This document shows, in pieces, positions 1 to 64,000 of a stretch of 64,000 nt of DNA; the stretch's first letter is position 1, and each line of letters opens with the position of its first letter. The stretch comes from Agrobacterium salinitolerans (GTDB lineage Bacteria; Pseudomonadota; Alphaproteobacteria; Rhizobiales; Rhizobiaceae). The notes beneath the pieces were generated by a model, which was not told the origin of the DNA, did not search any database, and was given only the letters and a program-made list of their open reading frames with translations. The stretch covers positions 186,001 through 250,000 of the forward strand of contig NZ_MRDH01000006.1 of assembly GCF_002008225.1 (NCBI RefSeq), written 5' to 3'. The position numbers and the translations under genes were made by a program.

Positions 1-1
1 G

Positions 2-814
2 GTGCTGATGGCGCAGGGCGGCGAATTCGCCTTCGTGCTCTATTCGGCTGCCGTCAGCGCTGGCATTCTCGACCGGGAGGCGAACGCCATCCTGACGGCG
101 ACCATCATCATCTCCATGGTGCTGACGCCGCTGATGGTCATCCTGCATGACCGGCTGGTGCCGGCGGCGGTTCCCAATACCGACGATCTCGACGTGCCTG
201 AAAATGTCGAGGGCAGCATTCTGCTGATCGGCTTCGGCCGTTTCGGCCAGATCGTCAGCCAGCCGCTTCTGGCGCGCGGTTATACGCTGTCGCTGATCGA
301 CAAGGACGCCGACTTCGTGCGCGATGCGGCGGAATTCGGCTTCAAGGTCTATTATGGCGACGGTTCGCGGGCGGAAATCCTGCATGCCGCCGGTGCCAGC
401 ACGGCGCGCGCGGTACTTATTTGCGTCGATGACAAGGAAGCTGCTGTGCGGATCGCAGAGATCGTCAAACACGAATTTCCGCTGGTTCCGGTTCTCGCCC
501 GTGCTTACGACCGCGGCCATGCCATCGATCTGCTGAAAGCCGGCGTCGACTACCAGATCCGCGAGACGCTGGAATCGGCGCTGAATTTCAGCGAGGAAGT
601 GCTGGGCGCCATGGGCGAGGAGCGGGAAGACGCCGCACGTCTGGTGGAGGAATTCCGCGACCGCGATGAAGAGCGTTTCGCCATGGAAGTCGTCGGCGGC
701 ATCTATGCCGGCCGTTCGCTGATCCGCGGCAACGCCCAGCCGGCCGATCTCGTGGCCGCCCGCACCGCGCGCGAGCGGGCAGAGCGGGAAAAGGCGGAAG
801 CCGCAGAGGAATAG
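2..814 (+). CDS. Monovalent cation:proton antiporter (KefB/KefC-like, CPA2), C-terminal part
   Basis: Only the last 270 residues are inside the window; the gene starts upstream. The visible part begins in a membrane segment (hydrophobic helices to about residue 50), followed by a cytosolic TrkA-N/RCK Rossmann domain with the glycine-rich motif LLIGFGRFGQ (about residues 73-82) and an acidic residue ending the second strand (LSLIDKD). This is the layout of CPA2 potassium-efflux antiporters such as KefB/KefC, in which the RCK domain senses NAD(H) or a glutathione adduct and gates the transmembrane exchanger. The tail is a charged Arg/Glu/Ala-rich helix. The substrate (K+ or Na+) cannot be told from this fragment. 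The next gene follows on the same strand after about 54 bp. Confidence 0.85.
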   Translation: MLMAQGGEFAFVLYSAAVSAGILDREANAILTATIIISMVLTPLMVILHDRLVPAAVPNTDDLDVPENVEGSILLIGFGRFGQIVSQPLLARGYTLSLIDKDADFVRDAAEFGFKVYYGDGSRAEILHAAGASTARAVLICVDDKEAAVRIAEIVKHEFPLVPVLARAYDRGHAIDLLKAGVDYQIRETLESALNFSEEVLGAMGEEREDAARLVEEFRDRDEERFAMEVVGGIYAGRSLIRGNAQPADLVAARTARERAEREKAEAAEE

Positions 815-868
815 GACGCCCCGGTCTTTCGGCGGCGACAGAGGCAATTGGCAGGGATAGGAACGGAC

Positions 869-1477
869 ATGACGATCATTCGCACGGTTGAGGAATTGAA
901 GGCCATCTATGACGGCACGAGCGAGGCGTCGATCGCCAAGGTGACAGCCGCGCTGACAGCCGAATACCGGCTGATGATCGAAACTTCGCCTTTCCTCGCG
1001 CTGGCAACGGTGGGGCCTGAAGGCATGGACTGTTCACCGCGCGGCGACAAGGGTGGCGTGGTGCGGGTGGCCGATGACAGGACCGTGCTGTTGCCGGACT
1101 GGCGTGGCAACAACCGCATCGATTCGCTTCTGAACATCGTGCGCGACCCACGGGTGGCGCTGATGTTCCTGATCCCCGGTTCCAACACGACCATGCGCAT
1201 CAATGGCCACGCGGTGGTTTCCGTCGATACGGGGTTGTTGCAGAGCTTCGAGATGGATGGCAAACATCCGCGCACCGTCATCGTGGTGACGATAAACGAG
1301 GTCTATTTCCAGTGTGCACGGGCGCTGATGCGCTCCGAACTGTGGAACCCCGCCAATTTCGTCGATGTGGCATCGCTGCCGACGCCCGGCACCATGCTCA
1401 AGGCGGCGAAGGCGGAGTTCGATCAGGAGACTTATGATCGGGAATGGGCGGCGCGGGCGGCAAAGACCATGTGGTGA
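869..1477 (+). CDS. Pyridoxamine 5'-phosphate oxidase family flavoprotein
   Basis: A protein of about 202 residues with the split-barrel FMN-binding fold of the PNPOx-like family: the motif FLALATVGPEGMDCSPRGDKGG and the segment LLPDWRGNNRIDSLLNI are typical of the subgroup annotated as FMN-binding 'pyridoxamine 5'-phosphate oxidase family protein'. These proteins are usually not the true PdxH; many bind FMN, F420 or heme and their substrates are unknown. I chose the ATG at 869 because a purine-rich AGGGATAGGA lies just before it; a TTG at 848 is also in frame. The gene stands alone between the antiporter gene and a convergent diguanylate cyclase gene, so context gives little help on function. 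Confidence 0.8.
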   Translation: MTIIRTVEELKAIYDGTSEASIAKVTAALTAEYRLMIETSPFLALATVGPEGMDCSPRGDKGGVVRVADDRTVLLPDWRGNNRIDSLLNIVRDPRVALMFLIPGSNTTMRINGHAVVSVDTGLLQSFEMDGKHPRTVIVVTINEVYFQCARALMRSELWNPANFVDVASLPTPGTMLKAAKAEFDQETYDREWAARAAKTMW

Positions 1478-1535
1478 GGCATCAATTGCCGCAGCAACAG
1501 GTTGGCATTTAAAGGGCATGCACTTGCGTAACCCC

Positions 1536-1570
1536 GCCCTCATTCCTGTGACGAGCACAAGAATGAGGGC
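1536..1570. terminator. Hairpin between convergent genes
   Basis: A 15-bp inverted repeat (arms 1536-1550 and 1556-1570, one mismatch, 5-base loop) lies between the convergent oxidase and diguanylate cyclase genes. It has no strong T-run on either side, so it may be a short repeat element or a weak bidirectional terminator. Confidence 0.45.
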
Positions 1571-1600
1571 GTCAACGGAACGGCTGCTGCCCTCTAATTT

Positions 1601-2674
1601 TCACGTCCGATAAATCAGCCAGTTCTTGCCTGCATAGTTCTTCTGCATGCCGTCCTCGTAATAGACGGAGCGGTTTCGGCCGGTTTCCTTGGCATGATAG
1701 AGCGCGGTGTCTGCATGGCCGTAAAGCTCGCTCGGGTTGCTGGCCTGTGCGGCGGAAGCGAAGCCGAGGGAGATTGTGACCGTGCCGTAGTCGGCGCCTG
1801 ATCTGGAATTGCGGAAGGGCGTGCTTTCCAGCGACAGGCGGATGCGCTCGCACATCACCATCACCTCTTCCGGCGTATTGCCATCCAGAATGATGGCGAA
1901 TTCCTCGCCGCCGCTTCTGGCGACGAAACCATCCTTGCGGACATTGGCGCGGATGACGGAGGCTACGGTGGCGAGGATCTTGTCGCCGACCGGGTGGCCG
2001 AAAGTGTCGTTGATCCGCTTGAAGTGATCGATATCGAGCAGGACGAGCGTGGTATATTGCAGGCCGATGGAGCTGTCATAGATGGACGCCAGCCGGTCAT
2101 CGAAGGCGCGTCGGTTGGACAGGCGCGTCAGCGAATCCGTATTGGCGATGCGCTTGTACTCATCCAACTCCAGGCGCACCTGGTGCATTTCCTCGGCATG
2201 GCGGTTGACATCGTTGAAGGTCTTTTCGCCGTCGATGATTTTCGAGCCAGTGGCCTCGGCCAGCAGCGAAATCGCATTCCTTAGAATATTGCTGCTGGCT
2301 GCATTCTTGTCATCGATGCGCTGGCGCGTTTCACCGAGTATCCGGTTGTAGTTTTCGATGGAGGATTGTTCGTGCCTCAGCGTGCCCAGAAGGCCCTCCA
2401 GTTCGCGCCTGAGCTTCTCATGCGCGTCGTCGATCGACCGGGCGGGATTTCCTTCTCCGTAACGGGAGGACAGCTCGTCCAGATCCTCCTGCGTCACCCG
2501 GTGTCCAAGCGCGGCCAGCTCCTTCGTCAGGGCAGGGTTCGAGCCGATATAGGCTTCGTAAAAGAGACTATAGTTACGCGGGATCGGCGAAACACCCATG
2601 CTCCGCATGGCATAGGCAATCTGCCCGGCAATGTCGGGCCCCGTGGTTTTGGGCGTGGATGCCGTGTTCATCAA
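1601..2674 (-). CDS. GGDEF-domain diguanylate cyclase
   Basis: A 357-residue protein. The N-terminal 170 residues are soluble and helical, with no membrane segment or named sensor domain that I recognise, and a probable coiled coil at about residues 85-170. The C-terminal half is a complete GGDEF domain: DIDHFKRIND (metal and substrate binding) and the active-site loop RSGGEEFAII with GGEEF at about 255-259, so it should make cyclic di-GMP from two GTP. The inhibitory I-site is degenerate: the expected RxxD reads RKDG (246-249), which predicts little product inhibition. A GGAG Shine-Dalgarno lies 8 bases before the ATG. By position beside moeA it may be the A. tumefaciens cyclase called DgcB, implicated in surface attachment; that link is from memory and needs an alignment. 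Confidence 0.93.
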   Translation of the reverse strand: MMNTASTPKTTGPDIAGQIAYAMRSMGVSPIPRNYSLFYEAYIGSNPALTKELAALGHRVTQEDLDELSSRYGEGNPARSIDDAHEKLRRELEGLLGTLRHEQSSIENYNRILGETRQRIDDKNAASSNILRNAISLLAEATGSKIIDGEKTFNDVNRHAEEMHQVRLELDEYKRIANTDSLTRLSNRRAFDDRLASIYDSSIGLQYTTLVLLDIDHFKRINDTFGHPVGDKILATVASVIRANVRKDGFVARSGGEEFAIILDGNTPEEVMVMCERIRLSLESTPFRNSRSGADYGTVTISLGFASAAQASNPSELYGHADTALYHAKETGRNRSVYYEDGMQKNYAGKNWLIYRT

Positions 2675-2689
2675 GAAACTCCAGTGAGT

Positions 2690-2960
2690 CTGCTTATCGA
2701 CTATGATTATTATTATGAAGTTCGTTTTGGAAAGCTTAATTTATGGGAAACTAATTTTTGTGCCATGAAACTTCATTTTTGCCACTTTGTATTTTATTTA
2801 ATTGATAAATATAAGTAATTTTCATTTTCCAGAATTCCGGAACTTTTTCCTCTATTGTTTGCCTTGGTGACAGAACCGCATTTATTCTGTCAATCCCAAT
2901 AACGGAATTCGTGTGGTTTATTTTGGTACAACAAGATGGAGAAATAATCCCGGCGTGAAA
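2690..2960. promoter_or_regulatory. AT-rich leader of the diguanylate cyclase gene with an inverted repeat
   Basis: The roughly 500 bp between the cyclase start (2674) and the end of moeA (3177) contain no credible gene. The half nearest the cyclase (about 2690-2960) is strikingly AT-rich for this genome. It contains a perfect 8-bp inverted repeat, TGACAGAA (2868-2875) and TTCTGTCA (2885-2892), separated by 9 bases, plus the palindrome TTCCGGAA just upstream. This is the expected position for operators controlling the minus-strand cyclase gene; AT-rich promoters are also typical targets of MucR/Ros-type silencers in rhizobia. The regulator is not known. Confidence 0.5.
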
Positions 2961-3176
2961 AGGTATGGTGGCTTTTTAATTCGGCGCGACCCCACCTATA
3001 GGCGGTTCTTTTTTTGTCATTCGTGTCGGGATACAGGAATGTTACAGTCTTATCTTGGGTTCCTGCGCCTGCGGGACGCGGCAGCGCCGTTTTGGGACGG
3101 CGCGGCAATCATTCGGCAAGGTTCAGGAAAAGGCCAGTTATGCGGCCGGCCGTAATCCGCCCGTATAGACTGTGCG

Positions 3177-4394
3177 TCAGGATTTCAACCGGATGACCGG
3201 GCATTCTGTCCCAGCCGCCGCCGCTGGCGCATTTGGCGGGCGCACGAGCAGCCCGTCGGAATGGGCCAATATCTTCATCATCGATGAGTCCTGCTTCGTA
3301 TGGGCTTCCGCCACCAGCAGGCCGTTTTCGTCGGTGCTGAAACGGGCGCGCAGATAATCCTGCCGATGATCATTCGCTTTCAGCGGTGTGGCGGTGCGGG
3401 CGGTCGCCGCTCGTTGCCGGGGCGCGCGGCGGGCGATGCTGCGGATCAGCGGTTCCAGGAACAGCAGGCCGCAGACAAGGCTGGCAACCGGGTTTCCAGG
3501 CAGGCCCAGAACCTGCATGGAGCCGATGGCGCCGACCATTAGCGGTTTTCCCGGACGCATGGCGATGCGCCAGAAATCGAGCTGCATGCCTTCCGCCTTC
3601 AAGGCTGCCTGCACGAGGTCATGGTCGCCGACGGAAGCGCCGCCGAGCGTCACCAGCACATCGACATTCGCTGCGACGGCCTTGCCGATGGCGGCGCGGA
3701 TCAGCCTGTCATTATCGGCGACAATGCCGAGATCGATAACCTCGGCCCCGGCCTGCCGGGCAAGGGCTGCGACGCCGAAGGTGTTGGAGGCGATGATCTG
3801 CGCGGGCTGTGGCGCGCTTCCCGGCGGCAGCAACTCGTCGCCGGTGGCGAGGATGGCGATGCGGGGCCTGCGATAGACGGTGAGAGCGGCATGGTTCATC
3901 GCGGCCGCCAGCGTCAGTTCGGTGAAGCCGAGTTCCCGACCGGTCTTCAGGGCCGCTTCGCCTTCGGTAAAATCCTGTCCGCGCGGGCGGATATGTCGCC
4001 CGGCGGTGACGTCGAAGGCGGTGCGGATTTTTCCGCCCTCCAGCACTTCGGCATCTTCCTGAATGAGAATGGTATCCGCACCCTGAGGCACGGGCGCGCC
4101 GGTGAAGATGCGAACGGCCTGGCCTTCACCTACCGTGCCGGTAAAGGCATGGCCGGCGGCGGCCTGACCAATGACGGTCAGCACCGAGCCGATATCGGCC
4201 GCATCGGCGCTGCGTAGCGCGTAGCCGTCCATGGCAGAGGCGTCGAAGGGCGGCTGGGTGAGGCGCGCCGTCAGATCGGTCGAAAGAACCCGGCCATCAC
4301 ATTCGGCAAGCGGCAGGGTCTCGCTTTCCGCTACAGGAACCGCCGCTTCCAGAAGGCGCCTTATGGCTTCATCCACGGGCAGCAGCGGTTTCAT
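3177..4394 (-). CDS. moeA: Molybdopterin molybdenumtransferase MoeA
   Basis: A 405-residue protein, full length for MoeA, which inserts molybdate into adenylylated molybdopterin in the last step of molybdenum cofactor synthesis. Seen in order: the N-terminal LPLAECDGRVL segment, the hallmark PPFDASAMDGYA (about residues 48-59), the GEAVRIFTGAPVP-like stretch (written here as GQAVRIFTGAPVP), the MoCF/MogA-like domain with LATGDEL and TLGGASVGDHD, and PGKPLMVG/LPGNPVAS near the C-terminus. Its ATG directly abuts the stop of moaC with no gap, so it is the distal gene of the ppiD-trpD-trpC-moaC-moeA run and is presumably translationally coupled to moaC. Confidence 0.97.
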   Translation of the reverse strand: MKPLLPVDEAIRRLLEAAVPVAESETLPLAECDGRVLSTDLTARLTQPPFDASAMDGYALRSADAADIGSVLTVIGQAAAGHAFTGTVGEGQAVRIFTGAPVPQGADTILIQEDAEVLEGGKIRTAFDVTAGRHIRPRGQDFTEGEAALKTGRELGFTELTLAAAMNHAALTVYRRPRIAILATGDELLPPGSAPQPAQIIASNTFGVAALARQAGAEVIDLGIVADNDRLIRAAIGKAVAANVDVLVTLGGASVGDHDLVQAALKAEGMQLDFWRIAMRPGKPLMVGAIGSMQVLGLPGNPVASLVCGLLFLEPLIRSIARRAPRQRAATARTATPLKANDHRQDYLRARFSTDENGLLVAEAHTKQDSSMMKILAHSDGLLVRPPNAPAAAAGTECPVIRLKS

Positions 4395-4886
4395 TCAATT
4401 CTCCTGTCGCCGGAAATCGCCGGATTTACCGCCGCTCTTTTCGAGCAGGCGGATATTGACGATCTCCATCGCCTTGTCGGCGGCTTTCGCCATGTCATAG
4501 ATTGTCAGGCAGGCGATGGAGACGGCGGTCAGCGCTTCCATCTCCACGCCGGTCTTGCCGGACAGTTTCACCAGCGCTTCGACCCGCAGGCCGGGCAGGG
4601 CGGCGTCTTCGGCAATGTCCACCGCCACCTTGGTCAGCATCAGCGGATGGCAGAGCGGGATGAGGTTTGCCGTCTGCTTGGCGGCCATGATGCCGGCGAG
4701 GCGTGCTGCGCCGATGACATCGCCCTTCTTGGCGTTGCCTTCGCGGATGAGCGCCAGCGTTTCCGGCTTCATCTTCACGAAACCTTCGGCCACTGCGACA
4801 CGGACGGTTTCGGCCTTGTCGCCGACATCGACCATATGCGCTTCGCCGCTTGCATCGATATGGGTGAGCTTCTGGCCATCGCTCAT
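4395..4886 (-). CDS. moaC: Cyclic pyranopterin monophosphate synthase MoaC
   Basis: A 163-residue protein, the normal length for MoaC, which converts the MoaA product of GTP into cyclic pyranopterin monophosphate, the first stable molybdopterin precursor. Diagnostic motifs are [14 protein letters not shown] near the N-terminus, [12 protein letters not shown] (active-site His region, about residues 75-86) and [20 protein letters not shown] (about 112-131). It lies 7 bases after trpC and directly in front of moeA. The coupling of trp and Moco genes is a conserved rhizobial gene order rather than evidence of a shared pathway. Confidence 0.97.
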
Positions 4887-4893
4887 TGGCGTC

Positions 4894-5709
4894 TTATTCC
4901 GCGGCCAGAATGCCGGACTGGCCGGTCAACAGGGCCTTGGTGGCCGCCGTCACATCGTCCTTGCGCATCAGGCTTTCGCCCACGAGGAAGGTGCTGATGC
5001 CGCTTTTTTCGAGACGCTTGCAATCTTCGAAGGTGAAGATGCCGCTTTCGCCCACCAGCAGCTTGTCAGCCGGTACGAGGCCCGCCAGTTTTTCGCTGGT
5101 TTCGAGGCCGACTTCGAAGGTGCGCAGGTTGCGGTTGTTGATGCCAAGAAGCGGGGAGGCGAGCTTCAGCGCGCGCTCGGTTTCCTCTTCATCGTGCACT
5201 TCGATCAGCACATCCATGCCGAGCGCGAAAGCCTCGTCTTCGAGGCGCTTCGCATCGTCGTCCGACAGCGATGCCATGATGAGGAGAATGCAGTCCGCAC
5301 CCCAGGCACGGGCCTCATGCACCTGATAGGTGTCGAACATGAAATCCTTGCGCAGCGCCGGCAGGGCGCAGGCATTGCGGGCGGCGGTCAGAAATTCCGG
5401 TGCGCCCTGAAAGCTTGGCCTATCCGTCAGCACCGAAAGACAGGCAGCGCCACCGGCTTCATAGGCTGCGGCCAGCGCCGGCGGGTCGAAATCCGGTCGG
5501 ATGAGGCCTTTCGAGGGGCTGGCCTTCTTGATTTCGGCGATAAGCCCGAACTTGCCTTCGGTCTGTTTCGCCCGCAGCGCCTTATAGAAACCGCGCGGTG
5601 CACTCTGGTCCGCAGCCATGGCCTTCAGATCGGCCAGCGAAACCTTGGCCTTGGCGGCTGCGATTTCCTCGAGCTTGTAAGCCTCGATCTTTTTCAGGAT
5701 GTCGCTCAT
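4894..5709 (-). CDS. trpC: Indole-3-glycerol phosphate synthase TrpC
   Basis: A 271-residue monofunctional TrpC (no fused TrpF domain), a TIM barrel that closes the indole ring in tryptophan synthesis. Visible family motifs: [12 protein letters not shown] (about residues 55-66, with the catalytic lysine), [39 protein letters not shown] and [10 protein letters not shown]. The start at 5709 ([12 protein letters not shown]) gives the standard N-terminus; a longer in-frame reading upstream would overlap trpD and is rejected. It begins 10 bases after the trpD stop, so the two are one transcription unit. Confidence 0.97.
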
Positions 5710-5719
5710 GATCTCGCTC

Positions 5720-6748
5720 TCATTCCTGCCCTGAATTGGCTTCGTTGGATACGGCGACCAACCGGTCGAGCGCGGCAGCGGCCTTGCCGCTATCGAGCGC
5801 ATCGCTTGCAATCGTCATCGCGTCGGTAAGCGTTTCCGCCTTGCCGGCAATGACCAGCGCTGCGGCCGCGTTGCACAGCGACACGTCACGATAGGCGTTG
5901 CGCTTGCCGGACAGAACCTCGCGCAGCGCTGCCGCATTGGCAATGCCATCGCCGCCCTTCAGGTCTTCCATGGAAGCGGGCTCGACACCGAAATCCCTCG
6001 GCGTCAGATCGAAAGTGCGGATCTTGCCGTCTTCCAGCGCCGCGACGTGGGTAACGCCCGTCGTCGTCACCTCGTCCATGCCGTCGCCATGCACGACCCA
6101 GATGCTCTCCGACCCCAGATCGCGCAGCACTTCGGCGAGCGGCACCAGCCAGCGCGGCGAGAAAACGCCAAGCAGCTGACGTTTTGCACCGGCGGGGTTG
6201 GAGAGGGGGCCGAGCAGGTTGAAAATGGTGCGGGTGCCGAGTTCGACCCGGCTCGGGCCTACATGGCGCATGGCCGAGTGGTGAAGCTGCGCGAACATGA
6301 AACCGAGGCCAGCCTCCGCGATGCAGCGGGCGATGAGATCGGGACCGATATCGAGCTTCACGCCGAGTGCCGAGAGGGCATCTGCCGTGCCTGACTTGGA
6401 GCTCAGCGCCCGGTTGCCGTGTTTGGCGACCGGCAGACCCGTGCCGGCGGTGATGATCGAGGCCAGCGTCGAGATGTTGTAGGTGCCGATGCCATCACCG
6501 CCGGTTCCGACGATATCGATGGCATTGGCGGGGGCCGAAACCGGCAGCATGCGGGCACGCATGGAAGAAACGGCGCCGACTATTTCGTCTACCGTTTCGC
6601 CACGCACGCGCAGCGCCATCAGGAAACCGCCGATCTGCGACGGGGTGGCTTCGCCCGACATCAGAATGTCGAAAGCAGTGCGCGCATCCTCGCGGTTCAG
6701 GCTTTCTCCGTTCGCGACCCTGGCGATCAGCGGCTTCAGTTCGGCCAT
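5720..6748 (-). CDS. trpD: Anthranilate phosphoribosyltransferase TrpD
   Basis: A 342-residue TrpD, which joins anthranilate to PRPP. The PRPP-binding [14 protein letters not shown] motif lies at about residues 82-95, followed by [21 protein letters not shown] and the nucleotide loop region [11 protein letters not shown]. It is not fused to a TrpG glutaminase. It follows ppiD after 15 bases and precedes trpC by 10 bases. No attenuator or leader peptide is seen in the short gap before it, so its control probably sits upstream of ppiD. Confidence 0.97.
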
Positions 6749-6763
6749 CTTGTCGCCCCCCGG

Positions 6764-8656
6764 TTAGAAACCGACCATCGCCTGATCGGCGAGGGCCTGA
6801 TTGATCGTCACACCATAGTCATTCTGCAGGCGGTTGACCATCTGGTCCAGCATGTCGTCGCCGGCGGCGCGGGCAATGGCGGCGAACTGCTGGTCGTCAT
6901 TGGCGAGCGCATCGGCAGGCGCATTGGTGTCGACCGAGGTGACCTTGAAGAGGATACGGCTGGAACCGCCGGCATCAGCCGCCTCGCCCACCTTGCCCTC
7001 TGCGCCGGAGAAGACCGCCGCGATCGTCTGCTGGCCGAAAATAGCGTCTTCGCTGTTGCGGCGCAGGCCGGACTTCTGTTCGACCGCGAGGCTCAACTCA
7101 CCCGCTACTGCTTCCAGCGTCTCGCCCTTTTCGACGCGCGTTTTCAGTTCTTCGGCTTTGGCGGCAAGCGCGTTGCGCTGCTGCTCCGCCGTCCAGTCGG
7201 CCACGACATCGTCGCGGACTTCGGCAAGCGTGCGGTCGCGTGCGGGGATGATCTGGTCGACATCGAACCAGATGTAGCCTTCACGGCCGAGATTTATCGG
7301 CAGCGCTTCCGTCCCGGGTTCGGTCTTGAAGACCTCCTGCGCCAGCTGCGGGGAGGGAAGGCCCTCAACCTTATCACCCTTTTCATCGAGGCCGGACGCG
7401 TCGATGGCGGCGACGGTGACGGGTTTCAGGTTCAGCTGCTGGGCAGCGTCGGCGAGCGAAGAACCGCCGGCGCGCAGGTCTTCATACCGGTCGTGAACAT
7501 TGGTGATTTCTTCGGCGGCGGCGGCCGTGGCGAGATCCTTGCGGATATCTTCCTTCGCCTCTTCCAGTGTGCGGGTCGTTTCCGGCTTGATGCCGGTGAC
7601 GCGCAGGATGACCGGGCCAAAAGAGCCGTCGACCACCGGAGATACGCCGCCATCCTTCTGGATGGCGAAAGCGGCGTCGGCAATCGACTGGTCGGGAATG
7701 GTGTCCTTGGTGAATTCGCCGAGCGTGACGTCGGACGCGGTCTTGCCCTGATCCTTCACCACCTGGTCATAGGTGGTGTTGCCAAGCCTGATCTGCTCGG
7801 CGGCAGCGGCTGCCATTTCCTTTTCCGGGAAGGTCAGCTGCTCGACGGTGCGACGGCCGGCGGTGCGGAAGCTGTCCTTGTGGCTGTTATAATAGTCGGC
7901 AATCTGCGCGTCCGTTACCGAGGCCGGCTCGGCGATGTCGGACGGTTCCAGCTTCACATAGGTGAACTTGCGGAATTCCGGTGCGCGATATTTCGCCTTG
8001 TTGGTTTCGAACCAGGGGGCAAGCACGTCGTCGCCCGGTGCCTTGACCGGTGGAATGACGGCGTTCGAAAGAATGACGTAATCGACGGCGCGCTGCTCGT
8101 TGCGATATTGTTTCAACGCATCCACCAGCACCTGCGGTGCGGTAAAACCGTCCGACACGGCTTCGACGATCTGGCTTCGGACGGCGACCTTGCTGCGTTC
8201 CTTGATATAGTCATCCTCGCGGAACCCCGAATTGCGCAGGCGTTCGCTGAAGAGATTGCGATCGAACTGGCCGTTGACCGACTTGAAGGCCGGGTCTTCG
8301 GCGATCAGGTTGGCGAGGCGGTCTTCCGAAAGGCCGAGATTCATTTTTGATGCCAGTTCGTCAAGTGCTGCGCCCGCCGCAAGCTGGCTGAAGACCTGAC
8401 GATCAATGCCGAAGGCCTTGGCCTGCTCGGTCGTCAGCCTTGTTCCGAATTGACGGCTGAGATCGGAAATCTGGCGCTGATAGGCAAGGCGGAACTCCTG
8501 CGGGCTCACCGTCTGGTCACCCACCGTCATGACGGCATGGGAATTGGAGGTGACAAGCGATGCGGAAACGCCCCAGACGCCGAACGAAACAACAAGCAGG
8601 AGAAGCAGCAGCTTGGCTGCCATGGTTCGAGAAGCATTTCTCAGGGAATCGAGCAT
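6764..8656 (-). CDS. PpiD-type membrane-anchored peptidyl-prolyl isomerase/chaperone (SurA N-terminal domain)
   Basis: A 630-residue protein with a short cytosolic N-terminus, one membrane anchor (AAKLLLLLLVVSFGVWGVSA, about residues 13-32) and a large periplasmic part. The first third matches the SurA_N_3 chaperone domain; a degenerate parvulin-like domain follows at about 240-370 (residues around TFPEKEMAAAAAEQIR and GVSPVVDGSFGPVILRV), then further helical repeats. The architecture matches PpiD, which holds newly secreted proteins at the SecYEG exit. It is the first gene of the minus-strand run that continues with trpD. The isomerase activity of the parvulin domain is uncertain because PpiD domains are often inactive. 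Confidence 0.9.
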   Translation of the reverse strand: MLDSLRNASRTMAAKLLLLLLVVSFGVWGVSASLVTSNSHAVMTVGDQTVSPQEFRLAYQRQISDLSRQFGTRLTTEQAKAFGIDRQVFSQLAAGAALDELASKMNLGLSEDRLANLIAEDPAFKSVNGQFDRNLFSERLRNSGFREDDYIKERSKVAVRSQIVEAVSDGFTAPQVLVDALKQYRNEQRAVDYVILSNAVIPPVKAPGDDVLAPWFETNKAKYRAPEFRKFTYVKLEPSDIAEPASVTDAQIADYYNSHKDSFRTAGRRTVEQLTFPEKEMAAAAAEQIRLGNTTYDQVVKDQGKTASDVTLGEFTKDTIPDQSIADAAFAIQKDGGVSPVVDGSFGPVILRVTGIKPETTRTLEEAKEDIRKDLATAAAAEEITNVHDRYEDLRAGGSSLADAAQQLNLKPVTVAAIDASGLDEKGDKVEGLPSPQLAQEVFKTEPGTEALPINLGREGYIWFDVDQIIPARDRTLAEVRDDVVADWTAEQQRNALAAKAEELKTRVEKGETLEAVAGELSLAVEQKSGLRRNSEDAIFGQQTIAAVFSGAEGKVGEAADAGGSSRILFKVTSVDTNAPADALANDDQQFAAIARAAGDDMLDQMVNRLQNDYGVTINQALADQAMVGF

Positions 8657-8852
8657 CGTTATGCAAACCTCACAGGAACGTCATTGCGGTCGCCAGCCTT
8701 CCGGCCCGCAACGTATCGGCGTTCCTTAAATCAATCCAAAGGGAAATTGAAGGGAATTTGCCTTGGAAAAACGGGGTTTTGAAAACGCTTATGTGATTGG
8801 AGGCCGGTTTTTCCGCCGTCATCTTCTCCGTATCGCCCCGTGAGGCGGCAAA

Positions 8853-8881
8853 ATAAAACCGCCCGGAGGGTCCAGGCGGTT
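8853..8881 (-). terminator. Rho-independent terminator for the small-protein gene at 8925-9059
   Basis: On the minus strand a 7-bp stem (8881-8875 paired with 8863-8857, AACCGCC/GGCGGTT) is followed by TTTTAT. It lies 44 bases after the stop of the 44-residue ORF and before ppiD, so it would end a short transcript carrying the tiny membrane proteins and insulate ppiD. Confidence 0.7.
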
Positions 8882-8924
8882 ACGAAGAATCATTTTAAAA
8901 AGCGCTGAGGCCGGTCTGCCGCGC

Positions 8925-9059
8925 TCAGAAGGCGCGGTTTCGGCGGATCGTCGCCTTGAATTCCTCATCCTCGCGTCGCATCTCGGCGACCACGGAGATC
9001 ATCGACGTCACGAACATTACGCTGATCAGGGCCAGAAGCATCGTCAGAAATGTAAACAT
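8925..9059 (-). CDS. Small membrane protein, 44 residues, function unknown
   Basis: ATG at 9059, TGA at 8925-8927. The product is MFTFLTMLLALISVMFVTSM... followed by a charged tail rich in Arg and Glu, ending RRNRAF: one membrane helix (residues about 2-24) and a positively charged cytosolic tail. A good Shine-Dalgarno GGAGACGAT precedes the start by the right distance, and a terminator follows the gene. It is too short for normal gene callers and I know no family for it. It is the promoter-distal member of a set of three small minus-strand membrane ORFs. Confidence 0.6.
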   Translation of the reverse strand: MFTFLTMLLALISVMFVTSMISVVAEMRREDEEFKATIRRNRAF

Positions 9060-9100
9060 GATATCGTCTCCGGGAGATTTGAGAAAATTCTCTCCGTTAC

Positions 9101-9280
9101 TCAGTAATAATTCATATACTGGTAGCGGGCGGTCAGCTGCGGGTAGTCCGGTCCCTGCGTTTCAGACTTGTGCTCATAAAGGCTAAACGTCGTTGCTACC
9201 ATTGCGATAACCAGTACTGTCCAGGCGGTGCTGATGACGCTGATTTTCGCCGAAGTAGACTGTTTTTCTCTTACAAACAT
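9101..9280 (-). CDS. Small membrane protein, 59 residues, function unknown
   Basis: Starting at the ATG at 9280 (Shine-Dalgarno AAAGGAACGG just upstream), the product begins MFVREKQSTSAKISVIS, has one membrane helix (about residues 15-34, TAWTVLVIAMVATTFSLYEH) and a hydrophilic C-terminus ending in the aromatic run YQYMNYY. An alternative upstream ATG at 9334 would lack a Shine-Dalgarno. It lies 41 bases before the 44-residue membrane ORF on the same strand. I do not recognise the family. Confidence 0.55.
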   Translation of the reverse strand: MFVREKQSTSAKISVISTAWTVLVIAMVATTFSLYEHKSETQGPDYPQLTARYQYMNYY

Positions 9281-9312
9281 CTGTCCGTTCCTTTGGTTCT
9301 GTCTTAACGCAC

Positions 9313-9326
9313 CATGTTTCAACATG
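9313..9326. promoter_or_regulatory. Palindrome upstream of the 59-residue ORF
   Basis: CATGTT-TC-AACATG, a perfect 6-bp inverted repeat 33 bases before the start codon at 9280. Position and symmetry suit a repressor or activator half-site pair; no regulator is identified. Confidence 0.35.
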
Positions 9327-9420
9327 TTCCGCATTAACCGTAAAAATCGATTAGCATCGCCCCGGTGAAACTTCCTTGAATGGCTCGTTCATCTGGCGTT
9401 CAGGAATCTGGCGAAGGGCG

Positions 9421-9489
9421 TCATTCGAAAAAAACATACTCGGCTGCGAATGATGCGATGACCGAAAGGACGATCATGAAGGCCAGCAT
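9421..9489 (-). CDS. Possible 22-residue membrane microprotein
   Basis: ATG at 9489, TGA at 9421-9423; the predicted peptide is MLAFMIVLSVIASFAAEYVF followed by FE, one hydrophobic helix and little else. A CGGAGAA Shine-Dalgarno lies about 8 bases upstream. Peptides of this size can be subunits of membrane complexes (as with CydX or KdpF), but nothing here ties it to a partner. Its size makes chance occurrence possible; the Shine-Dalgarno and the two neighbouring small membrane ORFs are the support. Confidence 0.4.
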   Translation of the reverse strand: MLAFMIVLSVIASFAAEYVFFE

Positions 9490-9716
9490 TTTCAGTTCTC
9501 CGGGTGATTAACGGGTGAGGGGCGTTTCGGTTTCCCGATGCTGTGCATTTAAACAAAATAGCTGTGAAACAGCACTGAACGGCCCATTCATCCGGGGTTC
9601 ACGCCACAGCCGTGCGTGTGAGGGATAGTTATAAAGTCTTGCGCGGCGTGCCTCTCCATGACAAAAGGCGGCACATATGTCGAAGCGTCGAGACGCGCCC
9701 ACCACTTGAGAGCGAT

Positions 9717-10211
9717 ATGACGATTGCCTTTTATCCAGGATCCTTCGATCCGATGACCAACGGACATCTGGATGTGCTTCTCCAGGCGCTGAACGTGGCG
9801 TCGAAAGTCATCGTGGCCGTCGGCATTCATCCCGGAAAGGCGCCGCTGTTCAGCTTCGAGGAACGGGCAGGGCTGATAAAGCAGGCGCTTGCCGAACATC
9901 TGCCGGGTGAAGCGGCGCGCATGGAAGTCGTCTCCTTCGATAATCTGGTCGTCGATGCCGCCCGAAAGCACGGCGCACGCCTTCTGCTGCGCGGCCTGCG
10001 CGACGGCACCGATCTCGATTATGAAATGCAGATGGCCGGCATGAACCGCCAGATGGCGCCGGATATCCAGACCGTATTCCTGCCCGCCGGCACATCGTCG
10101 CGACCCATTACAGCCACATTGGTCCGGCAAATCGCCGCCATGGGCGGCAATGTCGAGGCTTTCGTGCCGAAAGCCGTGCTTGAAGCCCTCAACGCCAAGC
10201 TGAAGCGCTGA
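9717..10211 (+). CDS. coaD: Phosphopantetheine adenylyltransferase CoaD
   Basis: A 164-residue protein starting [20 protein letters not shown], with the nucleotidyltransferase HxGH-like motif TNGH at about residues 14-17 and the C-terminal ATP-binding motif [15 protein letters not shown] (ISSTxVR-type). It makes dephospho-CoA from phosphopantetheine and ATP, the fourth step of CoA synthesis. The ATG at 9717 gives the standard N-terminus; longer readings are rejected. It is followed on the same strand by two cyclophilin genes, a gene order common in rhizobia. Confidence 0.97.
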
Positions 10212-10240
10212 CTTCAGCCTTACATTCTGGAGCCAATCCG

Positions 10241-10810
10241 ATGAAACTCGTTCGATTTGCCTTTGCCGGCGCCATGTTTGCAGGCGCACTTGCCGCCAGC
10301 ACCCTTGCTTCTGCAGCCGAACTCTTGACCGTGCAGCTGAAGGACGGTCCTGTCGTCATCGAGCTGATGCCGGAAGTTGCGCCCAAGCACGTTGCGCAGA
10401 TCGAGGCGCTGGCCAAGAAGGGCGCTTATGACAATGTCGCCTTCCACCGCGTCATCGACGGCTTCATGGCGCAGACCGGCGACGTGCAATACGGCAACAT
10501 GGAAAAGGGCTTCAGCGCCCAGCGCGCGGGTACGGGCGGTTCCGACCTGCCGGATATTCCGGCCGAATTCTCCAAGGTTCCGTTCACGCGCGGCGTGGTC
10601 GGCATGGCCCGCTCGCAGGATCCGAACTCCGCCAATTCGCAGTTCTTCATCATGTTTGCCGACGGCCCGTTCCTGAACGGTCAATATACCGTGGTCGGCA
10701 AGGTCGTGTCCGGCATGGAAGCCGTGGACAAGATCAAGCGCGGGCAGGGCGGCAACGGCGAAGTTTCCAACCCCGACCGGATGATCAAGGTCACCGTCGG
10801 CAAGAAGTAA
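10241..10810 (+). CDS. Periplasmic cyclophilin-type peptidyl-prolyl isomerase
   Basis: A 189-residue protein with a cleavable signal peptide (positive MKLVRF start, hydrophobic core, likely cut after ASTLASAAEL at about residue 26), so it acts in the periplasm. The mature part is a complete cyclophilin domain with VAFHRVIDGFMAQTGD (catalytic Arg), MARSQDPNSANSQFFI and LNGQYTVVGKVVSGMEAVD. It corresponds to PpiA. It begins 29 bases after coaD and is followed 35 bases later by a cytosolic paralogue, suggesting a tandem duplication in which one copy gained or kept an export signal. Confidence 0.95.
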   Translation: MKLVRFAFAGAMFAGALAASTLASAAELLTVQLKDGPVVIELMPEVAPKHVAQIEALAKKGAYDNVAFHRVIDGFMAQTGDVQYGNMEKGFSAQRAGTGGSDLPDIPAEFSKVPFTRGVVGMARSQDPNSANSQFFIMFADGPFLNGQYTVVGKVVSGMEAVDKIKRGQGGNGEVSNPDRMIKVTVGKK

Positions 10811-10845
10811 GGTAGGGCAATAGAGCCCGAACAGAGGAGAATAAC

Positions 10846-11355
10846 ATGGCCGAGATCAAGGATCCGGAAAACACCATCATCATGGAAACCACGACCGGCA
10901 AGGTCGTGATCCAGCTGCTACCTGAAGTTGCGCCGGGCCACGTTGCCCGCATCAAGGAACTGGTATCGGAAGGCGCCTATGACGGCGTCGTTTTCCACCG
11001 CGTCATCGAAGACTTCATGGCCCAGACGGGTGACGTGAAGTTCGGCAAGAAGGGTTCCGAAAGCTTCAACCCGGCCCGCGCCGGCATGGGCGGTTCCGAC
11101 AAGGAAGACCTGAAGGCAGAATTCTCCGCCATTCCGCATGTGCGCGGCACCTGCTCCATGGCCCGTTCGCAGAGCCCGAACTCCGCCAACTCGCAGTTCT
11201 TCATCTGCTTTACCGATTCCCCGTGGCTCAACAAGCAGTACACCGTCTGGGGCCAGGTCATCGAAGGCATGGAAGCCATCGACAAGGTCAAGCGCGGCGA
11301 GCCGGTGAAGGATCCCGATTCGATCGTTTCGATGAAGCTCGCTTCTGCGGCTTGA
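10846..11355 (+). CDS. Cytosolic cyclophilin-type peptidyl-prolyl isomerase
   Basis: A 169-residue cyclophilin without a signal peptide (MAEIKDPENTIIMET), matching PpiB-type enzymes. It carries VVFHRVIEDFMAQTGD, MARSQSPNSANSQFFICF and LNKQYTVWGQVIEGMEAID; the Trp of YTVWG is the residue linked with cyclosporin binding in many cyclophilins. A clear Shine-Dalgarno (AGAGGAG) precedes the start. It is paralogous to the exported cyclophilin immediately upstream, and the pair is closed by a terminator at 11379-11405. Confidence 0.95.
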   Translation: MAEIKDPENTIIMETTTGKVVIQLLPEVAPGHVARIKELVSEGAYDGVVFHRVIEDFMAQTGDVKFGKKGSESFNPARAGMGGSDKEDLKAEFSAIPHVRGTCSMARSQSPNSANSQFFICFTDSPWLNKQYTVWGQVIEGMEAIDKVKRGEPVKDPDSIVSMKLASAA

Positions 11356-11378
11356 GTGTAACGTATAAAGCGTTTACC

Positions 11379-11405
11379 CGCTCCGCAGCAAACTGCGGGG
11401 CGTTT
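11379..11405 (+). terminator. Rho-independent terminator after the cyclophilin pair
   Basis: A 10-bp GC-rich stem (11379-11388 with 11393-11402, one G-T pair), a CAAA loop and a short T-run, 24 bases after the cyclophilin stop. Confidence 0.7.
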
Positions 11406-11436
11406 CACATTGATGACAAGGGTGCCAACCATTCAG

Positions 11437-11521
11437 ACGTCATCCTCGGGCTTGTCCCGAGGATCTAACGATCCACAACGTCAACGTGGTTAGATCCTCG
11501 GGACAAGCCCGAGGATGACGT
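11437..11521. repeat. Palindromic intergenic repeat, family A, copy 1
   Basis: A perfect inverted repeat with 33-bp arms (11437-11469 and 11489-11521) around a 19-base loop. Each arm contains a smaller hairpin, CCTCGGGCTTGTCCCGAGG or its complement. Two more copies lie at 13844-13929 and 27547-27632. In size and two-palindrome layout it resembles the mosaic intergenic repeats described in Rhizobiaceae. It sits between the cyclophilin pair and queA. Confidence 0.9.
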
Positions 11522-11554
11522 CGAGTGTAGAGGCACGCTTGTCATCACCTTCCA

Positions 11555-11583
11555 CCCGCCCCACGCAATGCAGGGCGGGTTTT
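11555..11583 (+). terminator. Terminator-like hairpin in the queA leader
   Basis: CCCGCCC (11555-11561) pairs with GGGCGGG (11573-11579), followed by TTTT. It lies only 23 bases before the queA start, so it either ends transcription coming from upstream or attenuates queA-tgt. No riboswitch aptamer of a known queuosine-precursor class is evident before it. Confidence 0.5.
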
Positions 11584-11605
11584 GATATTTTCGAGAGCCC
11601 CTGCA

Positions 11606-12688
11606 ATGCGCGTAGACCTGTTCGATTTCGATCTGCCCGAGGAGAATATCGCCCTTCGCCCGGCAAACCCGCGCGACAGTGCGCGCCTGCTGGTGGTCGA
11701 TCCGAATGAAAATCGCATGGAAGACCATCGCGTCTTCGACCTTCCGTCCTTCCTGCGACCCGGCGATGCGCTTGTCTTCAACGACACCCGCGTCATTCCT
11801 GCCCAGCTGGAAGGCGTGCGCCTGCGCGAAGGCGCGCCGGAGACGGCGGTTTCGGCCACGCTGCACATGCGCGCCGATCAATCGCGCTGGAAGGCCTTCG
11901 CGCGTCCCGGCAAGCGCATCAAGGAAGGCGACCGCATCCGGTTTGGTTACGAGCGCGACAATGCTTGCGGCCTTGCCCATCTGGAAGCCACCGTCGAGGA
12001 AAAGGGCGAGGACGGCGAAATCACGCTGCTGTTCGACGTCTCCGGCCCGGTGCTGGATGAGGCGATTGCCTCGGTCGGCCATATTCCGCTGCCGCCTTAC
12101 ATCGCCGCCAAGCGACCGGAAGATGCGCAGGACCAGACGGACTACCAGACCATTTATGCCCGCGAAAAGGGCGCTGTCGCCGCCCCCACCGCCGGCCTGC
12201 ATTTCACGCCCGAGCTGTTTGCGGCGCTCGACAAGGCCGGTATCGAGCGGCATTTCGTGACGCTTCACGTGGGGGCAGGCACCTTCCTGCCGGTCAAGGC
12301 CGACGATACCGATGACCACAAGATGCATTTCGAGATCGGCCACGTCTCGCAGGAAACCGCTGACCGGCTGAATGCGGTGAAGGCGCGCGGCGGGCGTATC
12401 GTCTGTGTCGGCACGACGTCGCTGAGGCTGATCGAAAGTGCGGCGACGGAAGATGGCGCCATCCACCCATGGTCCAATGCTACCGGCATCTTCATCACGC
12501 CGGGATACCGCTTCCGCGCGGTCGATATGCTCATGACCAATTTCCACCTGCCGAAATCGACGCTGTTCATGCTCGTTTCGGCTTTCTGCGGTCTCGAAAC
12601 GATGCGTGACGCATATAAGCACGCCATAGAAACCGGATACCGCTTCTATTCCTATGGCGATTCCAGCCTGTTGTTCCGGAAAAACTGA
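11606..12688 (+). CDS. queA: S-adenosylmethionine:tRNA ribosyltransferase-isomerase QueA
   Basis: A 360-residue QueA, which transfers and isomerises the ribosyl part of SAM onto preQ1-tRNA to give epoxyqueuosine. Motifs seen: [20 protein letters not shown] at the start, [17 protein letters not shown], the long [20 protein letters not shown] block (about residues 178-197), [11 protein letters not shown] and [20 protein letters not shown] near the end. The ATG at 11606 gives the standard N-terminus. Its stop overlaps the tgt start by one base, so queA and tgt are translationally coupled. Confidence 0.97.
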
Positions 12689-13818
12689 TGCACGACAAAT
12701 TCACTTTCACCCTGAAAGCCACGAGCGGCGGCGCGCGCCTCGGCGAAGTCGCCATGCCGCGCGGCGTCATTCGCACGCCCGCCTTCATGCCGGTCGGCAC
12801 GGTCGGCACCGTCAAGGCCATGTATCTCGATCAGGTGCGCGAGCTGGGGGCCGATATCATTCTCGGCAATACCTATCACCTGATGCTGCGGCCCGGCCCG
12901 GAGCGCGTGGCGCGCCTCGGTGGCCTGCATGAGCTGATCCGCTGGCCACACCCGATCCTCACCGATAGCGGCGGTTTTCAGGTGATGTCGCTTTCCGGCT
13001 TGCGAAAGCTTGACGAGCAGGGCGTGACTTTCAAGAGCCATGTTGACGGTTCGCTGCACCACATGTCGCCGGAACGCTCCATCGAAATTCAGGGCATGCT
13101 CGATTCCGACATTCAGATGCAGCTTGACGAATGCATCGCGCTGCCCGCCGAACGCAAGGAAATCGAGCGCGCCATGGAAATGTCGCTGCGTTGGGCGGAA
13201 CGCTGCCACGTCGCCTTTGGCGAGCAGCCCGGCAAGGCCATGTTCGGCATCGTGCAGGGCGGCGACCAGCCGGACCTGCGCATTCGTTCCGCAGAGGGAC
13301 TGAAGCAGCTCGATCTCAAGGGTTACGCCGTCGGTGGCCTTGCCGTCGGCGAGCCGCAGGATGTGATGCTCGGCATGCTCGATATCACCCTGCCGGTGCT
13401 GCCCACCGAAAAGCCGCGTTACCTGATGGGTGTCGGGACGCCTGACGATATTCTCAAGTCCGTCGCGCGCGGCATCGACATGTTCGACTGCGTGATGCCG
13501 ACCCGTTCCGGCCGCCATGGTCTCGCCTTCACCCGTCGGGGCAAGGTCAATATCCGCAATGCCCGCCACGCCGAGGATATGCGCCCGCTGGACGAGCAGT
13601 CCAACTGCCCGGCCTCGCGTGACTATTCCCGCGCCTATCTGCATCACCTCACGCGCTCCAACGAGGCGCTTGGCGGCATGCTGCTCTCCTGGCACAATCT
13701 TGCCTATTATCAGGAGCTGATGCAGGGTATCCGCAAGTCGATCGAGGAAGGCCGTTTCGCCGATTTTTATGCGGAAACCATCGAAATGTGGGCGCGGGGC
13801 GATATAGACCCGGTTTAG
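12688..13818 (+). CDS. tgt: tRNA-guanine transglycosylase Tgt (altered zinc site)
   Basis: A 376-residue bacterial-type Tgt that swaps guanine-34 for preQ1 in GUN-decoding tRNAs. The catalytic and substrate residues are present: [15 protein letters not shown] (Asp93), the GGLAVGEP loop and [18 protein letters not shown] with the nucleophilic Asp. The C-terminal zinc site is unusual: where E. coli has three Cys and one His, this protein reads [12 protein letters not shown] (Ser305, Cys307, Ser310) with His336 kept in [11 protein letters not shown], so two of three Cys ligands are Ser. It overlaps queA by one base, an operon of two successive queuosine steps. Confidence 0.96.
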
Positions 13819-13843
13819 GTTGCAGAGTTTTCCCCTCACTCGA

Positions 13844-13929
13844 CGTCATCCTCGGGCTTGTCCCGAGGATCCACCACTGTAGCAGAAATCAACGAGCGGC
13901 AGATCCTCGGGACAAGCCCGAGGATGACG
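13844..13929. repeat. Palindromic intergenic repeat, family A, copy 2
   Basis: Inverted repeat with 28-bp arms (13844-13871 and 13902-13929) nearly identical in sequence to copy 1 at 11437-11521 but with an unrelated 30-base loop. It lies between tgt and the pabB-like gene, so two copies flank queA-tgt at a distance of about 2.3 kb and in the same relative layout. Confidence 0.9.
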
Positions 13930-13989
13930 GAGGAGAAGTTTCCACCCGCCGCTTAAAACGCCCCAAACTTTCCTTCTACGGATTTTTCC

Positions 13990-15168
13990 TTGGCACATGC
14001 GCCTTACGTTCTTTTCCGGGATGATACGACCGGCACGGTGACAGCCTTCACCGAGCCGGAAGAGATCATCGTCGCGGATGAACCGGCGGCGTTTTTTGCC
14101 GCGCTGGAGCGCATGGAGGCGTTGCGGCGCGCCGGGAAATACCTTGCCGGCTACATGTCCTACGAGGCTGGTTTTCTGTTCGAGCCGAAGCTTGCGCCTT
14201 TTGCCGCCGAGCCCCGCAACGTACCGTTTCTCAATTTCGGCGTCTTCTCCGGCTCGCAGCCGGATGAAGGCCGCTTTGCGCGACCCGACGCGGTGCCAGA
14301 TGCGGACGCCTTTCTGACCGAACCGGTAGCGGCCTGGACGCTTCCCGAATATCGGCAGCGTTTCGAGAAGCTGCATGAGCATCTGCGCCGCGGTGATTGT
14401 TACCAGGGCAATCTGACCATGCCCGTTCACGCCCGCTGGAGCGGCGATCTGCTGACGGCCTTCTGGTCGTTGATCGAACGGCAGCCGGTGAAATATGGCG
14501 CGCTGGTCGATCTCGGCGGTCCGGTCATCCTGTCACGCTCGCCGGAACTGTTTTTCTCGATCGATGGCGAAGGTTTCATTGAGACCCACCCGATGAAGGG
14601 AACCACGCCGCGGGGCGCGGATGCGGAAGAGGACCGGGCGATCATCGCGGCGATGCTTGGCGACGAAAAAACACTCGCCGAAAACCGCATGATCGTCGAT
14701 CTCTTGCGCAACGATATTTCCCGCATCACCGAGGTTGGCAGCCTCGATGTGCCGCGGCTGTTCGATATCGAGACCTATCCCACCGTGCATCAGATGGTCA
14801 GCCATGTCAGGGCGAAACTTCTGCCCGATGTGACGGTGGAAGATATCTTCGCCGCCCTGTTTCCCTGCGGCTCCGTTACCGGCGCACCGAAAATGTGGGC
14901 GATGAAAATCCTGCGCGAGCTGGAGGCGACCCCGCGCGACGCCTATTGCGGCGCAATTGGCTTCATGTCTCCAGATGGTGAGATGCGGTTCTCCGTGGCG
15001 ATCCGCACGCTCAGCCTGTTTGACGACGGCCGTGCGGTCTTCAATGTCGGCGGCGGCATCGTGTTCGATTCCGTAGGTGAGGCAGAGTATGACGAGTGTC
15101 TGCTGAAATCGAAATTCGCGGTGGGGGACAGGTTGCTGCGGGCTAAGCAGCCAAATGTGTGCCCTTAG
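13990..15168 (+). CDS. pabB: Aminodeoxychorismate synthase component I (PabB-like)
   Basis: A protein of about 392 residues with a chorismate-binding domain: QRFEKLHEHLRRGDCYQGNLT, ILSRSPELFFSI, HPMKGTTPRG, ENRMIVDLLRNDISRI, YPTVHQMVSHV, FPCGSVTGAPKMWAMKIL and GAIGFMSPDGEMRFSVAIRT are the signature blocks of the PabB/TrpE group. The HPMKGT motif (Lys in place of the anthranilate-synthase Ala) favours aminodeoxychorismate synthase for folate over anthranilate synthase. There is no fused PabA or PabC. The most likely start is the TTG at 13990 (LAHAPYVLFRDD); no in-frame ATG is close and the Shine-Dalgarno is weak, so the exact start is uncertain. It converges with the decarboxylase gene. Confidence 0.88.
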   Translation: MAHAPYVLFRDDTTGTVTAFTEPEEIIVADEPAAFFAALERMEALRRAGKYLAGYMSYEAGFLFEPKLAPFAAEPRNVPFLNFGVFSGSQPDEGRFARPDAVPDADAFLTEPVAAWTLPEYRQRFEKLHEHLRRGDCYQGNLTMPVHARWSGDLLTAFWSLIERQPVKYGALVDLGGPVILSRSPELFFSIDGEGFIETHPMKGTTPRGADAEEDRAIIAAMLGDEKTLAENRMIVDLLRNDISRITEVGSLDVPRLFDIETYPTVHQMVSHVRAKLLPDVTVEDIFAALFPCGSVTGAPKMWAMKILRELEATPRDAYCGAIGFMSPDGEMRFSVAIRTLSLFDDGRAVFNVGGGIVFDSVGEAEYDECLLKSKFAVGDRLLRAKQPNVCP

Positions 15169-15202
15169 GAAAGCCGGTTACGGTTTTCGCTACCAAACGT
15201 CG

Positions 15203-16480
15203 TCAGCGCCCGATCACCTCAAACGTCCCATCCTCAACCAGCACTTCCTTCGCCGCCGGGTGGCTGAGAAAGCCCACGGGGCTGGCGCTGGCGCCATAGG
15301 CGCCCGATTGCAGGATGGCGATGAGGTCGCCGGCTTTCAGCTTCGGCAGGGCCGCATTGCGGGCAAGCGTATCGAGCGGCGTGCAGAGCGGGCCGACGAT
15401 GGTTGCCGTTTCCTCATGCTCCGCCTGCATCATGGCAGGTGCGACAATGGGATAGTTGCGCTTGACGATCTGGCCGAGATTGCCGGAGGCGGCGAGATGG
15501 TGATGCATGCCGCCATCCACCACCACGAAGGTGGTGCCGCGCGAGGTCTTTACCGAATTCACCTCCGCCACATAGAGGCCGCCGGAACCGGCGAGGAAAC
15601 GGCCGGGTTCGATGATGATATGGGCTTCGGCGATCAGCGGGTGCTCGTTAAGAAGCGCCTTGAGATCGGGAATGGAAGCGGCCACCTTGGCGAGATCAAG
15701 CGGCGTTTCGCCTGCAAAATAGGGGATGCCGAGACCGCCGCCGAGATCGATGGTTTCGAGCGGCTTGCCGAGCATCTCGGCCATGCGCGCGGCAACGGAA
15801 ATGCCGTGTCGCCACTGGGAGACAAGCATGTCGGCATCGAGAATCTGCGTGCCGCCGTAAATATGGACGCCGACGAGATCGATATATCGGGCGTCCTTGA
15901 AGAGCGGCAGGACATTTTCCAGCTCTTCCTCGTCGAAACCGAAGGCGGTGGCCTTGCCGCCCATGCGCATGGCGCCCGCCTGCGCATCCGGCACCGGATT
16001 GATGCGGATCGACGCCTTGACCGGCCTGCCGATCGCCTCGATGCGGGCAATTTCCTCGGCGCTTTCGATGTGGATTTCGCCGATACCGCTCTCGATCACT
16101 TCGCGCAGTTCGGCCATGCCTTTGCCGGGGCCGGCGAAGATGATGTTTTCCGCTGCGACACCAGCCTTAATGGCGGCGCGATATTCGCCGACGGAAGCGA
16201 TTTCCGCACCCGCACCTTCCTGCCGGAAAAGCGAGACGATGGCGGGCAGGGGATTGGCCTTCACCGAATAATAGATATCGGCAAAACCGCCCAGCGCGGT
16301 TTCGAGATCGCGATAGGCGCGACGCATGGCGGCGGCGTCATAAAGGAAGCACGGCGTTCCGGTCCCGGCGACAACATCGCGCACGGAAAGTCCGCCGATC
16401 ATCAGATCGTTCTCGCTTATGTCGAATGACGCGGCTGCAAAGGCCGGGCCGTGGGTCTGGGGTTTATCCGTTGGCGCCAT
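15203..16480 (-). CDS. Type III PLP-dependent decarboxylase (LysA/ornithine-decarboxylase fold)
   Basis: A protein of about 425 residues (start MAPTDKPQTHGP at 16480) with the alanine-racemase-like barrel and C-terminal beta domain of fold-III decarboxylases. The PLP lysine is Lys74 in YYSVKANP; HIYGGTQ, the phosphate-binding GGGLGIPY, EPGRFLAGSGG, the second catalytic Cys366 in GPLCTPLD and GAYGAS are all present, so it should be active. It differs from housekeeping LysA and resembles the decarboxylase subgroup found with an AMP ligase and an acyl carrier protein in exosortase-linked polysaccharide loci. It overlaps the upstream ligase gene by 17 bases and is last in the cassette. The substrate is unknown; a diamino acid or an ACP- or CoA-linked derivative is plausible. 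Confidence 0.88.
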   Translation of the reverse strand: MAPTDKPQTHGPAFAAASFDISENDLMIGGLSVRDVVAGTGTPCFLYDAAAMRRAYRDLETALGGFADIYYSVKANPLPAIVSLFRQEGAGAEIASVGEYRAAIKAGVAAENIIFAGPGKGMAELREVIESGIGEIHIESAEEIARIEAIGRPVKASIRINPVPDAQAGAMRMGGKATAFGFDEEELENVLPLFKDARYIDLVGVHIYGGTQILDADMLVSQWRHGISVAARMAEMLGKPLETIDLGGGLGIPYFAGETPLDLAKVAASIPDLKALLNEHPLIAEAHIIIEPGRFLAGSGGLYVAEVNSVKTSRGTTFVVVDGGMHHHLAASGNLGQIVKRNYPIVAPAMMQAEHEETATIVGPLCTPLDTLARNAALPKLKAGDLIAILQSGAYGASASPVGFLSHPAAKEVLVEDGTFEVIGR

Positions 16481-17996
16481 TGTCCGTCCGTTCGCGCACC
16501 AGCGCGCGGTAATCCACCTTGCCATTGGCCGTGACCGGCAGTCGTTCCACCAGTTCGATGGCGCGCGGGATCATGAAGGGGGCGAGCATTTCGGCGGCCT
16601 TCTTCAGCGCTGCCGAAACGTCGATATTCTGGTTGGCGGCAGTCGCCACGGCATGGACCTTTTCGCCAGCGAAGGGGTCCGGCAGGCCGATGACGGCGAC
16701 CTCACGGAAAAGCCCCGTCGACATCAGGCTTTCCTCCACCTCGGTCGGGCTGATGCGATAGCCCGACGATTTGATCATCGCATCGTTGCGGGCGACGAAG
16801 CTGAAGAAACCGTCCTCGTCCTCCACCGCCAGATCGCCGGAATAACACACGGTCTCGCCGCCCAGCGCCGCCGGAATGAAGGGGTGAGGGCGCAGCACCT
16901 TTGCCGTATCCTCCGGCCGGTTCCAGTAACCCAGCGAGACGGTTGGGCCGCGATGCACGAGAATGCCGGGTTCACCCGGCTTCGCCCTCTGTCCCTTATC
17001 GGTGACGATGAAGATTTCACATTCGGGAATGGCCTTGCCGATGGAAGTTGGGCGGCGGTCGATTTCATCGGGCGGCAGGAAGGTGGAGCGGAAGGCTTCC
17101 GTGAGGCCATACATCAGGTAGATTTTCGTATCCGGCAACTTCTCGCGCAAGGCCTTGACGGTTTCCTGCGGCACGCGTCCGCCGGAATTGGTGATGTAGC
17201 GCAGATGCGGCAGAGGCGTCTTTGTCAGCGACGGGGCGGCTTTCGTCAGGATCGCCCAGATCGTCGGCACGCCGGCGAGACCCGTGATGGCATGGTCGCG
17301 CAGATCGCGGATAATCTCGTCGCCCAGCCGGAAGGTGGAGATGATCGTGGCCGCGCCCTGTTCCACCGCCGTGAGCAGCTGGTTCAGGCCATAATCGAAG
17401 CTGAAGGGCAGAAGGGACAAAATGCGGTCCTTGCCGGTGATTGCCAGATAGGTGCGCACGATGCGCGCGCCGGCCAGAAGATTGCGGTGTGACAGCATCA
17501 CGCCCTTGGGCGAGCCGGTGGAGCCGGATGTATAAAGAATGGCGGCCAGGTCTTCGCCGATTGCCGCTGAGGGGCGGGCGAGTGTTTCGGCGCGTGCCTC
17601 AATTTCTTCCGCCAGCAGGACCGTGACCTCGGGAAGGTCTTCCAGTGCCGCTTTCAGCTCTTCCATCATCGCGGCGTCGCTGATGACGATTTTTGCGCCG
17701 CAATCCTTGACGATATGGCGAATCTGCTGCGCTTTCAGCAATGCGTTCACCGGCACGAAGACGCCGGACGCCATGCTCACACCGAAGATCGACCAGCATT
17801 CCGCGATGCCGCGCGGCAGATAGATAACGACGCGGTCACCGCGTTGCGCGCCGGCTTCCTGCAATGCCGCTGCGCAACGGGCCGCCGCTGTGGCAAAGTC
17901 GCGATAATTCAGCGATCGGTCCTTGTGGACTAGTGCCTGGTCGTCGCTTGCCGCGCGGGCGGTAAGCAGGTGGTGCAGCAGGAAATGGGGTGTCAT
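16464..17996 (-). CDS. AMP-forming acyl/aminoacyl ligase of the ANL superfamily
   Basis: A 510-residue adenylating enzyme with the full set of ANL core motifs: LYTSGSTGSPKGVMLSH (A3, phosphate loop), YGLTEAFRSTFL (A5), CYSGDLAVEDEDGFFSFVARND (A7/A8 hinge) and LPVTANGKVDYRAL (A10, catalytic Lys). No carrier or condensation domain is attached; instead a separate carrier protein gene lies immediately upstream with a 4-base overlap (ATGA), so the ligase most likely loads that carrier in trans. It resembles the ligases annotated as exosortase-A-associated. The substrate cannot be read from the sequence with confidence. Confidence 0.9.
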   Translation of the reverse strand: MTPHFLLHHLLTARAASDDQALVHKDRSLNYRDFATAAARCAAALQEAGAQRGDRVVIYLPRGIAECWSIFGVSMASGVFVPVNALLKAQQIRHIVKDCGAKIVISDAAMMEELKAALEDLPEVTVLLAEEIEARAETLARPSAAIGEDLAAILYTSGSTGSPKGVMLSHRNLLAGARIVRTYLAITGKDRILSLLPFSFDYGLNQLLTAVEQGAATIISTFRLGDEIIRDLRDHAITGLAGVPTIWAILTKAAPSLTKTPLPHLRYITNSGGRVPQETVKALREKLPDTKIYLMYGLTEAFRSTFLPPDEIDRRPTSIGKAIPECEIFIVTDKGQRAKPGEPGILVHRGPTVSLGYWNRPEDTAKVLRPHPFIPAALGGETVCYSGDLAVEDEDGFFSFVARNDAMIKSSGYRISPTEVEESLMSTGLFREVAVIGLPDPFAGEKVHAVATAANQNIDVSAALKKAAEMLAPFMIPRAIELVERLPVTANGKVDYRALVRERTDNGANG

Positions 17997-18256
17997 CTCC
18001 TCCGTTCCCTGAGGACGAAGGCGACGAGATCGGCCGGCGTGCCGAGATTTTCGGGCTGGAAATGCTCGTCATCGAGAATGATGCCGAAACTCTCGCCGAG
18101 GAAGACCATCAACTCGAGAAAGCCGAGCGAATCGATCGCGCCGCCTTCGAGAAGCAGCGTATCGGCGGAAAAGGGGGCATAGGCGGGAAAACGGTCAGCC
18201 AGGTAGGAATAAATCGTGTCGGCAACGTCGATTTCATTTTCTTTCGCCGCGAGCAT
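17993..18256 (-). CDS. Stand-alone acyl carrier protein
   Basis: An 87-residue acidic helical protein with the phosphopantetheine attachment motif GAIDSLGFLELMVFLG; Ser43 is the expected modified residue. It is distinct from fatty-acid AcpP (no LGADSLD signature) and closer to peptidyl/aminoacyl carrier proteins of small pathways. The start at 18256 (MLAAKENEIDV) is chosen because the longer reading upstream is not protein-like. It overlaps the ligase start by 4 bases, so carrier and ligase are made together. It needs a phosphopantetheinyl transferase encoded elsewhere. Confidence 0.88.
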   Translation of the reverse strand: MLAAKENEIDVADTIYSYLADRFPAYAPFSADTLLLEGGAIDSLGFLELMVFLGESFGIILDDEHFQPENLGTPADLVAFVLRERRR

Positions 18257-18361
18257 GCTTGTTCTCCAATTTCCCGTTTGAAACCATGGACCCGCCCCGG
18301 AACGACGCTTTGCCTGTAAAGGCCAGGATTCCATCAGGTCACGAAGGATTCACTAGAATAC

Positions 18362-19201
18362 CTAAGGTGGCAATAACACCAACTCTGAGTATGTTTCGTT
18401 AATAAACTGTGGGTTCCATGCGCCTTTTACTTGTATTGGTGCAATTTTATGTGCGGCAAAGCCGGCCGCCTTTCGGTCCTCCTCGCAAGCCGCCATGGTG
18501 AGCGCGAGCCGGCCTTTACCCACCAGGTGGCGGGCAATGGCGGGCAGGTGGCTTTGCGCGATCTGCCGGTCCTCGCAATAGATCAGGCGGGCGGAGGGGA
18601 GTTTTTTGGTTATGGTTTTCAGGAAAACCAGAGGATAGGGACGGCCTTCCGCTTCCAGAATGGCCACGATGCAGCCCAGACGGGCGTGGTCTTCCAGCAT
18701 GTCGCGTGTTTCTGAAGAGAGAGTTTTCGCCGTTGTCTGTGTGAACGGATGAAGCCGTCCGCCTGTCGGGCGAAAAGTCGTGAGCGGCAGCGGATAAAAC
18801 AATGTGCAATTTGTCACCGTGTGAAACCCCAGCCGCTCGTTCAGCTGGCGGGCTTCGGGCGAGGGGGTGAGATCGGTGAAGAGTTCGTTTTCGGCCGATG
18901 ACGCCATCTGCAACATGCGCGGCGCGAACCAGCGGCAGGACGGCTCGACATACCAGCTTGAAAGATTGACGATCACTTGGCCGGTATCGGGCAGGCGGCT
19001 CCTGATTGTCAGCAACACGCCTGCGGCATCGTCGCCCTTCATCAGCAATTGGCCTATCGGGCCGAGATGACGCCGCTCGTGATGTTCACCGATAAGCGAC
19101 AGGCCTCGAGCCCAGAAGGCCTCGCTTTTTTCCGGAAAACCTTTCGCCAGAAGGCCAACGGCGGCGGCGCGGTTTCCGTTGTCGATCGGTACGATTTTCA
19201 C
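18362..19201 (-). CDS. GNAT-like acyltransferase (putative), first gene of the ACP/ligase/decarboxylase cassette
   Basis: A 279-residue protein without membrane segments. The N-terminal half reads like a GNAT acyltransferase: GVLLTIRSRL, VNLSSWYVEPSCRWFAPRML (beta4 and the turn into the CoA-binding helix) and EARQLNERLGFHTVTN (beta5/C-terminal region). The C-terminal half (from about residue 140) looks like a second, more diverged GNAT-type unit. It is transcribed in the same direction as the acyl carrier protein gene, 105 bases upstream of it. In this setting it could transfer the group carried by the ACP to an amine. It is equally possible that it is an independent gene; I know no characterised homologue. 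Confidence 0.6.
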   Translation of the reverse strand: MKIVPIDNGNRAAAVGLLAKGFPEKSEAFWARGLSLIGEHHERRHLGPIGQLLMKGDDAAGVLLTIRSRLPDTGQVIVNLSSWYVEPSCRWFAPRMLQMASSAENELFTDLTPSPEARQLNERLGFHTVTNCTLFYPLPLTTFRPTGGRLHPFTQTTAKTLSSETRDMLEDHARLGCIVAILEAEGRPYPLVFLKTITKKLPSARLIYCEDRQIAQSHLPAIARHLVGKGRLALTMAACEEDRKAAGFAAHKIAPIQVKGAWNPQFINETYSELVLLPP

Positions 19202-19384
19202 GGGTGGCTCTCCGCTGTCTGGCCTTGCTCTGGCCGGGGAGAGGTTTTCAACTCCACCGCGCAGTATCGGCTTACGACGATAGATTTACCGTGCCGTTAA
19301 TCGCCATGGCTGCAGCAGACTCTTGGCAATCACATTTGCACGAATGGCGGGCGCACCGTCAGGCGCGCCCGCCTTCGCCTGGAA

Positions 19385-20512
<1,128 letters not shown>

Positions 20513-20662
20513 ATTCGATCTCCTCAGTCTTTTAATGTCGAAATAAAAAGGTTTTGCCCGAGCGCGACTGGCCGGGCAAGGCAAAATCCGGTGACCCGGA
20601 ATGGAAAAGGGGCGTGTGCGGACACATGCCCCTTTATTCTGGCCGATAGATGCGGGGCAGGC

Positions 20663-22108
20663 CTATGGCGTTGCGTCGCTCTCTTGTTCCGTTGCGACGT
20701 GTTCCACGCCAAGCCAAGCGGCACAATGCTTCAGCGCCCGCGCTGCGATGAGCTGGCGCTTCATGATGGTCTTGTCCTTGCCGCGAAAACGTTTCACGCC
20801 ATCAGGCTTGACGATGGAGCCCGGCTCCAGTTCCGGGAACAGGCCGAAATTGATGTTCATCGGCTGGAAGGAACGCTTGCCCGGCTCATCATCGGAAGAG
20901 AGGTGGCCGCCGGTGATGTGGTTGAGCAGCGAGCCAAGCGCTGTGGTGGCCGGCGGCAGGCTCGGAGCCTCGCCCTTCCGCTCCGCAGCGGCGAAGCGAC
21001 CGGCGAGAAGCCCGACGGAGGCGCTTTCCACATACCCTTCGCAGCCGGTGATCTGGCCGGCGAAACGCAGGTCCGGCCGCGATTTCAGCCTTAGCGAGCG
21101 GTCCAGCAGGATGGGGGAATCGATATAGGTGTTGCGGTGCAGGCCGCCGAGGCGGGCGAATTCCGCATTTTCGAGACCGGGAATCATGCGGAACACATCC
21201 GCCTGCACGCCATATTTCAGCTTCGTCTGGAAACCGACCATGTTGTAAAGCGTGCCGAGCGCATTATCCTGCCGCAGCTGGACGACGGCATAGGCCTTGA
21301 CGGTCGGGTTATGGGCATTGGTCAGCCCCATCGGCTTCATCGGGCCGTGGCGCAGCGTCTGGCGGCCGCGCTCCGCCATGATCTCGATCGGCAGGCAGCC
21401 GTCGAAATAGGGGGTGCCCTCCCATTCCTTGAAACCGACGGTATCACCGGCAATGAGCGCATCGATAAAGGCGTTATATTGCTCCTCATCCATCGGGCAG
21501 TTGATGTAATCCTTGCCCGTGCCGCCGGGGCCGACCTTGTCGTAACGTGACTGGTACCAGCAGATATCCATGTTGATGCTGTCGCGGTGCACGATGGGCG
21601 CGATGGCATCAAAGAATGCCAGCGCATCTTCGCCCGTCTCGGCCTGAACCGCTGCCGCAAGATCCGGCGAGGTGAGCGGGCCGGTGGCGATGATGGTGCT
21701 GCCCCATTCCTTTGGCGGCAGGCCTGTTACTTCTTCGCGGACAATTGTCACCAGCGGGTGATTTTCAAGCATATCCGTCACGGCCTGCGAAAACCCGTCG
21801 CGGTCGACGGCGAGCGCGCCGCCGGCCGGCACCTGATGTTTATCGGCGCAGGCCATGATGAGAGAGCCGGCAAGCCGCATTTCCGCATGGATGACACCGA
21901 CCGCATTGGCCGTCGCGTCGTCGGAGCGGAAGGAGTTGGAACAGACCAGTTCCGCCAGCGTATCGCCCTTATGCGCATCTGTGCCGCGCACGCCGCGCAT
22001 TTCGTGCAGGATGACAGGCACGCCGCTCCGCGCGATCTGCCAGGCGGCTTCCGAACCGGCCAGTCCGCCGCCCACGACATGAATGGGAGAAGTGGTCTTG
22101 TCTTGCAT
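20663..22108 (-). CDS. trmFO: Methylenetetrahydrofolate-tRNA-(uracil-5-)-methyltransferase TrmFO
   Basis: A protein of about 481 residues with N-terminal FAD-binding motif [15 protein letters not shown], the [23 protein letters not shown] block, [15 protein letters not shown] and the C-terminal [13 protein letters not shown], all hallmarks of TrmFO (Gid), which makes 5-methyluridine-54 in the T-loop of tRNAs using methylene-folate. The start at 22108 ([12 protein letters not shown]) is favoured because it leaves the usual short lead to the FAD motif; ATG at 22120 is also in frame and neither has a clear Shine-Dalgarno. Confidence 0.96.
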
Positions 22109-22341
22109 GCTGGCGTCCATGAACCGCGCGCGGGGCAAAGCTCCCGTCCGGCGGCTGTCATTCGAGTGATGGTTCCGCGCGGGTCCCTTGGGGACGCGGC
22201 ATTGTTGCGGGATGCACTAGCATGCATGGCCGGGGCAGCCAAATGTTTTTGCGGGGAAGGGATACGAAGATGGTCAGGCTACCAATTTCGCTGCAGGGCT
22301 AAAAAGCAGGCAAGTGTTTTTTGGGGAGTGAGCGCGCGCCA

Positions 22342-22468
22342 CTTGTTTCTTCTCCCCGAGGGGGAGAAGGTCGCGGCAGCGGGATGAGGGGGCAAGGGTG
22401 CGATCCATCGCTGGCGTCGCCCCCTCATCCGACCCTTCGGGCCACCTTCTCCCCGGCGGGGAGAAGAA
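22342..22468. repeat. Large palindromic intergenic repeat, family B, copy 1
   Basis: About 127 bp. The outer ends are CTTGTTTCTTCTCCCC... and ...GGGGAGAAGAA, each holding a short hairpin (CTCCCC/GGGGAG). The inner left segment reads GTCGCGGCAGCGGGATG and the inner right CATCCGACCCTTCGGGCCAC, so the element is asymmetric and has an orientation. Copies lie at 34344-34474, 37048-37177 and 41923-42050. It lies upstream of trmFO. The rest of 22109-22640 holds no gene. Confidence 0.9.
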
Positions 22469-22551
22469 GTGTGCCGCGATGCCCGGCCTTCCTCGTGATT
22501 CTCAATGCTGGGCGATGTTGAAGGCCGAACTCAAGCCGAACACCCAGAATC

Positions 22552-22580
22552 AAAAACGGCGCCCGAGGCGCCGTTTTCTT
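22552..22580 (-). terminator. Strong terminator after the first DUF1127 gene
   Basis: A perfect 11-bp stem AAAACGGCGCC/GGCGCCGTTTT (22553-22563 with 22567-22577) with a 3-base loop; A/T runs on both sides make it able to work in either direction. It lies 64 bases after the stop of the gene at 22641-22784. Confidence 0.85.
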
Positions 22581-22640
22581 AAAACCTGTCGCTCAATCGT
22601 CGCGCCCTGGAGGTCGGGCAGCGGGACGATCGTTTACGCC

Positions 22641-22784
22641 TTAGCGGAACGAACGGGAAGCAACGTTACGGATGTCGTAACGGGTCAGGCCGATGTCGCT
22701 CAGGGCCTGGTTGGACAGGCTGCCGAGTTCGTTGATCGTGCGGCGATAGGAGATCCAGTTCTTTGCGATGCGGATAGGGTTCAT
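22641..22784 (-). CDS. DUF1127 small arginine-rich protein, 47 residues
   Basis: ATG at 22784, TAA at 22641-22643. The peptide begins MNPIRIAKNWISYRRTINEL and ends RYDIRNVASRSFR; the core 'NELGSLSNQALSDIGLTR.DI' is the DUF1127 (YjiS-like) signature of about 37 residues. Such proteins are basic, probably RNA- or protein-binding regulators; in A. tumefaciens short DUF1127 proteins have been linked to phosphate and carbon metabolism. The gene is monocistronic, with its own terminator downstream and a long leader upstream. A paralogue lies 480 bp away on the same strand. Confidence 0.92.
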   Translation of the reverse strand: MNPIRIAKNWISYRRTINELGSLSNQALSDIGLTRYDIRNVASRSFR

Positions 22785-23183
22785 GGTCGTTTCCTCAATC
22801 TATCTCTGTTGATTTCGTCGGCCGGCTCAGCGTTTCTCTGTGCTCTCGGCTGTTGAGGTTTATATATAGACATTGAGCCATGTTGTGCAGTGCAGATTTT
22901 AGGCTACTGCCATGCATTTGTGCACTATGTCGGCTAAATTTGCGGCTTTGAATATCATCTGAGCAAAATATGAGCGGAAATGCCTGTGTTTCAGGCGGTT
23001 TTGACGGGTTTGGCAGCCTTTGGCGGCGCAAAAGGGGCTTGCCGGTGTAAAAAGACGCATCGGGAAGGGCGCGCGCTATCCGGGCGTTGCGTAAATGGGG
23101 TCGGCCATCGATGCATTTTTCATCTGCCGACCCTGCGGGCGGCTGTGGCATTGCCGGTTCGCCCCGGAGAACCGCCCAAAACG
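22785..23183. other. Gene-free leader between the two DUF1127 genes
   Basis: About 400 bp with no credible coding sequence. Near 22850-22920 it holds an AT-rich stretch (TTTATATATAGAC) suited to a -10 region for the minus-strand gene at 22784, and related TTGTGCAGTGC/TTTGTGCACTA words that could be regulator sites. The remainder is featureless to my reading. Confidence 0.4.
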
Positions 23184-23218
23184 AAAAAAAGGCCGGAGGC
23201 GGGAGCCTCAGGCCTTTT
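23184..23218 (-). terminator. Terminator after the second DUF1127 gene
   Basis: On the minus strand an interrupted GC-rich stem (AAAAGGCC..AGGC with GCCT..GGCCTTTT on the plus strand, 23187-23218) is followed by a run of seven T. It lies about 46 bases after the stop at 23264. Confidence 0.85.
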
Positions 23219-23263
23219 GAGTAGGTCGTCTCGCATCCGCCGCAAGGAGCGGCGTGCGTATAA

Positions 23264-23410
23264 TCAGAAGCCGACGGCGGTCTTGGCGACGCGGCGGATG
23301 TCCTGACGGCCGATGCCGAGGTCGCTAAGTTCACGGTCGGTCATGCGGCCGAGTTCGGTTACGGTCTGACGATACTTGCGCCAGTTGGTGAGCGAGCGTG
23401 CAATGTTCAT
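23264..23410 (-). CDS. DUF1127 small arginine-rich protein, 48 residues
   Basis: ATG at 23410, TGA at 23264-23266. The peptide begins MNIARSLTNWRKYRQTVTEL and ends RRVAKTAVGF; the core 'TELGRMTDRELSDLGIGRQDIR' matches DUF1127. An AGAGGAAG Shine-Dalgarno is 6 bases upstream of this ATG, which is why I prefer it to the ATG at 23416. It is a paralogue of the 47-residue protein at 22641-22784 (same spacing of W, the EL pair and the SDxG motif) and is also monocistronic with its own terminator. Likely cytosolic and regulatory. Confidence 0.92.
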   Translation of the reverse strand: MNIARSLTNWRKYRQTVTELGRMTDRELSDLGIGRQDIRRVAKTAVGF

Positions 23411-23416
23411 TTTCAT

Positions 23417-24048
23417 CTTCCTCTTCGTGCTGTTCAGTCTCAACGGCCAGTCTTGGGAGGCTTTGGTCCGGGGCTGAACTCGATCTCTGTATGGCCATGA
23501 ATATAATCGGTTTAATCAAAACAAAAACAGACAAAGCAAGATGTCACCTATGCGCTCATTGCAATGCAAGCCGGTAAATCAGGCCGATTGCGACGATTCG
23601 TGCATAATTTGTGACCATTTTATGAGCTTTTGGTGATCGTCTGGTGGGTGGTCGTGCGAGAGCGTGCGGTATGACCGGATAATGCCGGGGCAAGGGTGCA
23701 GAAGCCCTCCATCGCTGATTTGGAGCAAGGGCCTGCAATCCGGCTGCGGCGGGCGCTATATATAATGTCAATGCAGCTGCATAAATATTGTCTGCTTTTC
23801 TCCGCCTGCCGGCATGCGATGCGCCGGGCGGCCCGGGTCGGGAAGGCGAGGGAGGATGGGGTGCAGCTTGCCGTTTTCCGCCCAAAGATTGCCTCTGCCC
23901 GGCTGTCGCGCGCTGTCCCCCGTCAGGGCGGCGAATAAGCGGCGCCCGCCGACGGTACTGCGGGTGAGAAAAGTCCGGAGGAAACGAAAGGCGGCGATAA
24001 GGCGCGCTTGACCCTTTCAGAACATTGTGACATACCGCCGCCCAACGT
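23417..24048. other. Gene-free region upstream of tRNA-Leu
   Basis: About 630 bp without a convincing gene. The proximal part (23480-23600) is AT-rich and probably promoter DNA for the DUF1127 gene. Long open frames on either strand here give low-complexity Pro/Arg/Ala-rich products, and one of them runs through the tRNA, so I do not call them. A GAGAAAAGTCCGGA string near 23966 is reminiscent of RNase P RNA but the rest of that fold is missing. Confidence 0.4.
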
Positions 24049-24131
24049 GCGGGTATGGCGGAATTGGTAGACGCATTGGTTTTAGGTACCAACGCTTCGG
24101 CGTGGGAGTTCGAGTCTCTCTACCCGCACCA
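24049..24131 (+). tRNA. tRNA-Leu (anticodon TAG)
   Basis: Acceptor stem GCGGGTA (24049-24055) pairs with TACCCGC (24121-24127), followed by discriminator A and an encoded CCA (24129-24131). The anticodon arm TTGGT-TTTAGGT-ACCAA gives anticodon TAG, reading CUN leucine codons. The class II variable arm (ACGCTTCGGCGT region) and T-arm GGGAGTTCGAGTCTCTC support a leucine tRNA. Confidence 0.97.
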
Positions 24132-24359
24132 CAAGCAAGGCATGGCTGCGCCACGCTTGCGCCAGAGTGCATCTTTATAAGATGCGAGGGCTTTTGGGGT
24201 GTCCCTCAAGCTGTCTCAGGCGCGGGCGCGAAGGTGTCCGGCAGGCGCTTGTGCAACGAAATAACAGAAGCCACGGCCGGGACGTTGTTCCAGTGCAGTG
24301 CTCGAAAGTAAACCAACGGCTGTCTGAGCACCGCCGCCATGATGTGAAGGTTTGAGAAA

Positions 24360-25838
24360 ATGCAGGTTATCGAAACGCTCGCTGAAGGGCTGAAGCGCGA
24401 ACTCAAGGTCGTTATTCCGGCCGCCGACATGAAGGCCCGTCTGGACGAGCGCCTGGTTGACGCCAAGGACAAGGTTCGCATCAACGGTTTCCGTCCCGGC
24501 AAGGTGCCGGTTGGCCACCTGAAGAAGATGTACGGCAAGTCCATCATGGCCGATCTCGTCAACGAGCTGGTTCGTGAAAAGCCGACCGAAATTCTCTCCA
24601 GCCGTGGCGAAAAGTCTGCAACGCAGCCGGCCATCTCCATGACCGAAGACGAGCAGGAAGCCGAAAAGATCCTGTCGGCCGAATCCGATTTCGAATTCAC
24701 CGTTGCCTACGAAATCATTCCGGCCATCGAACTGAAGGCCAATGACGGCATCAAGGTTACCCGCGAAGTTGTTGAAGTCTCCGAAGACGAAATCAACGAG
24801 CAGATCCTCAAGATCGCCGAAAGCGCCCGCACTTTTGAAGCCAAGAAGGGCAAGGCCGCTGAAGGCGACCGCGTCACCATGAACTATCTCGGCAAGGTTG
24901 ACGGCGAAGCCTTCGATGGCGGCGCTGCTGAAGACGCTGAACTGGTTCTCGGTTCGGGCCGCTTCATCCCCGGCTTCGAAGACCAGCTCGTTGGCGTCAA
25001 GGCCGGCGACGAAAAGACCATCACCGTGACGTTCCCGGCCGATTACCCGGCTGCGAACCTTGCCGGCAAGGAAGCCAACTTCGACATCACCGTCAAGGAA
25101 GTTGCTGCCGCTGCCGCCGTTGAAATCAACGACGAACTGGCTGAAAAGCTCGGTCTCGAATCGGCTGAAAAGCTGAAGGAAATCGTCAAGGGTCAGATCG
25201 AGAGCCAGTATGGCAACGTCACCCGCCAGAAGGTCAAGCGTCAGATCCTCGACCAGCTCGACGAAATGTACAAGTTCGACACGCCGGCTGGCCTCGTCGA
25301 CGCCGAGTTCGACAATATCTGGCGCCAGATCAACACCGATCTCGCCCAGTCGGGCAAGACGTTTGCTGACGAAGACACGACCGAAGAAGAAGCCCGCGAA
25401 GAATATCGCAAGCTCGCTGAACGCCGCGTCCGTCTCGGCCTCGTTCTCTCCGAAATCGGCGAAAAGGCCGGCGTCGAAGTGACCGAAGAAGAAATGCAGC
25501 GCGCGCTGTTCCAGCAGCTGCAGCAGTTCCCGGGTCAGCAGAAGGAAATCCTCGATTTCTTCCGCAACACGCCAGGCGCTTCCGCTTCGCTGCGCGCTCC
25601 GATCTTCGAAGAAAAGGTCATCGACAAGCTGCTCACCGAAATCTCGGTAACGGACAAGACCGTTTCCAAGGAAGAGCTTCTGGCTGACGACGGCGAAGAA
25701 GCAACGGAAACCAAGAAGAAGGCGCCTGCCAAGAAAAAGGCTGCTGCCAAGGCTGACGACGCCGCTGAAGGCGAAGAAGCCGCTCCGAAGAAGAAGGCTC
25801 CTGCCAAGAAGAAGGCCGCTGAAGGCGACGCTGAATAA
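24360..25838 (+). CDS. tig: Trigger factor with a long lysine/alanine-rich tail
   Basis: A 492-residue ribosome-bound chaperone and FKBP-type prolyl isomerase. The ribosome-docking signature GFRPGKVP is at about residues 43-50; the FKBP domain runs about 150-250 ([20 protein letters not shown] and [22 protein letters not shown]); the rest is the helical C-terminal arm region. The last 40 or so residues are a low-complexity tail with APAKKKAA written twice, making the protein longer than the E. coli one (432 residues). Codon use is strongly biased (GAA, AAG, GGC), as in highly expressed genes. A terminator follows. Confidence 0.97.
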
Positions 25839-25869
25839 TCTTGGTTGGCGAAAGCTGATTGAATGGAAG

Positions 25870-25900
25870 GGCCGCGGCGAAAGCTGCGGCCTTTTTGTTT
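25870..25900 (+). terminator. Rho-independent terminator of tig
   Basis: GGCCGC (25870-25875) pairs with GCGGCC (25886-25891), followed by TTTTTGTTT, 32 bases after the tig stop. Confidence 0.85.
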
Positions 25901-26026
25901 GGGCGCCCCGCTTGTTCAGCTACGCAATCGCCCGTTTCTCAATCCTTCGACATCGTTGCGTCATTCCTGGTTATTATAGTCGAAACCCATAATGCTGGGT
26001 CAGGCTTCAAGGACCATAGTCGAGGA

Positions 26027-26584
26027 ATGCCGAACGGCAGTGCCATGGGTGTGAGAAATTACTTGGTCGAGGGTGTCTCCGGGGTCGGCAAGACTTCGGT
26101 TGCGACAGAACTTCAGCGGCGTGGCCATCATGTGATCCACGGCGACCGGGAGCTTGCCTACAAGGGCGACCCTGAAACCGGCGAACCGCTCGATCCCGCG
26201 TTGTTGCGGGGCGATGCGACCGATATGCCTTTCCGGCATCGGCATCATATCTGGGATGTCGAAAAGGTTCGGCGGATCGCCGCCGACCGCAGCCACGCAC
26301 TCACATTCTTTTGCGGTGGCTCGAGAAATTTTCAGCGTTTCATGGATGTGTTCGATGAGGTCTTCGTTCTCGATCTCGATAGCGAGACCTTGCGAAAACG
26401 GCTGATCGAGAGACCCGCGGACGAGTTCGGCGGAAACCCGCAGGAGCGCGAATTTGTCCTGCAACTCCATGCAACGAAGGAAGACATCCCCGTTGACGCA
26501 ACGGTCCTCGATTCATCCAGACCTTTGACCGTGGTGGTCGATGATATTCTCGCCCGCTGCGCGCTTCCGGTCGAAAAAGGGTAG
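26027..26584 (+). CDS. P-loop NTPase, AAA_18-type nucleotide/sugar kinase-like protein
   Basis: A protein of about 185 residues with a Walker A motif near its start (VEGVSGVGKTSVATEL; Lys about residue 20) in the style of adenylate/shikimate-type kinases, and a later VLDLDSETLRKRLIERPADEFG segment resembling the LID region of such kinases. The family is widespread as 'AAA family ATPase' of unknown substrate. The start is either ATG 26027 or ATG 26045; neither has a well-placed Shine-Dalgarno. It stands alone after the tig terminator, so context does not suggest a substrate. Possible roles include nucleoside or aminoglycoside phosphorylation, but nothing seen decides this. Confidence 0.75.
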   Translation: MPNGSAMGVRNYLVEGVSGVGKTSVATELQRRGHHVIHGDRELAYKGDPETGEPLDPALLRGDATDMPFRHRHHIWDVEKVRRIAADRSHALTFFCGGSRNFQRFMDVFDEVFVLDLDSETLRKRLIERPADEFGGNPQEREFVLQLHATKEDIPVDATVLDSSRPLTVVVDDILARCALPVEKG

Positions 26585-26834
26585 CGGCCGAACTTCCCGC
26601 GCCATTGTTCCGATCACAATGCAGTGCAGCATGATTTTTTGCTGCATCTGCTCTTGTTCATCTCCCGTTCATCTGGCACCCTGCGCAGCATGATTTGCTC
26701 AGGTCGTATTCAGCGGCCGTTCGGGCATGAAGCGCCGCTCGATGCGGCCTCGTCGATGCCAACCATTGGCCTTACGCTTTTACCGTGCCTGCCGGGTTCT
26801 CCCGGCGCGCCCTTAATTTGCCAGGGGACAAGAT

Positions 26835-27485
26835 ATGTCGCCAAGAATGGGTTTTACCCTCCTGTTGTCTCTTTTCACCGCCACTGGTACCGCGGCCCAT
26901 GCTGATGAGGCCGGGCTGATCTGGAAGCCGGTCAAGAATTCAGACCGTTCCTATACGGCGCGCATCGGCGCGAAGCTGCCGGTCGATACGCCGATCCGGG
27001 CGGGCCTCGAAATGGGCATGAGCGCGTCTAAGGGTGGGCAGCTGGTCGATACGCCGGTGCGGCTATGGGGCAATGTCACGCTGCTCGCCGAACAGTTGCC
27101 TGGCGTTTCCCTGGCCCGTGATGTCGGCGTCATTTTCAATGCGCTGACGGGTTCGAGCAGTATCTCCATGACCTCGCGGCAGAAACGTGTCGTCACGCCG
27201 GAGCTGGATATCGAGGCGAACCGCAATTTCACGGTCCGTTATGACGGCACGGCGCAGCAATGGAACGGGCTGGATGTGTCGCAGTCGCTGCGCCTGTCCC
27301 GGTCGGAAACCGGCACGGCCTTTGTGCTGACGGGGGCGAGCCGAAACAGTTTCAATGAGTTCAGCAGCGGCGTGGCGGTGGAGCAGAAGATTGGCGATCA
27401 CCTGACTGTGCGCGGCACGCTTGATCAGGGCTATGCGGATCATTTCCGGCCCGGCGTGAGTGCGCGGTATAGCATTCGGTGGTGA
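26835..27485 (+). CDS. Secreted protein, possibly an outer-membrane beta-barrel, function unknown
   Basis: A 216-residue protein with a signal peptide (MSPRMGFTLLLSLFTATGTA, likely cut after AHA at about residue 23). The mature part alternates polar and hydrophobic residues in 8-12 residue strands (for example TARIGAKLPVDTPIRAGLEMGM, FTVRYDGTAQQ, LTVRGTLDQGY) and ends ARYSIRW, with a C-terminal aromatic residue as in many outer-membrane barrels. A periplasmic all-beta protein is the alternative. A Shine-Dalgarno (AGGGGA) precedes the ATG. I recognise no named family. It converges with sthA, with a repeat element between. Confidence 0.65.
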   Translation: MSPRMGFTLLLSLFTATGTAAHADEAGLIWKPVKNSDRSYTARIGAKLPVDTPIRAGLEMGMSASKGGQLVDTPVRLWGNVTLLAEQLPGVSLARDVGVIFNALTGSSSISMTSRQKRVVTPELDIEANRNFTVRYDGTAQQWNGLDVSQSLRLSRSETGTAFVLTGASRNSFNEFSSGVAVEQKIGDHLTVRGTLDQGYADHFRPGVSARYSIRW

Positions 27486-27546
27486 GGGTATGCGTGACCT
27501 GTCGTCTAAGCAATGCGTACGACCGGCATTCTCGCTCGATACGCGG

Positions 27547-27632
27547 CGTCATCCTTGGGCTTGTCCCAAGGTTCTAATCACGTCTCATAAACCGAGACGT
27601 TGCAGATGCTCGGGACAGGCCCGAGCATGACG
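27547..27632. repeat. Palindromic intergenic repeat, family A, diverged copy 3
   Basis: Same layout as the copies at 11437 and 13844, but the two arms have diverged from one another: the left half contains CCTTGGGCTTGTCCCAAGG and the right half GCTCGGGACAGGCCCGAGC. Each half is still a perfect small hairpin although left and right no longer pair fully. It lies between the convergent gene at 26835-27485 and sthA. Confidence 0.85.
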
Positions 27633-27684
27633 GCAGGAGATGTTTTCGAACATTGCAGATTATCTCCTTACCCGCGACAAAGCC

Positions 27685-29088
27685 TCAATCCTTCTTGATC
27701 TCACCCATCCGGTTCCAAGCATCCAGCCCGGCGATCTTGTAAGCTTCCGCAAGTGTGGGATAGTTGAAGGTATTCTCGACGAAATATTCCACCGTGCCCT
27801 TGAGGTTCAGCACCGCCTGGCCGATATGCACCAGTTCGGTCGCACCTTCGCCGACGATGTGGACGCCGAGCAGGCGGCGGGTTTTCAGAGAGAAGATCAT
27901 CTTCAAGAGCCCGCTGTCGAGGCCCATGATGTGGCCGCGTGAGGTTTCGCGGAAATGGGCGATGCCGCATTCATAGGGAATGTTGCGTTCGATGACTTCC
28001 TCTTCCGTCAGGCCGCAGGTTGAGATCTCAGGCACGGCATAGATGCCATAGGGGAAGAATTGCGGCGGCTCACCGGCCGGTGCGCCGACGGCATGGCGGG
28101 CGGCGATGCGGCCCTGTTCCATCGACGTGGAGGCAAGGCTCGGGAAACCGATGATATCGCCGGCAGCATAGATGTTCGGCACAGAGGTCTGGAAGGTCTC
28201 GGGATCGACTTTAAGGCGGCCACGGCTATCGGCCTCCAGCCCGCAGGCGGAAAGATTGAGCGTATCGGTGGCGCCGACGCGACCGGCGGCGAAGAGGACG
28301 GTCTCGGCCTTCAGCACGCGACCGTTGCCGAGCGAGACAAGGCATTTGCCGCTCTCGTCGCGTTCCACCTTTTCCGCCTTCTGGCCGAAGATCAGCTTCA
28401 TGTTGCGGTCGCGCAGCTGATAGGTGAAATCCTCGACGATTTCCTTGTCGATGAATTCCAGCATGGTCTCGCGCGGTTCCACCACAGTTACCTGCGTGTC
28501 GAGCGCGCTGAAGATGGTGGCATATTCGATGCCGATGACGCCAGCGCCAACGACGATCATGGAGCGCGGCAGTTCCTTGATTTCCAGAATCTCGTCCGAA
28601 TCGAGCACCGCTTCGCCATCGAAGGGAATATGCGGCGGCCTGTAGGGGCGGGTGCCGATGGTCAGCAGGATGGAGGTGGCGGTGACAGTCATGATCTCGC
28701 CGTCGCTCTTCACCACCTTCATTGTGTTGGCGTCGATGAAGCTTGCCGTGCCGCGAATGTGCTGCACGCGGTTGCGGGAGAACTGGTGTTCCAGCACTTC
28801 CACCTCGTGATCCAGCGTGATGAGGAGGCGACGGCGCAGGTCTTCCGCATCGATCTCCTGCTTGACGCGATAGGCGCGACCGTAAAATCCGCGCTCGCGC
28901 CAGCCGGTGAGGTTGAGCGCGGTTTCGCGCAGGGTTTTGGAAGGAATGGTGCCGGTATGCACCGAAACGCCGCCAACGCGGCTGCCCTTCTCAATGACCA
29001 GAACCCTCTTTTCGAGCTTGGCGGCCTGAATGGCGGCCCGTCTACCCGCCGGACCGCTGCCGACAACAATCAGATCGAACTGGTGCAT
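27685..29088 (-). CDS. sthA: Soluble pyridine nucleotide transhydrogenase SthA
   Basis: A 467-residue flavoprotein of the dihydrolipoamide dehydrogenase family. FAD motif VVGSGPAGRRAAIQAAKL at the N-terminus, NAD(P) motif VVGAGVIGIEYATIFSAL, and YAAGDIIGFPSLASTSMEQGR. The redox-active disulfide of Lpd-type enzymes is absent: the expected CxxxxC region reads VSVHTGTIPSKTLRE, with no Cys, as in E. coli SthA, which reoxidises NADPH with NAD+. The start at 29088 (MHQFDLIVVGSG) is favoured; a much longer upstream reading is not protein-like. It acts in the cytosol to balance NADPH and NADH. Confidence 0.94.
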   Translation of the reverse strand: MHQFDLIVVGSGPAGRRAAIQAAKLEKRVLVIEKGSRVGGVSVHTGTIPSKTLRETALNLTGWRERGFYGRAYRVKQEIDAEDLRRRLLITLDHEVEVLEHQFSRNRVQHIRGTASFIDANTMKVVKSDGEIMTVTATSILLTIGTRPYRPPHIPFDGEAVLDSDEILEIKELPRSMIVVGAGVIGIEYATIFSALDTQVTVVEPRETMLEFIDKEIVEDFTYQLRDRNMKLIFGQKAEKVERDESGKCLVSLGNGRVLKAETVLFAAGRVGATDTLNLSACGLEADSRGRLKVDPETFQTSVPNIYAAGDIIGFPSLASTSMEQGRIAARHAVGAPAGEPPQFFPYGIYAVPEISTCGLTEEEVIERNIPYECGIAHFRETSRGHIMGLDSGLLKMIFSLKTRRLLGVHIVGEGATELVHIGQAVLNLKGTVEYFVENTFNYPTLAEAYKIAGLDAWNRMGEIKKD

Positions 29089-29309
29089 GAAAAACCCCGG
29101 AACAGAATATTGCGATGACCGGATGTCGCATCCGGCGTGGCGTCGCCGCGAAATGGTCGTGATGCCATTTTGACGATGGGGAGTGATTCCCGCATCAGCC
29201 TTGCCCGCTAGAGTGCAATGCAACAAACGCCTGCGTCAATCTGTAGCGTAAGAATCTGACGGATTCGTAACTGGGGGTGGATTTTCGGGAGATCGAGGGT
29301 GGGTGTGGC

Positions 29310-29469
29310 TTACCCCCCTCTGCCCTGCCGGGCATCTCCCCCTCAAGGGGGGAGATCAGCAGGAGGCCCTTTTGTCGCTTCATCCTCAAACGTTGAGAGG
29401 GGCGAAACCTCGCTGCAGATCGATCTCCCCCCTTGAGGGGGAGATGCCCGGCAGGGCAGAGGGGGGTAA
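29310..29469. repeat. Perfect 48-bp inverted repeat
   Basis: Arms 29310-29357 and 29422-29469 are exact reverse complements of one another over 48 bp, around a 64-base loop. The arm starts TTACCCCCCTCTGCCCTGCC and contains an inner hairpin (ATCTCCCCC/GGGGGGAGAT). It differs from families A and B in sequence, but resembles them in design. It occupies the 730-bp gap between sthA and the DUF1003 gene. Confidence 0.92.
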
Positions 29470-29816
29470 AGCCCCGCGCACTTCCTGAAGACGCCCCAAA
29501 AAAACCAACACCTTCATCCCGCACGGCGCTGCCATGCGGGGTATGGATGGAGAGCACCGGGCGATCCCCGGCTGCGCTTCATGTGAGGTTGGGGTTTGTC
29601 GGATGCGTTGCGCAGCCGGGTCTTTCACCATGCCGTATCTCGCAAGGGCCGTGCACGGCGGCCTTGCGAAATGGTCCTTTCCACGAACGTTGCCAGCGTT
29701 CCACCACCAGGACCGTCCTTCGGTTTGCGCCACGTCTGGCACTCACCCGGCAGGACTGCGTTCACTTTAACAGCGGGTCGCGGGGCGGGGAAAAGCGGGG
29801 ATGAATTTTTTCGGCG
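29470..29816. other. Gene-free region beside the 48-bp inverted repeat
   Basis: About 350 bp with only low-quality open frames on both strands. It contains a near-palindrome at 29641-29668 (CGCAAGGGCC...GGCCTTGCG). It may be the remainder of a larger composite repeat that includes the inverted repeat to its left; I cannot confirm this from one copy. Confidence 0.35.
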
Positions 29817-30350
29817 TCAGTCTTCCTTGCGAGCGACATGGCGGTGAAGCGCTGCAAGGTCCTGGCGCAGTGCCGCCAGTTCGGCCAGCACCTTCACGTC
29901 GATCTTTTCATGCAGGGACAGAACCTCAAGCTCGGCCTTCAGGTTCACCTCGTAGTCCTTGGCGGCCTCGAAACGGTCGCGGGCGGCCTGGCGGTTCTGC
30001 GACATCATGATGATCGGCGCCTGGATGGCGGCCAGCATGGAGAGAAGCAGATTGAGGAAAATGAAGGGGTAGGGGTCGAAAGCGCGGGTGGTCAGCACGA
30101 TGGTGTTGATGATGGCCCAGAAGATCAGGAAAAAACAGAAGCTGAGAATGAAACCCCATGAGCCGCCGACCTTGGCGATATTGTCCGCCAGCCTGTCACC
30201 GACACTGGCCCCGGCGGAAAATTCCGCATTGGTGTCGCTCGAAACCAGCTTCTTCTGGTGCGACAGTTCCAGGATGCGCCGTTCCACCTCGCCGATTTCA
30301 CGGGAGGAGCGCTTGAAATGCGAAATGATATAGTCGGAGATATCTGACAC
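29817..30350 (-). CDS. DUF1003 membrane protein
   Basis: A 177-residue protein. The first 65 residues are hydrophilic, followed by two membrane helices (about 67-90, WGFILSFCFFLIFWAIINTI; and about 99-118, FIFLNLLLSMLAAIQAPIIM) and a C-terminal cytosolic helix of about 55 residues with coiled-coil character (AARDRFEAAKDYEVNLKAEL). The block DPYPFIFLNLLLSMLAAIQAPIIMMSQNRQ is the DUF1003 signature. Function of the family is unknown. It lies downstream of the LtaS-like gene on the same strand, separated by 114 bases. Confidence 0.9.
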   Translation of the reverse strand: MSDISDYIISHFKRSSREIGEVERRILELSHQKKLVSSDTNAEFSAGASVGDRLADNIAKVGGSWGFILSFCFFLIFWAIINTIVLTTRAFDPYPFIFLNLLLSMLAAIQAPIIMMSQNRQAARDRFEAAKDYEVNLKAELEVLSLHEKIDVKVLAELAALRQDLAALHRHVARKED

Positions 30351-30464
30351 GGTGTGTCTCCGGTTCTGATGAGGCCTGAACGTTTTGCGAGATAAACCCG
30401 CATGGCGGTGGAATTCAAACGATTTCCACCGCCATGCGGTTCAGGCGTCCCTCGCCGAAAACCA

Positions 30465-32405
30465 TCAGACCGATGGCGCCCCCTCGTGCAGCCAGTTGAA
30501 ACCGGGGAAGAAGCGTTCGCGGCCATATTGCTGGCCGAACATCATGTCGAATTGCAGCATCCTGTAATCGCGCACCACCTCGGGAACGGCGTTCGCGGCA
30601 ATCGACCAGTCGGGCTGGGCCTTGCCGTCGGCCGTCACCAGCATGTGCCGGTCGACGACGGAAAAGGCTTGCTGAACCTCGCCGAGCATGCCGGTATAGA
30701 AGGGATCGGAGAAGCCCGCCGTCTTCAGCACATGATAGGGCAAAAGCGCCGGGCTGATGGTGCCGATATTCTTGCGCACGCCCTTCTTTGAGGACCAGAC
30801 GACGAGCGGTGTCTCGTGTTCCTTTTTCATCACCTCCAGCGGCGCGCGGCGGCTTGCCACCATGCCCGGCATGTAACCGCTTTCGACAAAGGTCTGGCCG
30901 AGCGGCGGCAGGTGATCGCCGAAGAGGACGATAATGGTTTCCCGGTCGCGCTTCTTCGCCCAGCGCATCAGTTTCAGCAGCGCTTCATCAGCTTCCGCCA
31001 CCCCTTGAGAATAGGTGGCGAGCGCCTGCGAGGCCGAGGCGGAGAGGTCGCCTTCGACGCCAATCGTGTTTTTTGCGTAACGGGTCACCTCATAGGGACC
31101 ATGTCCCTGAAGGGTGACGGCGAAGAGGAAGAGCGGGTTCTGCGCCTTTTCGGCCGTCGCCATGATCTCGTCCATCAGCGCATCGTCGGAGGCAAAGTTG
31201 CCGCGTTTTTCCATGGCCGGCAGCGTCTCTTCGGAGCGGAATTCCTCGAAGCCGAAATTCGCATAGACCTGCTTGCGGTTCCAGAACCATTCCTGGAAGG
31301 GATGCATGGCGATGGCGGAATAACCTTCGCCACGGAAGAAGCTGGCGAGCGAGGGCACCGGGCGGCGGATATATTGCTGATAGGGAATGCTGCCATAGGG
31401 CAGGAAGGCGTTGGAGAAGCCGGTCAGCGCCTCGAATTCCACATTCGCCGTCATGCCGCCGAACTCCGGGGAAAAGACATTGCCGGACCGTTTGGCGCGG
31501 ATCGTCGGCATGGGATCGTCGGAGAGCTTCACATTTTCCAGCCGCTTCGGATCCCACAGCGATTCGCTCATCAGCATGATGACATCGGGGTAATCGCCCT
31601 TGTTGGCGGCGAAGGCGGCGGGCTTGGATGTCAGGTCGGCGATGGCATTTTCGCCATACCCCTGCGGCGCTGCGACATTGGCCATCGGAATATTGAAGGC
31701 GAAGGCCATCAGGAAGCCGTTATGGCGGTAATTTTCCTGCTGATCCCACATCATGGGAATGATGTTGAGGCGATCGCGCACCCAGGAATAATGCGAATAG
31801 TCCATAAGCGAGGCAAGACCGGCGAGAAGCGGCAGCGCCAGCGCGAGACCAGCGGCGCGTTCGCGCCAGCTCAGGCCCGGTGAGTGGCGGCGCGCCAGCA
31901 GCCAGAGGCCCGTAAGTGCCGCAATCGTGGCAAAGATGCCGAGGGCGACGAGGGCTGCCGTCATCGGCTGAGCCCTCAGCATGGTCGGCAGAAGCTCGAG
32001 GATCTGGCGGCCGAATAAGAGGTCGGATGGATAAAGAGGATCGGAGAGATAGGTCTGCTTCTGCGCCGAAATCAGCCCCGTCAGCGCGCAGAGCGGCGCA
32101 AGCGCGATCAGCGACAGGTAACGCCTGCCAAGAAGTGCATCCAGTGCCACGAGGAGGGCGAGCACGGCGGCAATGGTGGTCATTCCGGGGCGGGCGGAGG
32201 AGGTGAGGAAAACGCCGACATCGGTGAGCGAGCCCCGCGCGATCCACTCCAGCGCCACGACCAGCACGACGGACGCGACCGTCAGATTGGCAAGCGTATA
32301 GGCCGTGCCCGAAAGCCTGGAAAGGCTCCTTGTCCATGCAGGCGAAAAGACGAAACCAGCCTTTTCGGAAGCCGTTGTTTTTGGCGCCGAATGTTTCAAA
32401 CCCAT
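30465..32405 (-). CDS. LtaS/OpgB-like phosphoglycerol transferase (sulfatase fold)
   Basis: A 646-residue protein: about five N-terminal membrane helices (within residues 30-210) and a large periplasmic alkaline-phosphatase-type domain. Catalytic-domain motifs: VIMLMSESLWDP (metal-binding Glu), GMTANVEFEALTGF (the Thr is the expected nucleophile), and VLFGDHLPPLG (metal-binding Asp/His). Enzymes of this family move phosphoglycerol from phosphatidylglycerol to glucans or polymers; in rhizobia CgmB decorates cyclic beta-glucans this way, which makes that a reasonable but unproven role here. The gene diverges from nadE, and a PhoB-box-like triplet lies in the shared leader about 50 bases upstream of its start. 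Confidence 0.88.
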   Translation of the reverse strand: MGLKHSAPKTTASEKAGFVFSPAWTRSLSRLSGTAYTLANLTVASVVLVVALEWIARGSLTDVGVFLTSSARPGMTTIAAVLALLVALDALLGRRYLSLIALAPLCALTGLISAQKQTYLSDPLYPSDLLFGRQILELLPTMLRAQPMTAALVALGIFATIAALTGLWLLARRHSPGLSWRERAAGLALALPLLAGLASLMDYSHYSWVRDRLNIIPMMWDQQENYRHNGFLMAFAFNIPMANVAAPQGYGENAIADLTSKPAAFAANKGDYPDVIMLMSESLWDPKRLENVKLSDDPMPTIRAKRSGNVFSPEFGGMTANVEFEALTGFSNAFLPYGSIPYQQYIRRPVPSLASFFRGEGYSAIAMHPFQEWFWNRKQVYANFGFEEFRSEETLPAMEKRGNFASDDALMDEIMATAEKAQNPLFLFAVTLQGHGPYEVTRYAKNTIGVEGDLSASASQALATYSQGVAEADEALLKLMRWAKKRDRETIIVLFGDHLPPLGQTFVESGYMPGMVASRRAPLEVMKKEHETPLVVWSSKKGVRKNIGTISPALLPYHVLKTAGFSDPFYTGMLGEVQQAFSVVDRHMLVTADGKAQPDWSIAANAVPEVVRDYRMLQFDMMFGQQYGRERFFPGFNWLHEGAPSV

Positions 32406-32451
32406 ACTCCGGTATTGCAGGCGGCACGACCAATCCGGGGAGGTGAATCGG

Positions 32452-32480
32452 GTGTCGCAAAAGTGTCATGTAACTGTCAC
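32452..32480 (+). promoter_or_regulatory. PhoB box-like triple repeat between the LtaS-like gene and nadE
   Basis: Three 7-bp half-sites at exact 11-bp spacing: GTGTCGC (32452-32458), AAAA, GTGTCAT (32463-32469), GTAA, CTGTCAC (32474-32480). This is the Pho-box design, CTGTCAT direct repeats with 4-bp AT-rich spacers. Orientation points toward nadE (start 147 bp downstream), while the site sits 47-75 bp upstream of the LtaS-like start codon on the other strand, where it could act as activator or repressor site. Confidence 0.6.
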
Positions 32481-32627
32481 ATAAGCGCGATGAACGCGAC
32501 ATGAACTTTGAAGAGTCTGGCCGGTGCGGCGATAACCTTAGCGTGAAGGCACGCGGCCGAAGCGTAACGGGCGCCGCCATGCAATTGCCGCGTTGCGGAG
32601 CGGCCACGGGCGCGGTATTGAAAAGCC

Positions 32628-34307
32628 ATGAGCGACAGACACGATATAGAGAACCATCTCCGGATTGCCGTCGGGCAGTTCAATCCCACCGTTGGCGACG
32701 TGGCGGGCAATCTCGCCAAGGCGCGCGAGGCAAGGGCCGATGCGGCGACGCAGGGCGCCGATCTTCTGCTCCTGACGGAGCTATTCATATCCGGCTATCC
32801 GCCGGAAGACTTGGTGCTGAAGCCGGCTTTCCTGAAAGCCTGCCTGAAAGCGGTGGAAGAGCTGGCGGCGGAGACCGCCGATGGCGGACCGGGCGTGGTC
32901 ATCGGCTTTCCCCGACAGGGCGAGACGGGCCGGCACAATTCCGTGGCGCTGCTGGATGGCGGCAAGATCGTTGCGCTGCGCGACAAGATCGACCTGCCGA
33001 ATTACGGCGAATTCGACGAGAAGCGGGTTTTCTCTGAAGGGTCGATTTCCGGGCCTTATAATTTCCGTGGCGTGCGGATCGGCATTCCGATCTGCGAGGA
33101 AATCTGGAACGATATGGGTGTCTGCGAAACACTCGCCGAAAGCGGGGCGGAAATCCTGCTGGTGCCGAACGGTTCGCCCTATTATCGCGGCAAGCTGGAT
33201 GTGCGCCATCAGGTGGCGCTGCGGCAGGTTATCGAAAGCGGTCTGCCTCTCGTCTTCGCCAACCAGTTGGGCGGGCAGGACGAGCTGGTGTTCGACGGTG
33301 CGAGTTTCGCCTTTAATGCCGACAAGACGCTTGCCTTCCAGATGAGCCAGTTCGAGGCCACGCTTGCGGTCACCGACTGGAAGCGTACTGCTGACGGCTG
33401 GCGCTGCGAGAGCGGTCCATTCTCGAAAATCCCTGAAGGCGAGGAGGCGGATTACCGCGCCTGCATGCTGGGTTTCCGTGACTACGTCAACAAGAACGGC
33501 TTCAAGAGCGTGGTTCTGGGCCTTTCCGGCGGCATCGATTCGGCGATCTGCGCCGCCCTTGCCGTCGATGCGCTGGGCGAGGAGCGGGTGCGCTGCATCA
33601 TGCTGCCTTACCGTTATACCTCGGAAGAATCGCTGAAGGACGCCGCCGATTGCGCGAAAGCGCTCGGCTGCCGTTACGATATCGTGCCGATCGTCGAGCC
33701 GGTCGAGGGTTTCCTGTCGGCGCTTTCCGAACTCTTTGAGGGTACGGAAGAGGGCATTACCGAAGAAAACCTGCAGAGCCGCACACGCGGCACCATTTTG
33801 ATGGCCGTTTCGAACAAGTTCGGCTCGATGGTGGTGACGACGGGCAACAAGTCTGAGATGTCGGTGGGTTACGCCACGCTTTACGGCGACATGAATGGCG
33901 GTTTCAACCCCATCAAGGACCTCTACAAGATGCAGGTCTACGCCATTTCCAGCTGGCGCAATGCCCATGTGCCGCCGGGCGCTCTAGGCCCTTCCGGCGA
34001 GGTGATCCCCGCCAATATCCTTTCCAAGGCGCCCTCGGCCGAATTGCGCCCCAACCAGACCGACCAGGATTCGCTGCCGCCCTATCCGGTGCTGGATGAC
34101 ATTCTGGAATGCCTTGTGGAGAAGGAAATGTCGGTCGAGGAAATCCTGGCGCGCGGGCATGATATTGCGACCGTGCACCGGGTGGAGCATCTGCTTTACC
34201 TCGCCGAATACAAGCGCCGGCAATCGGCCCCGGGTGTGAAGATTACCAAGAAGAATTTTGGGCGTGACCGGCGTTATCCGATTACCAACCGTTTCCGGGA
34301 TCGGTAG
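32628..34307 (+). CDS. nadE: Glutamine-dependent NAD+ synthetase NadE
   Basis: A 559-residue two-domain enzyme. The N-terminal nitrilase-like glutaminase domain has the catalytic triad Glu in LLLTELFISGYPPEDL, Lys in ALRDKIDLPNYGEFDEKRVF and Cys in IGIPICEEIWND. The C-terminal synthetase domain (from about residue 280) has the ATP-pyrophosphatase loop LGLSGGIDSAICAALAVDALG and the TTGNKSEMSVGYATLYGDM block. It makes NAD+ from nicotinic acid adenine dinucleotide with glutamine as nitrogen source. The length fits the short bacterial glutamine-dependent type. The leader holds a PhoB-box-like site, suggesting phosphate control, which would be unusual for this gene. Confidence 0.97.
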   Translation: MSDRHDIENHLRIAVGQFNPTVGDVAGNLAKAREARADAATQGADLLLLTELFISGYPPEDLVLKPAFLKACLKAVEELAAETADGGPGVVIGFPRQGETGRHNSVALLDGGKIVALRDKIDLPNYGEFDEKRVFSEGSISGPYNFRGVRIGIPICEEIWNDMGVCETLAESGAEILLVPNGSPYYRGKLDVRHQVALRQVIESGLPLVFANQLGGQDELVFDGASFAFNADKTLAFQMSQFEATLAVTDWKRTADGWRCESGPFSKIPEGEEADYRACMLGFRDYVNKNGFKSVVLGLSGGIDSAICAALAVDALGEERVRCIMLPYRYTSEESLKDAADCAKALGCRYDIVPIVEPVEGFLSALSELFEGTEEGITEENLQSRTRGTILMAVSNKFGSMVVTTGNKSEMSVGYATLYGDMNGGFNPIKDLYKMQVYAISSWRNAHVPPGALGPSGEVIPANILSKAPSAELRPNQTDQDSLPPYPVLDDILECLVEKEMSVEEILARGHDIATVHRVEHLLYLAEYKRRQSAPGVKITKKNFGRDRRYPITNRFRDR

Positions 34308-34343
34308 TCGAAGGGGCGATGCGGGTAGGTTCGGCGGTGCCAC

Positions 34344-34474
34344 CTGTTTCTTCTCCCCGCGGGGGAGAAGGTGGCCCTAAGGGTCGGATGAGGGGGCAAC
34401 CCCTCCGTATATATTGACGCTCGCCCCCTCATCCCGCTGCCGCGGACTTCTCCCCGGCGGGGAGAAGAAACAAG
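34344..34474. repeat. Large palindromic intergenic repeat, family B, copy 2
   Basis: About 131 bp, in the opposite orientation to the copy at 22342-22468 (left inner segment GTGGCCCTAAGGGTCGGATG, right inner segment CATCCCGCTGCCGCGGAC). It lies between convergent nadE and the VOC gene. The centre (CCCTCCGTATATATTGACGC) is not shared with the other copies. Confidence 0.9.
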
Positions 34475-34551
34475 TGGTATGCGCTCGGCCCAGAATAAGC
34501 CTACGTATCTGAACAGACGGCGCGGAGAAAACCCCGCGCCGCCCGATCACT

Positions 34552-34929
34552 TCAAATAACCTGCCCCACATCGATGCGGTTGCCGTCAGGATCTTCAAAG
34601 ACAAAGGCCCGGAGCCCATAATCCTTGTCCTGCAGGCCCTTGATAATGCGCAAGCCCTGGCTCTTGCAGAGCGCATGCAGCGCGTCCACATCGCTCACCA
34701 TCATATGCGCCACATTGAAGGGTGCCGCTTTGTGGGTGGGCTGCAATGTCAGGTGCAGCTCGGTATTGCCCTGTTTGAGGATCATGAAGCCGACAGGGTT
34801 GCCGTTTTCGAAGGTCTTTTCGAAGCCGAGCACGCCAACGTAAAAATCATGGGCCTTTTCGATGTTTTTGACAGGGAGCATTGCGGCGATCCGGCCGAAG
34901 CGGATGCTGTGATCGGCGATGGAATTCAT
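34552..34929 (-). CDS. VOC-family (glyoxalase/bleomycin-resistance-like) protein
   Basis: A 125-residue single-domain protein with two beta-alpha-beta-beta-beta units: MLPVKNIEKAHDFYVGVLGF at the start of the first, VAHMMVSDVDALHALCKSQG at the start of the second, and a C-terminal FEDPDGNRIDVGQ. The final PDGNRID carries the position where glyoxalase-like enzymes have a metal-binding Glu; here it is Asp. Members include metal-dependent dioxygenases, epimerases and antibiotic-binding proteins, so the role cannot be assigned. It likely works as a dimer in the cytosol. It converges with nadE across a family B repeat. Confidence 0.85.
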   Translation of the reverse strand: MNSIADHSIRFGRIAAMLPVKNIEKAHDFYVGVLGFEKTFENGNPVGFMILKQGNTELHLTLQPTHKAAPFNVAHMMVSDVDALHALCKSQGLRIIKGLQDKDYGLRAFVFEDPDGNRIDVGQVI

Positions 34930-35121
34930 CGCGGAACCTCGGATCTGGGAGAAACGGGGAGGGCCACGGACGGTGCCGGAGCGCTGGCGTTTTTTCCGGT
35001 TTGAATTTGCAGGACGGTGCCTGCCGCCCTAGGATCATAATCAAGGCCATGGTGGATGCAAACGGAATGTCTGCGTCACCAAGCGTTTTGAATAAGAACA
35101 GGGACATGCCCGGGAGGCAGA

Positions 35122-35952
35122 ATGCGCAGCTCCATCGAAATCTTCAACATCCGCACCCGCCAGATGCGGGTGGTGTGGCAGACGCCTGATCTCTTCGAAG
35201 CGCCGAACTGGTCGCCGGATGGACACTATCTGCTGCTGAACAGCGAAGGGCTGCTGTATCGCCTGTCTCTTGCCGGTGATGCGCCGCCGGAAAAGGTCGA
35301 TACCGGCTTTGCCACACTCTGCAACAACGACCACGGCATTTCACCCGACGGTTCGCTCTACGCGATTTCCGACAAGGTGGAATTCGGCAAGAGCGCCATC
35401 TATCTGCTGCCTTCGGCGGGCGGCGCGCCGCGGCTGATGACCAAGAACCTGCCTTCCTACTGGCACGGCTGGTCGCCGGATGGGAAAGGTTTTGCCTATT
35501 GCGGCATTCGCGATCAGGTTTTTGATATCTATTCCATGGACATAGACAGCGGTGTCGAAACACGTCTCACCCATGGTGAGGGCCGCAATGACGGGCCGGA
35601 TTATTCGCCCGACGGCGAATGGATTTATTTCAATTCCAGCCGTACCGGGCTCATGCAGATCTGGCGGGTGCGTGTGGACGGCTCCGCCGTCGAGCGCATC
35701 ACCGACAGCGCTTATGGCGACTGGTTCCCGCATCCGTCTCCGAAGGGCGACAAGGTGGTGTTCATTTCCTATGATGCCGATGTCTTCGACCATCCGCGCG
35801 ATCTGGATGTGCGGGTGCGGCTGATGGATATTGATGGCGGCAATGTCGAAACGCTGTTCGACCTGTTCGGCGGGCAGGGCACGATGAACTCGCCCAATTG
35901 GTCACCTGATGGCGATGAGTTTGCGTATGTCAGGTATTTCCCGGTGGCATGA
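35122..35952 (+). CDS. TolB-like beta-propeller protein (PD40 repeats)
   Basis: A 276-residue protein built of about six WD40-like/PD40 repeats: [43 protein letters not shown] and [11 protein letters not shown] mark successive blades. There is no signal peptide, so unlike TolB it is probably cytosolic. No peptidase domain follows the propeller, so it is not a DPP-IV-type enzyme. Proteins of this type often serve as binding scaffolds, or are annotated as TolB-related transporters without experimental support. The B12 riboswitch and bluB lie downstream but are a separate unit. Confidence 0.85.
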
Positions 35953-36036
35953 TGACGGTAAGGTGCAGCAGGCCACATTGCCGCACCACCCGCAGGATAC
36001 TTGCATTCGCAAGCTTTTTTGCCCATAGCTTCTCCC

Positions 36037-36192
36037 GTCAGGTGCCCGCCCTTGCGGCGGGAGAATCGGGAATCCGGTGAAAGACCGGAACGTGCCCAAC
36101 GCTGTGAGGCGGATGCCCTTTTTCTCATGCCACTGAAGTTATTCGGGAAGGCGAAAGGGGTGGATGAAGCCTAGTCAGAAGACCGGCCTGAC
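36037..36192 (+). promoter_or_regulatory. Cobalamin (AdoCbl) riboswitch upstream of bluB
   Basis: All core elements are readable in order: P1 stem GTCAGG (36037-36042) pairing with CCTGAC (36187-36192); GGTGCC; a GC-rich P2 hairpin; CGGGAATCCGGTGAAAGACC; ACGTGCCCAACGCTGTGAGG; GCCACTG; TCGGGAAGGCG; GGATGAAGCC and AGTCAGAAGACCGGCC. The aptamer ends about 110 nt before the bluB start. In this class, ligand binding lowers expression, here most likely by blocking translation, as no terminator with a T-run is seen before bluB. Confidence 0.95.
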
Positions 36193-36298
36193 ACGATAGA
36201 CCGAACCGCGCGGACGGCGGCAGGTTGCTGAAAAAGCGCGTCGTCGCGGCGGAACCGGTATGGTTTCTGCATCGGCGCGCCCGCATTGTTGGGGATAA

Positions 36299-37018
<720 letters not shown>

Positions 37019-37047
37019 GGGATGAGATGCGCATAGCGTCGCCTATC

Positions 37048-37177
37048 GTTTCTTCTCCCCGGATGGGGAGAAGGTGGCCCGAAGGGTCGGATGAGGGGGC
37101 CAGCTCTCCGAATATCGCCGACGTCGCCCCCTCATCCCGCTGCCGCGGACTTCTCCCCGGCGGGGAGAAGAAACAAG
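37048..37177. repeat. Large palindromic intergenic repeat, family B, copy 3
   Basis: About 130 bp, same orientation as the copy at 34344 (GTGGCCCGAAGGGTCGGATG on the left, CATCCCGCTGCCGCGGAC on the right). It fills the space between convergent bluB and the DUF2865 gene and ends 38 bp before the latter's stop codon. Confidence 0.9.
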
Positions 37178-37215
37178 GGTCGCGCGCTCGCCCCATTACG
37201 CGCGCGCAAGAGATT

Positions 37216-38319
37216 TCACTGCTGCGGCTGAATGCCCTTCAGCGCCGGGTTCTTCAGATCGATCCGGCCTGTCTGGTCCGGCAGGAATTTGGGGCCGATG
37301 ACGCGCACCCTGGTGTCGTTCGGATCGTAGTCGCGTTCGGGAACGGGCTGCTCAGGCGGTTTTGCGGCCTGTTGCTGTTCGGTGGGGTTCTGCGACTTGT
37401 CACTTTGGGATGATGGGATGGTGGTGATGCCGGAATAGGGCTTTTCGGCTTGCGGCCGGGCGGCCTCTTCCTGTTTTTGCATCTCCTCGTGATAGGCGGC
37501 CATATTGCAGGCGCAGCCGGGTGCTTTCACTGACGAATTGCGGTAGGCGAAGGCCGTGGGCAAATCCTTGTAGGGTTTGCCGGTTTCAGCGGAAACCATG
37601 TCTGATGTTTCCTGATCCGTCATGGAGTGGAAATAGAGTTCGGTCTCCGTCCCCGGACACATTTTCTCGCACTGCTCCGCCTGGGTGCGGAAATCGAGCG
37701 GTGAGGCGTTGGAGGCGATGGGGAAAAACGAGCCGTCGCAGGTGCGCACGCAGAGGGTGCGAAGTCCGCCCTCGGCGGCGGCGTTGGGATAGGGCGAAAG
37801 CCCCGCTTGTCCCGGCTCGTCGCCATTGTGTCGGAAGGCGTCGGGATAACGCGTCACATCCCGAGGCGGCGGCAATTGCGTTTCCGTTTGCGGTACGGTG
37901 TTGCAGCCATTGGCATCGAGGGCGGCGAGGATGCGCTGACGCCTGATGTCGCCGTCGTTGTCACGCGCGGCCGCCATGGCGTCGTCGCGGTCGCGGATGA
38001 TCGCATCACGCTCGGCTTCAGCTTCCGCCAGCGCATCGCCAATCTCGGCGCAGAGACCGGCATTGGGATTGCCATAGACAATGACGCTGCCGGATGAGCA
38101 GCCATAGCTGCGCAGGTCGTTCCTGATCTTGCGGATGACGATGTTCTGGCGGGCAAGCGCATTGGCGTAACGCCGCACCTCGGCCGTATTGCCGATGACG
38201 CGCGGCGGCTCGCGCAACTGCCCATAAAGCGTATCGCAGACCTGATCCGCAGAAGCGGCGGCAGGAGCCATGAGAACAAGGGGAAGCAGGAGGCCGATGA
38301 TGCGGCTGCGGCGGGTCAA
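37216..38319 (-). CDS. DUF2865 periplasmic protein
   Basis: A 367-residue protein with a signal peptide (MTRRSRIIGLLLPLVLMAPAAASA, cut near residue 24). The mature protein has a helical N-terminal part (AEVRRYANALARQNIVIRKIRNDLRSYGC) and a central Cys-rich block, GGLRTLCVRTCDGSFFPIAS...EQCEKMCPG...PGCACN, which is the DUF2865 hallmark and probably disulfide-bonded. The C-terminal 90 residues are low-complexity, rich in Gln, Pro, Lys and Glu, suggestive of a flexible wall-spanning or binding tail. The family is found in Rhizobiales and its function is unknown. It is monocistronic and convergent with bluB. Confidence 0.9.
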   Translation of the reverse strand: MTRRSRIIGLLLPLVLMAPAAASADQVCDTLYGQLREPPRVIGNTAEVRRYANALARQNIVIRKIRNDLRSYGCSSGSVIVYGNPNAGLCAEIGDALAEAEAERDAIIRDRDDAMAAARDNDGDIRRQRILAALDANGCNTVPQTETQLPPPRDVTRYPDAFRHNGDEPGQAGLSPYPNAAAEGGLRTLCVRTCDGSFFPIASNASPLDFRTQAEQCEKMCPGTETELYFHSMTDQETSDMVSAETGKPYKDLPTAFAYRNSSVKAPGCACNMAAYHEEMQKQEEAARPQAEKPYSGITTIPSSQSDKSQNPTEQQQAAKPPEQPVPERDYDPNDTRVRVIGPKFLPDQTGRIDLKNPALKGIQPQQ

Positions 38320-38400
38320 TTGTTCGATCCGTTCGATGTCCCCGGCCGGTGGCAGGGGTGTTATGCTTCAGGAAATCCGTGTTTCAGGAAGATAACATAA

Positions 38401-38425
38401 GCTGTTGCCGCAACTCGGCAACAGC
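38401..38425 (-). terminator. Hairpin after the malic enzyme gene
   Basis: A perfect 9-bp stem GCTGTTGCC/GGCAACAGC with a 7-base loop, about 30 bases after the minus-strand stop at 38456. The following minus-strand bases (TTATGTTATC) are only moderately T-rich, so termination may be weak. Confidence 0.5.
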
Positions 38426-38455
38426 CTGTTCAAAATTGCGTTAATGCGGCCTCTA

Positions 38456-40771
38456 TCACACCGAAGGGTGTGAGGCCTGCACCACGGCAAAGGCTGCCAT
38501 GTTGACGACGCCGCGCGAGGTGACGCTGGGCGACAGGATATGGGCGGGCAGGGCCGTGCCGAGCAGGATCGGGCCGACATGCAGGCCTTCCGTCAAGGTG
38601 CGGGTGACACCCAGCGTGATATTGGCGGCATCGAGGTTCGGGAAGACCAGCAGGTTTGCTTCGCCGGTCAGGACGCTATTGGGCATGGCGCGTTTGCGCA
38701 GTGCTTCCGACAGCGCCGAGCCGCCCTGCATTTCGCCGTCCACTTCCAGTTCCGGTGCGGCTTCCTGCACGATCTTCAGGGCGCGGCGCATCTTGCGGGC
38801 GCTTTCGGAATCACGCGAGCCGAAATTGGAGTGGCTGGCGAGTGCTATTTTCGGCGTGATGCCGAAGCGACGGATTTCCTTGGCCGCGAGAATGGCCATT
38901 TCCGCCACTTCCTCGGAGGTCGGGTCATAGTTCACGAAAGTATCGGTGAGGAAGAGCGCACCCTGCTGGGTGATGAGCAGGCTCAAGCCCGCGAAAGAAC
39001 GCACGCCTTCCTGCTTGCCGATGATCTGGTTCACGTCGCGCAGATGGCGGTCGTAACGGCCTTCGAGGCCGCAGATCAGCGCATCGGCTTCGCCGCGCTT
39101 GACGGAAAGCGCACCAATGACGGTCGTGTTGGTGCGCACGATGGTGCGCGCCGCTTCCGGGTTGATGCCGACGCGGCCGACGAGGGCGAAATAATCATCC
39201 ACGTATTCACGGTAGCGCGGATCGTCTTCCGGGTTGACCACGGCGAAATCCGTATGCGGGCGGATGCGCAGGCCGAAGCGCTTCAGGCGCGTTTCGATGA
39301 TCTGCGGACGGCCGATGAGGATCGGGACGCCGGTGCCTTCTTCCAGGAGCACCTGGGCGGCGCGCAGCACGCGCTCGTCTTCGCCTTCGGCAAAGATGAT
39401 GCGCTTCTTTTCGGCGGCTTTCGCGGCATTGAAGACAGGCTTCATGATGAAGCCGGAGCGCCAGACGAAACGGTTCAGCTGGTCGAGATAGGCTTCGAAA
39501 TCGGTGATGGGCCGGGCGGCGACACCGCTTGCGGCGGCGGCACGGGCGACCGCAGGGGCGATGCGCAGGATGAGGCGCGGATCGAAGGGCGAGGGGATGA
39601 GGTAGGTTGGGCCGAAGATCGGCGTTTCGCCGCTATAGGCCTTGGCGGCCACTTCGGAGACTTCCTCACGCGCGAGTTCCGCGATGGCCTGCACTGCGGC
39701 CATCTTCATTTCTTCATTGATCGTGGTTGCGCCGCAATCCAGCGCGCCGCGGAAGATATAGGGGAAGCAGAGAACGTTGTTGACCTGGTTCGGGAAATCC
39801 GAACGGCCGGTGCAGATCATCGCATCCGGACGGGCAGCACGCGCCGCTTCCGGCATGATTTCCGGATTGGGGTTGGCAAGCGCCAGGATCAGCGGGTTTG
39901 CCGCCATGCGCTCGAGCAGTTCCGGCTTCAGCACGCCGGCGGCGGAAAGGCCGAGGAAGACATCCGCGCCGTCGATGGTTTCGGCCAGCACGCGCTTGTC
40001 GGTCTTCTGGGCGTAAACTTCCTTCCACTCGTCCATCAACGTGTTGCGGCCGTCATAAACGAGGCCTTCGATGTCGTGGACCCAGATGTTTTCCTTCTTC
40101 GCGCCCATGGCGACGAGCAGGTTGAGGCAGGCAAGGGCAGCTGCACCGGCGCCCGAGGCGACGATCTTGACGCTGGACAGAGATTTGCCGGCCAGTTCCA
40201 GCGCATTGGTGACGGCGGCGGCGACGATGATCGCAGTGCCGTGCTGATCGTCGTGGAAGACCGGAATGTTCATCTTCTCGCGCAGCTGGCGCTCCACTTC
40301 GAAACATTCCGGCGCCTTGATGTCCTCAAGGTTGATGCCGCCGAAGGTGGGCTCCAGCGCCGCGATGGTGGAGACCATGTCGTTGATGCCGGGTGCGTCG
40401 ATCTCGATATCGAACACGTCGATGCCGGCGAATTTCTTGAAGAGAACGGCCTTGCCTTCCATCACAGGCTTGGAAGCGAGCGGGCCGATATTGCCAAGAC
40501 CGAGCACCGCCGTGCCGTTGGAAATGACGGCAACGAGATTGGCGCGGGCCGTATAGTCCGCCGCCATTTCGGGGTTCTCGTGGATGGCGAGGCACGGGGC
40601 GGCCACACCCGGCGAATAGGCGAGCGCCAGATCGCGCTGGTTGCCGAGCGGCTTGGTGGCCTGGATTTCCAGCTTGCCGGGGCGCGGGTAGCGGTGGAAA
40701 AAGAGCGCCTGTTCCTCGATGTCGGCCTTTGCCGTGTTGGCGGGCGTGTTGTTCTTATCGTGAGAGGTCAT
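38456..40771 (-). CDS. maeB: NADP-type malic enzyme fused to a phosphotransacetylase-like domain
   Basis: A 771-residue protein. The N-terminal malic enzyme (about residues 20-430) has [59 protein letters not shown] and a Rossmann motif in [21 protein letters not shown]. The C-terminal third (about 450-771) is a PTA_PTB domain ([38 protein letters not shown]), catalytically silent for acetyl transfer in characterised relatives and thought to be regulatory. It decarboxylates malate to pyruvate. Rhizobia carry two such paralogues (NAD- and NADP-specific); I cannot assign cofactor preference with certainty. It is divergent from the LpxH-like gene. Confidence 0.94.
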
Positions 40772-40999
40772 TCTTCCACCGTCATGTCTGGTTCAATTCC
40801 GGCCCCCTGAATACAACAAACTTCCCCGTGGTACAGCCGTTATTTACCGCCTCCTTATGCAAATGCGGGCATGGCTTATTCGCGTTTTCGTGAAGCTATC
40901 CGTCATATTCCATACAAAAAACCGCCGCTGTCATGTTGCTGAAACACGAGTCTGGTTCTGAGAGGTAAGAAAGCCGCAGGGACGCAACCGAACAGGGGG

Positions 41000-41839
41000 A
41001 TGAAATCCGTGGCCGGTCAAATCGAAACCAGACAGTTCAGAACGCTTTTCATTTCGGATGTTCATCTCGGCTCCAAGGCGGCCAAGACGGATTATCTGCT
41101 CGACTTCCTGAAATACCACGAAGCCGAAACGATCATTCTCGTCGGCGACATCGTCGACGGCTGGCGCCTGCGCCGCAGCTGGTACTGGCCGCAGGGCTGC
41201 AACGACGTGGTGCAGAAGCTTCTGCGCAAGGCCCGCAAGGGCACCCGCATCGTTTATATTCCGGGCAATCACGACGAATTCCTGCGGGAGTTCCCAGGCA
41301 TGCATTTCGGCGGCATCGAAGTGGCCGAGCGCATGATCCACGAGGCGGGCGACGGCAAGAAATACCTCGTCATCCATGGCGACGAGTTCGACGTGGTGGT
41401 GCGCAACGCCCGCCTGCTCGCTTATCTCGGCGACTGGGCCTATGACGCGGCAATTGCGCTCAACATCGCGATTGCCGCCGTGCGCCGCCGCATCGGCTTG
41501 CCTTACTGGTCGTTTTCGGCCTGGGCCAAGCTGCAGGTGAAACACGCCGTCAACTTCATCGGAGAATTCCAGCGCGTGGTGGCCGAAGAGGCGCGGCGCA
41601 ACAATGTCGATGGCGTCATCTGTGGCCACATCCACCATGCTGTCATGGAAGACATGGACGGCATCCGCTACATCAACACCGGCGACTGGGTGGAAAGCTG
41701 CACGGCGATTGCCGAAAACGCCGATGGCAGCTTCGAGTTGATCACCTGGATGCAGACGAGCGACGTTACCGCCGAACAGGCATCGGACGAGATGGAGCCG
41801 GTGGATATTCCGGGTTTGATTGGCAAGCACGCGGCCTGA
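41000..41839 (+). CDS. LpxH-like metallophosphoesterase (UDP-2,3-diacylglucosamine diphosphatase family)
   Basis: A 279-residue calcineurin-type phosphoesterase with all five metal/phosphate motifs: FISDVHLGS (D and H), LVGDIVDGW, IPGNHDEFLREF, VIHGDEFD and GHIHHAV, ending in a YINTGDWVESCTA block. In lipid A synthesis LpxH-type enzymes cut UDP-2,3-diacylglucosamine to lipid X. In most alphaproteobacteria that step is done by LpxI, so this LpxH-like protein may be an extra paralogue acting on another nucleotide-linked or phospholipid substrate. Two amphipathic or membrane-leaning segments near residues 140-170 fit peripheral membrane binding. Confidence 0.85.
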   Translation: MKSVAGQIETRQFRTLFISDVHLGSKAAKTDYLLDFLKYHEAETIILVGDIVDGWRLRRSWYWPQGCNDVVQKLLRKARKGTRIVYIPGNHDEFLREFPGMHFGGIEVAERMIHEAGDGKKYLVIHGDEFDVVVRNARLLAYLGDWAYDAAIALNIAIAAVRRRIGLPYWSFSAWAKLQVKHAVNFIGEFQRVVAEEARRNNVDGVICGHIHHAVMEDMDGIRYINTGDWVESCTAIAENADGSFELITWMQTSDVTAEQASDEMEPVDIPGLIGKHAA

Positions 41840-41922
41840 TTGGGCCTGCGAGCTAAAGGGATACCTAGCCTTCGGTGTTTCCTTGCGATCAATGCGCGCT
41901 CGTGTGGGACGAGTGGATGCCG

Positions 41923-42050
41923 CTTGTTTCTTCTCCCCGCCGGGGAGAAGGTCGCGGCAGCGGGATGAGGGGGCAAGCTCTCCGAAATTCGGCTACGTTT
42001 CCCCCTCATCCGACCCTTCGGGCCACCTTCTCCCCGGCGGGGAGAAGAAA
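41923..42050. repeat. Large palindromic intergenic repeat, family B, copy 4
   Basis: About 128 bp, same orientation as the copy at 22342 (GTCGCGGCAGCGGGATG on the left, CATCCGACCCTTCGGGCCAC on the right). It lies between the convergent LpxH-like and epimerase genes. Confidence 0.9.
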
Positions 42051-42093
42051 TACGCGGTGGCGTCGCACCTCATCTGGTTCTAATTTTAGGGGC

Positions 42094-43077
42094 TCACCCC
42101 CACAGTTCCGGCCGCGCCGGATAAACCAGCGAACCCTCATAAACCAACCCGGGATCACGATCGTGCGCCAACAATAGCGGCCCATCGAGATCGGCGAAGG
42201 CCGCACCCTGCGCCGCCAGCACAGCCGGCGCCATGCCGAGCGAGGTGCCGAGCATGCAGCCCACCATGATGGTGAAGCCGAGCCGTTCCGCTTCCGCTTT
42301 CATGACAAGCGCTTCAGTCAGGCCGCCGGTCTTGTCGAGCTTGATGTTGATTGCATCGTAACGGTCGCGAAGGCCGGCGAGGTCCCTGGTGGAATGCACG
42401 CTTTCATCGGCGCAGATCAGCACCGGATGGTCGATGCGGGCGAGGATGTCATCCTTGCCGGCGGGTAGCGGCTGCTCGATGAGCGATATCTTCAGCTCTG
42501 CCGCAAGCCGCAGATAATATTCGATATTATAGTCATTCCAGCCCTCATTGGCGTCGATGATGATGCGCGCTTCGGGTGCGGCGGCGCGCACGGCCCTTAG
42601 ACGCGCCTCGTCATCCGCCGTGCCGGTCTTGATCTTCAGCAGCGGGCGGCCTGCGTTTTCCGCCGTTTTCGCGGCCATGGTCTCCGGGTCGGCAAGCGAG
42701 ATGGTATAGGCGGTGACGAGCGGCTTTGCCGCCTGTCCAAGGATGCGCGCGGCAACAGTCTTGCCGCTGATCTTGGCCTCGAGGTCCCATAGCGCGCAAT
42801 CGACCGCATTGCGGGCGGCGCCGGGTTGCATCGCCTGCTGTAGTTCCTGTCGTGTCACGCCGCCGGCGATCTGTTCCGCCATCGCCTCGATATCGGCGAT
42901 GACGCCCTCGATGCTTTCGCCATAACGCGGATAGGGCACACATTCACCTCTGCCGGTAAAGGAACCATCGCGGATGGTACACGTTACGACATCCGCATGC
43001 GTGCGGGTGCCGCGTGAAATGGTGAAGCTGCCAGCCACGGGGAAACGTTCTGTTGTGGCTTGAAGGTAACGGGGCAT
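42094..43077 (-). CDS. Enolase-superfamily dipeptide epimerase (L-Ala-D/L-Glu epimerase / N-acetyl-D-Glu racemase type)
   Basis: A 327-residue member of the muconate lactonising enzyme subgroup. Capping domain at the N-terminus (FTISRGTRTHADVVTCTIRDG, GECVPYPRYGES), then the barrel with the KxK base motif in LLKIKTGTADD, metal ligands in IIIDANEGWNDYN (Asp), LIEQPLPAGKDD (Glu) and ICADESVHS (Asp), and the second base in INIKLDKTGGLTEAL (Lys). This motif order is typical of L-Ala-D/L-Glu epimerases; NCBI families call the rhizobial group 'DgcA'. It probably recycles murein peptides or acts in D-glutamate catabolism. The name DgcA should not be confused with a diguanylate cyclase of the same name. 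Confidence 0.9.
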   Translation of the reverse strand: MPRYLQATTERFPVAGSFTISRGTRTHADVVTCTIRDGSFTGRGECVPYPRYGESIEGVIADIEAMAEQIAGGVTRQELQQAMQPGAARNAVDCALWDLEAKISGKTVAARILGQAAKPLVTAYTISLADPETMAAKTAENAGRPLLKIKTGTADDEARLRAVRAAAPEARIIIDANEGWNDYNIEYYLRLAAELKISLIEQPLPAGKDDILARIDHPVLICADESVHSTRDLAGLRDRYDAINIKLDKTGGLTEALVMKAEAERLGFTIMVGCMLGTSLGMAPAVLAAQGAAFADLDGPLLLAHDRDPGLVYEGSLVYPARPELWG

Positions 43078-43220
43078 GTTTTTTCACTTCCTAACAGGCG
43101 TCAAAAGACACATGACGCCAAATTTATCGCGAATTGTCGGCCGTCACTGTGGCTTGCCGAAGGTCAAACCGTTATGAAACCATTAAGAATCTCGTGACGA
43201 CTGCACTCGCTCGGAGCATT

Positions 43221-44381
43221 ATGCAAGAACAGGACACACGGCAACAGGCGAACCCGGCCGCAATCACCGAAGACGATAACGTCTCCGGCGGCGGTTCGCG
43301 TTTTGCCCTGAGCGGTTCCTGGCGCAACAGCAATCTCGCCGGTGTTTTCTCCAGTCTTGAAAAGATCGAAAAGAGCAAATCCACCGGCCCGGTGGAAATC
43401 GATCTTTCTTCCGTCGAGGCCATCGATACGACCGGCGCATGGATCATTCAGCGCCTGCGCAAGGACCTGGAGGCAAATGGCGCCACCGTCACCGTGACGG
43501 GCAATGACCGTATCGAAGAGGTCATTTCCCAATTGCCCGAAAAAGTGGAAATGGAGGGCGCGGCCGCTGCGAAGGCGGGGCTTGCCGAACGTATTTTTGC
43601 GCCTGTCGGCAAGGCCGTCGTGCAGAACGGTGCGGATTTTCTGGCGGGCATGTATATTCTCGGCTCCGCCGTGCGCGGCGCGCAGATGAAGCTCGGGCGC
43701 GGGCGCGGCGTTTCGCCGGCGGCCATCGTCAACCAGATCGACCATATGGGCGTGCGCGCTGTGCCGATCATCATGCTGATGTCGTTCCTGATCGGCGCGA
43801 TCATCGCCCAGCAGGGCGCGTTCCAGCTTCGTTATTTCGGCGCGGAAGTCTTCGTTGTCGATCTCGTCGGCATTCTGCAATTGCGCGAAATCGGTGTGCT
43901 TCTGACCGCGATCATGATCGCTGGCCGTTCCGGCAGCGCGATCACGGCGGAAATCGGCTCGATGAAGATGCGCGAGGAAATCGACGCGCTGAAGGTGATC
44001 GGCCTCAACCCCGTGGGCGTTTTGGTGTTTCCGCGGCTGGTGGCGCTCACCATCGCGCTGCCGCTTTTGACCATTCTTGCCAATTTCGCCGCCCTGTTTG
44101 GCGCCGCCATCGTGGCCTTTGCTTATTCGGGCATCACGTTTGAGGTGTTCCTGTCTCGCCTGCATGGCGCGGTCGAGGAGTCGACCATTGCGGCCGGCAT
44201 GATCAAGGCGCCGTTCATGGCGCTCATCATCGGCATCGTCGCGGCGGTGGAGGGCATGAAGGTGGGCGGTTCGGCGGAATCGCTTGGCAAGCATGTCACC
44301 TCGTCGGTGGTCAAATCGATCTTCGTCGTCATTCTGGTGGATGGTCTTTTCGCCATCTTCTACGCAGCCATCGATTTTTAA
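43221..44381 (+). CDS. mlaE: Mla-type lipid transport permease with N-terminal STAS domain (MlaB-MlaE fusion)
   Basis: A 386-residue inner-membrane permease. Residues about 25-125 form a STAS domain (EIDLSSVEAIDTTGAWIIQRL), the role played by the separate MlaB in E. coli. The rest is an MlaE permease with the conserved GGVRAVPI-like segment MGVRAVPIIMLMSFLIGAIIAQQGA, REIGVLLTAIMIAGRSGSAITAEIGSMKMREEIDAL and VEGMKVGGSAESLGKHVTSSVVKSIF. With MlaF and MlaD it moves phospholipids between inner and outer membranes. The start at 43221 is an ATG; longer readings are possible but not protein-like. First gene of a four-gene operon; no mlaC or mlaA homologue is in the operon. Confidence 0.92.
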   Translation: MQEQDTRQQANPAAITEDDNVSGGGSRFALSGSWRNSNLAGVFSSLEKIEKSKSTGPVEIDLSSVEAIDTTGAWIIQRLRKDLEANGATVTVTGNDRIEEVISQLPEKVEMEGAAAAKAGLAERIFAPVGKAVVQNGADFLAGMYILGSAVRGAQMKLGRGRGVSPAAIVNQIDHMGVRAVPIIMLMSFLIGAIIAQQGAFQLRYFGAEVFVVDLVGILQLREIGVLLTAIMIAGRSGSAITAEIGSMKMREEIDALKVIGLNPVGVLVFPRLVALTIALPLLTILANFAALFGAAIVAFAYSGITFEVFLSRLHGAVEESTIAAGMIKAPFMALIIGIVAAVEGMKVGGSAESLGKHVTSSVVKSIFVVILVDGLFAIFYAAIDF

Positions 44382-44391
44382 GGAGGGCGCG

Positions 44392-45228
44392 TTGGAAACA
44401 CTGGACCAGAAACCGCAAGAGACAAAAACTGAAAAGGACGGCCGCGAGGCGGTGCTTTCCGTCGAGGGTGTGACTGTCGGCTTCAATGGCCGCAACGTGC
44501 TCGAAGATCTCAATCTCGATGTCTATCGCGGCGAAATCCTCGGCTTCATCGGGCCATCCGGCGCGGGCAAATCCGTCCTGATGCGCGCGATCCTGCGGCT
44601 TCTGCCCCGCCAGGCAGGTGCCATCCGCATTCTCGGCACCGATTACGACAAGGCGAGCGAAGACGACCGCATGATGCTCGATCAGCGCCTTGGCGTGCTG
44701 TTCCAGCAGGGCGCACTGTTTTCCGGCCTGACGGTGAAGGAAAACATCCAGCTGCCGATGCGGGAATATCTGGACCTGCCGAAAAAGCTGATGGACGAGC
44801 TGGCCTATCTCAAGATCGAGATGGTGGGGTTGAAGCCCGATGCCGGCGACAAATACCCATCCGAACTATCAGGCGGCATGATCAAGCGCGCGGCCCTTGC
44901 CCGGGCGCTGTCGCTCGATCCCGATCTCGTCTTCCTCGATGAGCCGACATCCGGCCTCGATCCCATCGGGGCGGCGGAATTTGATATGCTGATTGCGCGC
45001 TTGCGCGATTCGCTTGGCCTGACCGTCTATATGGTGACGCACGACCTCGACAGCCTGTTCTCCGTCTGCGACCGCATTGCGGTGCTGGGACAGAAGAAAG
45101 TGCTGGTGGAAGGGACATTGCAGGACATGTTCGCCTGCGACGACCCGTGGGTGCAGTCCTATTTCCGCGGCAAACGGGCGCGCTCTGTCGTTCTTCCGGA
45201 CGGCAGACACGAAAATCCGGTGGAGTAA
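44392..45228 (+). CDS. mlaF: ABC transporter ATP-binding protein, MlaF type
   Basis: A 278-residue ATPase. Walker A is IGPSGAGKSVLMRAI, the Q-loop LGVLFQQGALFSGLTV, the signature LSGGMIKRAALARALS (variant of LSGGQ typical of MlaF), Walker B LVFLDEPTSGLDP and the H-loop VTHDLDS. I set the start at the TTG at 44392, because AAGGAGGGCGCG lies at ideal distance and the reading (L/M)ETLDQKPQE gives a plausible N-terminus; upstream in-frame codons lie inside mlaE. It begins 10 bases after mlaE. It energises lipid movement through the MlaE permease. Confidence 0.95.
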   Translation: METLDQKPQETKTEKDGREAVLSVEGVTVGFNGRNVLEDLNLDVYRGEILGFIGPSGAGKSVLMRAILRLLPRQAGAIRILGTDYDKASEDDRMMLDQRLGVLFQQGALFSGLTVKENIQLPMREYLDLPKKLMDELAYLKIEMVGLKPDAGDKYPSELSGGMIKRAALARALSLDPDLVFLDEPTSGLDPIGAAEFDMLIARLRDSLGLTVYMVTHDLDSLFSVCDRIAVLGQKKVLVEGTLQDMFACDDPWVQSYFRGKRARSVVLPDGRHENPVE

Positions 45229-45236
45229 CAAGAAGC

Positions 45237-46607
45237 ATGGAAACCAAGGCGAACTACACCATAGTCGGAATTTTCACGCTGATCGTGATCGCCGCCGCAT
45301 TCGGCTTCGTTTACTGGATGGCCGAGTTTGGCCGCGGCGGCCCGACGGCGCAATTGATCGTGCGTATTCCCGGCTCCGCCAACGGCCTTTCGGTTGGCTC
45401 TCCGGTGCGGTTTAACGGTATTCCCGTTGGTACGGTGCGCGGGCTTGCGATTGACCGCGACGATCCGGCTTACTCCATCGCCTTTACCGAAGTGCAGGCG
45501 GATGCGCCGGTGTTTCCGTCCACACGCGCTGTGCTTGAAATTCAGGGTCTGACGGGCGCCGCCTATATTGAGCTTTCCGGCGGCAACAAGGATGGCGAGC
45601 GCATTCTGCAGAAAGCCGTTGAAAGCGGCGTTCCGGCCGAGTTGACAGCCGACCTTTCCAGCGTCACCAACCTGCTTGCCACAGCCGATAAAATCCTGAA
45701 GCGCGCAGATGGCGCGATCGGCGAATTGCAGGGTTTCGTGCAGGATGCGCGCGGGCCGCTGACGCAGACGGTGCGTAATGCCGAGAAATTTTCCGATGCG
45801 CTGGCGGCCAATTCCGACGGGATCAAGAATTTCATTTCGAGCCTCAGTTCGCTGTCCACGACAGTGCAATCCGTTTCGGTGCGGCTCGACGGTACGCTCA
45901 CCGCGGTCGAGGATCTGGTGAAGGCGGTGGATGCCGGCAAGATCGATTCCATCCTGTCCAATGTCGACAAGGTGACGAAGGATGTGGCATCCGCTTCCAG
46001 CGATATTCAGGGCATCATGGAGACGGTGCAGAGCACGGCGCGCAATTTCGAGGCGGCGAGCACGGAAGTGCAGACGGTTGTGAAGCGCGCGGACGAGCTT
46101 CTGGCATCGGTCGATCCCGCCAAGGTCAGCACCGTGGTGGGCGATGTTTCCGCAGCCACCGCCGATGCGCGCGATGCCGTGGCGAATTTCAAGCGGATCG
46201 CCGATGATGTGGGTGCACGTCGCGCCGACATCGACCAGGCGGTTTCCGATTTCACCGAGATGGGCCGCAAGCTGAACCTTGCCTCCAGCCGCGTCGATGG
46301 CATTCTCGCCAAGGTGGACGGCATGCTCGGCACGGATGATGCCAATTCGCTGTTTGCCAAGGCGCGCGAGACGCTAACCTCCTTCAAGGCGGTGGCCGAC
46401 AATCTCAATGCCCGCATCGGGCCGATTGCAGACAACCTAACCCGTTTCTCCAGCTCCGGCCTGAAGGATTTCCAGGCGCTGATCGGCAGCACGCGACAGA
46501 CGGTCGACAATCTCAACAACGCCATCACCAATATCGACCGCGATCCGCAGCGGTTGATCTTTGGCGGCGAAACCGTGAAACAATATGACGGCAGAACAAG
46601 GCGCTAA
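45237..46607 (+). CDS. mlaD: MCE-domain lipid-transport protein, MlaD type with long C-terminal helix
   Basis: A 456-residue protein with one N-terminal membrane anchor (NYTIVGIFTLIVIAAAFGFVYW, about residues 6-27) and a single MCE domain (about 38-115, GSANGLSVGSPVRFNGIPVGTVRGLAIDRDDP). The remaining 340 residues are almost wholly helical and low in aromatic residues, with repeated short motifs of Ala, Val, Asp and Ser (for example VEDLVKAVDAGKIDSILSNV), consistent with a long helical needle that could span the periplasm as in some MCE systems. It follows mlaF by 8 bases. E. coli MlaD is only 183 residues, so this is the long rhizobial form. Confidence 0.92.
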   Translation: METKANYTIVGIFTLIVIAAAFGFVYWMAEFGRGGPTAQLIVRIPGSANGLSVGSPVRFNGIPVGTVRGLAIDRDDPAYSIAFTEVQADAPVFPSTRAVLEIQGLTGAAYIELSGGNKDGERILQKAVESGVPAELTADLSSVTNLLATADKILKRADGAIGELQGFVQDARGPLTQTVRNAEKFSDALAANSDGIKNFISSLSSLSTTVQSVSVRLDGTLTAVEDLVKAVDAGKIDSILSNVDKVTKDVASASSDIQGIMETVQSTARNFEAASTEVQTVVKRADELLASVDPAKVSTVVGDVSAATADARDAVANFKRIADDVGARRADIDQAVSDFTEMGRKLNLASSRVDGILAKVDGMLGTDDANSLFAKARETLTSFKAVADNLNARIGPIADNLTRFSSSGLKDFQALIGSTRQTVDNLNNAITNIDRDPQRLIFGGETVKQYDGRTRR

Positions 46608-46622
46608 GAGGGGTATCGACCA

Positions 46623-47228
46623 ATGAGACTATCGATGAACGGCCAGAAGCGCCGCGCCCTTCTTCTCGCTCCGCTGCTTGCCGCGATGATGGCGGGCTGT
46701 GCGGGTGCGCCGAAAAACGATACTTTCGACCTTTCCGTATCGCCGGCGGCGGTAACGCAGGGACCATCGCTGAAAAGCCGTCAGCTGCTGATCGCCGACC
46801 CGACCGCCTTGAAGGCGCTCGATAGCGAGAACATCGTGGTGCGGCTTTCCGGTTCCGAGGTGCAATATCTCGGCAATTCGCAATGGAGTGACCGCCTGCC
46901 GCGCATGGTGCAATCCAAGCTCGTGGAAGCCTTCGAAGATACCGGCAAGCTCGGCGGCGTCGGCCGGCCGGGGCAGGGGCTGGCAATCGACTATCAGGTC
47001 GTGAGCGATATCCGCGCCTTTGAAATCGATACGGCGAAGAATATCGCCAATATCGAGATTTCGGTGAAGCTCCTGAACGACCGTAACGGCACGGTGAAGG
47101 CGCAGGAGGTGTTCCGCACCAGCGCCCGCGTCAGCGGTTCCGGTAATGCGAATTTCGTGAAGGCGCTGGATCAGGCCTTCGCTGCCGCCACGCGGGAGAT
47201 CGTGGCCTGGACGCTGAAGTCGCTTTAA
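46623..47228 (+). CDS. ABC-type transport auxiliary lipoprotein (PqiC/MlaC-position component)
   Basis: A 201-residue lipoprotein: positive N-terminus, hydrophobic core and lipobox LAAMMAGC (Cys at about residue 24). The mature part has the ABC_trans_aux fold signature DLSVSPAAVTQGPSLKSRQLLIADP...ENIVVRLSGSEVQYLGNSQWSDRLPRMVQSKLVEAFEDTG. These lipoproteins (PqiC-like) sit in the outer membrane and dock MCE needles. It is the last gene of the operon, 15 bases after mlaD, and replaces MlaC/MlaA in this locus. Confidence 0.9.
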   Translation: MRLSMNGQKRRALLLAPLLAAMMAGCAGAPKNDTFDLSVSPAAVTQGPSLKSRQLLIADPTALKALDSENIVVRLSGSEVQYLGNSQWSDRLPRMVQSKLVEAFEDTGKLGGVGRPGQGLAIDYQVVSDIRAFEIDTAKNIANIEISVKLLNDRNGTVKAQEVFRTSARVSGSGNANFVKALDQAFAAATREIVAWTLKSL

Positions 47229-47239
47229 GCGTTCAGCGT

Positions 47240-47494
47240 GATTGCTGCCACAGGAAACCGCTTTATGTTCGCGTAGCGCAGGATGTTGCGAGACTGCGTG
47301 ACGATCTGCCGGTGAAACCGGATTATCGGATGGTGGACGGGGCGGGGCACTTTTCCTTTATTGCACCTTGCCCGGCGGAGATGGCAAAAGCCGCGCCCCA
47401 GATTTGCAGCGACGCGGCGGGCTTCGACCGGGTGGAGTTCCATGGCGGGTTCAATGCTGATCTCGTGAGCTTCTTCAAGGCGTCACTGCGCTGA
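47240..47494 (+). pseudogene. C-terminal remnant of a dienelactone-hydrolase-like alpha/beta hydrolase
   Basis: An open frame without start codon reads KPLYVRVAQDVARLRDDLPV, then KPDYRMVDGAGHFSFIAPC (carrying the catalytic His of an alpha/beta hydrolase) and ends FNADLVSFFKASLR before a TGA. This matches the C-terminal third of predicted dienelactone hydrolases. The nucleophile and N-terminal two-thirds are missing, and the frame starts right after the Mla lipoprotein gene, so this is most likely a decayed or truncated gene. Confidence 0.6.
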
Positions 47495-47524
47495 ACCGCC
47501 TATGTCGGCTGTGGCCGCCGCCTC

Positions 47525-47962
47525 TCAGGCGGCGTCCTGCTGCGACTTCCATTCCGGCAGGGGGAAAACCCGGTCGTAGCTCCAGTTGAAGACAAAAGCA
47601 TAGACCACGTAAAACAGCGCAAAGGAGATATCCATCACCAGCGCGTGGGCAAGGCTGATATTCAGATACCAGGCGATGAAGGGCATCAGCACGATCAACA
47701 GGCCGAGTTCGAAAAGCACCGCGTGGGCAACCCGAATGGCCGGCGTTTTCAGCGTCGTGCCCTTCAGGCGCTGCATGGCGTGGTCGAAGCCCAGATTATA
47801 GACATAGTTCCAGATCGTGGCGAGCGTGGCGCTGACGATGCCGACGATGCCGATATCTTCCATGGGCATGCCGAAAAGCAGCGCGCCCAGGGGAATGACG
47901 AGCATAAGGCCGATGATTTCAAAGCTGAGCGCGTGGCGGATACGATCTTGCAGGGAACGCAT
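47525..47962 (-). CDS. PACE-family efflux transporter (bacterial transmembrane pair)
   Basis: A 145-residue membrane protein with four helices in two repeated hairpins: RHALSFEIIGLMLVIPLGALLFG and GIVSATLATIWNYVYNLGFDHAM form the first pair, RVAHAVLFELGLLIVLMPFIAWYLN and DISFALFYVVYAFVFNWSYDRVFP the second. The repeat of 'R..HA..FE.G' at the start of each half and the W/Y-N-Y/W-DR motif at the end are the PACE (AceI-like) hallmark. Family members export biocides such as chlorhexidine and short diamines. It is convergent with the Mla operon and its hydrolase remnant. Confidence 0.92.
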   Translation of the reverse strand: MRSLQDRIRHALSFEIIGLMLVIPLGALLFGMPMEDIGIVGIVSATLATIWNYVYNLGFDHAMQRLKGTTLKTPAIRVAHAVLFELGLLIVLMPFIAWYLNISLAHALVMDISFALFYVVYAFVFNWSYDRVFPLPEWKSQQDAA

Positions 47963-48179
47963 TTCATTCTCCGGTATATGACCGGGCCGTCCCGCATGCT
48001 GTCGCCGATATGGCCGAGGTCGTCCTCGCGCCTGACGATATAGAGCTTTTGGGTGGATTTTTCAAGCGCCGGGTGCTGCGGCATCCAGGGCGGTGCTTTC
48101 ATTCTCGTACATACCAACGGAACCGTGATCGGAACAAGATCGGCGTATTTTCGTTATCGCTGATGGAAGGAGGCGCGCC

Positions 48180-48338
48180 ATGCAGCAGAAACCCTCTGAG
48201 GGAAGAACCATCAAGGCCGCCAATGCGGAGAAGGTTTCGACTTATACGCCCAGTCTCATTTCCCTGAAGGGAAGTTACGTGGCGATGATATTTCGAAGAC
48301 CGCTTTGCCAAAATCCACTGGATGTGCGGGAAAAATAG
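48180..48338 (+). CDS. Possible 52-residue protein, function unknown
   Basis: ATG at 48180, TAG at 48336-48338. An almost perfect Shine-Dalgarno, AAGGAGGCGCGCC, precedes the ATG. The product starts MQQKPSEGRTIKAANAEKVS and ends NPLDVREK; it is basic and soluble, with no motif I recognise. It could also be the relic of a longer gene. It is the only plausible coding element in the 525 bp between the PACE gene and the secreted peptide gene at 48489. Confidence 0.4.
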   Translation: MQQKPSEGRTIKAANAEKVSTYTPSLISLKGSYVAMIFRRPLCQNPLDVREK

Positions 48339-48403
48339 GACGATGCAATCGCCCCTCGACTTGCCCGCACACCGAAAATGACGACTGCCGACATGATGAT
48401 GAG

Positions 48404-48421
48404 CTTTAGATGTCTCTAAAG
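48404..48421. promoter_or_regulatory. Palindrome upstream of the 82-residue secreted protein gene
   Basis: CTTTAGA-TGTC-TCTAAAG, a perfect 7-bp inverted repeat 68 bases before the start codon at 48489, in the normal position for an operator or part of a promoter. Confidence 0.4.
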
Positions 48422-48488
48422 TGTGATTTTCAATCGGGCCCGTCTCCACATAGACTGGAGATTGCCACAAGAGCGAAGGGAGAATGAC

Positions 48489-48737
48489 ATGAAATCAGTT
48501 CTCATTATCGCCGCTGTCTTTGGTTTTTCGGCCAGTGCAGCGCTTGCGGAATGTGCAGGTCATCAACAGATCAACGCTTCCGTTCCTGTCGTAGATCGCG
48601 AATTCAAAACCGCAAGCATCGTTCCGCCGACAGATCCGGTGGAAAAGCCAGTCGTCATCCTGAAAAAGACCGACCGCCTTCCTGCAACGGTTGCGACGAC
48701 CGGCGAACCGGAAGCCGCAATGCAGCGCATGCAATAG
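48489..48737 (+). CDS. Small secreted protein, 82 residues, function unknown
   Basis: The ATG at 48489 follows GAAGGGAGAATGAC. The product has a clear signal peptide (MKSVLIIAAVFGFSASAALA, cut after residue 20) and a short mature part of about 62 residues with one Cys, a Pro/Val-rich middle (SIVPPTDPVEKPVVILKKTD) and a Met/Gln-rich end. Likely periplasmic or secreted. It has its own palindromic upstream site and a strong terminator, so it is a separately regulated unit. I do not recognise a family. Confidence 0.7.
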   Translation: MKSVLIIAAVFGFSASAALAECAGHQQINASVPVVDREFKTASIVPPTDPVEKPVVILKKTDRLPATVATTGEPEAAMQRMQ

Positions 48738-48764
48738 ACAAAAATAATAACCTCTTCATTCTTA

Positions 48765-48800
48765 AAATCCCGTGCGTGAGGTGATGCGCACGGGATTTTT
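48765..48800 (+). terminator. Strong terminator after the secreted peptide gene
   Basis: A perfect 12-bp stem AAATCCCGTGCG/CGCACGGGATTT (48765-48776 with 48787-48798), followed by TT and a further T-rich run. Confidence 0.9.
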
Positions 48801-48838
48801 GCTTTTTGGACGCGCCTGCCGGTTATTTGCATCGGCGA

Positions 48839-49027
48839 CTAGCTGTCGAGTTTCAGCGACAGCTGTTTCGGCCCTTCGTTCTTTTTGAGGACGTAAAGCG
48901 GCCGGGTGACGATGACTTCCGTTCGCCGTTGCAGCTCACGCCGCCGCTCGAGCGCGCGTTCGCGCATATCCCGGGAGCGGGCGACAACGGAGAGGGCATT
49001 TTCTATGGCTGCGTCTGCTGTGTTCAT
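48839..49027 (-). CDS. Small helical protein, 62 residues, function unknown
   Basis: ATG at 49027 with a very good Shine-Dalgarno, GGAGGTCAGCG. The product begins MNTADAAIENALSVVARSRD and has a basic, amphipathic central helix (MRERALERRRELQRRTEVIV) and ends KKNEGPKQLSLKLDS. No signal peptide or membrane helix. Likely a small cytosolic or nucleic-acid/protein-binding factor; no family is recognised. It converges with the terminator of the secreted peptide gene. Confidence 0.6.
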   Translation of the reverse strand: MNTADAAIENALSVVARSRDMRERALERRRELQRRTEVIVTRPLYVLKKNEGPKQLSLKLDS

Positions 49028-49308
49028 CGCTGACCTCCATAATGTTCACTTTATGTTCTCATTATTGGTGGCTTGTGTCAACACTATGGCAGGGTTGCCG
49101 GCGGCGGTTGGGCGCCTGGCATAACGAGCGGACAGGCGCGCGACAGGCAGTGTCGGGTGCGCGAGGCATCGGCTTTTGCCCGAAATGTCGACCTTCACAG
49201 CACAAACCTTGTTCCGGCAGTGTCGACAGGGACACTCCGGACCTGCTGTGTTGATTTTTGCGATGATGTTTCGATGACGCCGGCGGTGATCCGCCGGCTT
49301 CAGGCAGA

Positions 49309-49539
49309 TCAGGAGAGGGGACGTTGATCCGGCGCGGGAATGTCGCCGGCGGACAATAAATCGGTGAGATGCTCGCTGGCGAGCGCGACGATGGCAAGGG
49401 CGGCCTGCTGGCGGTTCCAGCCGGCATGTTCGGCTTTTTCCATCAGCTTTTGAATGGACGGCTCCAGCGCGAACTGGCACTCGGCCTGATAGTCCATTGT
49501 GTCGATCGAAAGCGACGGGGAATTGATCGAGGCCCGCAT
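49309..49539 (-). CDS. Small soluble protein, 76 residues, function unknown
   Basis: The ATG at 49539 follows GGGAGACCAAAAG. The product (MRASINSPSLSIDTMDYQAE...) is acidic and helical, with an amphipathic stretch SIQKLMEKAEHAGWNRQQAALAIVALASEHLTDLLSAGD. The GWNRQQAALAIVALA-type helix is the kind seen in short adaptor or regulator proteins of Rhizobiales; I cannot name it. It sits between two other small minus-strand ORFs, with 281 bp of gene-free DNA downstream of it. Confidence 0.6.
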   Translation of the reverse strand: MRASINSPSLSIDTMDYQAECQFALEPSIQKLMEKAEHAGWNRQQAALAIVALASEHLTDLLSAGDIPAPDQRPLS

Positions 49540-49740
49540 CTTTTGGTCTCCCTGTTTTCCGTCATGCTCATCATACGCGAGACGCAAATCGGAACATGTA
49601 CATTCAGAGGCCGGTGATATCGGGTATGCTCATGAGCCCCGCATATCACTGGCAGCGAATCCCCCAGCGGCAGGACGTTAGCGGCAAGTCGTAAGCGCTG
49701 TCAACGCGTGCGCGGCGGCAATGACGTCGCCGTCCCGTTT

Positions 49741-49980
49741 TCAGAGCCTTCCGTTCCGGAAAGGCTTTCGCCGCCAGATCAGCAGCGCCATCACATACAG
49801 CGCAAAAAGCACGAACCATGTGACGGGCAGCACCATGAAAAGCGCCGCATAAGCGCAATTTCCCTCAAAACAGGAGCCGAGAAATCCAGAATCGGCGAGC
49901 GCTGCCGATAATAAAAGCGCACATATCCCGCTCCCGACCGCGCCGAGAATAAAAAGCAATATGTTGATGAGCAATCTCAT
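49741..49980 (-). CDS. Small membrane protein, 79 residues, function unknown
   Basis: Starting at the ATG at 49980 (MRLLINILLFILGAVGSGIC), the product has two membrane helices (about residues 3-27 and 43-68, AALFMVLPVTWFVLFALYVMALLIW) joined by a short loop with two Cys (GSCFEGNCAY), and a basic tail RRKPFRNGRL. The loop Cys pair could form a periplasmic disulfide. Longer in-frame starts (for example 49992) are possible. No family recognised. Confidence 0.5.
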   Translation of the reverse strand: MRLLINILLFILGAVGSGICALLLSAALADSGFLGSCFEGNCAYAALFMVLPVTWFVLFALYVMALLIWRRKPFRNGRL

Positions 49981-50170
49981 GATCCCGATCATAAGGACGA
50001 TTGAGACAGCTTTGGGGAAACGGGCGGTGCTGCAGCGAGATTCCTGTTCCTTGCGGATATCGTTGCCGGCGGCAGGGATGCCAATGCCGAAGTGAGGGGC
50101 CGCATCCGCACAAAGGATCATGCGATGCTTTAAGTTTGCATCGCAACGTCTTGTCATTTCAGGAGGAATT

Positions 50171-50246
<76 letters not shown>

Positions 50247-50401
50247 GACCGGCACCGTGTGGCGGTGTGAGGGGGCGTATAAAGGGGAAGTTTGGGCTTG
50301 TCCAGCGCGGAAATGAAATTTCTTCGATTTTTGTGACGAAAAAATTTCAGTCGCGCTGGAAAATCCTGGAAATCCGCGGTTTTACGGATTTTTTCTTTTC
50401 T

Positions 50402-50656
50402 TTACCCGCGTCTGAAAGCCCGGCCGACAAGGATGAGGATGCAGGCGCCGATGAAGCCGGCGATGAGATAACCGAGCCAACCTTGCAGAACGATTCCAAA
50501 TACCGAAAGAATGGCGTTGGCGACGATCGCGCCGACGATTCCAAGAAGGATGTTCATGAAAACACCCATATTGCTTTTCATGAATTGTTCGGCGAGCCAC
50601 CCGGCGACACCACCGATGATGATGGCTGCGATCCAGCCAATGCCAGCAGATTCCAT
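50402..50656 (-). CDS. GlsB/YeaQ/YmgE-family small membrane protein
   Basis: An 84-residue protein with three membrane helices: IGWIAAIIIGGVAGWLAEQF, MNILLGIVGAIVANAILSVF and GYLIAGFIGACILILVGRAF, and glycine-rich repeats typical of the 'transglycosylase-associated protein' (GlsB/YeaQ/YmgE) family, which is often induced by general stress. The start at 50656 (MESAGIGWIAA) is preceded by GGAGGAA. Much longer upstream readings are not protein-like. It lies just downstream of the tRNA-Lys gene in sequence but is transcribed independently. Confidence 0.93.
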   Translation of the reverse strand: MESAGIGWIAAIIIGGVAGWLAEQFMKSNMGVFMNILLGIVGAIVANAILSVFGIVLQGWLGYLIAGFIGACILILVGRAFRRG

Positions 50657-50886
50657 GATTTCCTCCCATGTTGCTGCACCATCGAAGGTGATGATTTTCG
50701 TGGTGAAAAGCAAGGCAAACTCCTGAAAACCTCCCTCAATGCGGGTGGTTTTCCACGCGGCAGGCGCTAAAAAGCCTGATGCGGTGCAAAAAAACGAAAG
50801 GCGTGGATGTGCGGTTGATGTTCGGCGGATTGATGGACGGCAGGGTTTTCGACGGCTTGGCGCCGGATCGGCGGCAGAGGAGTGCC

Positions 50887-53409
50887 ATGGCGACGATACT
50901 GGCCGTGGTGCTTTTTCTTGCCGGCGGTCTCTTGTCGGCAATGCCGGCGGCAGCGCAAGGGGAAACAACATCGCCCGCGCCGGTGGCTATCCAGGCTTCG
51001 ACCGTCGAACAGGCGAGGGCGGAGCTGGAGAAATGGAAGGGCGATGTCGCTGCTATCGCCCAACAGGTGGAAGCCGGCGGCCGCGACGATGCGCAGCTAG
51101 TGGACCTGAAGGGCCGCGCCGACACCATTGCCACCGATGCCGCCGCCGCCAACACCAAGCTGCGCACCCGTCTCGACCAGATCAAGACCCGGCTGGATGC
51201 GCTGGGTGCGGCGCCTGCGGACGACCAGCCGCCGGAAGCCAGCATGGTGACGGAGGAGCGAAACCGGCTGACGGCGGAACGGGCAGAGGTGAATGCGATT
51301 GCCGGCGAGGTGGAGAGCACGGCCACCAATGCCGCACAGATCTCCAACAACATCACCGCCGTTCGCCGCGCGCTTTTCGCCGCCACGCTGTTCAAGCGCA
51401 CGGAAGTTTCGGCGCAGACGCTGGGCGACGCGTCCTCCGCCTTTCTGACCGAATTGACCAACCTCAACAACGCCTTCAGCAGCTGGGCAGGCTTCGTCTG
51501 GAATTACAAGCGCCTGCCGATGTTCGGGGCGGTGATGCTGTCGATCATGGCGGGGCTGCTGTTTCTCGTGGTCGGTTACCGCTTTTTTGGCAGCCGTATG
51601 GACCGGCGGGCCTTTACGGGCGAGCCTTCCTATCTGAGACGGCTTTCGGTCGCCTTCTGGTCAACCATGGTGCAGTCGCTGTCGCTGTTCCTGTTTCTCG
51701 TCACCTCGGCCTTCTTCCTCGATAATTTCAACGTGCTGCGGTCGGACATCGCGCCTATCCTGTTCGGGGCGATGGCGATCACCGGTTTTGTTTATTTCGT
51801 CTCACGACTGAGCTATGCGATCTTTGCGCCGACACAGCCGGAATGGCGCCTTGTGAAGGTATCCAACAAGGGCGCGCATACGCTGTCCTCGGCGGTGTTG
51901 CTGATGGCGCTCGTCAATGGTCTCGATTACCTGTTCGGCACGATCAGCGAGACGCTTTATTCGCCGCTGATCGTGACCGTCGCCAAGAGCTTCGTCGCCT
52001 CGATCATCATCGGCCTCATCCTGCTCACCGTGTCGTTCCTGCGGCCGGTGATCGGCGAGGGGCAGGATTATGAGACCGGCAACCAGCGCCTGCCGCGCTG
52101 GCTCGTCATCCTGCTGCGAGTGGGCGGCCTCGTTCTCATCGGCGCCTGCCTCACCGGTTATGTCGGGCTTGCGCGCTTCCTTGCCACGCAGATCGTCGCC
52201 ACCGGCGCGGTGCTGGCGACAATGTATATCGGCATTCTCTCGGGCAAGGCGATTTCGCGACAGGGCGCCTTCGCGGAATCTCTTGCCGGTCGTTATCTCG
52301 CGCGGCGTTTCGGTCTGGGCGTGGTCGCGCTTGATCAGGCCGGCCTTGCCGCCGGGCTCGGCATCTATATCGTGGCACTGGCCTTCGGCGTGCCGCTCAT
52401 CCTGTTTTCCTGGGGCTTCCAGCCGGGCGATATCGAAAGCTGGGCTTATCGTCTGTTGACCGGCATCACCGTCGGCAATGCCTCTATTTCGCTGATCGGC
52501 ATATTCGGCGGCATCCTCGTCTTCGCCATCGGTTACACCATTACCCGCTGGTTCCAGAGGTGGCTGGACAACAACGTCATGGCGCGCGGCCAGGTGGATG
52601 CCGGGGTTCGCAATTCCGTCAAGACCGGTATCGGCTATCTCGGTATCGCTGTGGCGGCGATCTTCGGCGTGTCTTCGGCGGGTCTCAACCTCTCCAGCCT
52701 GGCGCTGGTGGCTTCCGCCCTTTCTGTCGGTATCGGTTTCGGCCTGCAGAACATCGTCTCGAACTTCGTGTCCGGCCTTATCCTGCTGGTGGAGCGCCCC
52801 TTCAAGGTAGGGGACTGGGTGGTGACGGGAACCACGGAGGGCACCGTCAAGCGGCTCTCCGTGCGCGCCACTGAGATAGAAACCTTCCGTGGTCAGTCGA
52901 TCATCGTGCCGAATTCGGAATTCATCAATTCCTCCGTCGGCAACTGGACACACCGCAACCGCATCATGCGCGCCGAAATACCGGTTTCCGTCTCTTATGA
53001 TTCCGATCCGCAGCAGGTCATGGACATTTTGCTGGAACTGGTGCGCGCCCAGCCGCCGGTGCTGCGCAATCCCGAGCCACACGTGGAATTCGTCCGCTTC
53101 GGTGATTTTTCGCTGGATTTCGAACTGCGCTTCTATCTTGCCGATCTTTCGAACGGGCTCGGCGTGAGAAATGCGATGAGGATCGCCATCCTCAAGCGCT
53201 TCCGTGAGGAAGGGATCGATATTCCGTTCCCGCAGCGCAATCTGAATATTCACATGGAGGGCGAAGCCAACCCGCAGATGATGGCGGCGCTGCTTTCGGA
53301 AGAGGGCGAAAAAGCGCAGGCGGCCCATACCGGCGCGGCTTCTGCGCCGGAAAAGGAAACCTCGAAAGACGGCAAGGTGACCGAACCGAAGGAGAAGCCG
53401 GGCGCATAA
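50887..53409 (+). CDS. Large MscS-family mechanosensitive channel (DUF3772-containing)
   Basis: About 840 residues from the ATG at 50887, which has AGAGGAG at the ideal distance and yields a clean signal peptide (MATILAVVLFLAGGLLSAMP, cut near AAAQG); in-frame ATGs at 50779 and 50818 would give an N-terminal extension. Domains: a periplasmic helical region with DUF3772 character (about 30-210), a set of about nine membrane helices (about 220-600), then the MscS core with pore-lining helix and GFGLQNIVSNFVSGLILLVERPFKVGDWV, IIVPNSEFINSSVGNWT, and the C-terminal cytosolic alpha/beta domain. The tail is Lys/Glu-rich. It likely opens under osmotic downshock. Confidence 0.92.
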   Translation: MATILAVVLFLAGGLLSAMPAAAQGETTSPAPVAIQASTVEQARAELEKWKGDVAAIAQQVEAGGRDDAQLVDLKGRADTIATDAAAANTKLRTRLDQIKTRLDALGAAPADDQPPEASMVTEERNRLTAERAEVNAIAGEVESTATNAAQISNNITAVRRALFAATLFKRTEVSAQTLGDASSAFLTELTNLNNAFSSWAGFVWNYKRLPMFGAVMLSIMAGLLFLVVGYRFFGSRMDRRAFTGEPSYLRRLSVAFWSTMVQSLSLFLFLVTSAFFLDNFNVLRSDIAPILFGAMAITGFVYFVSRLSYAIFAPTQPEWRLVKVSNKGAHTLSSAVLLMALVNGLDYLFGTISETLYSPLIVTVAKSFVASIIIGLILLTVSFLRPVIGEGQDYETGNQRLPRWLVILLRVGGLVLIGACLTGYVGLARFLATQIVATGAVLATMYIGILSGKAISRQGAFAESLAGRYLARRFGLGVVALDQAGLAAGLGIYIVALAFGVPLILFSWGFQPGDIESWAYRLLTGITVGNASISLIGIFGGILVFAIGYTITRWFQRWLDNNVMARGQVDAGVRNSVKTGIGYLGIAVAAIFGVSSAGLNLSSLALVASALSVGIGFGLQNIVSNFVSGLILLVERPFKVGDWVVTGTTEGTVKRLSVRATEIETFRGQSIIVPNSEFINSSVGNWTHRNRIMRAEIPVSVSYDSDPQQVMDILLELVRAQPPVLRNPEPHVEFVRFGDFSLDFELRFYLADLSNGLGVRNAMRIAILKRFREEGIDIPFPQRNLNIHMEGEANPQMMAALLSEEGEKAQAAHTGAASAPEKETSKDGKVTEPKEKPGA

Positions 53410-53470
53410 AAGCCTAGATTGCTGTTTGCCTCAGGCGTCGAAGCTATCGGGCATGGATTTGCGGCCTGTC

Positions 53471-53499
53471 GCCTTCTTCCCGGCGGGAGAAGAAACGAG
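53471..53499. repeat. Degenerate half of a family B repeat
   Basis: GCCTTCTTCCCGGCGGGAGA followed by AGAAACGAG matches the right-hand outer hairpin of the family B repeats with a few changes; the other half is absent. It lies in the 260-bp gap between the MscS-family gene and the next enzyme gene; nothing else is recognised there. Confidence 0.6.
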
Positions 53500-53669
53500 C
53501 CGTGGAGCTGTGCGATCTTCGTCCGGCATGCTCGGCATTTTCACGCCTGTCGCAGCACCCTATGGCCATGTCGCAATCAGGCGGCTGAACGGCCGCCAAG
53601 CGCTTCATATTCCTCCCATCCAATGTCGGCGGAATAAGGCAAGGCCGGCGCTTTTCAGGGGTTCTGTAA

Positions 53670-56183
53670 ATGAAGACACATGCACGGGCGGTGGTGATCG
53701 GTGGCGGCGTCGTTGGCGTTTCGACGCTTTATCATCTTGCCAAGAAGGGCTGGAGCGACAGCGTTCTCATCGAGCGCAAGGAGCTGACCTCGGGTTCCAC
53801 CTGGCATGCGGCCGGGCTTCTGCCGTTGTTCAACATGAGCTACTCGGTTGGTCAGATCCACAAATATTCCGTGAAGTTCTATGAGGAGCTTCAGGAAGAG
53901 ACCGGCATGAATGTCGGCTTCTCCAAGGTCTCGAATATCCGTCTCGCCCGCACCAAGGATCGCTGGGACGAATATATGTATTATGCCGGCATCGCCGAGA
54001 CCATCGGTGTGCGCGTCAACATGCTGACACCGGAGCAGGTGAAGGAAATCTGGCCGCTGTGTGAGACGGACGGCCTGCTGGGCGCCATCCAGCATCCTGA
54101 CGATGGTTACATCCAGCCCGCCGATCTGACACAGGCGCTGGCCAAAGGCGCGCGTGACCGCGGGGCGACCATCTATCGCAACACCACAGTCACCGCCATC
54201 GAGCAGCTGGAAGACGGTCACTGGAAGGTGACAACGGACAAGGGCGAGATCATCGCCGAACATATCATATCCTGCACGGGTTCCTTTGCCCGCAAGACCG
54301 GCGAGATGGTGGGCATCAATATCCCGGTCATTCCGGTCGAGCACCAATATATCGTCACGGAGCCGCATCCGGCCATTCAGGAACGTCGCCGCCAGGGCCT
54401 GCCTGAAATGGGCGTTCTGCGCGAATCCGATTCTGCCTGGTACATGCGCGAAGAGGCGGGTGGCCTGATCCTCGGTCCTTATGAAGTCGGCGCGCCGGTC
54501 TGTTATGTCGACGGTCCTTCCGATGACAGTGAATATGAGCTGTTCCAGGAGGAACTCGACCGCCTGATGCCGCATATCGAAACGGCCATGGTGCGTGTTC
54601 CGGCTTTCGGCGAAGTGGGCATCAAGAAGGTCTATAATGGCGCGATCGCCTATACGCCTGATGGTAACCCGATTGTCGGCCCTGCACCGGGCCTGAAGAA
54701 TTTCTGGCTGAACGAAGGCCATTCCTTCGGCATCACCGCTGCCGGTGGTGCTGGCTGGCAGCTGGCCGAGTGGATCGTCGATGGTGAGCCGACGCTCGAC
54801 CTGATGGGTGTCGATCCGCGCCGCTTCGGCCCCTACGCAACGGAAGGTTACCTCATCGCCAAGAACGAGGAAGCCTATGCCAACGTCTTCACCATGCATT
54901 ACCCGGATGAAGAGCGCTCCGCCGCCCGTCCGCTGAAGACGACGCCGGTTTATGACCGTCTGAAGAAGCTCGGCGGCGTGTTCGGCTCCGTCTATGGCTG
55001 GGAGCGCGCCAACTGGTATGCGCCGGAGGGTTATGCTCTGCGCGAGGAAGACCTCGGCGTTGGCGCCGATGTCATCACCAGCCACAACCATGCGCCGGCT
55101 CTGGATGACGGTCGTATCGTTGAAAAGTGGTCGTTCCGCCGTTCGAACTATTTCGAACATGTCGGTAACGAGGTGAAGAATGTGCATCAGAATGTCGGCG
55201 TGCTCGATATGTCCGCCTTCGCCAAGATGGAAGTCTCCGGCCCTGGCGCACGGGCCTGGCTGGACAGCATTCTCGCCAATGCCATCCCGAAGAAGCGCGG
55301 CCGTATCGCGCTTACCCATCTCCTGACGCCGAATGGCGGCGTGAAAGCGGAATTCACGGTCTATGAATGGGCGCCGGGCCGCTTCTACATGGTTTCGGCC
55401 GGTGGTCTCGAAGCGCATGACCATGACGTTCTGCGCCGCCTTGCCCCGACCGACGGTTCTGTGGTGTTGCAGCCGATCACCCAGAAATACGGCGTGCTGG
55501 TTCTTGCCGGTCCGAAGTCGCGCGATCTGTTGAAGAAGCTGACACGCACGAGCCTTGAGAACAAGGATTTCCCCTGGCTTACCGGCAAGCAGATTTCCGT
55601 CGGCGTGGCGACGGCGCATGCGTTGCGCGTCAACTTCGTGGGCGAACTTGGCTGGGAACTGCACCATCCGATCGAGATGCAGAACTACATCTTCGACCGG
55701 CTGATGGAAGCGGGCGCCGAATTCGGGATCAAGCCATTCGGTATCCGCGCCATGGTCTCCATGTCGCTCGAAAAATCCTATCGCAACATGGGCCGCGAGC
55801 TGTCGGTGGAATACAACGCCTATGAATCCGGTCTTGATCGCTTCGTGCGCCCGGAAAAATCCTTCATCGGCCGCGATGCGCTGGTGGCTTACAAGGAAGC
55901 CGGTGCGAAGTGGGTGTTCTCGACGCTGACCGTGTCTGGCAATACAGACGTCGATGCGCGCGGTTCTGAGGCGATCTTCGATGAGAACGGTGTGCTTGCC
56001 GGGCGTGCGACGAGCGGCGGTTTCGGCTGGCGCATGGGCAAATCCATCGCACTCGCCATGCTCAAGCCGGAATATGCGGCCGTGGGCACCAAGCTCAAGA
56101 TCCGCATTCTCGGCACGTCCTACGATGCTGAAGTGGTGGAAGAGAGCCCGTTCGACACCGATAACGCGCTTCTGCGCGTATAA
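53670..56183 (+). CDS. Dimethylglycine/sarcosine dehydrogenase-like FAD enzyme with GcvT domain
   Basis: An 837-residue enzyme. The N-terminal FAD-dependent oxidoreductase domain starts with the Rossmann motif AVVIGGGVVGVSTLYHLAKKG; ELTSGSTWHAAGLLPLF follows, where His46 is at the position that covalently binds FAD in dimethylglycine dehydrogenase. The active-site region continues to about residue 420 (linker FAO_M). The C-terminal half is a GcvT-type aminomethyltransferase domain (RSNYFEHVGNEVKNVHQNVGVLDMSAFAKMEVSGPGA, ELGWELHHPIEMQNYIF, SLEKSYRNMGREL). It would demethylate an N-methyl glycine derivative and hand the one-carbon unit to folate. The exact substrate (dimethylglycine, sarcosine or other) is not decided. 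Confidence 0.92.
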   Translation: MKTHARAVVIGGGVVGVSTLYHLAKKGWSDSVLIERKELTSGSTWHAAGLLPLFNMSYSVGQIHKYSVKFYEELQEETGMNVGFSKVSNIRLARTKDRWDEYMYYAGIAETIGVRVNMLTPEQVKEIWPLCETDGLLGAIQHPDDGYIQPADLTQALAKGARDRGATIYRNTTVTAIEQLEDGHWKVTTDKGEIIAEHIISCTGSFARKTGEMVGINIPVIPVEHQYIVTEPHPAIQERRRQGLPEMGVLRESDSAWYMREEAGGLILGPYEVGAPVCYVDGPSDDSEYELFQEELDRLMPHIETAMVRVPAFGEVGIKKVYNGAIAYTPDGNPIVGPAPGLKNFWLNEGHSFGITAAGGAGWQLAEWIVDGEPTLDLMGVDPRRFGPYATEGYLIAKNEEAYANVFTMHYPDEERSAARPLKTTPVYDRLKKLGGVFGSVYGWERANWYAPEGYALREEDLGVGADVITSHNHAPALDDGRIVEKWSFRRSNYFEHVGNEVKNVHQNVGVLDMSAFAKMEVSGPGARAWLDSILANAIPKKRGRIALTHLLTPNGGVKAEFTVYEWAPGRFYMVSAGGLEAHDHDVLRRLAPTDGSVVLQPITQKYGVLVLAGPKSRDLLKKLTRTSLENKDFPWLTGKQISVGVATAHALRVNFVGELGWELHHPIEMQNYIFDRLMEAGAEFGIKPFGIRAMVSMSLEKSYRNMGRELSVEYNAYESGLDRFVRPEKSFIGRDALVAYKEAGAKWVFSTLTVSGNTDVDARGSEAIFDENGVLAGRATSGGFGWRMGKSIALAMLKPEYAAVGTKLKIRILGTSYDAEVVEESPFDTDNALLRV

Positions 56184-56208
56184 GACAGAAATCCCCTCCC
56201 AAACTTGG

Positions 56209-56240
56209 AATACGGCCCCTCGCGGGCCGTATTTCCGTTT
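56209..56240 (+). terminator. Rho-independent terminator of the dehydrogenase gene
   Basis: A perfect 10-bp stem AATACGGCCC/GGGCCGTATT (56209-56218 with 56224-56233) and a T-rich tail (TCCGTTT), 26 bases after the stop. Confidence 0.85.
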
Positions 56241-56343
56241 AAGTAAGCATGTGCTCAACTGAAGCTTCAGAAATAGTGCTATTAATCATTCTGAAAAATG
56301 AGCCTGCTATCTTAAGCTGACATTCGATGGGGGTCGGGACAGA

Positions 56344-57177
56344 ATGAATTTCCTGGGCATAACGGGCATGCAGTATTCGGGCGTGCCTTTTACAAATAGC
56401 CGGATTTTGCTGGCGGAAGACAGCAACGTGTTCACCCAGATGGTGAGCAGGCGGCTCAATGAGATGCTGGGCGTTTCCGTGGAGGTATGCCGCTCCTTCG
56501 AAGAGTTGCAGGCCTGTTACGAACATTCGTCCGAACCGGTAACGCTCGCCATTTCCAACATCAACCTGCCGGGAGCGGAAAAGGGCGAGGCGCTGGAATA
56601 TCTGATCGATCTTTCGATCCCGACCATCGTTTTCACCAGCACGTTTCATGAGGCGACGCGCGAAACGCTGATCGCCAAGGATGTGGTCGATTATATTCTG
56701 AAGGACAATATTTTCGCCGTGGACATGCTGACGGAATCCGTCTGTCGCTTTCTCACCAACCACCGCCATCATGTGCTGATTGTCGATGACAGCCCGACGG
56801 CGCGGGCGCTGCTTTCGAGCCGCCTCAAGCGTTATAATTTCCGTGTCAGCCTGGCGGATAGTGGGGCGAAGGCGCTCGATATCCTGAAGGCCAATCCCGA
56901 TATCGGCCTTGTGGTCACCGACTATAACATGCCCGATATTGACGGCTTTGAGCTGACGCGGCGCATCCGCACCGTGCGCGGGTCGCATGAGCTGCGCATC
57001 ATCGGGGTTTCGTCCTCCACCAACCGGCTGCTTTCCGCGCGGTTTTTGAAGGCAGGCGGCAATGATTTCATGCTGCGTCCCTTCATCGATGAGGAGTTTT
57101 ATTGCCGGGTCAACCAGAACCTCGACACGCTGGTGCAGATACAGCTGGCGAAAGCGGGGGTGAGGCCGGCGGCCTGA
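56344..57177 (+). CDS. Two-receiver-domain response regulator without output domain
   Basis: A 277-residue protein made of two tandem REC domains. REC1 (about 19-138): acidic pair Glu25-Asp26 (ILLAEDSN), but the phosphoacceptor position is Asn72 (LAISNINLPG), with Thr/Ser at TSTF and Lys120 (DYILKDN) kept. REC2 (about 143-265): DD148-149 (VLIVDDSPTAR) and phosphoacceptor Asp193 (VVTDYNMPDIDGFE), while the usual Lys of the KPF motif is Arg245 (MLRPFIDEEF). So each domain lacks one key residue and neither is canonical. There is no DNA-binding, GGDEF or other output domain. It probably works through protein-protein contacts. No kinase is next to it. Confidence 0.88.
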   Translation: MNFLGITGMQYSGVPFTNSRILLAEDSNVFTQMVSRRLNEMLGVSVEVCRSFEELQACYEHSSEPVTLAISNINLPGAEKGEALEYLIDLSIPTIVFTSTFHEATRETLIAKDVVDYILKDNIFAVDMLTESVCRFLTNHRHHVLIVDDSPTARALLSSRLKRYNFRVSLADSGAKALDILKANPDIGLVVTDYNMPDIDGFELTRRIRTVRGSHELRIIGVSSSTNRLLSARFLKAGGNDFMLRPFIDEEFYCRVNQNLDTLVQIQLAKAGVRPAA

Positions 57178-57193
57178 TCCAACGCTTTCCCCG

Positions 57194-58750
57194 TTAAAGC
57201 TGCGATTCCAGCGGCAGGAAGCGCATGACGCCGGCAACGATGCGGCGGCTGATGGCGGCGTCTGGTTCGCGCCGGTATGTTCTGGTTCGCCCCTGTTCTT
57301 CCGTCTTCCAGACGATATGCCTGCCCTTGTCGATTTCCAGCGCGAAGCTCATGCTGGGGCGGATTTCTTTGGCGAATATCTCGTCCATGCGGGCAACCAG
57401 CGGGGCTGAGTTGAACACGACGCCCATCTCCGTATTGAGCGAGGCGGAGCGTGGGTCGAAATTGAGCGAGCCGATATAACCGGTCGCGCCATCGCGGGTG
57501 AAGGCCTTGGTATGCAGGCTTGCCTGGCCCGAGCCGCGCAGGGTGAAGCTCGCCTGATCCGCCTGCGCGCGCAATTCGTGCAGTCGCACCCCGGCGGCCA
57601 GAAGCGGCTTGCGATAGCGGGCATAACCGGCGTGCACGGCGGCCACATCCGTTGCGGCCAGCGAATTGGTGAGGATGGCGACCGAGACGCCGCTTTCGGC
57701 AAGTCCTGAAAATATCCCCACGCCCTGTTTGCCGGGAATGAAATAGGGAGAGGTGATGTGAAGGCTGTCGCCTGCCTCCTGCATCAGCGGCAAAAGGCTC
57801 TCCATCAGGAAGTTATGGCCCTTGCGGCGCTTTCCCGCCGCCTTCTCCGGTGGGTCGGCCAGCACATCTGCCGATTCGACCCAGTGCAGACGATCCGACA
57901 TCAGGAAATGATCGCGGCCATGTTGGCTTTCGACCCGTTCGAGATAAGGTTTCGCCGCCTCGCTTTTCGGCAACGCGTCCAGTTCGCGCCGTAGCTTTGC
58001 AAGCTTGTTGGGCCTGCGTGCGAGCAGCGACCGCACCGGAACGGCAACGGCGCTGTTCCAGTAATCGTCAAAGATTTCGGTGGCATCGGCAACGATGTTG
58101 CCGAAACCGAGAATATCGAAATCGTGAAAATTCGCCCGCTCGGCGGCGTCGAAATAGGCGTCGCCAATATTGCGTCCGCCGACGATGACCGCGCGCCCAT
58201 CGGCAATCCATGCCTTGTTGTGCATGCGCCGGTTGACGCTGCGGAAGCGCAGCACCAGCTCGATGCTTCGATGCAGGATGTTTTCCCGCGCCCGGGTGGG
58301 GTTGAACAGTTGCAACTCGATGTTCGGATGGCTGTCGATGGCGTGGAAGATGCGGTCGGAAATGGAAACGCCGAGATCGTCGAGCAGCAGGCGCACGCGC
58401 ACGCCGCGATCGGCGGCGGCGATGACTTCGCGCATCATCAGCCGCCCGGTGAGATCGGCGTTCCACATGTAATACATGAGATCGAGGCTGCGCCCGGCGG
58501 CGCGCGCCGCCGCCACGCGCACCGCAAAGGCATCGAGGTTGGAATGCAGCAGGCAGAGCGCATTCTTCTCATTCCAGCCGTTTTTTATCGATTGCCAGTG
58601 CCGGTCCAGCGTTGTTGCGTCTTCGGCAAGGGGCAGGGCGGCGGAAGGGCGCTTGGGAATGGTCCTTTCCCGCTGTTTGCCGATGACGACAAACAGGCTC
58701 GGCCCTATGACCAAGAGAAGAATGATGATGAAGACCGTAAATGCCGTCAC
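57194..58750 (-). CDS. Phospholipase D-family protein (cardiolipin synthase-like, ClsC type)
   Basis: A 518-residue protein with one N-terminal membrane anchor (AFTVFIIILLLVIGPSLFVVIG) and two HKD motifs: RMHNKAWIADGRAVIVGGRN (His177, Lys179, Asp184) and LHTKAFTRDGATGYIGSLNFD (His413, Lys415, Asp420). Together they form one PLD active site. The layout matches bacterial cardiolipin synthases of the ClsC kind, which use phosphatidylglycerol and another lipid or glycerol derivative; a phospholipase or phosphatidyl transferase with other acceptors is possible. The protein faces the periplasm if the anchor is an uncleaved signal. It converges with the response regulator gene with a gap of 16 bases. 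Confidence 0.9.
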   Translation of the reverse strand: MTAFTVFIIILLLVIGPSLFVVIGKQRERTIPKRPSAALPLAEDATTLDRHWQSIKNGWNEKNALCLLHSNLDAFAVRVAAARAAGRSLDLMYYMWNADLTGRLMMREVIAAADRGVRVRLLLDDLGVSISDRIFHAIDSHPNIELQLFNPTRARENILHRSIELVLRFRSVNRRMHNKAWIADGRAVIVGGRNIGDAYFDAAERANFHDFDILGFGNIVADATEIFDDYWNSAVAVPVRSLLARRPNKLAKLRRELDALPKSEAAKPYLERVESQHGRDHFLMSDRLHWVESADVLADPPEKAAGKRRKGHNFLMESLLPLMQEAGDSLHITSPYFIPGKQGVGIFSGLAESGVSVAILTNSLAATDVAAVHAGYARYRKPLLAAGVRLHELRAQADQASFTLRGSGQASLHTKAFTRDGATGYIGSLNFDPRSASLNTEMGVVFNSAPLVARMDEIFAKEIRPSMSFALEIDKGRHIVWKTEEQGRTRTYRREPDAAISRRIVAGVMRFLPLESQL

Positions 58751-58882
58751 TTGTTTTGATCGCTCCCGGCCCGAAGAGTATCAGGCGGGATGAAAACGCG
58801 CGAGGGGATAAAGCGTTCATGGCACCTCGTGCCATCAGTGTGAAAAAGGCGTGTTTTCCACGCGCCGAAAGGACTTGTGAAT

Positions 58883-58904
58883 CACATAAGTGTGTGCTTA
58901 TGTG
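58883..58904. promoter_or_regulatory. Palindromic operator in front of the arsR-family gene
   Basis: CACATAAG-TGTGTG-CTTATGTG, a perfect 8-bp inverted repeat with a 6-base spacer, ending 5 bases before the ArsR start codon at 58910. Its size, AT-rich half-sites and position are typical of an autoregulatory ArsR/SmtB operator. Confidence 0.7.
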
Positions 58905-58909
58905 TTGCT

Positions 58910-59224
58910 ATGACAGAGAACGATATTTTCCGGGCGCTGGCCGATCCGACGCGACGCGCCATTTTCGAAAAGCTGGCGGATGGCGCCATGAACGCTTCCG
59001 CCCTGCGTGAGGGGATCGAAATCAGCCAACCGGCCATGTCGCAGCATCTTTCAGTGTTACGCGGGGCAGGGCTGGTGGTCGAGAAGCGGCAGGGCCGTTT
59101 CGTCAATTACGAAGTCGATCCGGACGGGCTGACGCGCATTGCGGCCTGGCTCGGCAAATATCGCGCCTACTGGCCGCAGCGCATTGAGGCTCTCAAACTC
59201 CTGCTGAAGGATATGGACCAATGA
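58910..59224 (+). CDS. ArsR-family winged-helix transcriptional regulator
   Basis: A 104-residue ArsR/SmtB repressor: MTENDIFRALADPTRRAIFEKL is the usual start of the family, and the recognition helix region is ISQPAMSQHLSVLRGAGLVVEKRQGRFVNYEV. There are no Cys residues, so it is not a metal-sensing ArsR of the classical kind; this subgroup is often paired with an AHSA1 protein. The ATG at 58910 is favoured since a GTG 33 bases upstream would put the palindrome inside the gene; the Shine-Dalgarno is weak. It overlaps the next gene by 4 bases (ATGA). It presumably represses its own operon via the palindrome at 58883-58904. Confidence 0.92.
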   Translation: MTENDIFRALADPTRRAIFEKLADGAMNASALREGIEISQPAMSQHLSVLRGAGLVVEKRQGRFVNYEVDPDGLTRIAAWLGKYRAYWPQRIEALKLLLKDMDQ

Positions 59225-59577
59225 ACAGGCAGACACCGGAAGCGCCTAAAAACGGCATCGAGCTTGAATATGATCTGGACGAGCCGCCGCAGAAAGTGTG
59301 GCGCGCCATCAGCATTCCGGCGTTCCGCGCCATATGGTTGCCGGCGGAGGCGCTGGCGGAAGCGGAAGCAATCGATATCACGCCCGGCGAAGAAGTGCGC
59401 TACAGGTTGCGGGAGGACACGCCGCCATTTCTGGAAAGCACCGTCACCTTCAGGATCGCGGCGAATACCCAAGGCGGTACCAGCCTGCGCATCATTCATG
59501 ATTTGCCAGTCAATACCGGCCGGATGATAAAGGCCGCCGCAAATCACAACGGTTCGTCGATCAAGCTCGCGGCCTGA
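59221..59577 (+). CDS. AHSA1/SRPBCC-domain protein
   Basis: A 118-residue protein of the START-like AHSA1 group: [33 protein letters not shown] is the typical opening, with Val-Trp in the first helix, and the beta-sheet segments VRYRLRED and STVTFRIAA follow. The fold makes a hydrophobic pocket for a small ligand. It overlaps arsR by 4 bases and is surely co-expressed with it, an arrangement widely seen for ArsR/AHSA1 pairs, in which the AHSA1 protein may bind or alter the compound sensed by the regulator. It is short for the family (usually 140-160). Confidence 0.88.
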
Positions 59578-59620
59578 TCCCTCCCGTTCCCCGACATTTC
59601 TTAACGACAGGAGTTCGCCG

Positions 59621-60229
59621 ATGCGCGAAGCGATGCAACTCGTCCCTATGGTAGTCGAACAATCCTCCAGGGGAGAAAGGTCTTTCGATATCTATTCCCG
59701 CCTGTTGCGGGAGAGGATCATCTTCCTCAACGGCGAGGTGAACGATACGGTTTCGGCGCTGGTCTGCGCGCAGTTGCTGTTTCTCGAGGCGGAAAACCCG
59801 AAGAAGCCGATCCATCTCTATATCAATTCGCCGGGTGGCGTCGTGACCAGCGGTCTCGCCATGTATGACACCATGCATTATATCCGCGCACCGGTTCATA
59901 CGCTCTGCATGGGAACGGCCCGCTCGATGGGATCGTTTCTGCTGATGGCAGGTGAACCGGGTGAGCGGAGCGCCCTTCCCAATGCCAGCATCCACATTCA
60001 TCAACCTCTGGGCGGTTTCCAGGGGCAGGCGTCGGACATGCTGATCCATGCCGAAGAGATGCGGCAGACCAAGCACCGCATGACGCGGCTTTACGCTGAA
60101 CATTGCAAACGCAGTTACGAGAAATTCGAAGCCGCCATGGATCGGGATTTTTTCATGACGGCGGAGCAAGCATTGGAATGGGGCCTGATCGACCGCGTTC
60201 TGGGCGTGCGTGAGGATGTTGCGGCGTAG
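59621..60229 (+). CDS. clpP: ATP-dependent Clp protease proteolytic subunit ClpP (paralogue)
   Basis: A 202-residue ClpP with the catalytic triad: Ser102 in [11 protein letters not shown], His127 in [10 protein letters not shown], and Asp in the [17 protein letters not shown] block. [18 protein letters not shown] is the oxyanion/substrate strand region. An Arg precedes the catalytic Ser where most housekeeping ClpPs have Ala, which suggests a paralogue rather than the main enzyme encoded beside clpX. It would form a 14-subunit barrel that works with ClpA or ClpX. The gene starts 43 bases after the AHSA1 stop on the same strand and may be read through from the ArsR-controlled promoter. Confidence 0.93.
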
Positions 60230-60271
60230 TGCCGGGTACTATCCGCATGATGTTGCCTCCATATCAAAGCA

Positions 60272-60296
60272 AAAGGCAGCGCCATGCGCTGCCTTT
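60272..60296. terminator. Bidirectional terminator between clpP and parE
   Basis: A perfect 10-bp stem AAAGGCAGCG/CGCTGCCTTT (60272-60281 with 60287-60296), loop CCATG, flanked by A/T on both sides between convergent genes. Confidence 0.85.
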
Positions 60297-60315
60297 CAAG
60301 GTTTGGTCCGGATGA

Positions 60316-62430
60316 TCAGATATCCAGATTATCCGCAAAGGCCGCCCGTTCCTGAATGAAGCGGAAACGGGCATCCGCCTTGGTGCCCATCAGATTGTCG
60401 ACGGCCTCGCGGGTTCCTTCGAAATCCACGTCGTCGATCTCGACGCGCAGCAGGGTGCGCTTTTCGGGATCCATGGTGGTTTCCTTAAGTTGCGCGGCCA
60501 TCATTTCGCCGAGGCCTTTGAAGCGGCTGATTTCCACCTTCTTGCCCTTGAACATGGTTTCCATCAGCTCAGTGCGGTGGGCGTCGTCGCGGGCGTAGGC
60601 GGATTTCGCACCTTGCGCGATCTTGTAGAGCGGCGGCACGGCCAGATAGAGATGGTTGCCGCGAATGAGTTCCGGCATTTCCTGATAGAAGAAGGTGATG
60701 AGCAGCGAGGCGATATGGGCGCCGTCGACATCGGCATCGGTCATGATGATGATGCGCTCGTACCGCAAATCCTCTTCGCGGTACTTTGTGCGCGTGCCGC
60801 AGCCCAGCGCCTGGATGAGATCGGCGATCTGCTGGTTGGCGGAGAGCTTTTCGCGGCTGGCGCTGCCGACGTTGAGGATTTTACCGCGCAGCGGCAGGAT
60901 GGCTTGGTTGGCGCGGTTGCGCGCCTGCTTGGCCGAGCCACCGGCCGAGTCGCCCTCGACGATGAAAAGCTCAGCGCCTTCTGCGGTGTTCTGGGCGCAA
61001 TCCGCCAGCTTGCCGGGCAGGCGCAGCTTTCGCACGGCGGTCTTGCGATTGACTTCCTTTTCCTTGCGGCGGCGCAGGCGTTCTTCGGCGCGCTCGATCA
61101 CCCAGTCGAGCAGCTTTGCCGCTTCGCCCGGATTGCCGGCGAGATAATGGTCGAAGGGATCGCGTAGCGCGTTTTCGACGATGCGCTGGGCCTCGACGGT
61201 TGCGAGCTTGTCCTTGGTCTGGCCGACGAATTCAGGCTCGCGGATGAAGACGGAGAGCATGCCGGCAGCCGAGATCATCACGTCATCGGTGGTGATGTCC
61301 TTGGCGCGCTTGTTCTGCGTCAGGTCCGCATAATTCTTCAGGCCCTTGGTGAGCGCGATGCGGAAGCCCGCCTCATGCGTGCCGCCTTCAGGGGTCGGGA
61401 TGGTGTTGCAATAGGAATGGATCTGCGTGTCGCCGCCATACCAGGTGACTGCCCATTCCAGCGCACCGTGGCCGCCGGTCTTTTCCGTGCGGCCCGAGAA
61501 AATTTCGCGGGTGACGGTGAATTCCTTGCCAAGCGTGGCGGCGAGATAGTCCTTCAGGCCGCCGGGGAAATGGAACACGGCCTTTTCGGGGATTTCACCA
61601 CCGGCCGGCACCATGCCGGGATCGCAGCTCCAGCGGATTTCAACGCCGCCGAACAGATAGGCCTTGGAGCGGGCCATGCGGAAGATGCGGGCCGCCTCGA
61701 ATTTCGCGTGATCGCCGAAAATTTGCGGATCGGGATGGAAACGCACGCGGGTGCCGCGACGGTTGTGCACGTCGCCCAGCTCTTCCAACGGACCGATCGG
61801 CAGGCCGCGCGAGAAACGCTGGCGGTAAAGCTTGCGGTTACGCGCCACTTCCACTTCCAGAAGATCGGAGAGCGCATTGACCACGGAAACACCGACGCCG
61901 TGCAGGCCGCCCGATGTCTCATAGGCCTTGCCGTCGAACTTGCCGCCGGCATGCAGCTTGGTCATGATGACTTCGAGCGTGGACTTGCCCGGCACCTGCG
62001 GATGGTTTTCCACCGGAATGCCACGGCCATTATCCGTTACCGTCAGGAAACCTTCCGCATCGAGATGGACCTCGATGAAATTGGCGTGGCCGGCGACGGC
62101 CTCGTCCATGGAGTTGTCGATGACTTCGGCAAAAAGGTGGTGCAGCGCCTTTTCGTCCGTGCCGCCGATATACATGCCCGGGCGCATGCGCACGGGCTCA
62201 AGCCCCTCGAGCACGCGGATCGAGGACGCGCCGTAGTCGTCACCGGTCGGTGATACAGGGGCGGGCGGCGTCACGGCCGCAACGGCTGCGGGTTTCGGCT
62301 GCACATTCGCGTTGGCGGGCACGTTGGCGGCCGCGGTCACCGGCGTCTTTGCGGCATCCCCGTTCGTTTCCGTATCGCTGTTTCGTGCTGCCGGAAGACC
62401 GGAGAAGAGATCGTTGCTGTCGTCCATCAT
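60316..62430 (-). CDS. parE: DNA topoisomerase IV subunit B (ParE)
   Basis: A protein of about 704 residues. The N-terminal 75 residues are a low-complexity lead (rich in Ala, Pro, Thr, Val) absent from E. coli ParE. The GHKL ATPase follows (EVIDNSMDEAVAGHANFIEV, DNGRGIPVENHP, TSGGLHGVGVSVVNALS), then the transducer (KK motif in QNKRAKDITTDDV...), and the TOPRIM domain with LFIVEGDSAGGSAKQARNR and IIIMTDADVDGAHIASLL. The final segment YKGLGEM reads RFKGLGEMMAAQLKETTMDPEKRTLL, which separates ParE from GyrB only by alignment. I use the ATG at 62430; a TTG at 62436 is also in frame. ParE decatenates daughter chromosomes together with ParC. Confidence 0.95.
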   Translation of the reverse strand: MMDDSNDLFSGLPAARNSDTETNGDAAKTPVTAAANVPANANVQPKPAAVAAVTPPAPVSPTGDDYGASSIRVLEGLEPVRMRPGMYIGGTDEKALHHLFAEVIDNSMDEAVAGHANFIEVHLDAEGFLTVTDNGRGIPVENHPQVPGKSTLEVIMTKLHAGGKFDGKAYETSGGLHGVGVSVVNALSDLLEVEVARNRKLYRQRFSRGLPIGPLEELGDVHNRRGTRVRFHPDPQIFGDHAKFEAARIFRMARSKAYLFGGVEIRWSCDPGMVPAGGEIPEKAVFHFPGGLKDYLAATLGKEFTVTREIFSGRTEKTGGHGALEWAVTWYGGDTQIHSYCNTIPTPEGGTHEAGFRIALTKGLKNYADLTQNKRAKDITTDDVMISAAGMLSVFIREPEFVGQTKDKLATVEAQRIVENALRDPFDHYLAGNPGEAAKLLDWVIERAEERLRRRKEKEVNRKTAVRKLRLPGKLADCAQNTAEGAELFIVEGDSAGGSAKQARNRANQAILPLRGKILNVGSASREKLSANQQIADLIQALGCGTRTKYREEDLRYERIIIMTDADVDGAHIASLLITFFYQEMPELIRGNHLYLAVPPLYKIAQGAKSAYARDDAHRTELMETMFKGKKVEISRFKGLGEMMAAQLKETTMDPEKRTLLRVEIDDVDFEGTREAVDNLMGTKADARFRFIQERAAFADNLDI

Positions 62431-62652
62431 GTCCAAAGTTCAAAAGCGTGTGTCAGAATTTCGCCATGCGAATCATTATGCCAGTAGCGTCAATCATAAC
62501 GCCAAACGCGGTTCCCGTCCGATTCAAGGGTCCGTCTGGCAAACGCGGCGCATCCTATGCCACGATTGTGTCAGGGTTTCGCAACAGGAGGATTGCGCTG
62601 CCGGCTTTGCGATGGCAAGTCTCGCAGCCACGAATGAACGGTTAGCCAAGGC

Positions 62653-63534
62653 ATGTCCACAGTTCATTTCACGTTTTGTACTCTTTTTAGCCTGACTGTG
62701 GCGGCAATGCCGGTTGCGGCCTCTGCCGCTGATGGGCCGCTGCGTCCCTTCAAGGATGAGCTGTTTTCCGCCCATACGGTGCTTTCCAGCGGCGATGGCG
62801 GCGCGTCCGAGGTCATCGACTATCAGGAAATGCGCGATATCAATGGTCGCGACGAGGTGCCGGAACGCCGGGTGAAACGACAATATGTCGATATGACGCC
62901 GAAGAAGGCGCAGGCGCTCGAAACCGTTTCCGCCGGGGGCAGGGCGCTTGAGGTCGGTCGCGTCGGGCCGGCGAGCGGCCAGGCCTTCACCGTCATCTTC
63001 ATCCACGGGCGCGGCGGTGACCGGCGGCTCGGCATGAACGACTACACCTTCGGCGGCAACTTCAACAGGCTGAAAAATCTGGCTGTCGCCAATGGAGGCA
63101 CCTATTATGCGCCAAGCGTTCGTTTCTTCGATGAGAACGGCGTTGCCGATATCGCGGCGCTGATTGCGGATGCGGCGGGAAAGTCGGGCGGTAAGCCTGT
63201 TATTCTGACCTGCGCCTCCATGGGTAGTTTCATCTGCTATGGCATCAGCCGTGACAAGGCGGCCGTCGCCAATCTCAAGGGCATGGCGATCCTCGGCGGG
63301 GCGGTCGATCCGGATTTTCCGAAAAGCGCTTTTGCAAAGGCGAAGAAGCCGGTCTGGTTTACCCACGGCAGCGCCGACAAGGTTTATTCGGCCGATCAGC
63401 AAGCGACGATCTTCCGCACGTTGTTGAAGGCTGGCGAGCCGGCGCGGTTCACGCGTTACGAGACCGGCAGCCACGGAACGCCGGTGCGCATGACCGACTG
63501 GCGGGCGGTCTTGAACTGGATTTTGAGCCGTTAG
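62653..63534 (+). CDS. Secreted alpha/beta hydrolase, function unknown
   Basis: A 293-residue protein with a signal peptide (MSTVHFTFCTLFSLTVAAMP, cut near ASA at about residue 25). The hydrolase fold is indicated by FIHGRGGDRRLG (oxyanion loop), the nucleophile elbow CASMGSFICYG (Ser, in a GxSxG-like CASMGS variant), VWFTHGSADKVYS (Asp) and YETGSHGTPVRM (catalytic His). It is therefore a periplasmic or secreted serine hydrolase; the substrate is unknown. Between it and parE (divergent) there are 222 bp without further genes. Confidence 0.82.
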   Translation: MSTVHFTFCTLFSLTVAAMPVAASAADGPLRPFKDELFSAHTVLSSGDGGASEVIDYQEMRDINGRDEVPERRVKRQYVDMTPKKAQALETVSAGGRALEVGRVGPASGQAFTVIFIHGRGGDRRLGMNDYTFGGNFNRLKNLAVANGGTYYAPSVRFFDENGVADIAALIADAAGKSGGKPVILTCASMGSFICYGISRDKAAVANLKGMAILGGAVDPDFPKSAFAKAKKPVWFTHGSADKVYSADQQATIFRTLLKAGEPARFTRYETGSHGTPVRMTDWRAVLNWILSR

Positions 63535-63745
63535 GGGAGCATTCAGGGCGTCCTCACGACAAATTTTTCAAATTCGCAGCTGGTTTTAACCCTTGCACCG
63601 CTTTTTTGTACCAATTGTCGCTGCCTGCGGCTAAAGGAATATCCGGGAAAATTCCGGCAGAGCTTCTGTCGTGATCAAGGGCCTCTGGAGGCCGAGGGTT
63701 GGAGCGCCGCCAGCGGCGCTGCTAGACAAAGGGAATGGGATACGC

Positions 63746-64000
63746 ATGACGCCGAATGTTCGACCGCTTGTAGCCGGAAACTGGAAGATGAACGGCACGC
63801 GTGCCTCGCTCGATCAGATCAAGGCCATGGCAGAGGGCGTCAAGGGCGCGCTTTCCCAGAAGGTGGATGCGCTGATCTGCCCGCCTTCGACCTTGCTTTA
63901 TGTCGCCACCGCGCTCTGCGATGACAGCCCGCTGATGATCGGCGCTCAGGATTGCCACCAGAACGCCTCCGGCGCGCACACCGGCGATATTTCCGCTGAG
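63746..64000 (+). CDS. tpiA: Triosephosphate isomerase TpiA, N-terminal part
   Basis: The gene runs off the right edge of the window; 85 codons are visible, without a stop. The product starts [20 protein letters not shown], in which GNWKMNGT contains the conserved Asn and catalytic Lys of the TPI barrel, and continues with [35 protein letters not shown], all invariant TPI blocks. It interconverts dihydroxyacetone phosphate and glyceraldehyde 3-phosphate in the cytosol. The 210 bp before it contain no gene, but a GC-rich hairpin AGCGCCGCCAGCGGCGCT lies about 30 bases upstream. Confidence 0.97.

Follow-up and report, generated by a model that had tools for sequence, protein, structure and literature searches.

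Four adjacent genes in the window (the whole stretch of 64 000 nucleotides of Agrobacterium salinitolerans DNA that was analysed) form a real set and are more than chance neighbours, since they recur side by side in other families and are all under purifying selection (dN/dS of 0.08–0.29 per gene, eight pairwise comparisons). They encode a tandem-GNAT protein and a trio of carrier protein, ANL ligase and PLP decarboxylase (Table 1). We propose, with a probability of about 0.5, that their products would carry out aspartate-type loading, decarboxylation on the carrier and transfer by the GNAT to an amine, likeliest that of a surface-glycan amino sugar.

Table 1. Coordinates of the cassette genes and of two proposed functional codons, in positions of the window
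Feature	Position	Strand	Remarks
Tandem-GNAT protein	18362..19201	−	279 aa; GTG start, GGAG 8 nt upstream
Stand-alone acyl/aminoacyl carrier protein	17993..18256	−	87 aa from Met27; ORF reaches 18334
Proposed phosphopantetheine Ser codon (TCG), residue 69 of carrier ORF	18128..18130	−	Ser in 77 of 78 carriers
ANL ligase, VinN-type pocket	16464..17996	−	510 aa; proposed amino-diacid:carrier ligase
Ligase Arg303 codon (CGC)	17088..17090	−	aligns to VinN Arg331
Fold-III PLP decarboxylase	15203..16480	−	425 aa from Met16; proposed carrier-bound aminoacyl decarboxylase

In the proposed scheme the ligase would adenylate an amino diacid, likeliest L-aspartate, at the side-chain carboxylate and attach it to the carrier's phosphopantetheine arm. 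The decarboxylase would strip the alpha-carboxylate from the thioester-bound group to give a beta-alanyl- (or other omega-aminoacyl-) carrier, and the tandem GNAT would use this aminoacyl thioester to make an amide on an amine acceptor. The acceptor, the weakest step, would likeliest be an amino sugar of a cell-surface glycan, with the remaining glycan genes elsewhere in the genome. The gene set, its conservation, the pocket residues, the kinship and the predicted fold were obtained by sequence; the substrate, the step order and the GNAT donor are what we infer.

All four ORFs are present where the first-pass annotation had placed them. The 4-base overlap of carrier and ligase stands; the 17-base overlap of ligase and decarboxylase is found only with the decarboxylase start at the in-frame Met16 (position 16480), which is favoured by alignment of relatives, while the longest ORF overlaps by 62 bases. 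The likelier carrier start, Met27, has GGAG 7 nt before it; counted from there, the serine is residue 43, within a D-S-L-G motif, in agreement with the earlier reading of a stand-alone carrier with a pantetheine attachment site. The single gap at this position is at locus L164, where the genes are broken. The carrier was unrecognised in Pfam at E 0.001 and matched the NCBIfam AmcB carrier with 40.9 bits (E 1.7e-10), below the cut-off of 80.

We observed the four genes together in the genome itself and in 23 of 38 genomes of the genus. From a decarboxylase scan we retained 80 named loci: carrier, ligase and decarboxylase are together at 77 of them and all four genes at 52. At 25 of the 80 loci the trio occurs with no tandem GNAT; therefore the trio can act without it. 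The first-pass annotation would have been set aside if the genes were not neighbours in related genomes; the set is conserved. The position of the GNAT is reversed at two loci (L211 and L223), being downstream there and upstream elsewhere. The tandem GNAT is absent at Methylobacterium loci, and no replacement transferase was seen among nine genes scanned at eight such loci. In one Planctomycetota bin a different GNAT-domain protein lies directly upstream of the carrier. For Agrobacterium, the idea of a mobile island was not supported: frmA is within ∼215 bases upstream in 21 of the 23 same-genus genomes with the cassette, the exceptions being G014, with frmA on another contig, and G038, whose cassette lies at the end of a contig and in which frmA had no match.

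The ligase pocket is that of VinN: Asp201, Met295, Arg303 and a short loop, with VinN aligned ungapped over the pocket loop. These three residues are invariant in all 80 ligases compared (the window, 76 of the 80 loci and three exosortase-type enzymes; four loci were excluded as broken, cut or lacking a ligase). Three distant relatives keep them as well, and two of these have the VinN Lys-Arg pair. In four further ANL genes from this genome, Met and Arg do not occur at these positions (0/4 each) and Asp occurs once (1/4); in a DltA-like enzyme MAFFT placed an Arg in the Arg303 column, within a longer loop. In VinN, Asp230 binds the amino group and Lys330/Arg331 are the key loop residues, as stated in a portion of a review (PMC11253843). 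Because the ligase pocket matches that of VinN, we predict that the enzyme takes an amino diacid and activates its side-chain carboxylate. Of the 'amino acid or acyl group' suggested before, the former is thus narrowed and a fatty acid is not what the pocket predicts; the reading as a fatty acyl-CoA ligase was rejected on the pocket residues. Given Phe302 at the position of VinN Lys330, the substrate may be other than aspartate.

The Lys74 and Cys366 noted earlier in the decarboxylase (Lys89 and Cys381 of the ORF) are intact and invariant in 81 of 81 sequences (the window and 80 loci). The nearest solved structure is BtrK (286 bits, against 175 bits for the best LysA), named L-glutamyl-[BtrI acyl-carrier protein] decarboxylase, and the two share a GGMHHH motif where LysA has AGMNDLIRPS. 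By sequence, the decarboxylase is nearest to an enzyme of a carrier-bound substrate, VinO and AfcP being likened by description only. Since this nearest relative acts on the carrier, the amine that the decarboxylase had been expected to give is retained, but it would probably be formed on the carrier and not free.

An AlphaFold2 model of the tandem GNAT (mean pLDDT 91.8, pTM 0.89) gave structural matches to GNATs over both halves. The 'GNAT-like' label is therefore borne out as to fold, while the role is changed from a joining enzyme to a probable aminoacyl transferase. Sequence models were nearly silent: neither Pfam nor NCBIfam matched the window protein at E 0.001, no relative of it by sequence was found in the PDB (nothing below E 0.7, the profile giving two chance-level matches at E 0.75–0.78), and one of 53 aligned members had a weak Acetyltransf_1 match. 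The top structural matches include glucosamine N-acetyltransferases (Z 13.3–13.9, 247–252 residues aligned, rmsd 5.0–5.2); glucosamine, aminoglycoside, peptide and fatty-acyl transferases all fall within ∼2 Z units, so that the acylated group is not indicated.

Tandem GNATs were found in 36 of 297 genomes of the order. Carrier and cassette-type ligase adjoin in 14 of these; in 10 others an amino acid:[carrier protein] ligase (NF005479) is within 10 kb, with ∼0.12 expected; and in 12 there is no clear carrier-loading partner adjoining. In Pseudochrobactrum the tandem GNAT is paired with a DltA-like ligase and a carrier. Because homologues also adjoin an unrelated carrier-loading enzyme, the tandem GNAT is likely to be a carrier-dependent aminoacyl transferase. 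The NF005479 systems differ from the cassette in using a relative of class II tRNA synthetases for loading, and no decarboxylase of the cassette kind was found beside these ligases in the tandem-GNAT genomes. Among the papers listed by our literature search, none dealt with such ligases together with GNATs, judged by title and start of abstract.

Among known systems, butirosin BtrI/BtrJ/BtrK resembles the cassette through its decarboxylase BtrK, the nearest solved relative, which is named for action on a carrier-bound glutamyl group. The finished acyl group of butirosin goes to an amine of an aminoglycoside. To our knowledge, BtrJ does not belong to the ANL ligases, nor the butirosin transferase to the GNATs. 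The vicenistatin enzymes VinN/VinL/VinO (and fluvirucin FlvN) have, in the partial accounts consulted, a stand-alone adenylation enzyme, a stand-alone carrier and a PLP decarboxylase that follows loading (PMC11284099, PMC11253843), an arrangement that the cassette would share. Features of this module are present in the cassette: an adenylation enzyme with the Asp, Met, Arg and loop length of VinN, its loop shortened, and a stand-alone carrier with Ser. The cassette differs in having no polyketide synthase, in Phe replacing Lys330 and in its tandem-GNAT partner. In AfcQ/AfcK/AfcP of AFC-BC11 from Burkholderia, L-Asp is loaded on the carrier and decarboxylated there to beta-alanine, with an Arg as in VinN; this is a 25-gene antifungal lipopeptide cluster with a fatty-acyl ligase and KAS III-like transferases, and the part of the account covered names no GNAT (PMC12186527).

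The kinship with the exosortase-A-associated trio, proposed by the first-pass annotation, was recovered: the three gene kinds are the same, and TIGR03098 and TIGR03099 are the best NCBIfam models for ligase and decarboxylase. Still, the scores of 576.6 and 416 bits are under the curated cut-offs of 592.35 and 478.45, respectively, which the exosortase-type pairs of S. meliloti and Aureimonas pass; those pairs, too, are preceded by a tandem-GNAT homologue, and their surroundings are polysaccharide clusters. The reported lack of an exosortase extends to the genome (99.99% complete), with no PF09721 match in a search that was positive in 1 of 14 control genomes. As the exosortase is absent and both cut-offs are missed, the cassette is, on sequence comparison, a sister of that trio and not a member. 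The pocket Asp and Arg also predict an amino acid substrate, and we consider it very improbable that the pair are an acyl-CoA ligase and decarboxylase of an exosortase-A/PEP-CTERM system. We found no paper that says what the ligase, carrier and decarboxylase of the exosortase-associated trio do; most subscription papers were beyond the search, and absence is thus unproven. A housekeeping duplicate, with a surplus LysA or ornithine decarboxylase among chance neighbours, is scarcely credible: the LysA model TIGR01048 gave 272.7 bits, under its cut-off of 297.9, the gene set is conserved, and the lysA or speC reading was rejected on finding the genome's LysA and one weaker homologue (L233) as separate genes on other branches, with that LysA, unlike the cassette enzyme, grouping with Aquifex LysA.

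The same trio chemistry could instead feed a secreted small molecule (an N-acyl amide, a short beta-alanine peptide or part of a siderophore), with the GNAT forming the amide. The Vin and Afc enzymes do serve small molecules, Methylobacterium loci have no GNAT, and outside the four genes many cassettes have no neighbours in common: none emerged from clustering of 90 loci (simple ORF caller), and no partner family was common among 121 neighbour proteins tallied from 27 of the 52 loci with the GNAT, with top counts of 4 for DctP, 4 for polysaccharide deacetylase and 3 for flippase among the 25 of 123 families listed. However, the same two analyses found no tailoring, export or fatty-acyl ligase gene conserved with the cassette, and the cassette or a GNAT homologue lies inside polysaccharide clusters in Shinella, Rhizobium, Sinorhizobium, Aureimonas, Devosia, Roseateles and Methylocystis. 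The 'orphan' character claimed earlier thus holds for Agrobacterium, where the neighbourhood of the cassette yielded no glycan genes, but not for these homologues. Surface-glycan decoration is somewhat better supported as the end product than a free N-acyl amide, and the small-molecule route appears possible but doubtful. The remaining scheme would be unchanged with another amino diacid, be it a substituted aspartate or glutamate, the latter yielding GABA-carrier as in butirosin; BtrK, whose glutamyl substrate would give GABA, and Phe302 favour such a substrate, while the VinN-type loop and Arg are reported, in the portions of the sources covered, with aspartate-type substrates (VinN, PMC11253843; AfcQ, PMC12186527), and we regard it as unlikely.

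Loading of aspartate type followed by GNAT transfer to a glycan amine provides a testable function for a gene set that recurs across Hyphomicrobiales. More broadly, and tentatively, at somewhat under even odds, tandem GNATs would be a family of carrier-dependent aminoacyl transferases serving at least three unrelated loading routes (VinN-type trio, tRNA-synthetase-like and DltA-like) and, with the trio, beta-alanylating surface glycans, the exosortase-associated ligase being really an aspartate:carrier ligase. The use of carrier-loaded aminoacyl groups was reportedly an open question when Mocibob and colleagues described amino acid:[carrier protein] ligases in 2010. We propose the tandem GNAT as a user of such groups, and predict amino-diacid ligase activity for the 'acyl-CoA ligase, exosortase A system-associated'.

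The first-pass annotation was right in describing a cassette of four minus-strand genes, for a GNAT-like protein (here found to be a tandem GNAT), a carrier, a ligase of the ANL family and a PLP decarboxylase of fold III, with overlaps of 4 bases (carrier/ligase) and 17 bases (ligase/decarboxylase). The second value depends on the decarboxylase start favoured by relatives; with the longest ORF it is 62 bases. We consider the cassette most likely to be a VinN/AfcQ-type beta-aminoacyl-carrier module with a tandem-GNAT transferase coupled to it. Trios of carrier, ligase and decarboxylase are already known in kind; in the literature searched (most subscription journals lie outside it), we found no report of the coupling to a tandem GNAT, nor of an exosortase-associated ligase acting as an amino-diacid ligase.

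Coordinates of the cassette, its flanking genes and the riboswitches found elsewhere in the window
Feature	Position	Strand	Remark
pabB	13990-15168	plus	flanks cassette
Four-gene cassette	15203-19201	minus	between frmA and pabB
frmA	19385-20584		flanks cassette
Cobalamin riboswitch	36023-36205	plus	122 bits
Guanidine-II riboswitch	47982-48031	minus	38.1 bits (gathering threshold 32)

The likeness to the exosortase-type set noted earlier holds as to the top-ranking models, both scoring below their cut-offs: TIGR03098 is the best NCBIfam model for the ligase (576.6 bits, cut-off 592.35) and TIGR03099 the best for the decarboxylase (416 bits, cut-off 478.45; LysA model 272.7). Among solved structures the full-length ligase scores highest with the gramicidin synthetase LgrA and second with VinN, the best-scoring stand-alone enzyme. 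When only ligase residues 270-344 are compared, VinN ranks first, with a gap-free alignment; DltA and LgrA align to this segment only with gaps. The residues Met295, Phe302, Arg303 and Ser271 pair with Met323, Lys330, Arg331 and Ser299 of VinN, numbered with a chain-to-paper offset of 16 inferred from a motif. Passages of a review (PMC11253843) describe Asp230 of VinN as the amino-group binder and Lys330 and Arg331 as key residues of a shortened loop.

Asp201, Met295 and Arg303 are invariant in all 80 ligases aligned (the window, 76 loci and three exosortase-type enzymes, with L164, L181, L196 and L200 left out). A search of the cassette's own genome gave eight further ANL matches, some partial; in the four full or nearly full genes compared, the Met and Arg are absent throughout and the pocket Asp occurs once, in a long NRPS-like frame. 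Two distant ligase relatives (L096 and L097, 38-40% identity) carry Lys-Arg, like VinN, where the cassette has Phe-Arg, which indicates two pocket variants in the wider ligase family.

The solved structure nearest to the decarboxylase is BtrK, the carrier-bound glutamyl decarboxylase of butirosin synthesis (286 bits; best LysA 175), and the cassette enzymes carry the BtrK motif GGMHHH, with small variations in some rows, instead of the LysA motif. The PLP Lys and catalytic Cys, previously described as intact, are invariant in 81 of 81 sequences. Clustering with LysA, which would have spoken against the proposal, was not seen: a 33-row tree, in which 21 of the 80 loci were used, places the cassette decarboxylases with exosortase-type enzymes, the locus L125 and a Burkholderia sequence (84/82). 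The organism's own LysA stands apart from them, in a group with Aquifex LysA (97/96). Because of their long branches, BtrK and several outgroups cannot be placed exactly.

At E 0.001 neither Pfam nor NCBIfam gave a match to the tandem GNAT of the window, and a PDB sequence search gave none either; among 53 aligned members one matched Acetyltransf_1 and one TagF_N, both weakly. Its AlphaFold2 model is confident (pLDDT 91.8, pTM 0.89), with two GNAT-like halves, and Foldseek matched it to GNAT proteins including 3n7z and Eis. In VIA-align the glucosamine N-acetyltransferases 4zm6 and 5kga gave Z of 13.9 and 13.5 (247 and 252 residues aligned, rmsd 5.0 and 5.1); the Z scores of 3ddd and of aminoglycoside acetyltransferases with a single domain (e.g. 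1s3z) lie within 1 of these values. Such matches to a predicted model show the GNAT fold, not the substrate. By way of analogy, aminoacyl donors are used by other enzymes of the GNAT fold, such as the Fem ligases and the aminoacyl-tRNA:protein transferases.

The genes are indeed neighbours in related genomes: besides the own genome, 23 of the 38 others of the genus have all four (no cassette was found in the remaining 15 at the thresholds used), and they lie adjacent in G139 and G184, genomes of another family. The GNAT gene of G005 is divided between two frames. A decarboxylase scan of named genomes gave 135 relatives, the nearest of which place the window in Agrobacterium; among the best 80 loci the trio is together in 77 (including L164), the rest being two with decarboxylase only and one truncated by a contig end, and a tandem GNAT accompanies the trio in 52 (downstream rather than upstream in L211 and L223; a weak match, 79 bits, in L231). 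Isolates of Agrobacterium, Shinella and Devosia have the four-gene form, as do possibly mixed bins named Phreatobacter, Hyphomicrobium, Reyranella, Methylocystis and Symploca. On a Rhizobium CC-CFT758 plasmid (L130/L164) the ligase gene is fragmented over different frames, and its carrier neighbour is apparently broken too, reflecting either a pseudogene or a sequencing error.

The trio stands without the GNAT in 25 loci: L174, cut at a contig end; L213, from a Planctomycetota bin, where a different GNAT-domain protein (Acetyltransf_9, 7061-8164) takes the tandem-GNAT place directly upstream of the carrier; and 23 Methylobacterium or Methylorubrum loci (between L187 and L229). As no tandem GNAT adjoins the latter, a gene located elsewhere may make use of what their trio produces.

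Comparison with 8 of the 12 nearest loci gave dN/dS of 0.08-0.29 across the four genes. Silent divergence is uneven along the cassette: dS is 0.55 for the GNAT and 0.16 for the ligase against L152, while against L154 and L155 it is 0.33 and 0.24 for the GNAT and 0.43 and 0.49 for the ligase. This suggests recombination within the cassette.

Tandem GNATs occur in 36 of 297 genomes of the order. In 14 of them (the own genome, 12 of family f20 with 13 loci, and G305, whose gene order is that of S. meliloti) the gene adjoins a cassette-type carrier and ligase; presence of the decarboxylase was checked in the own genome, G139, G184 and G305. Ten others have an amino acid:[carrier protein] ligase (NF005479) within 10 kb, at no more than 175 bases in five, where chance would give ∼0.12 among the 30 genomes having both genes; these ten represent five families, with five in one genus, and thus fewer independent events. 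Six of the remaining 12 have ANL or carrier pieces within ∼5 kb, some low-scoring, and five have none near the tandem GNAT (G155, at a contig end, left out). A Pseudochrobactrum homologue lies alongside a DltA-like ligase and a carrier, with no decarboxylase. Since cassette-type, NF005479 or DltA-like loading partners lie beside or near it in many cases, the tandem GNAT probably uses an aminoacyl carrier.

As to the acceptor, the neighbours of 27 GNAT-bearing loci share no common family and the Agrobacterium cassette directly adjoins frmA and pabB, both of which count against a glycan. However, homologous cassettes lie inside polysaccharide clusters that also encode glycosyltransferases, exporters or flippases and, often, deacetylases, in Shinella HZN7, Shinella WSC3-e, Shinella lacus, Rhizobium CC-CFT758, S. 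meliloti pSymB, Aureimonas and two Devosia (an O-antigen ligase and a deacetylase are present in one, a sugar transferase in the other). Polysaccharide clusters on Roseateles, Methylocystis and other Shinella plasmids likewise contain GNAT homologues, there unaccompanied by the trio. Our best guess for the acceptor is a glycan amine.
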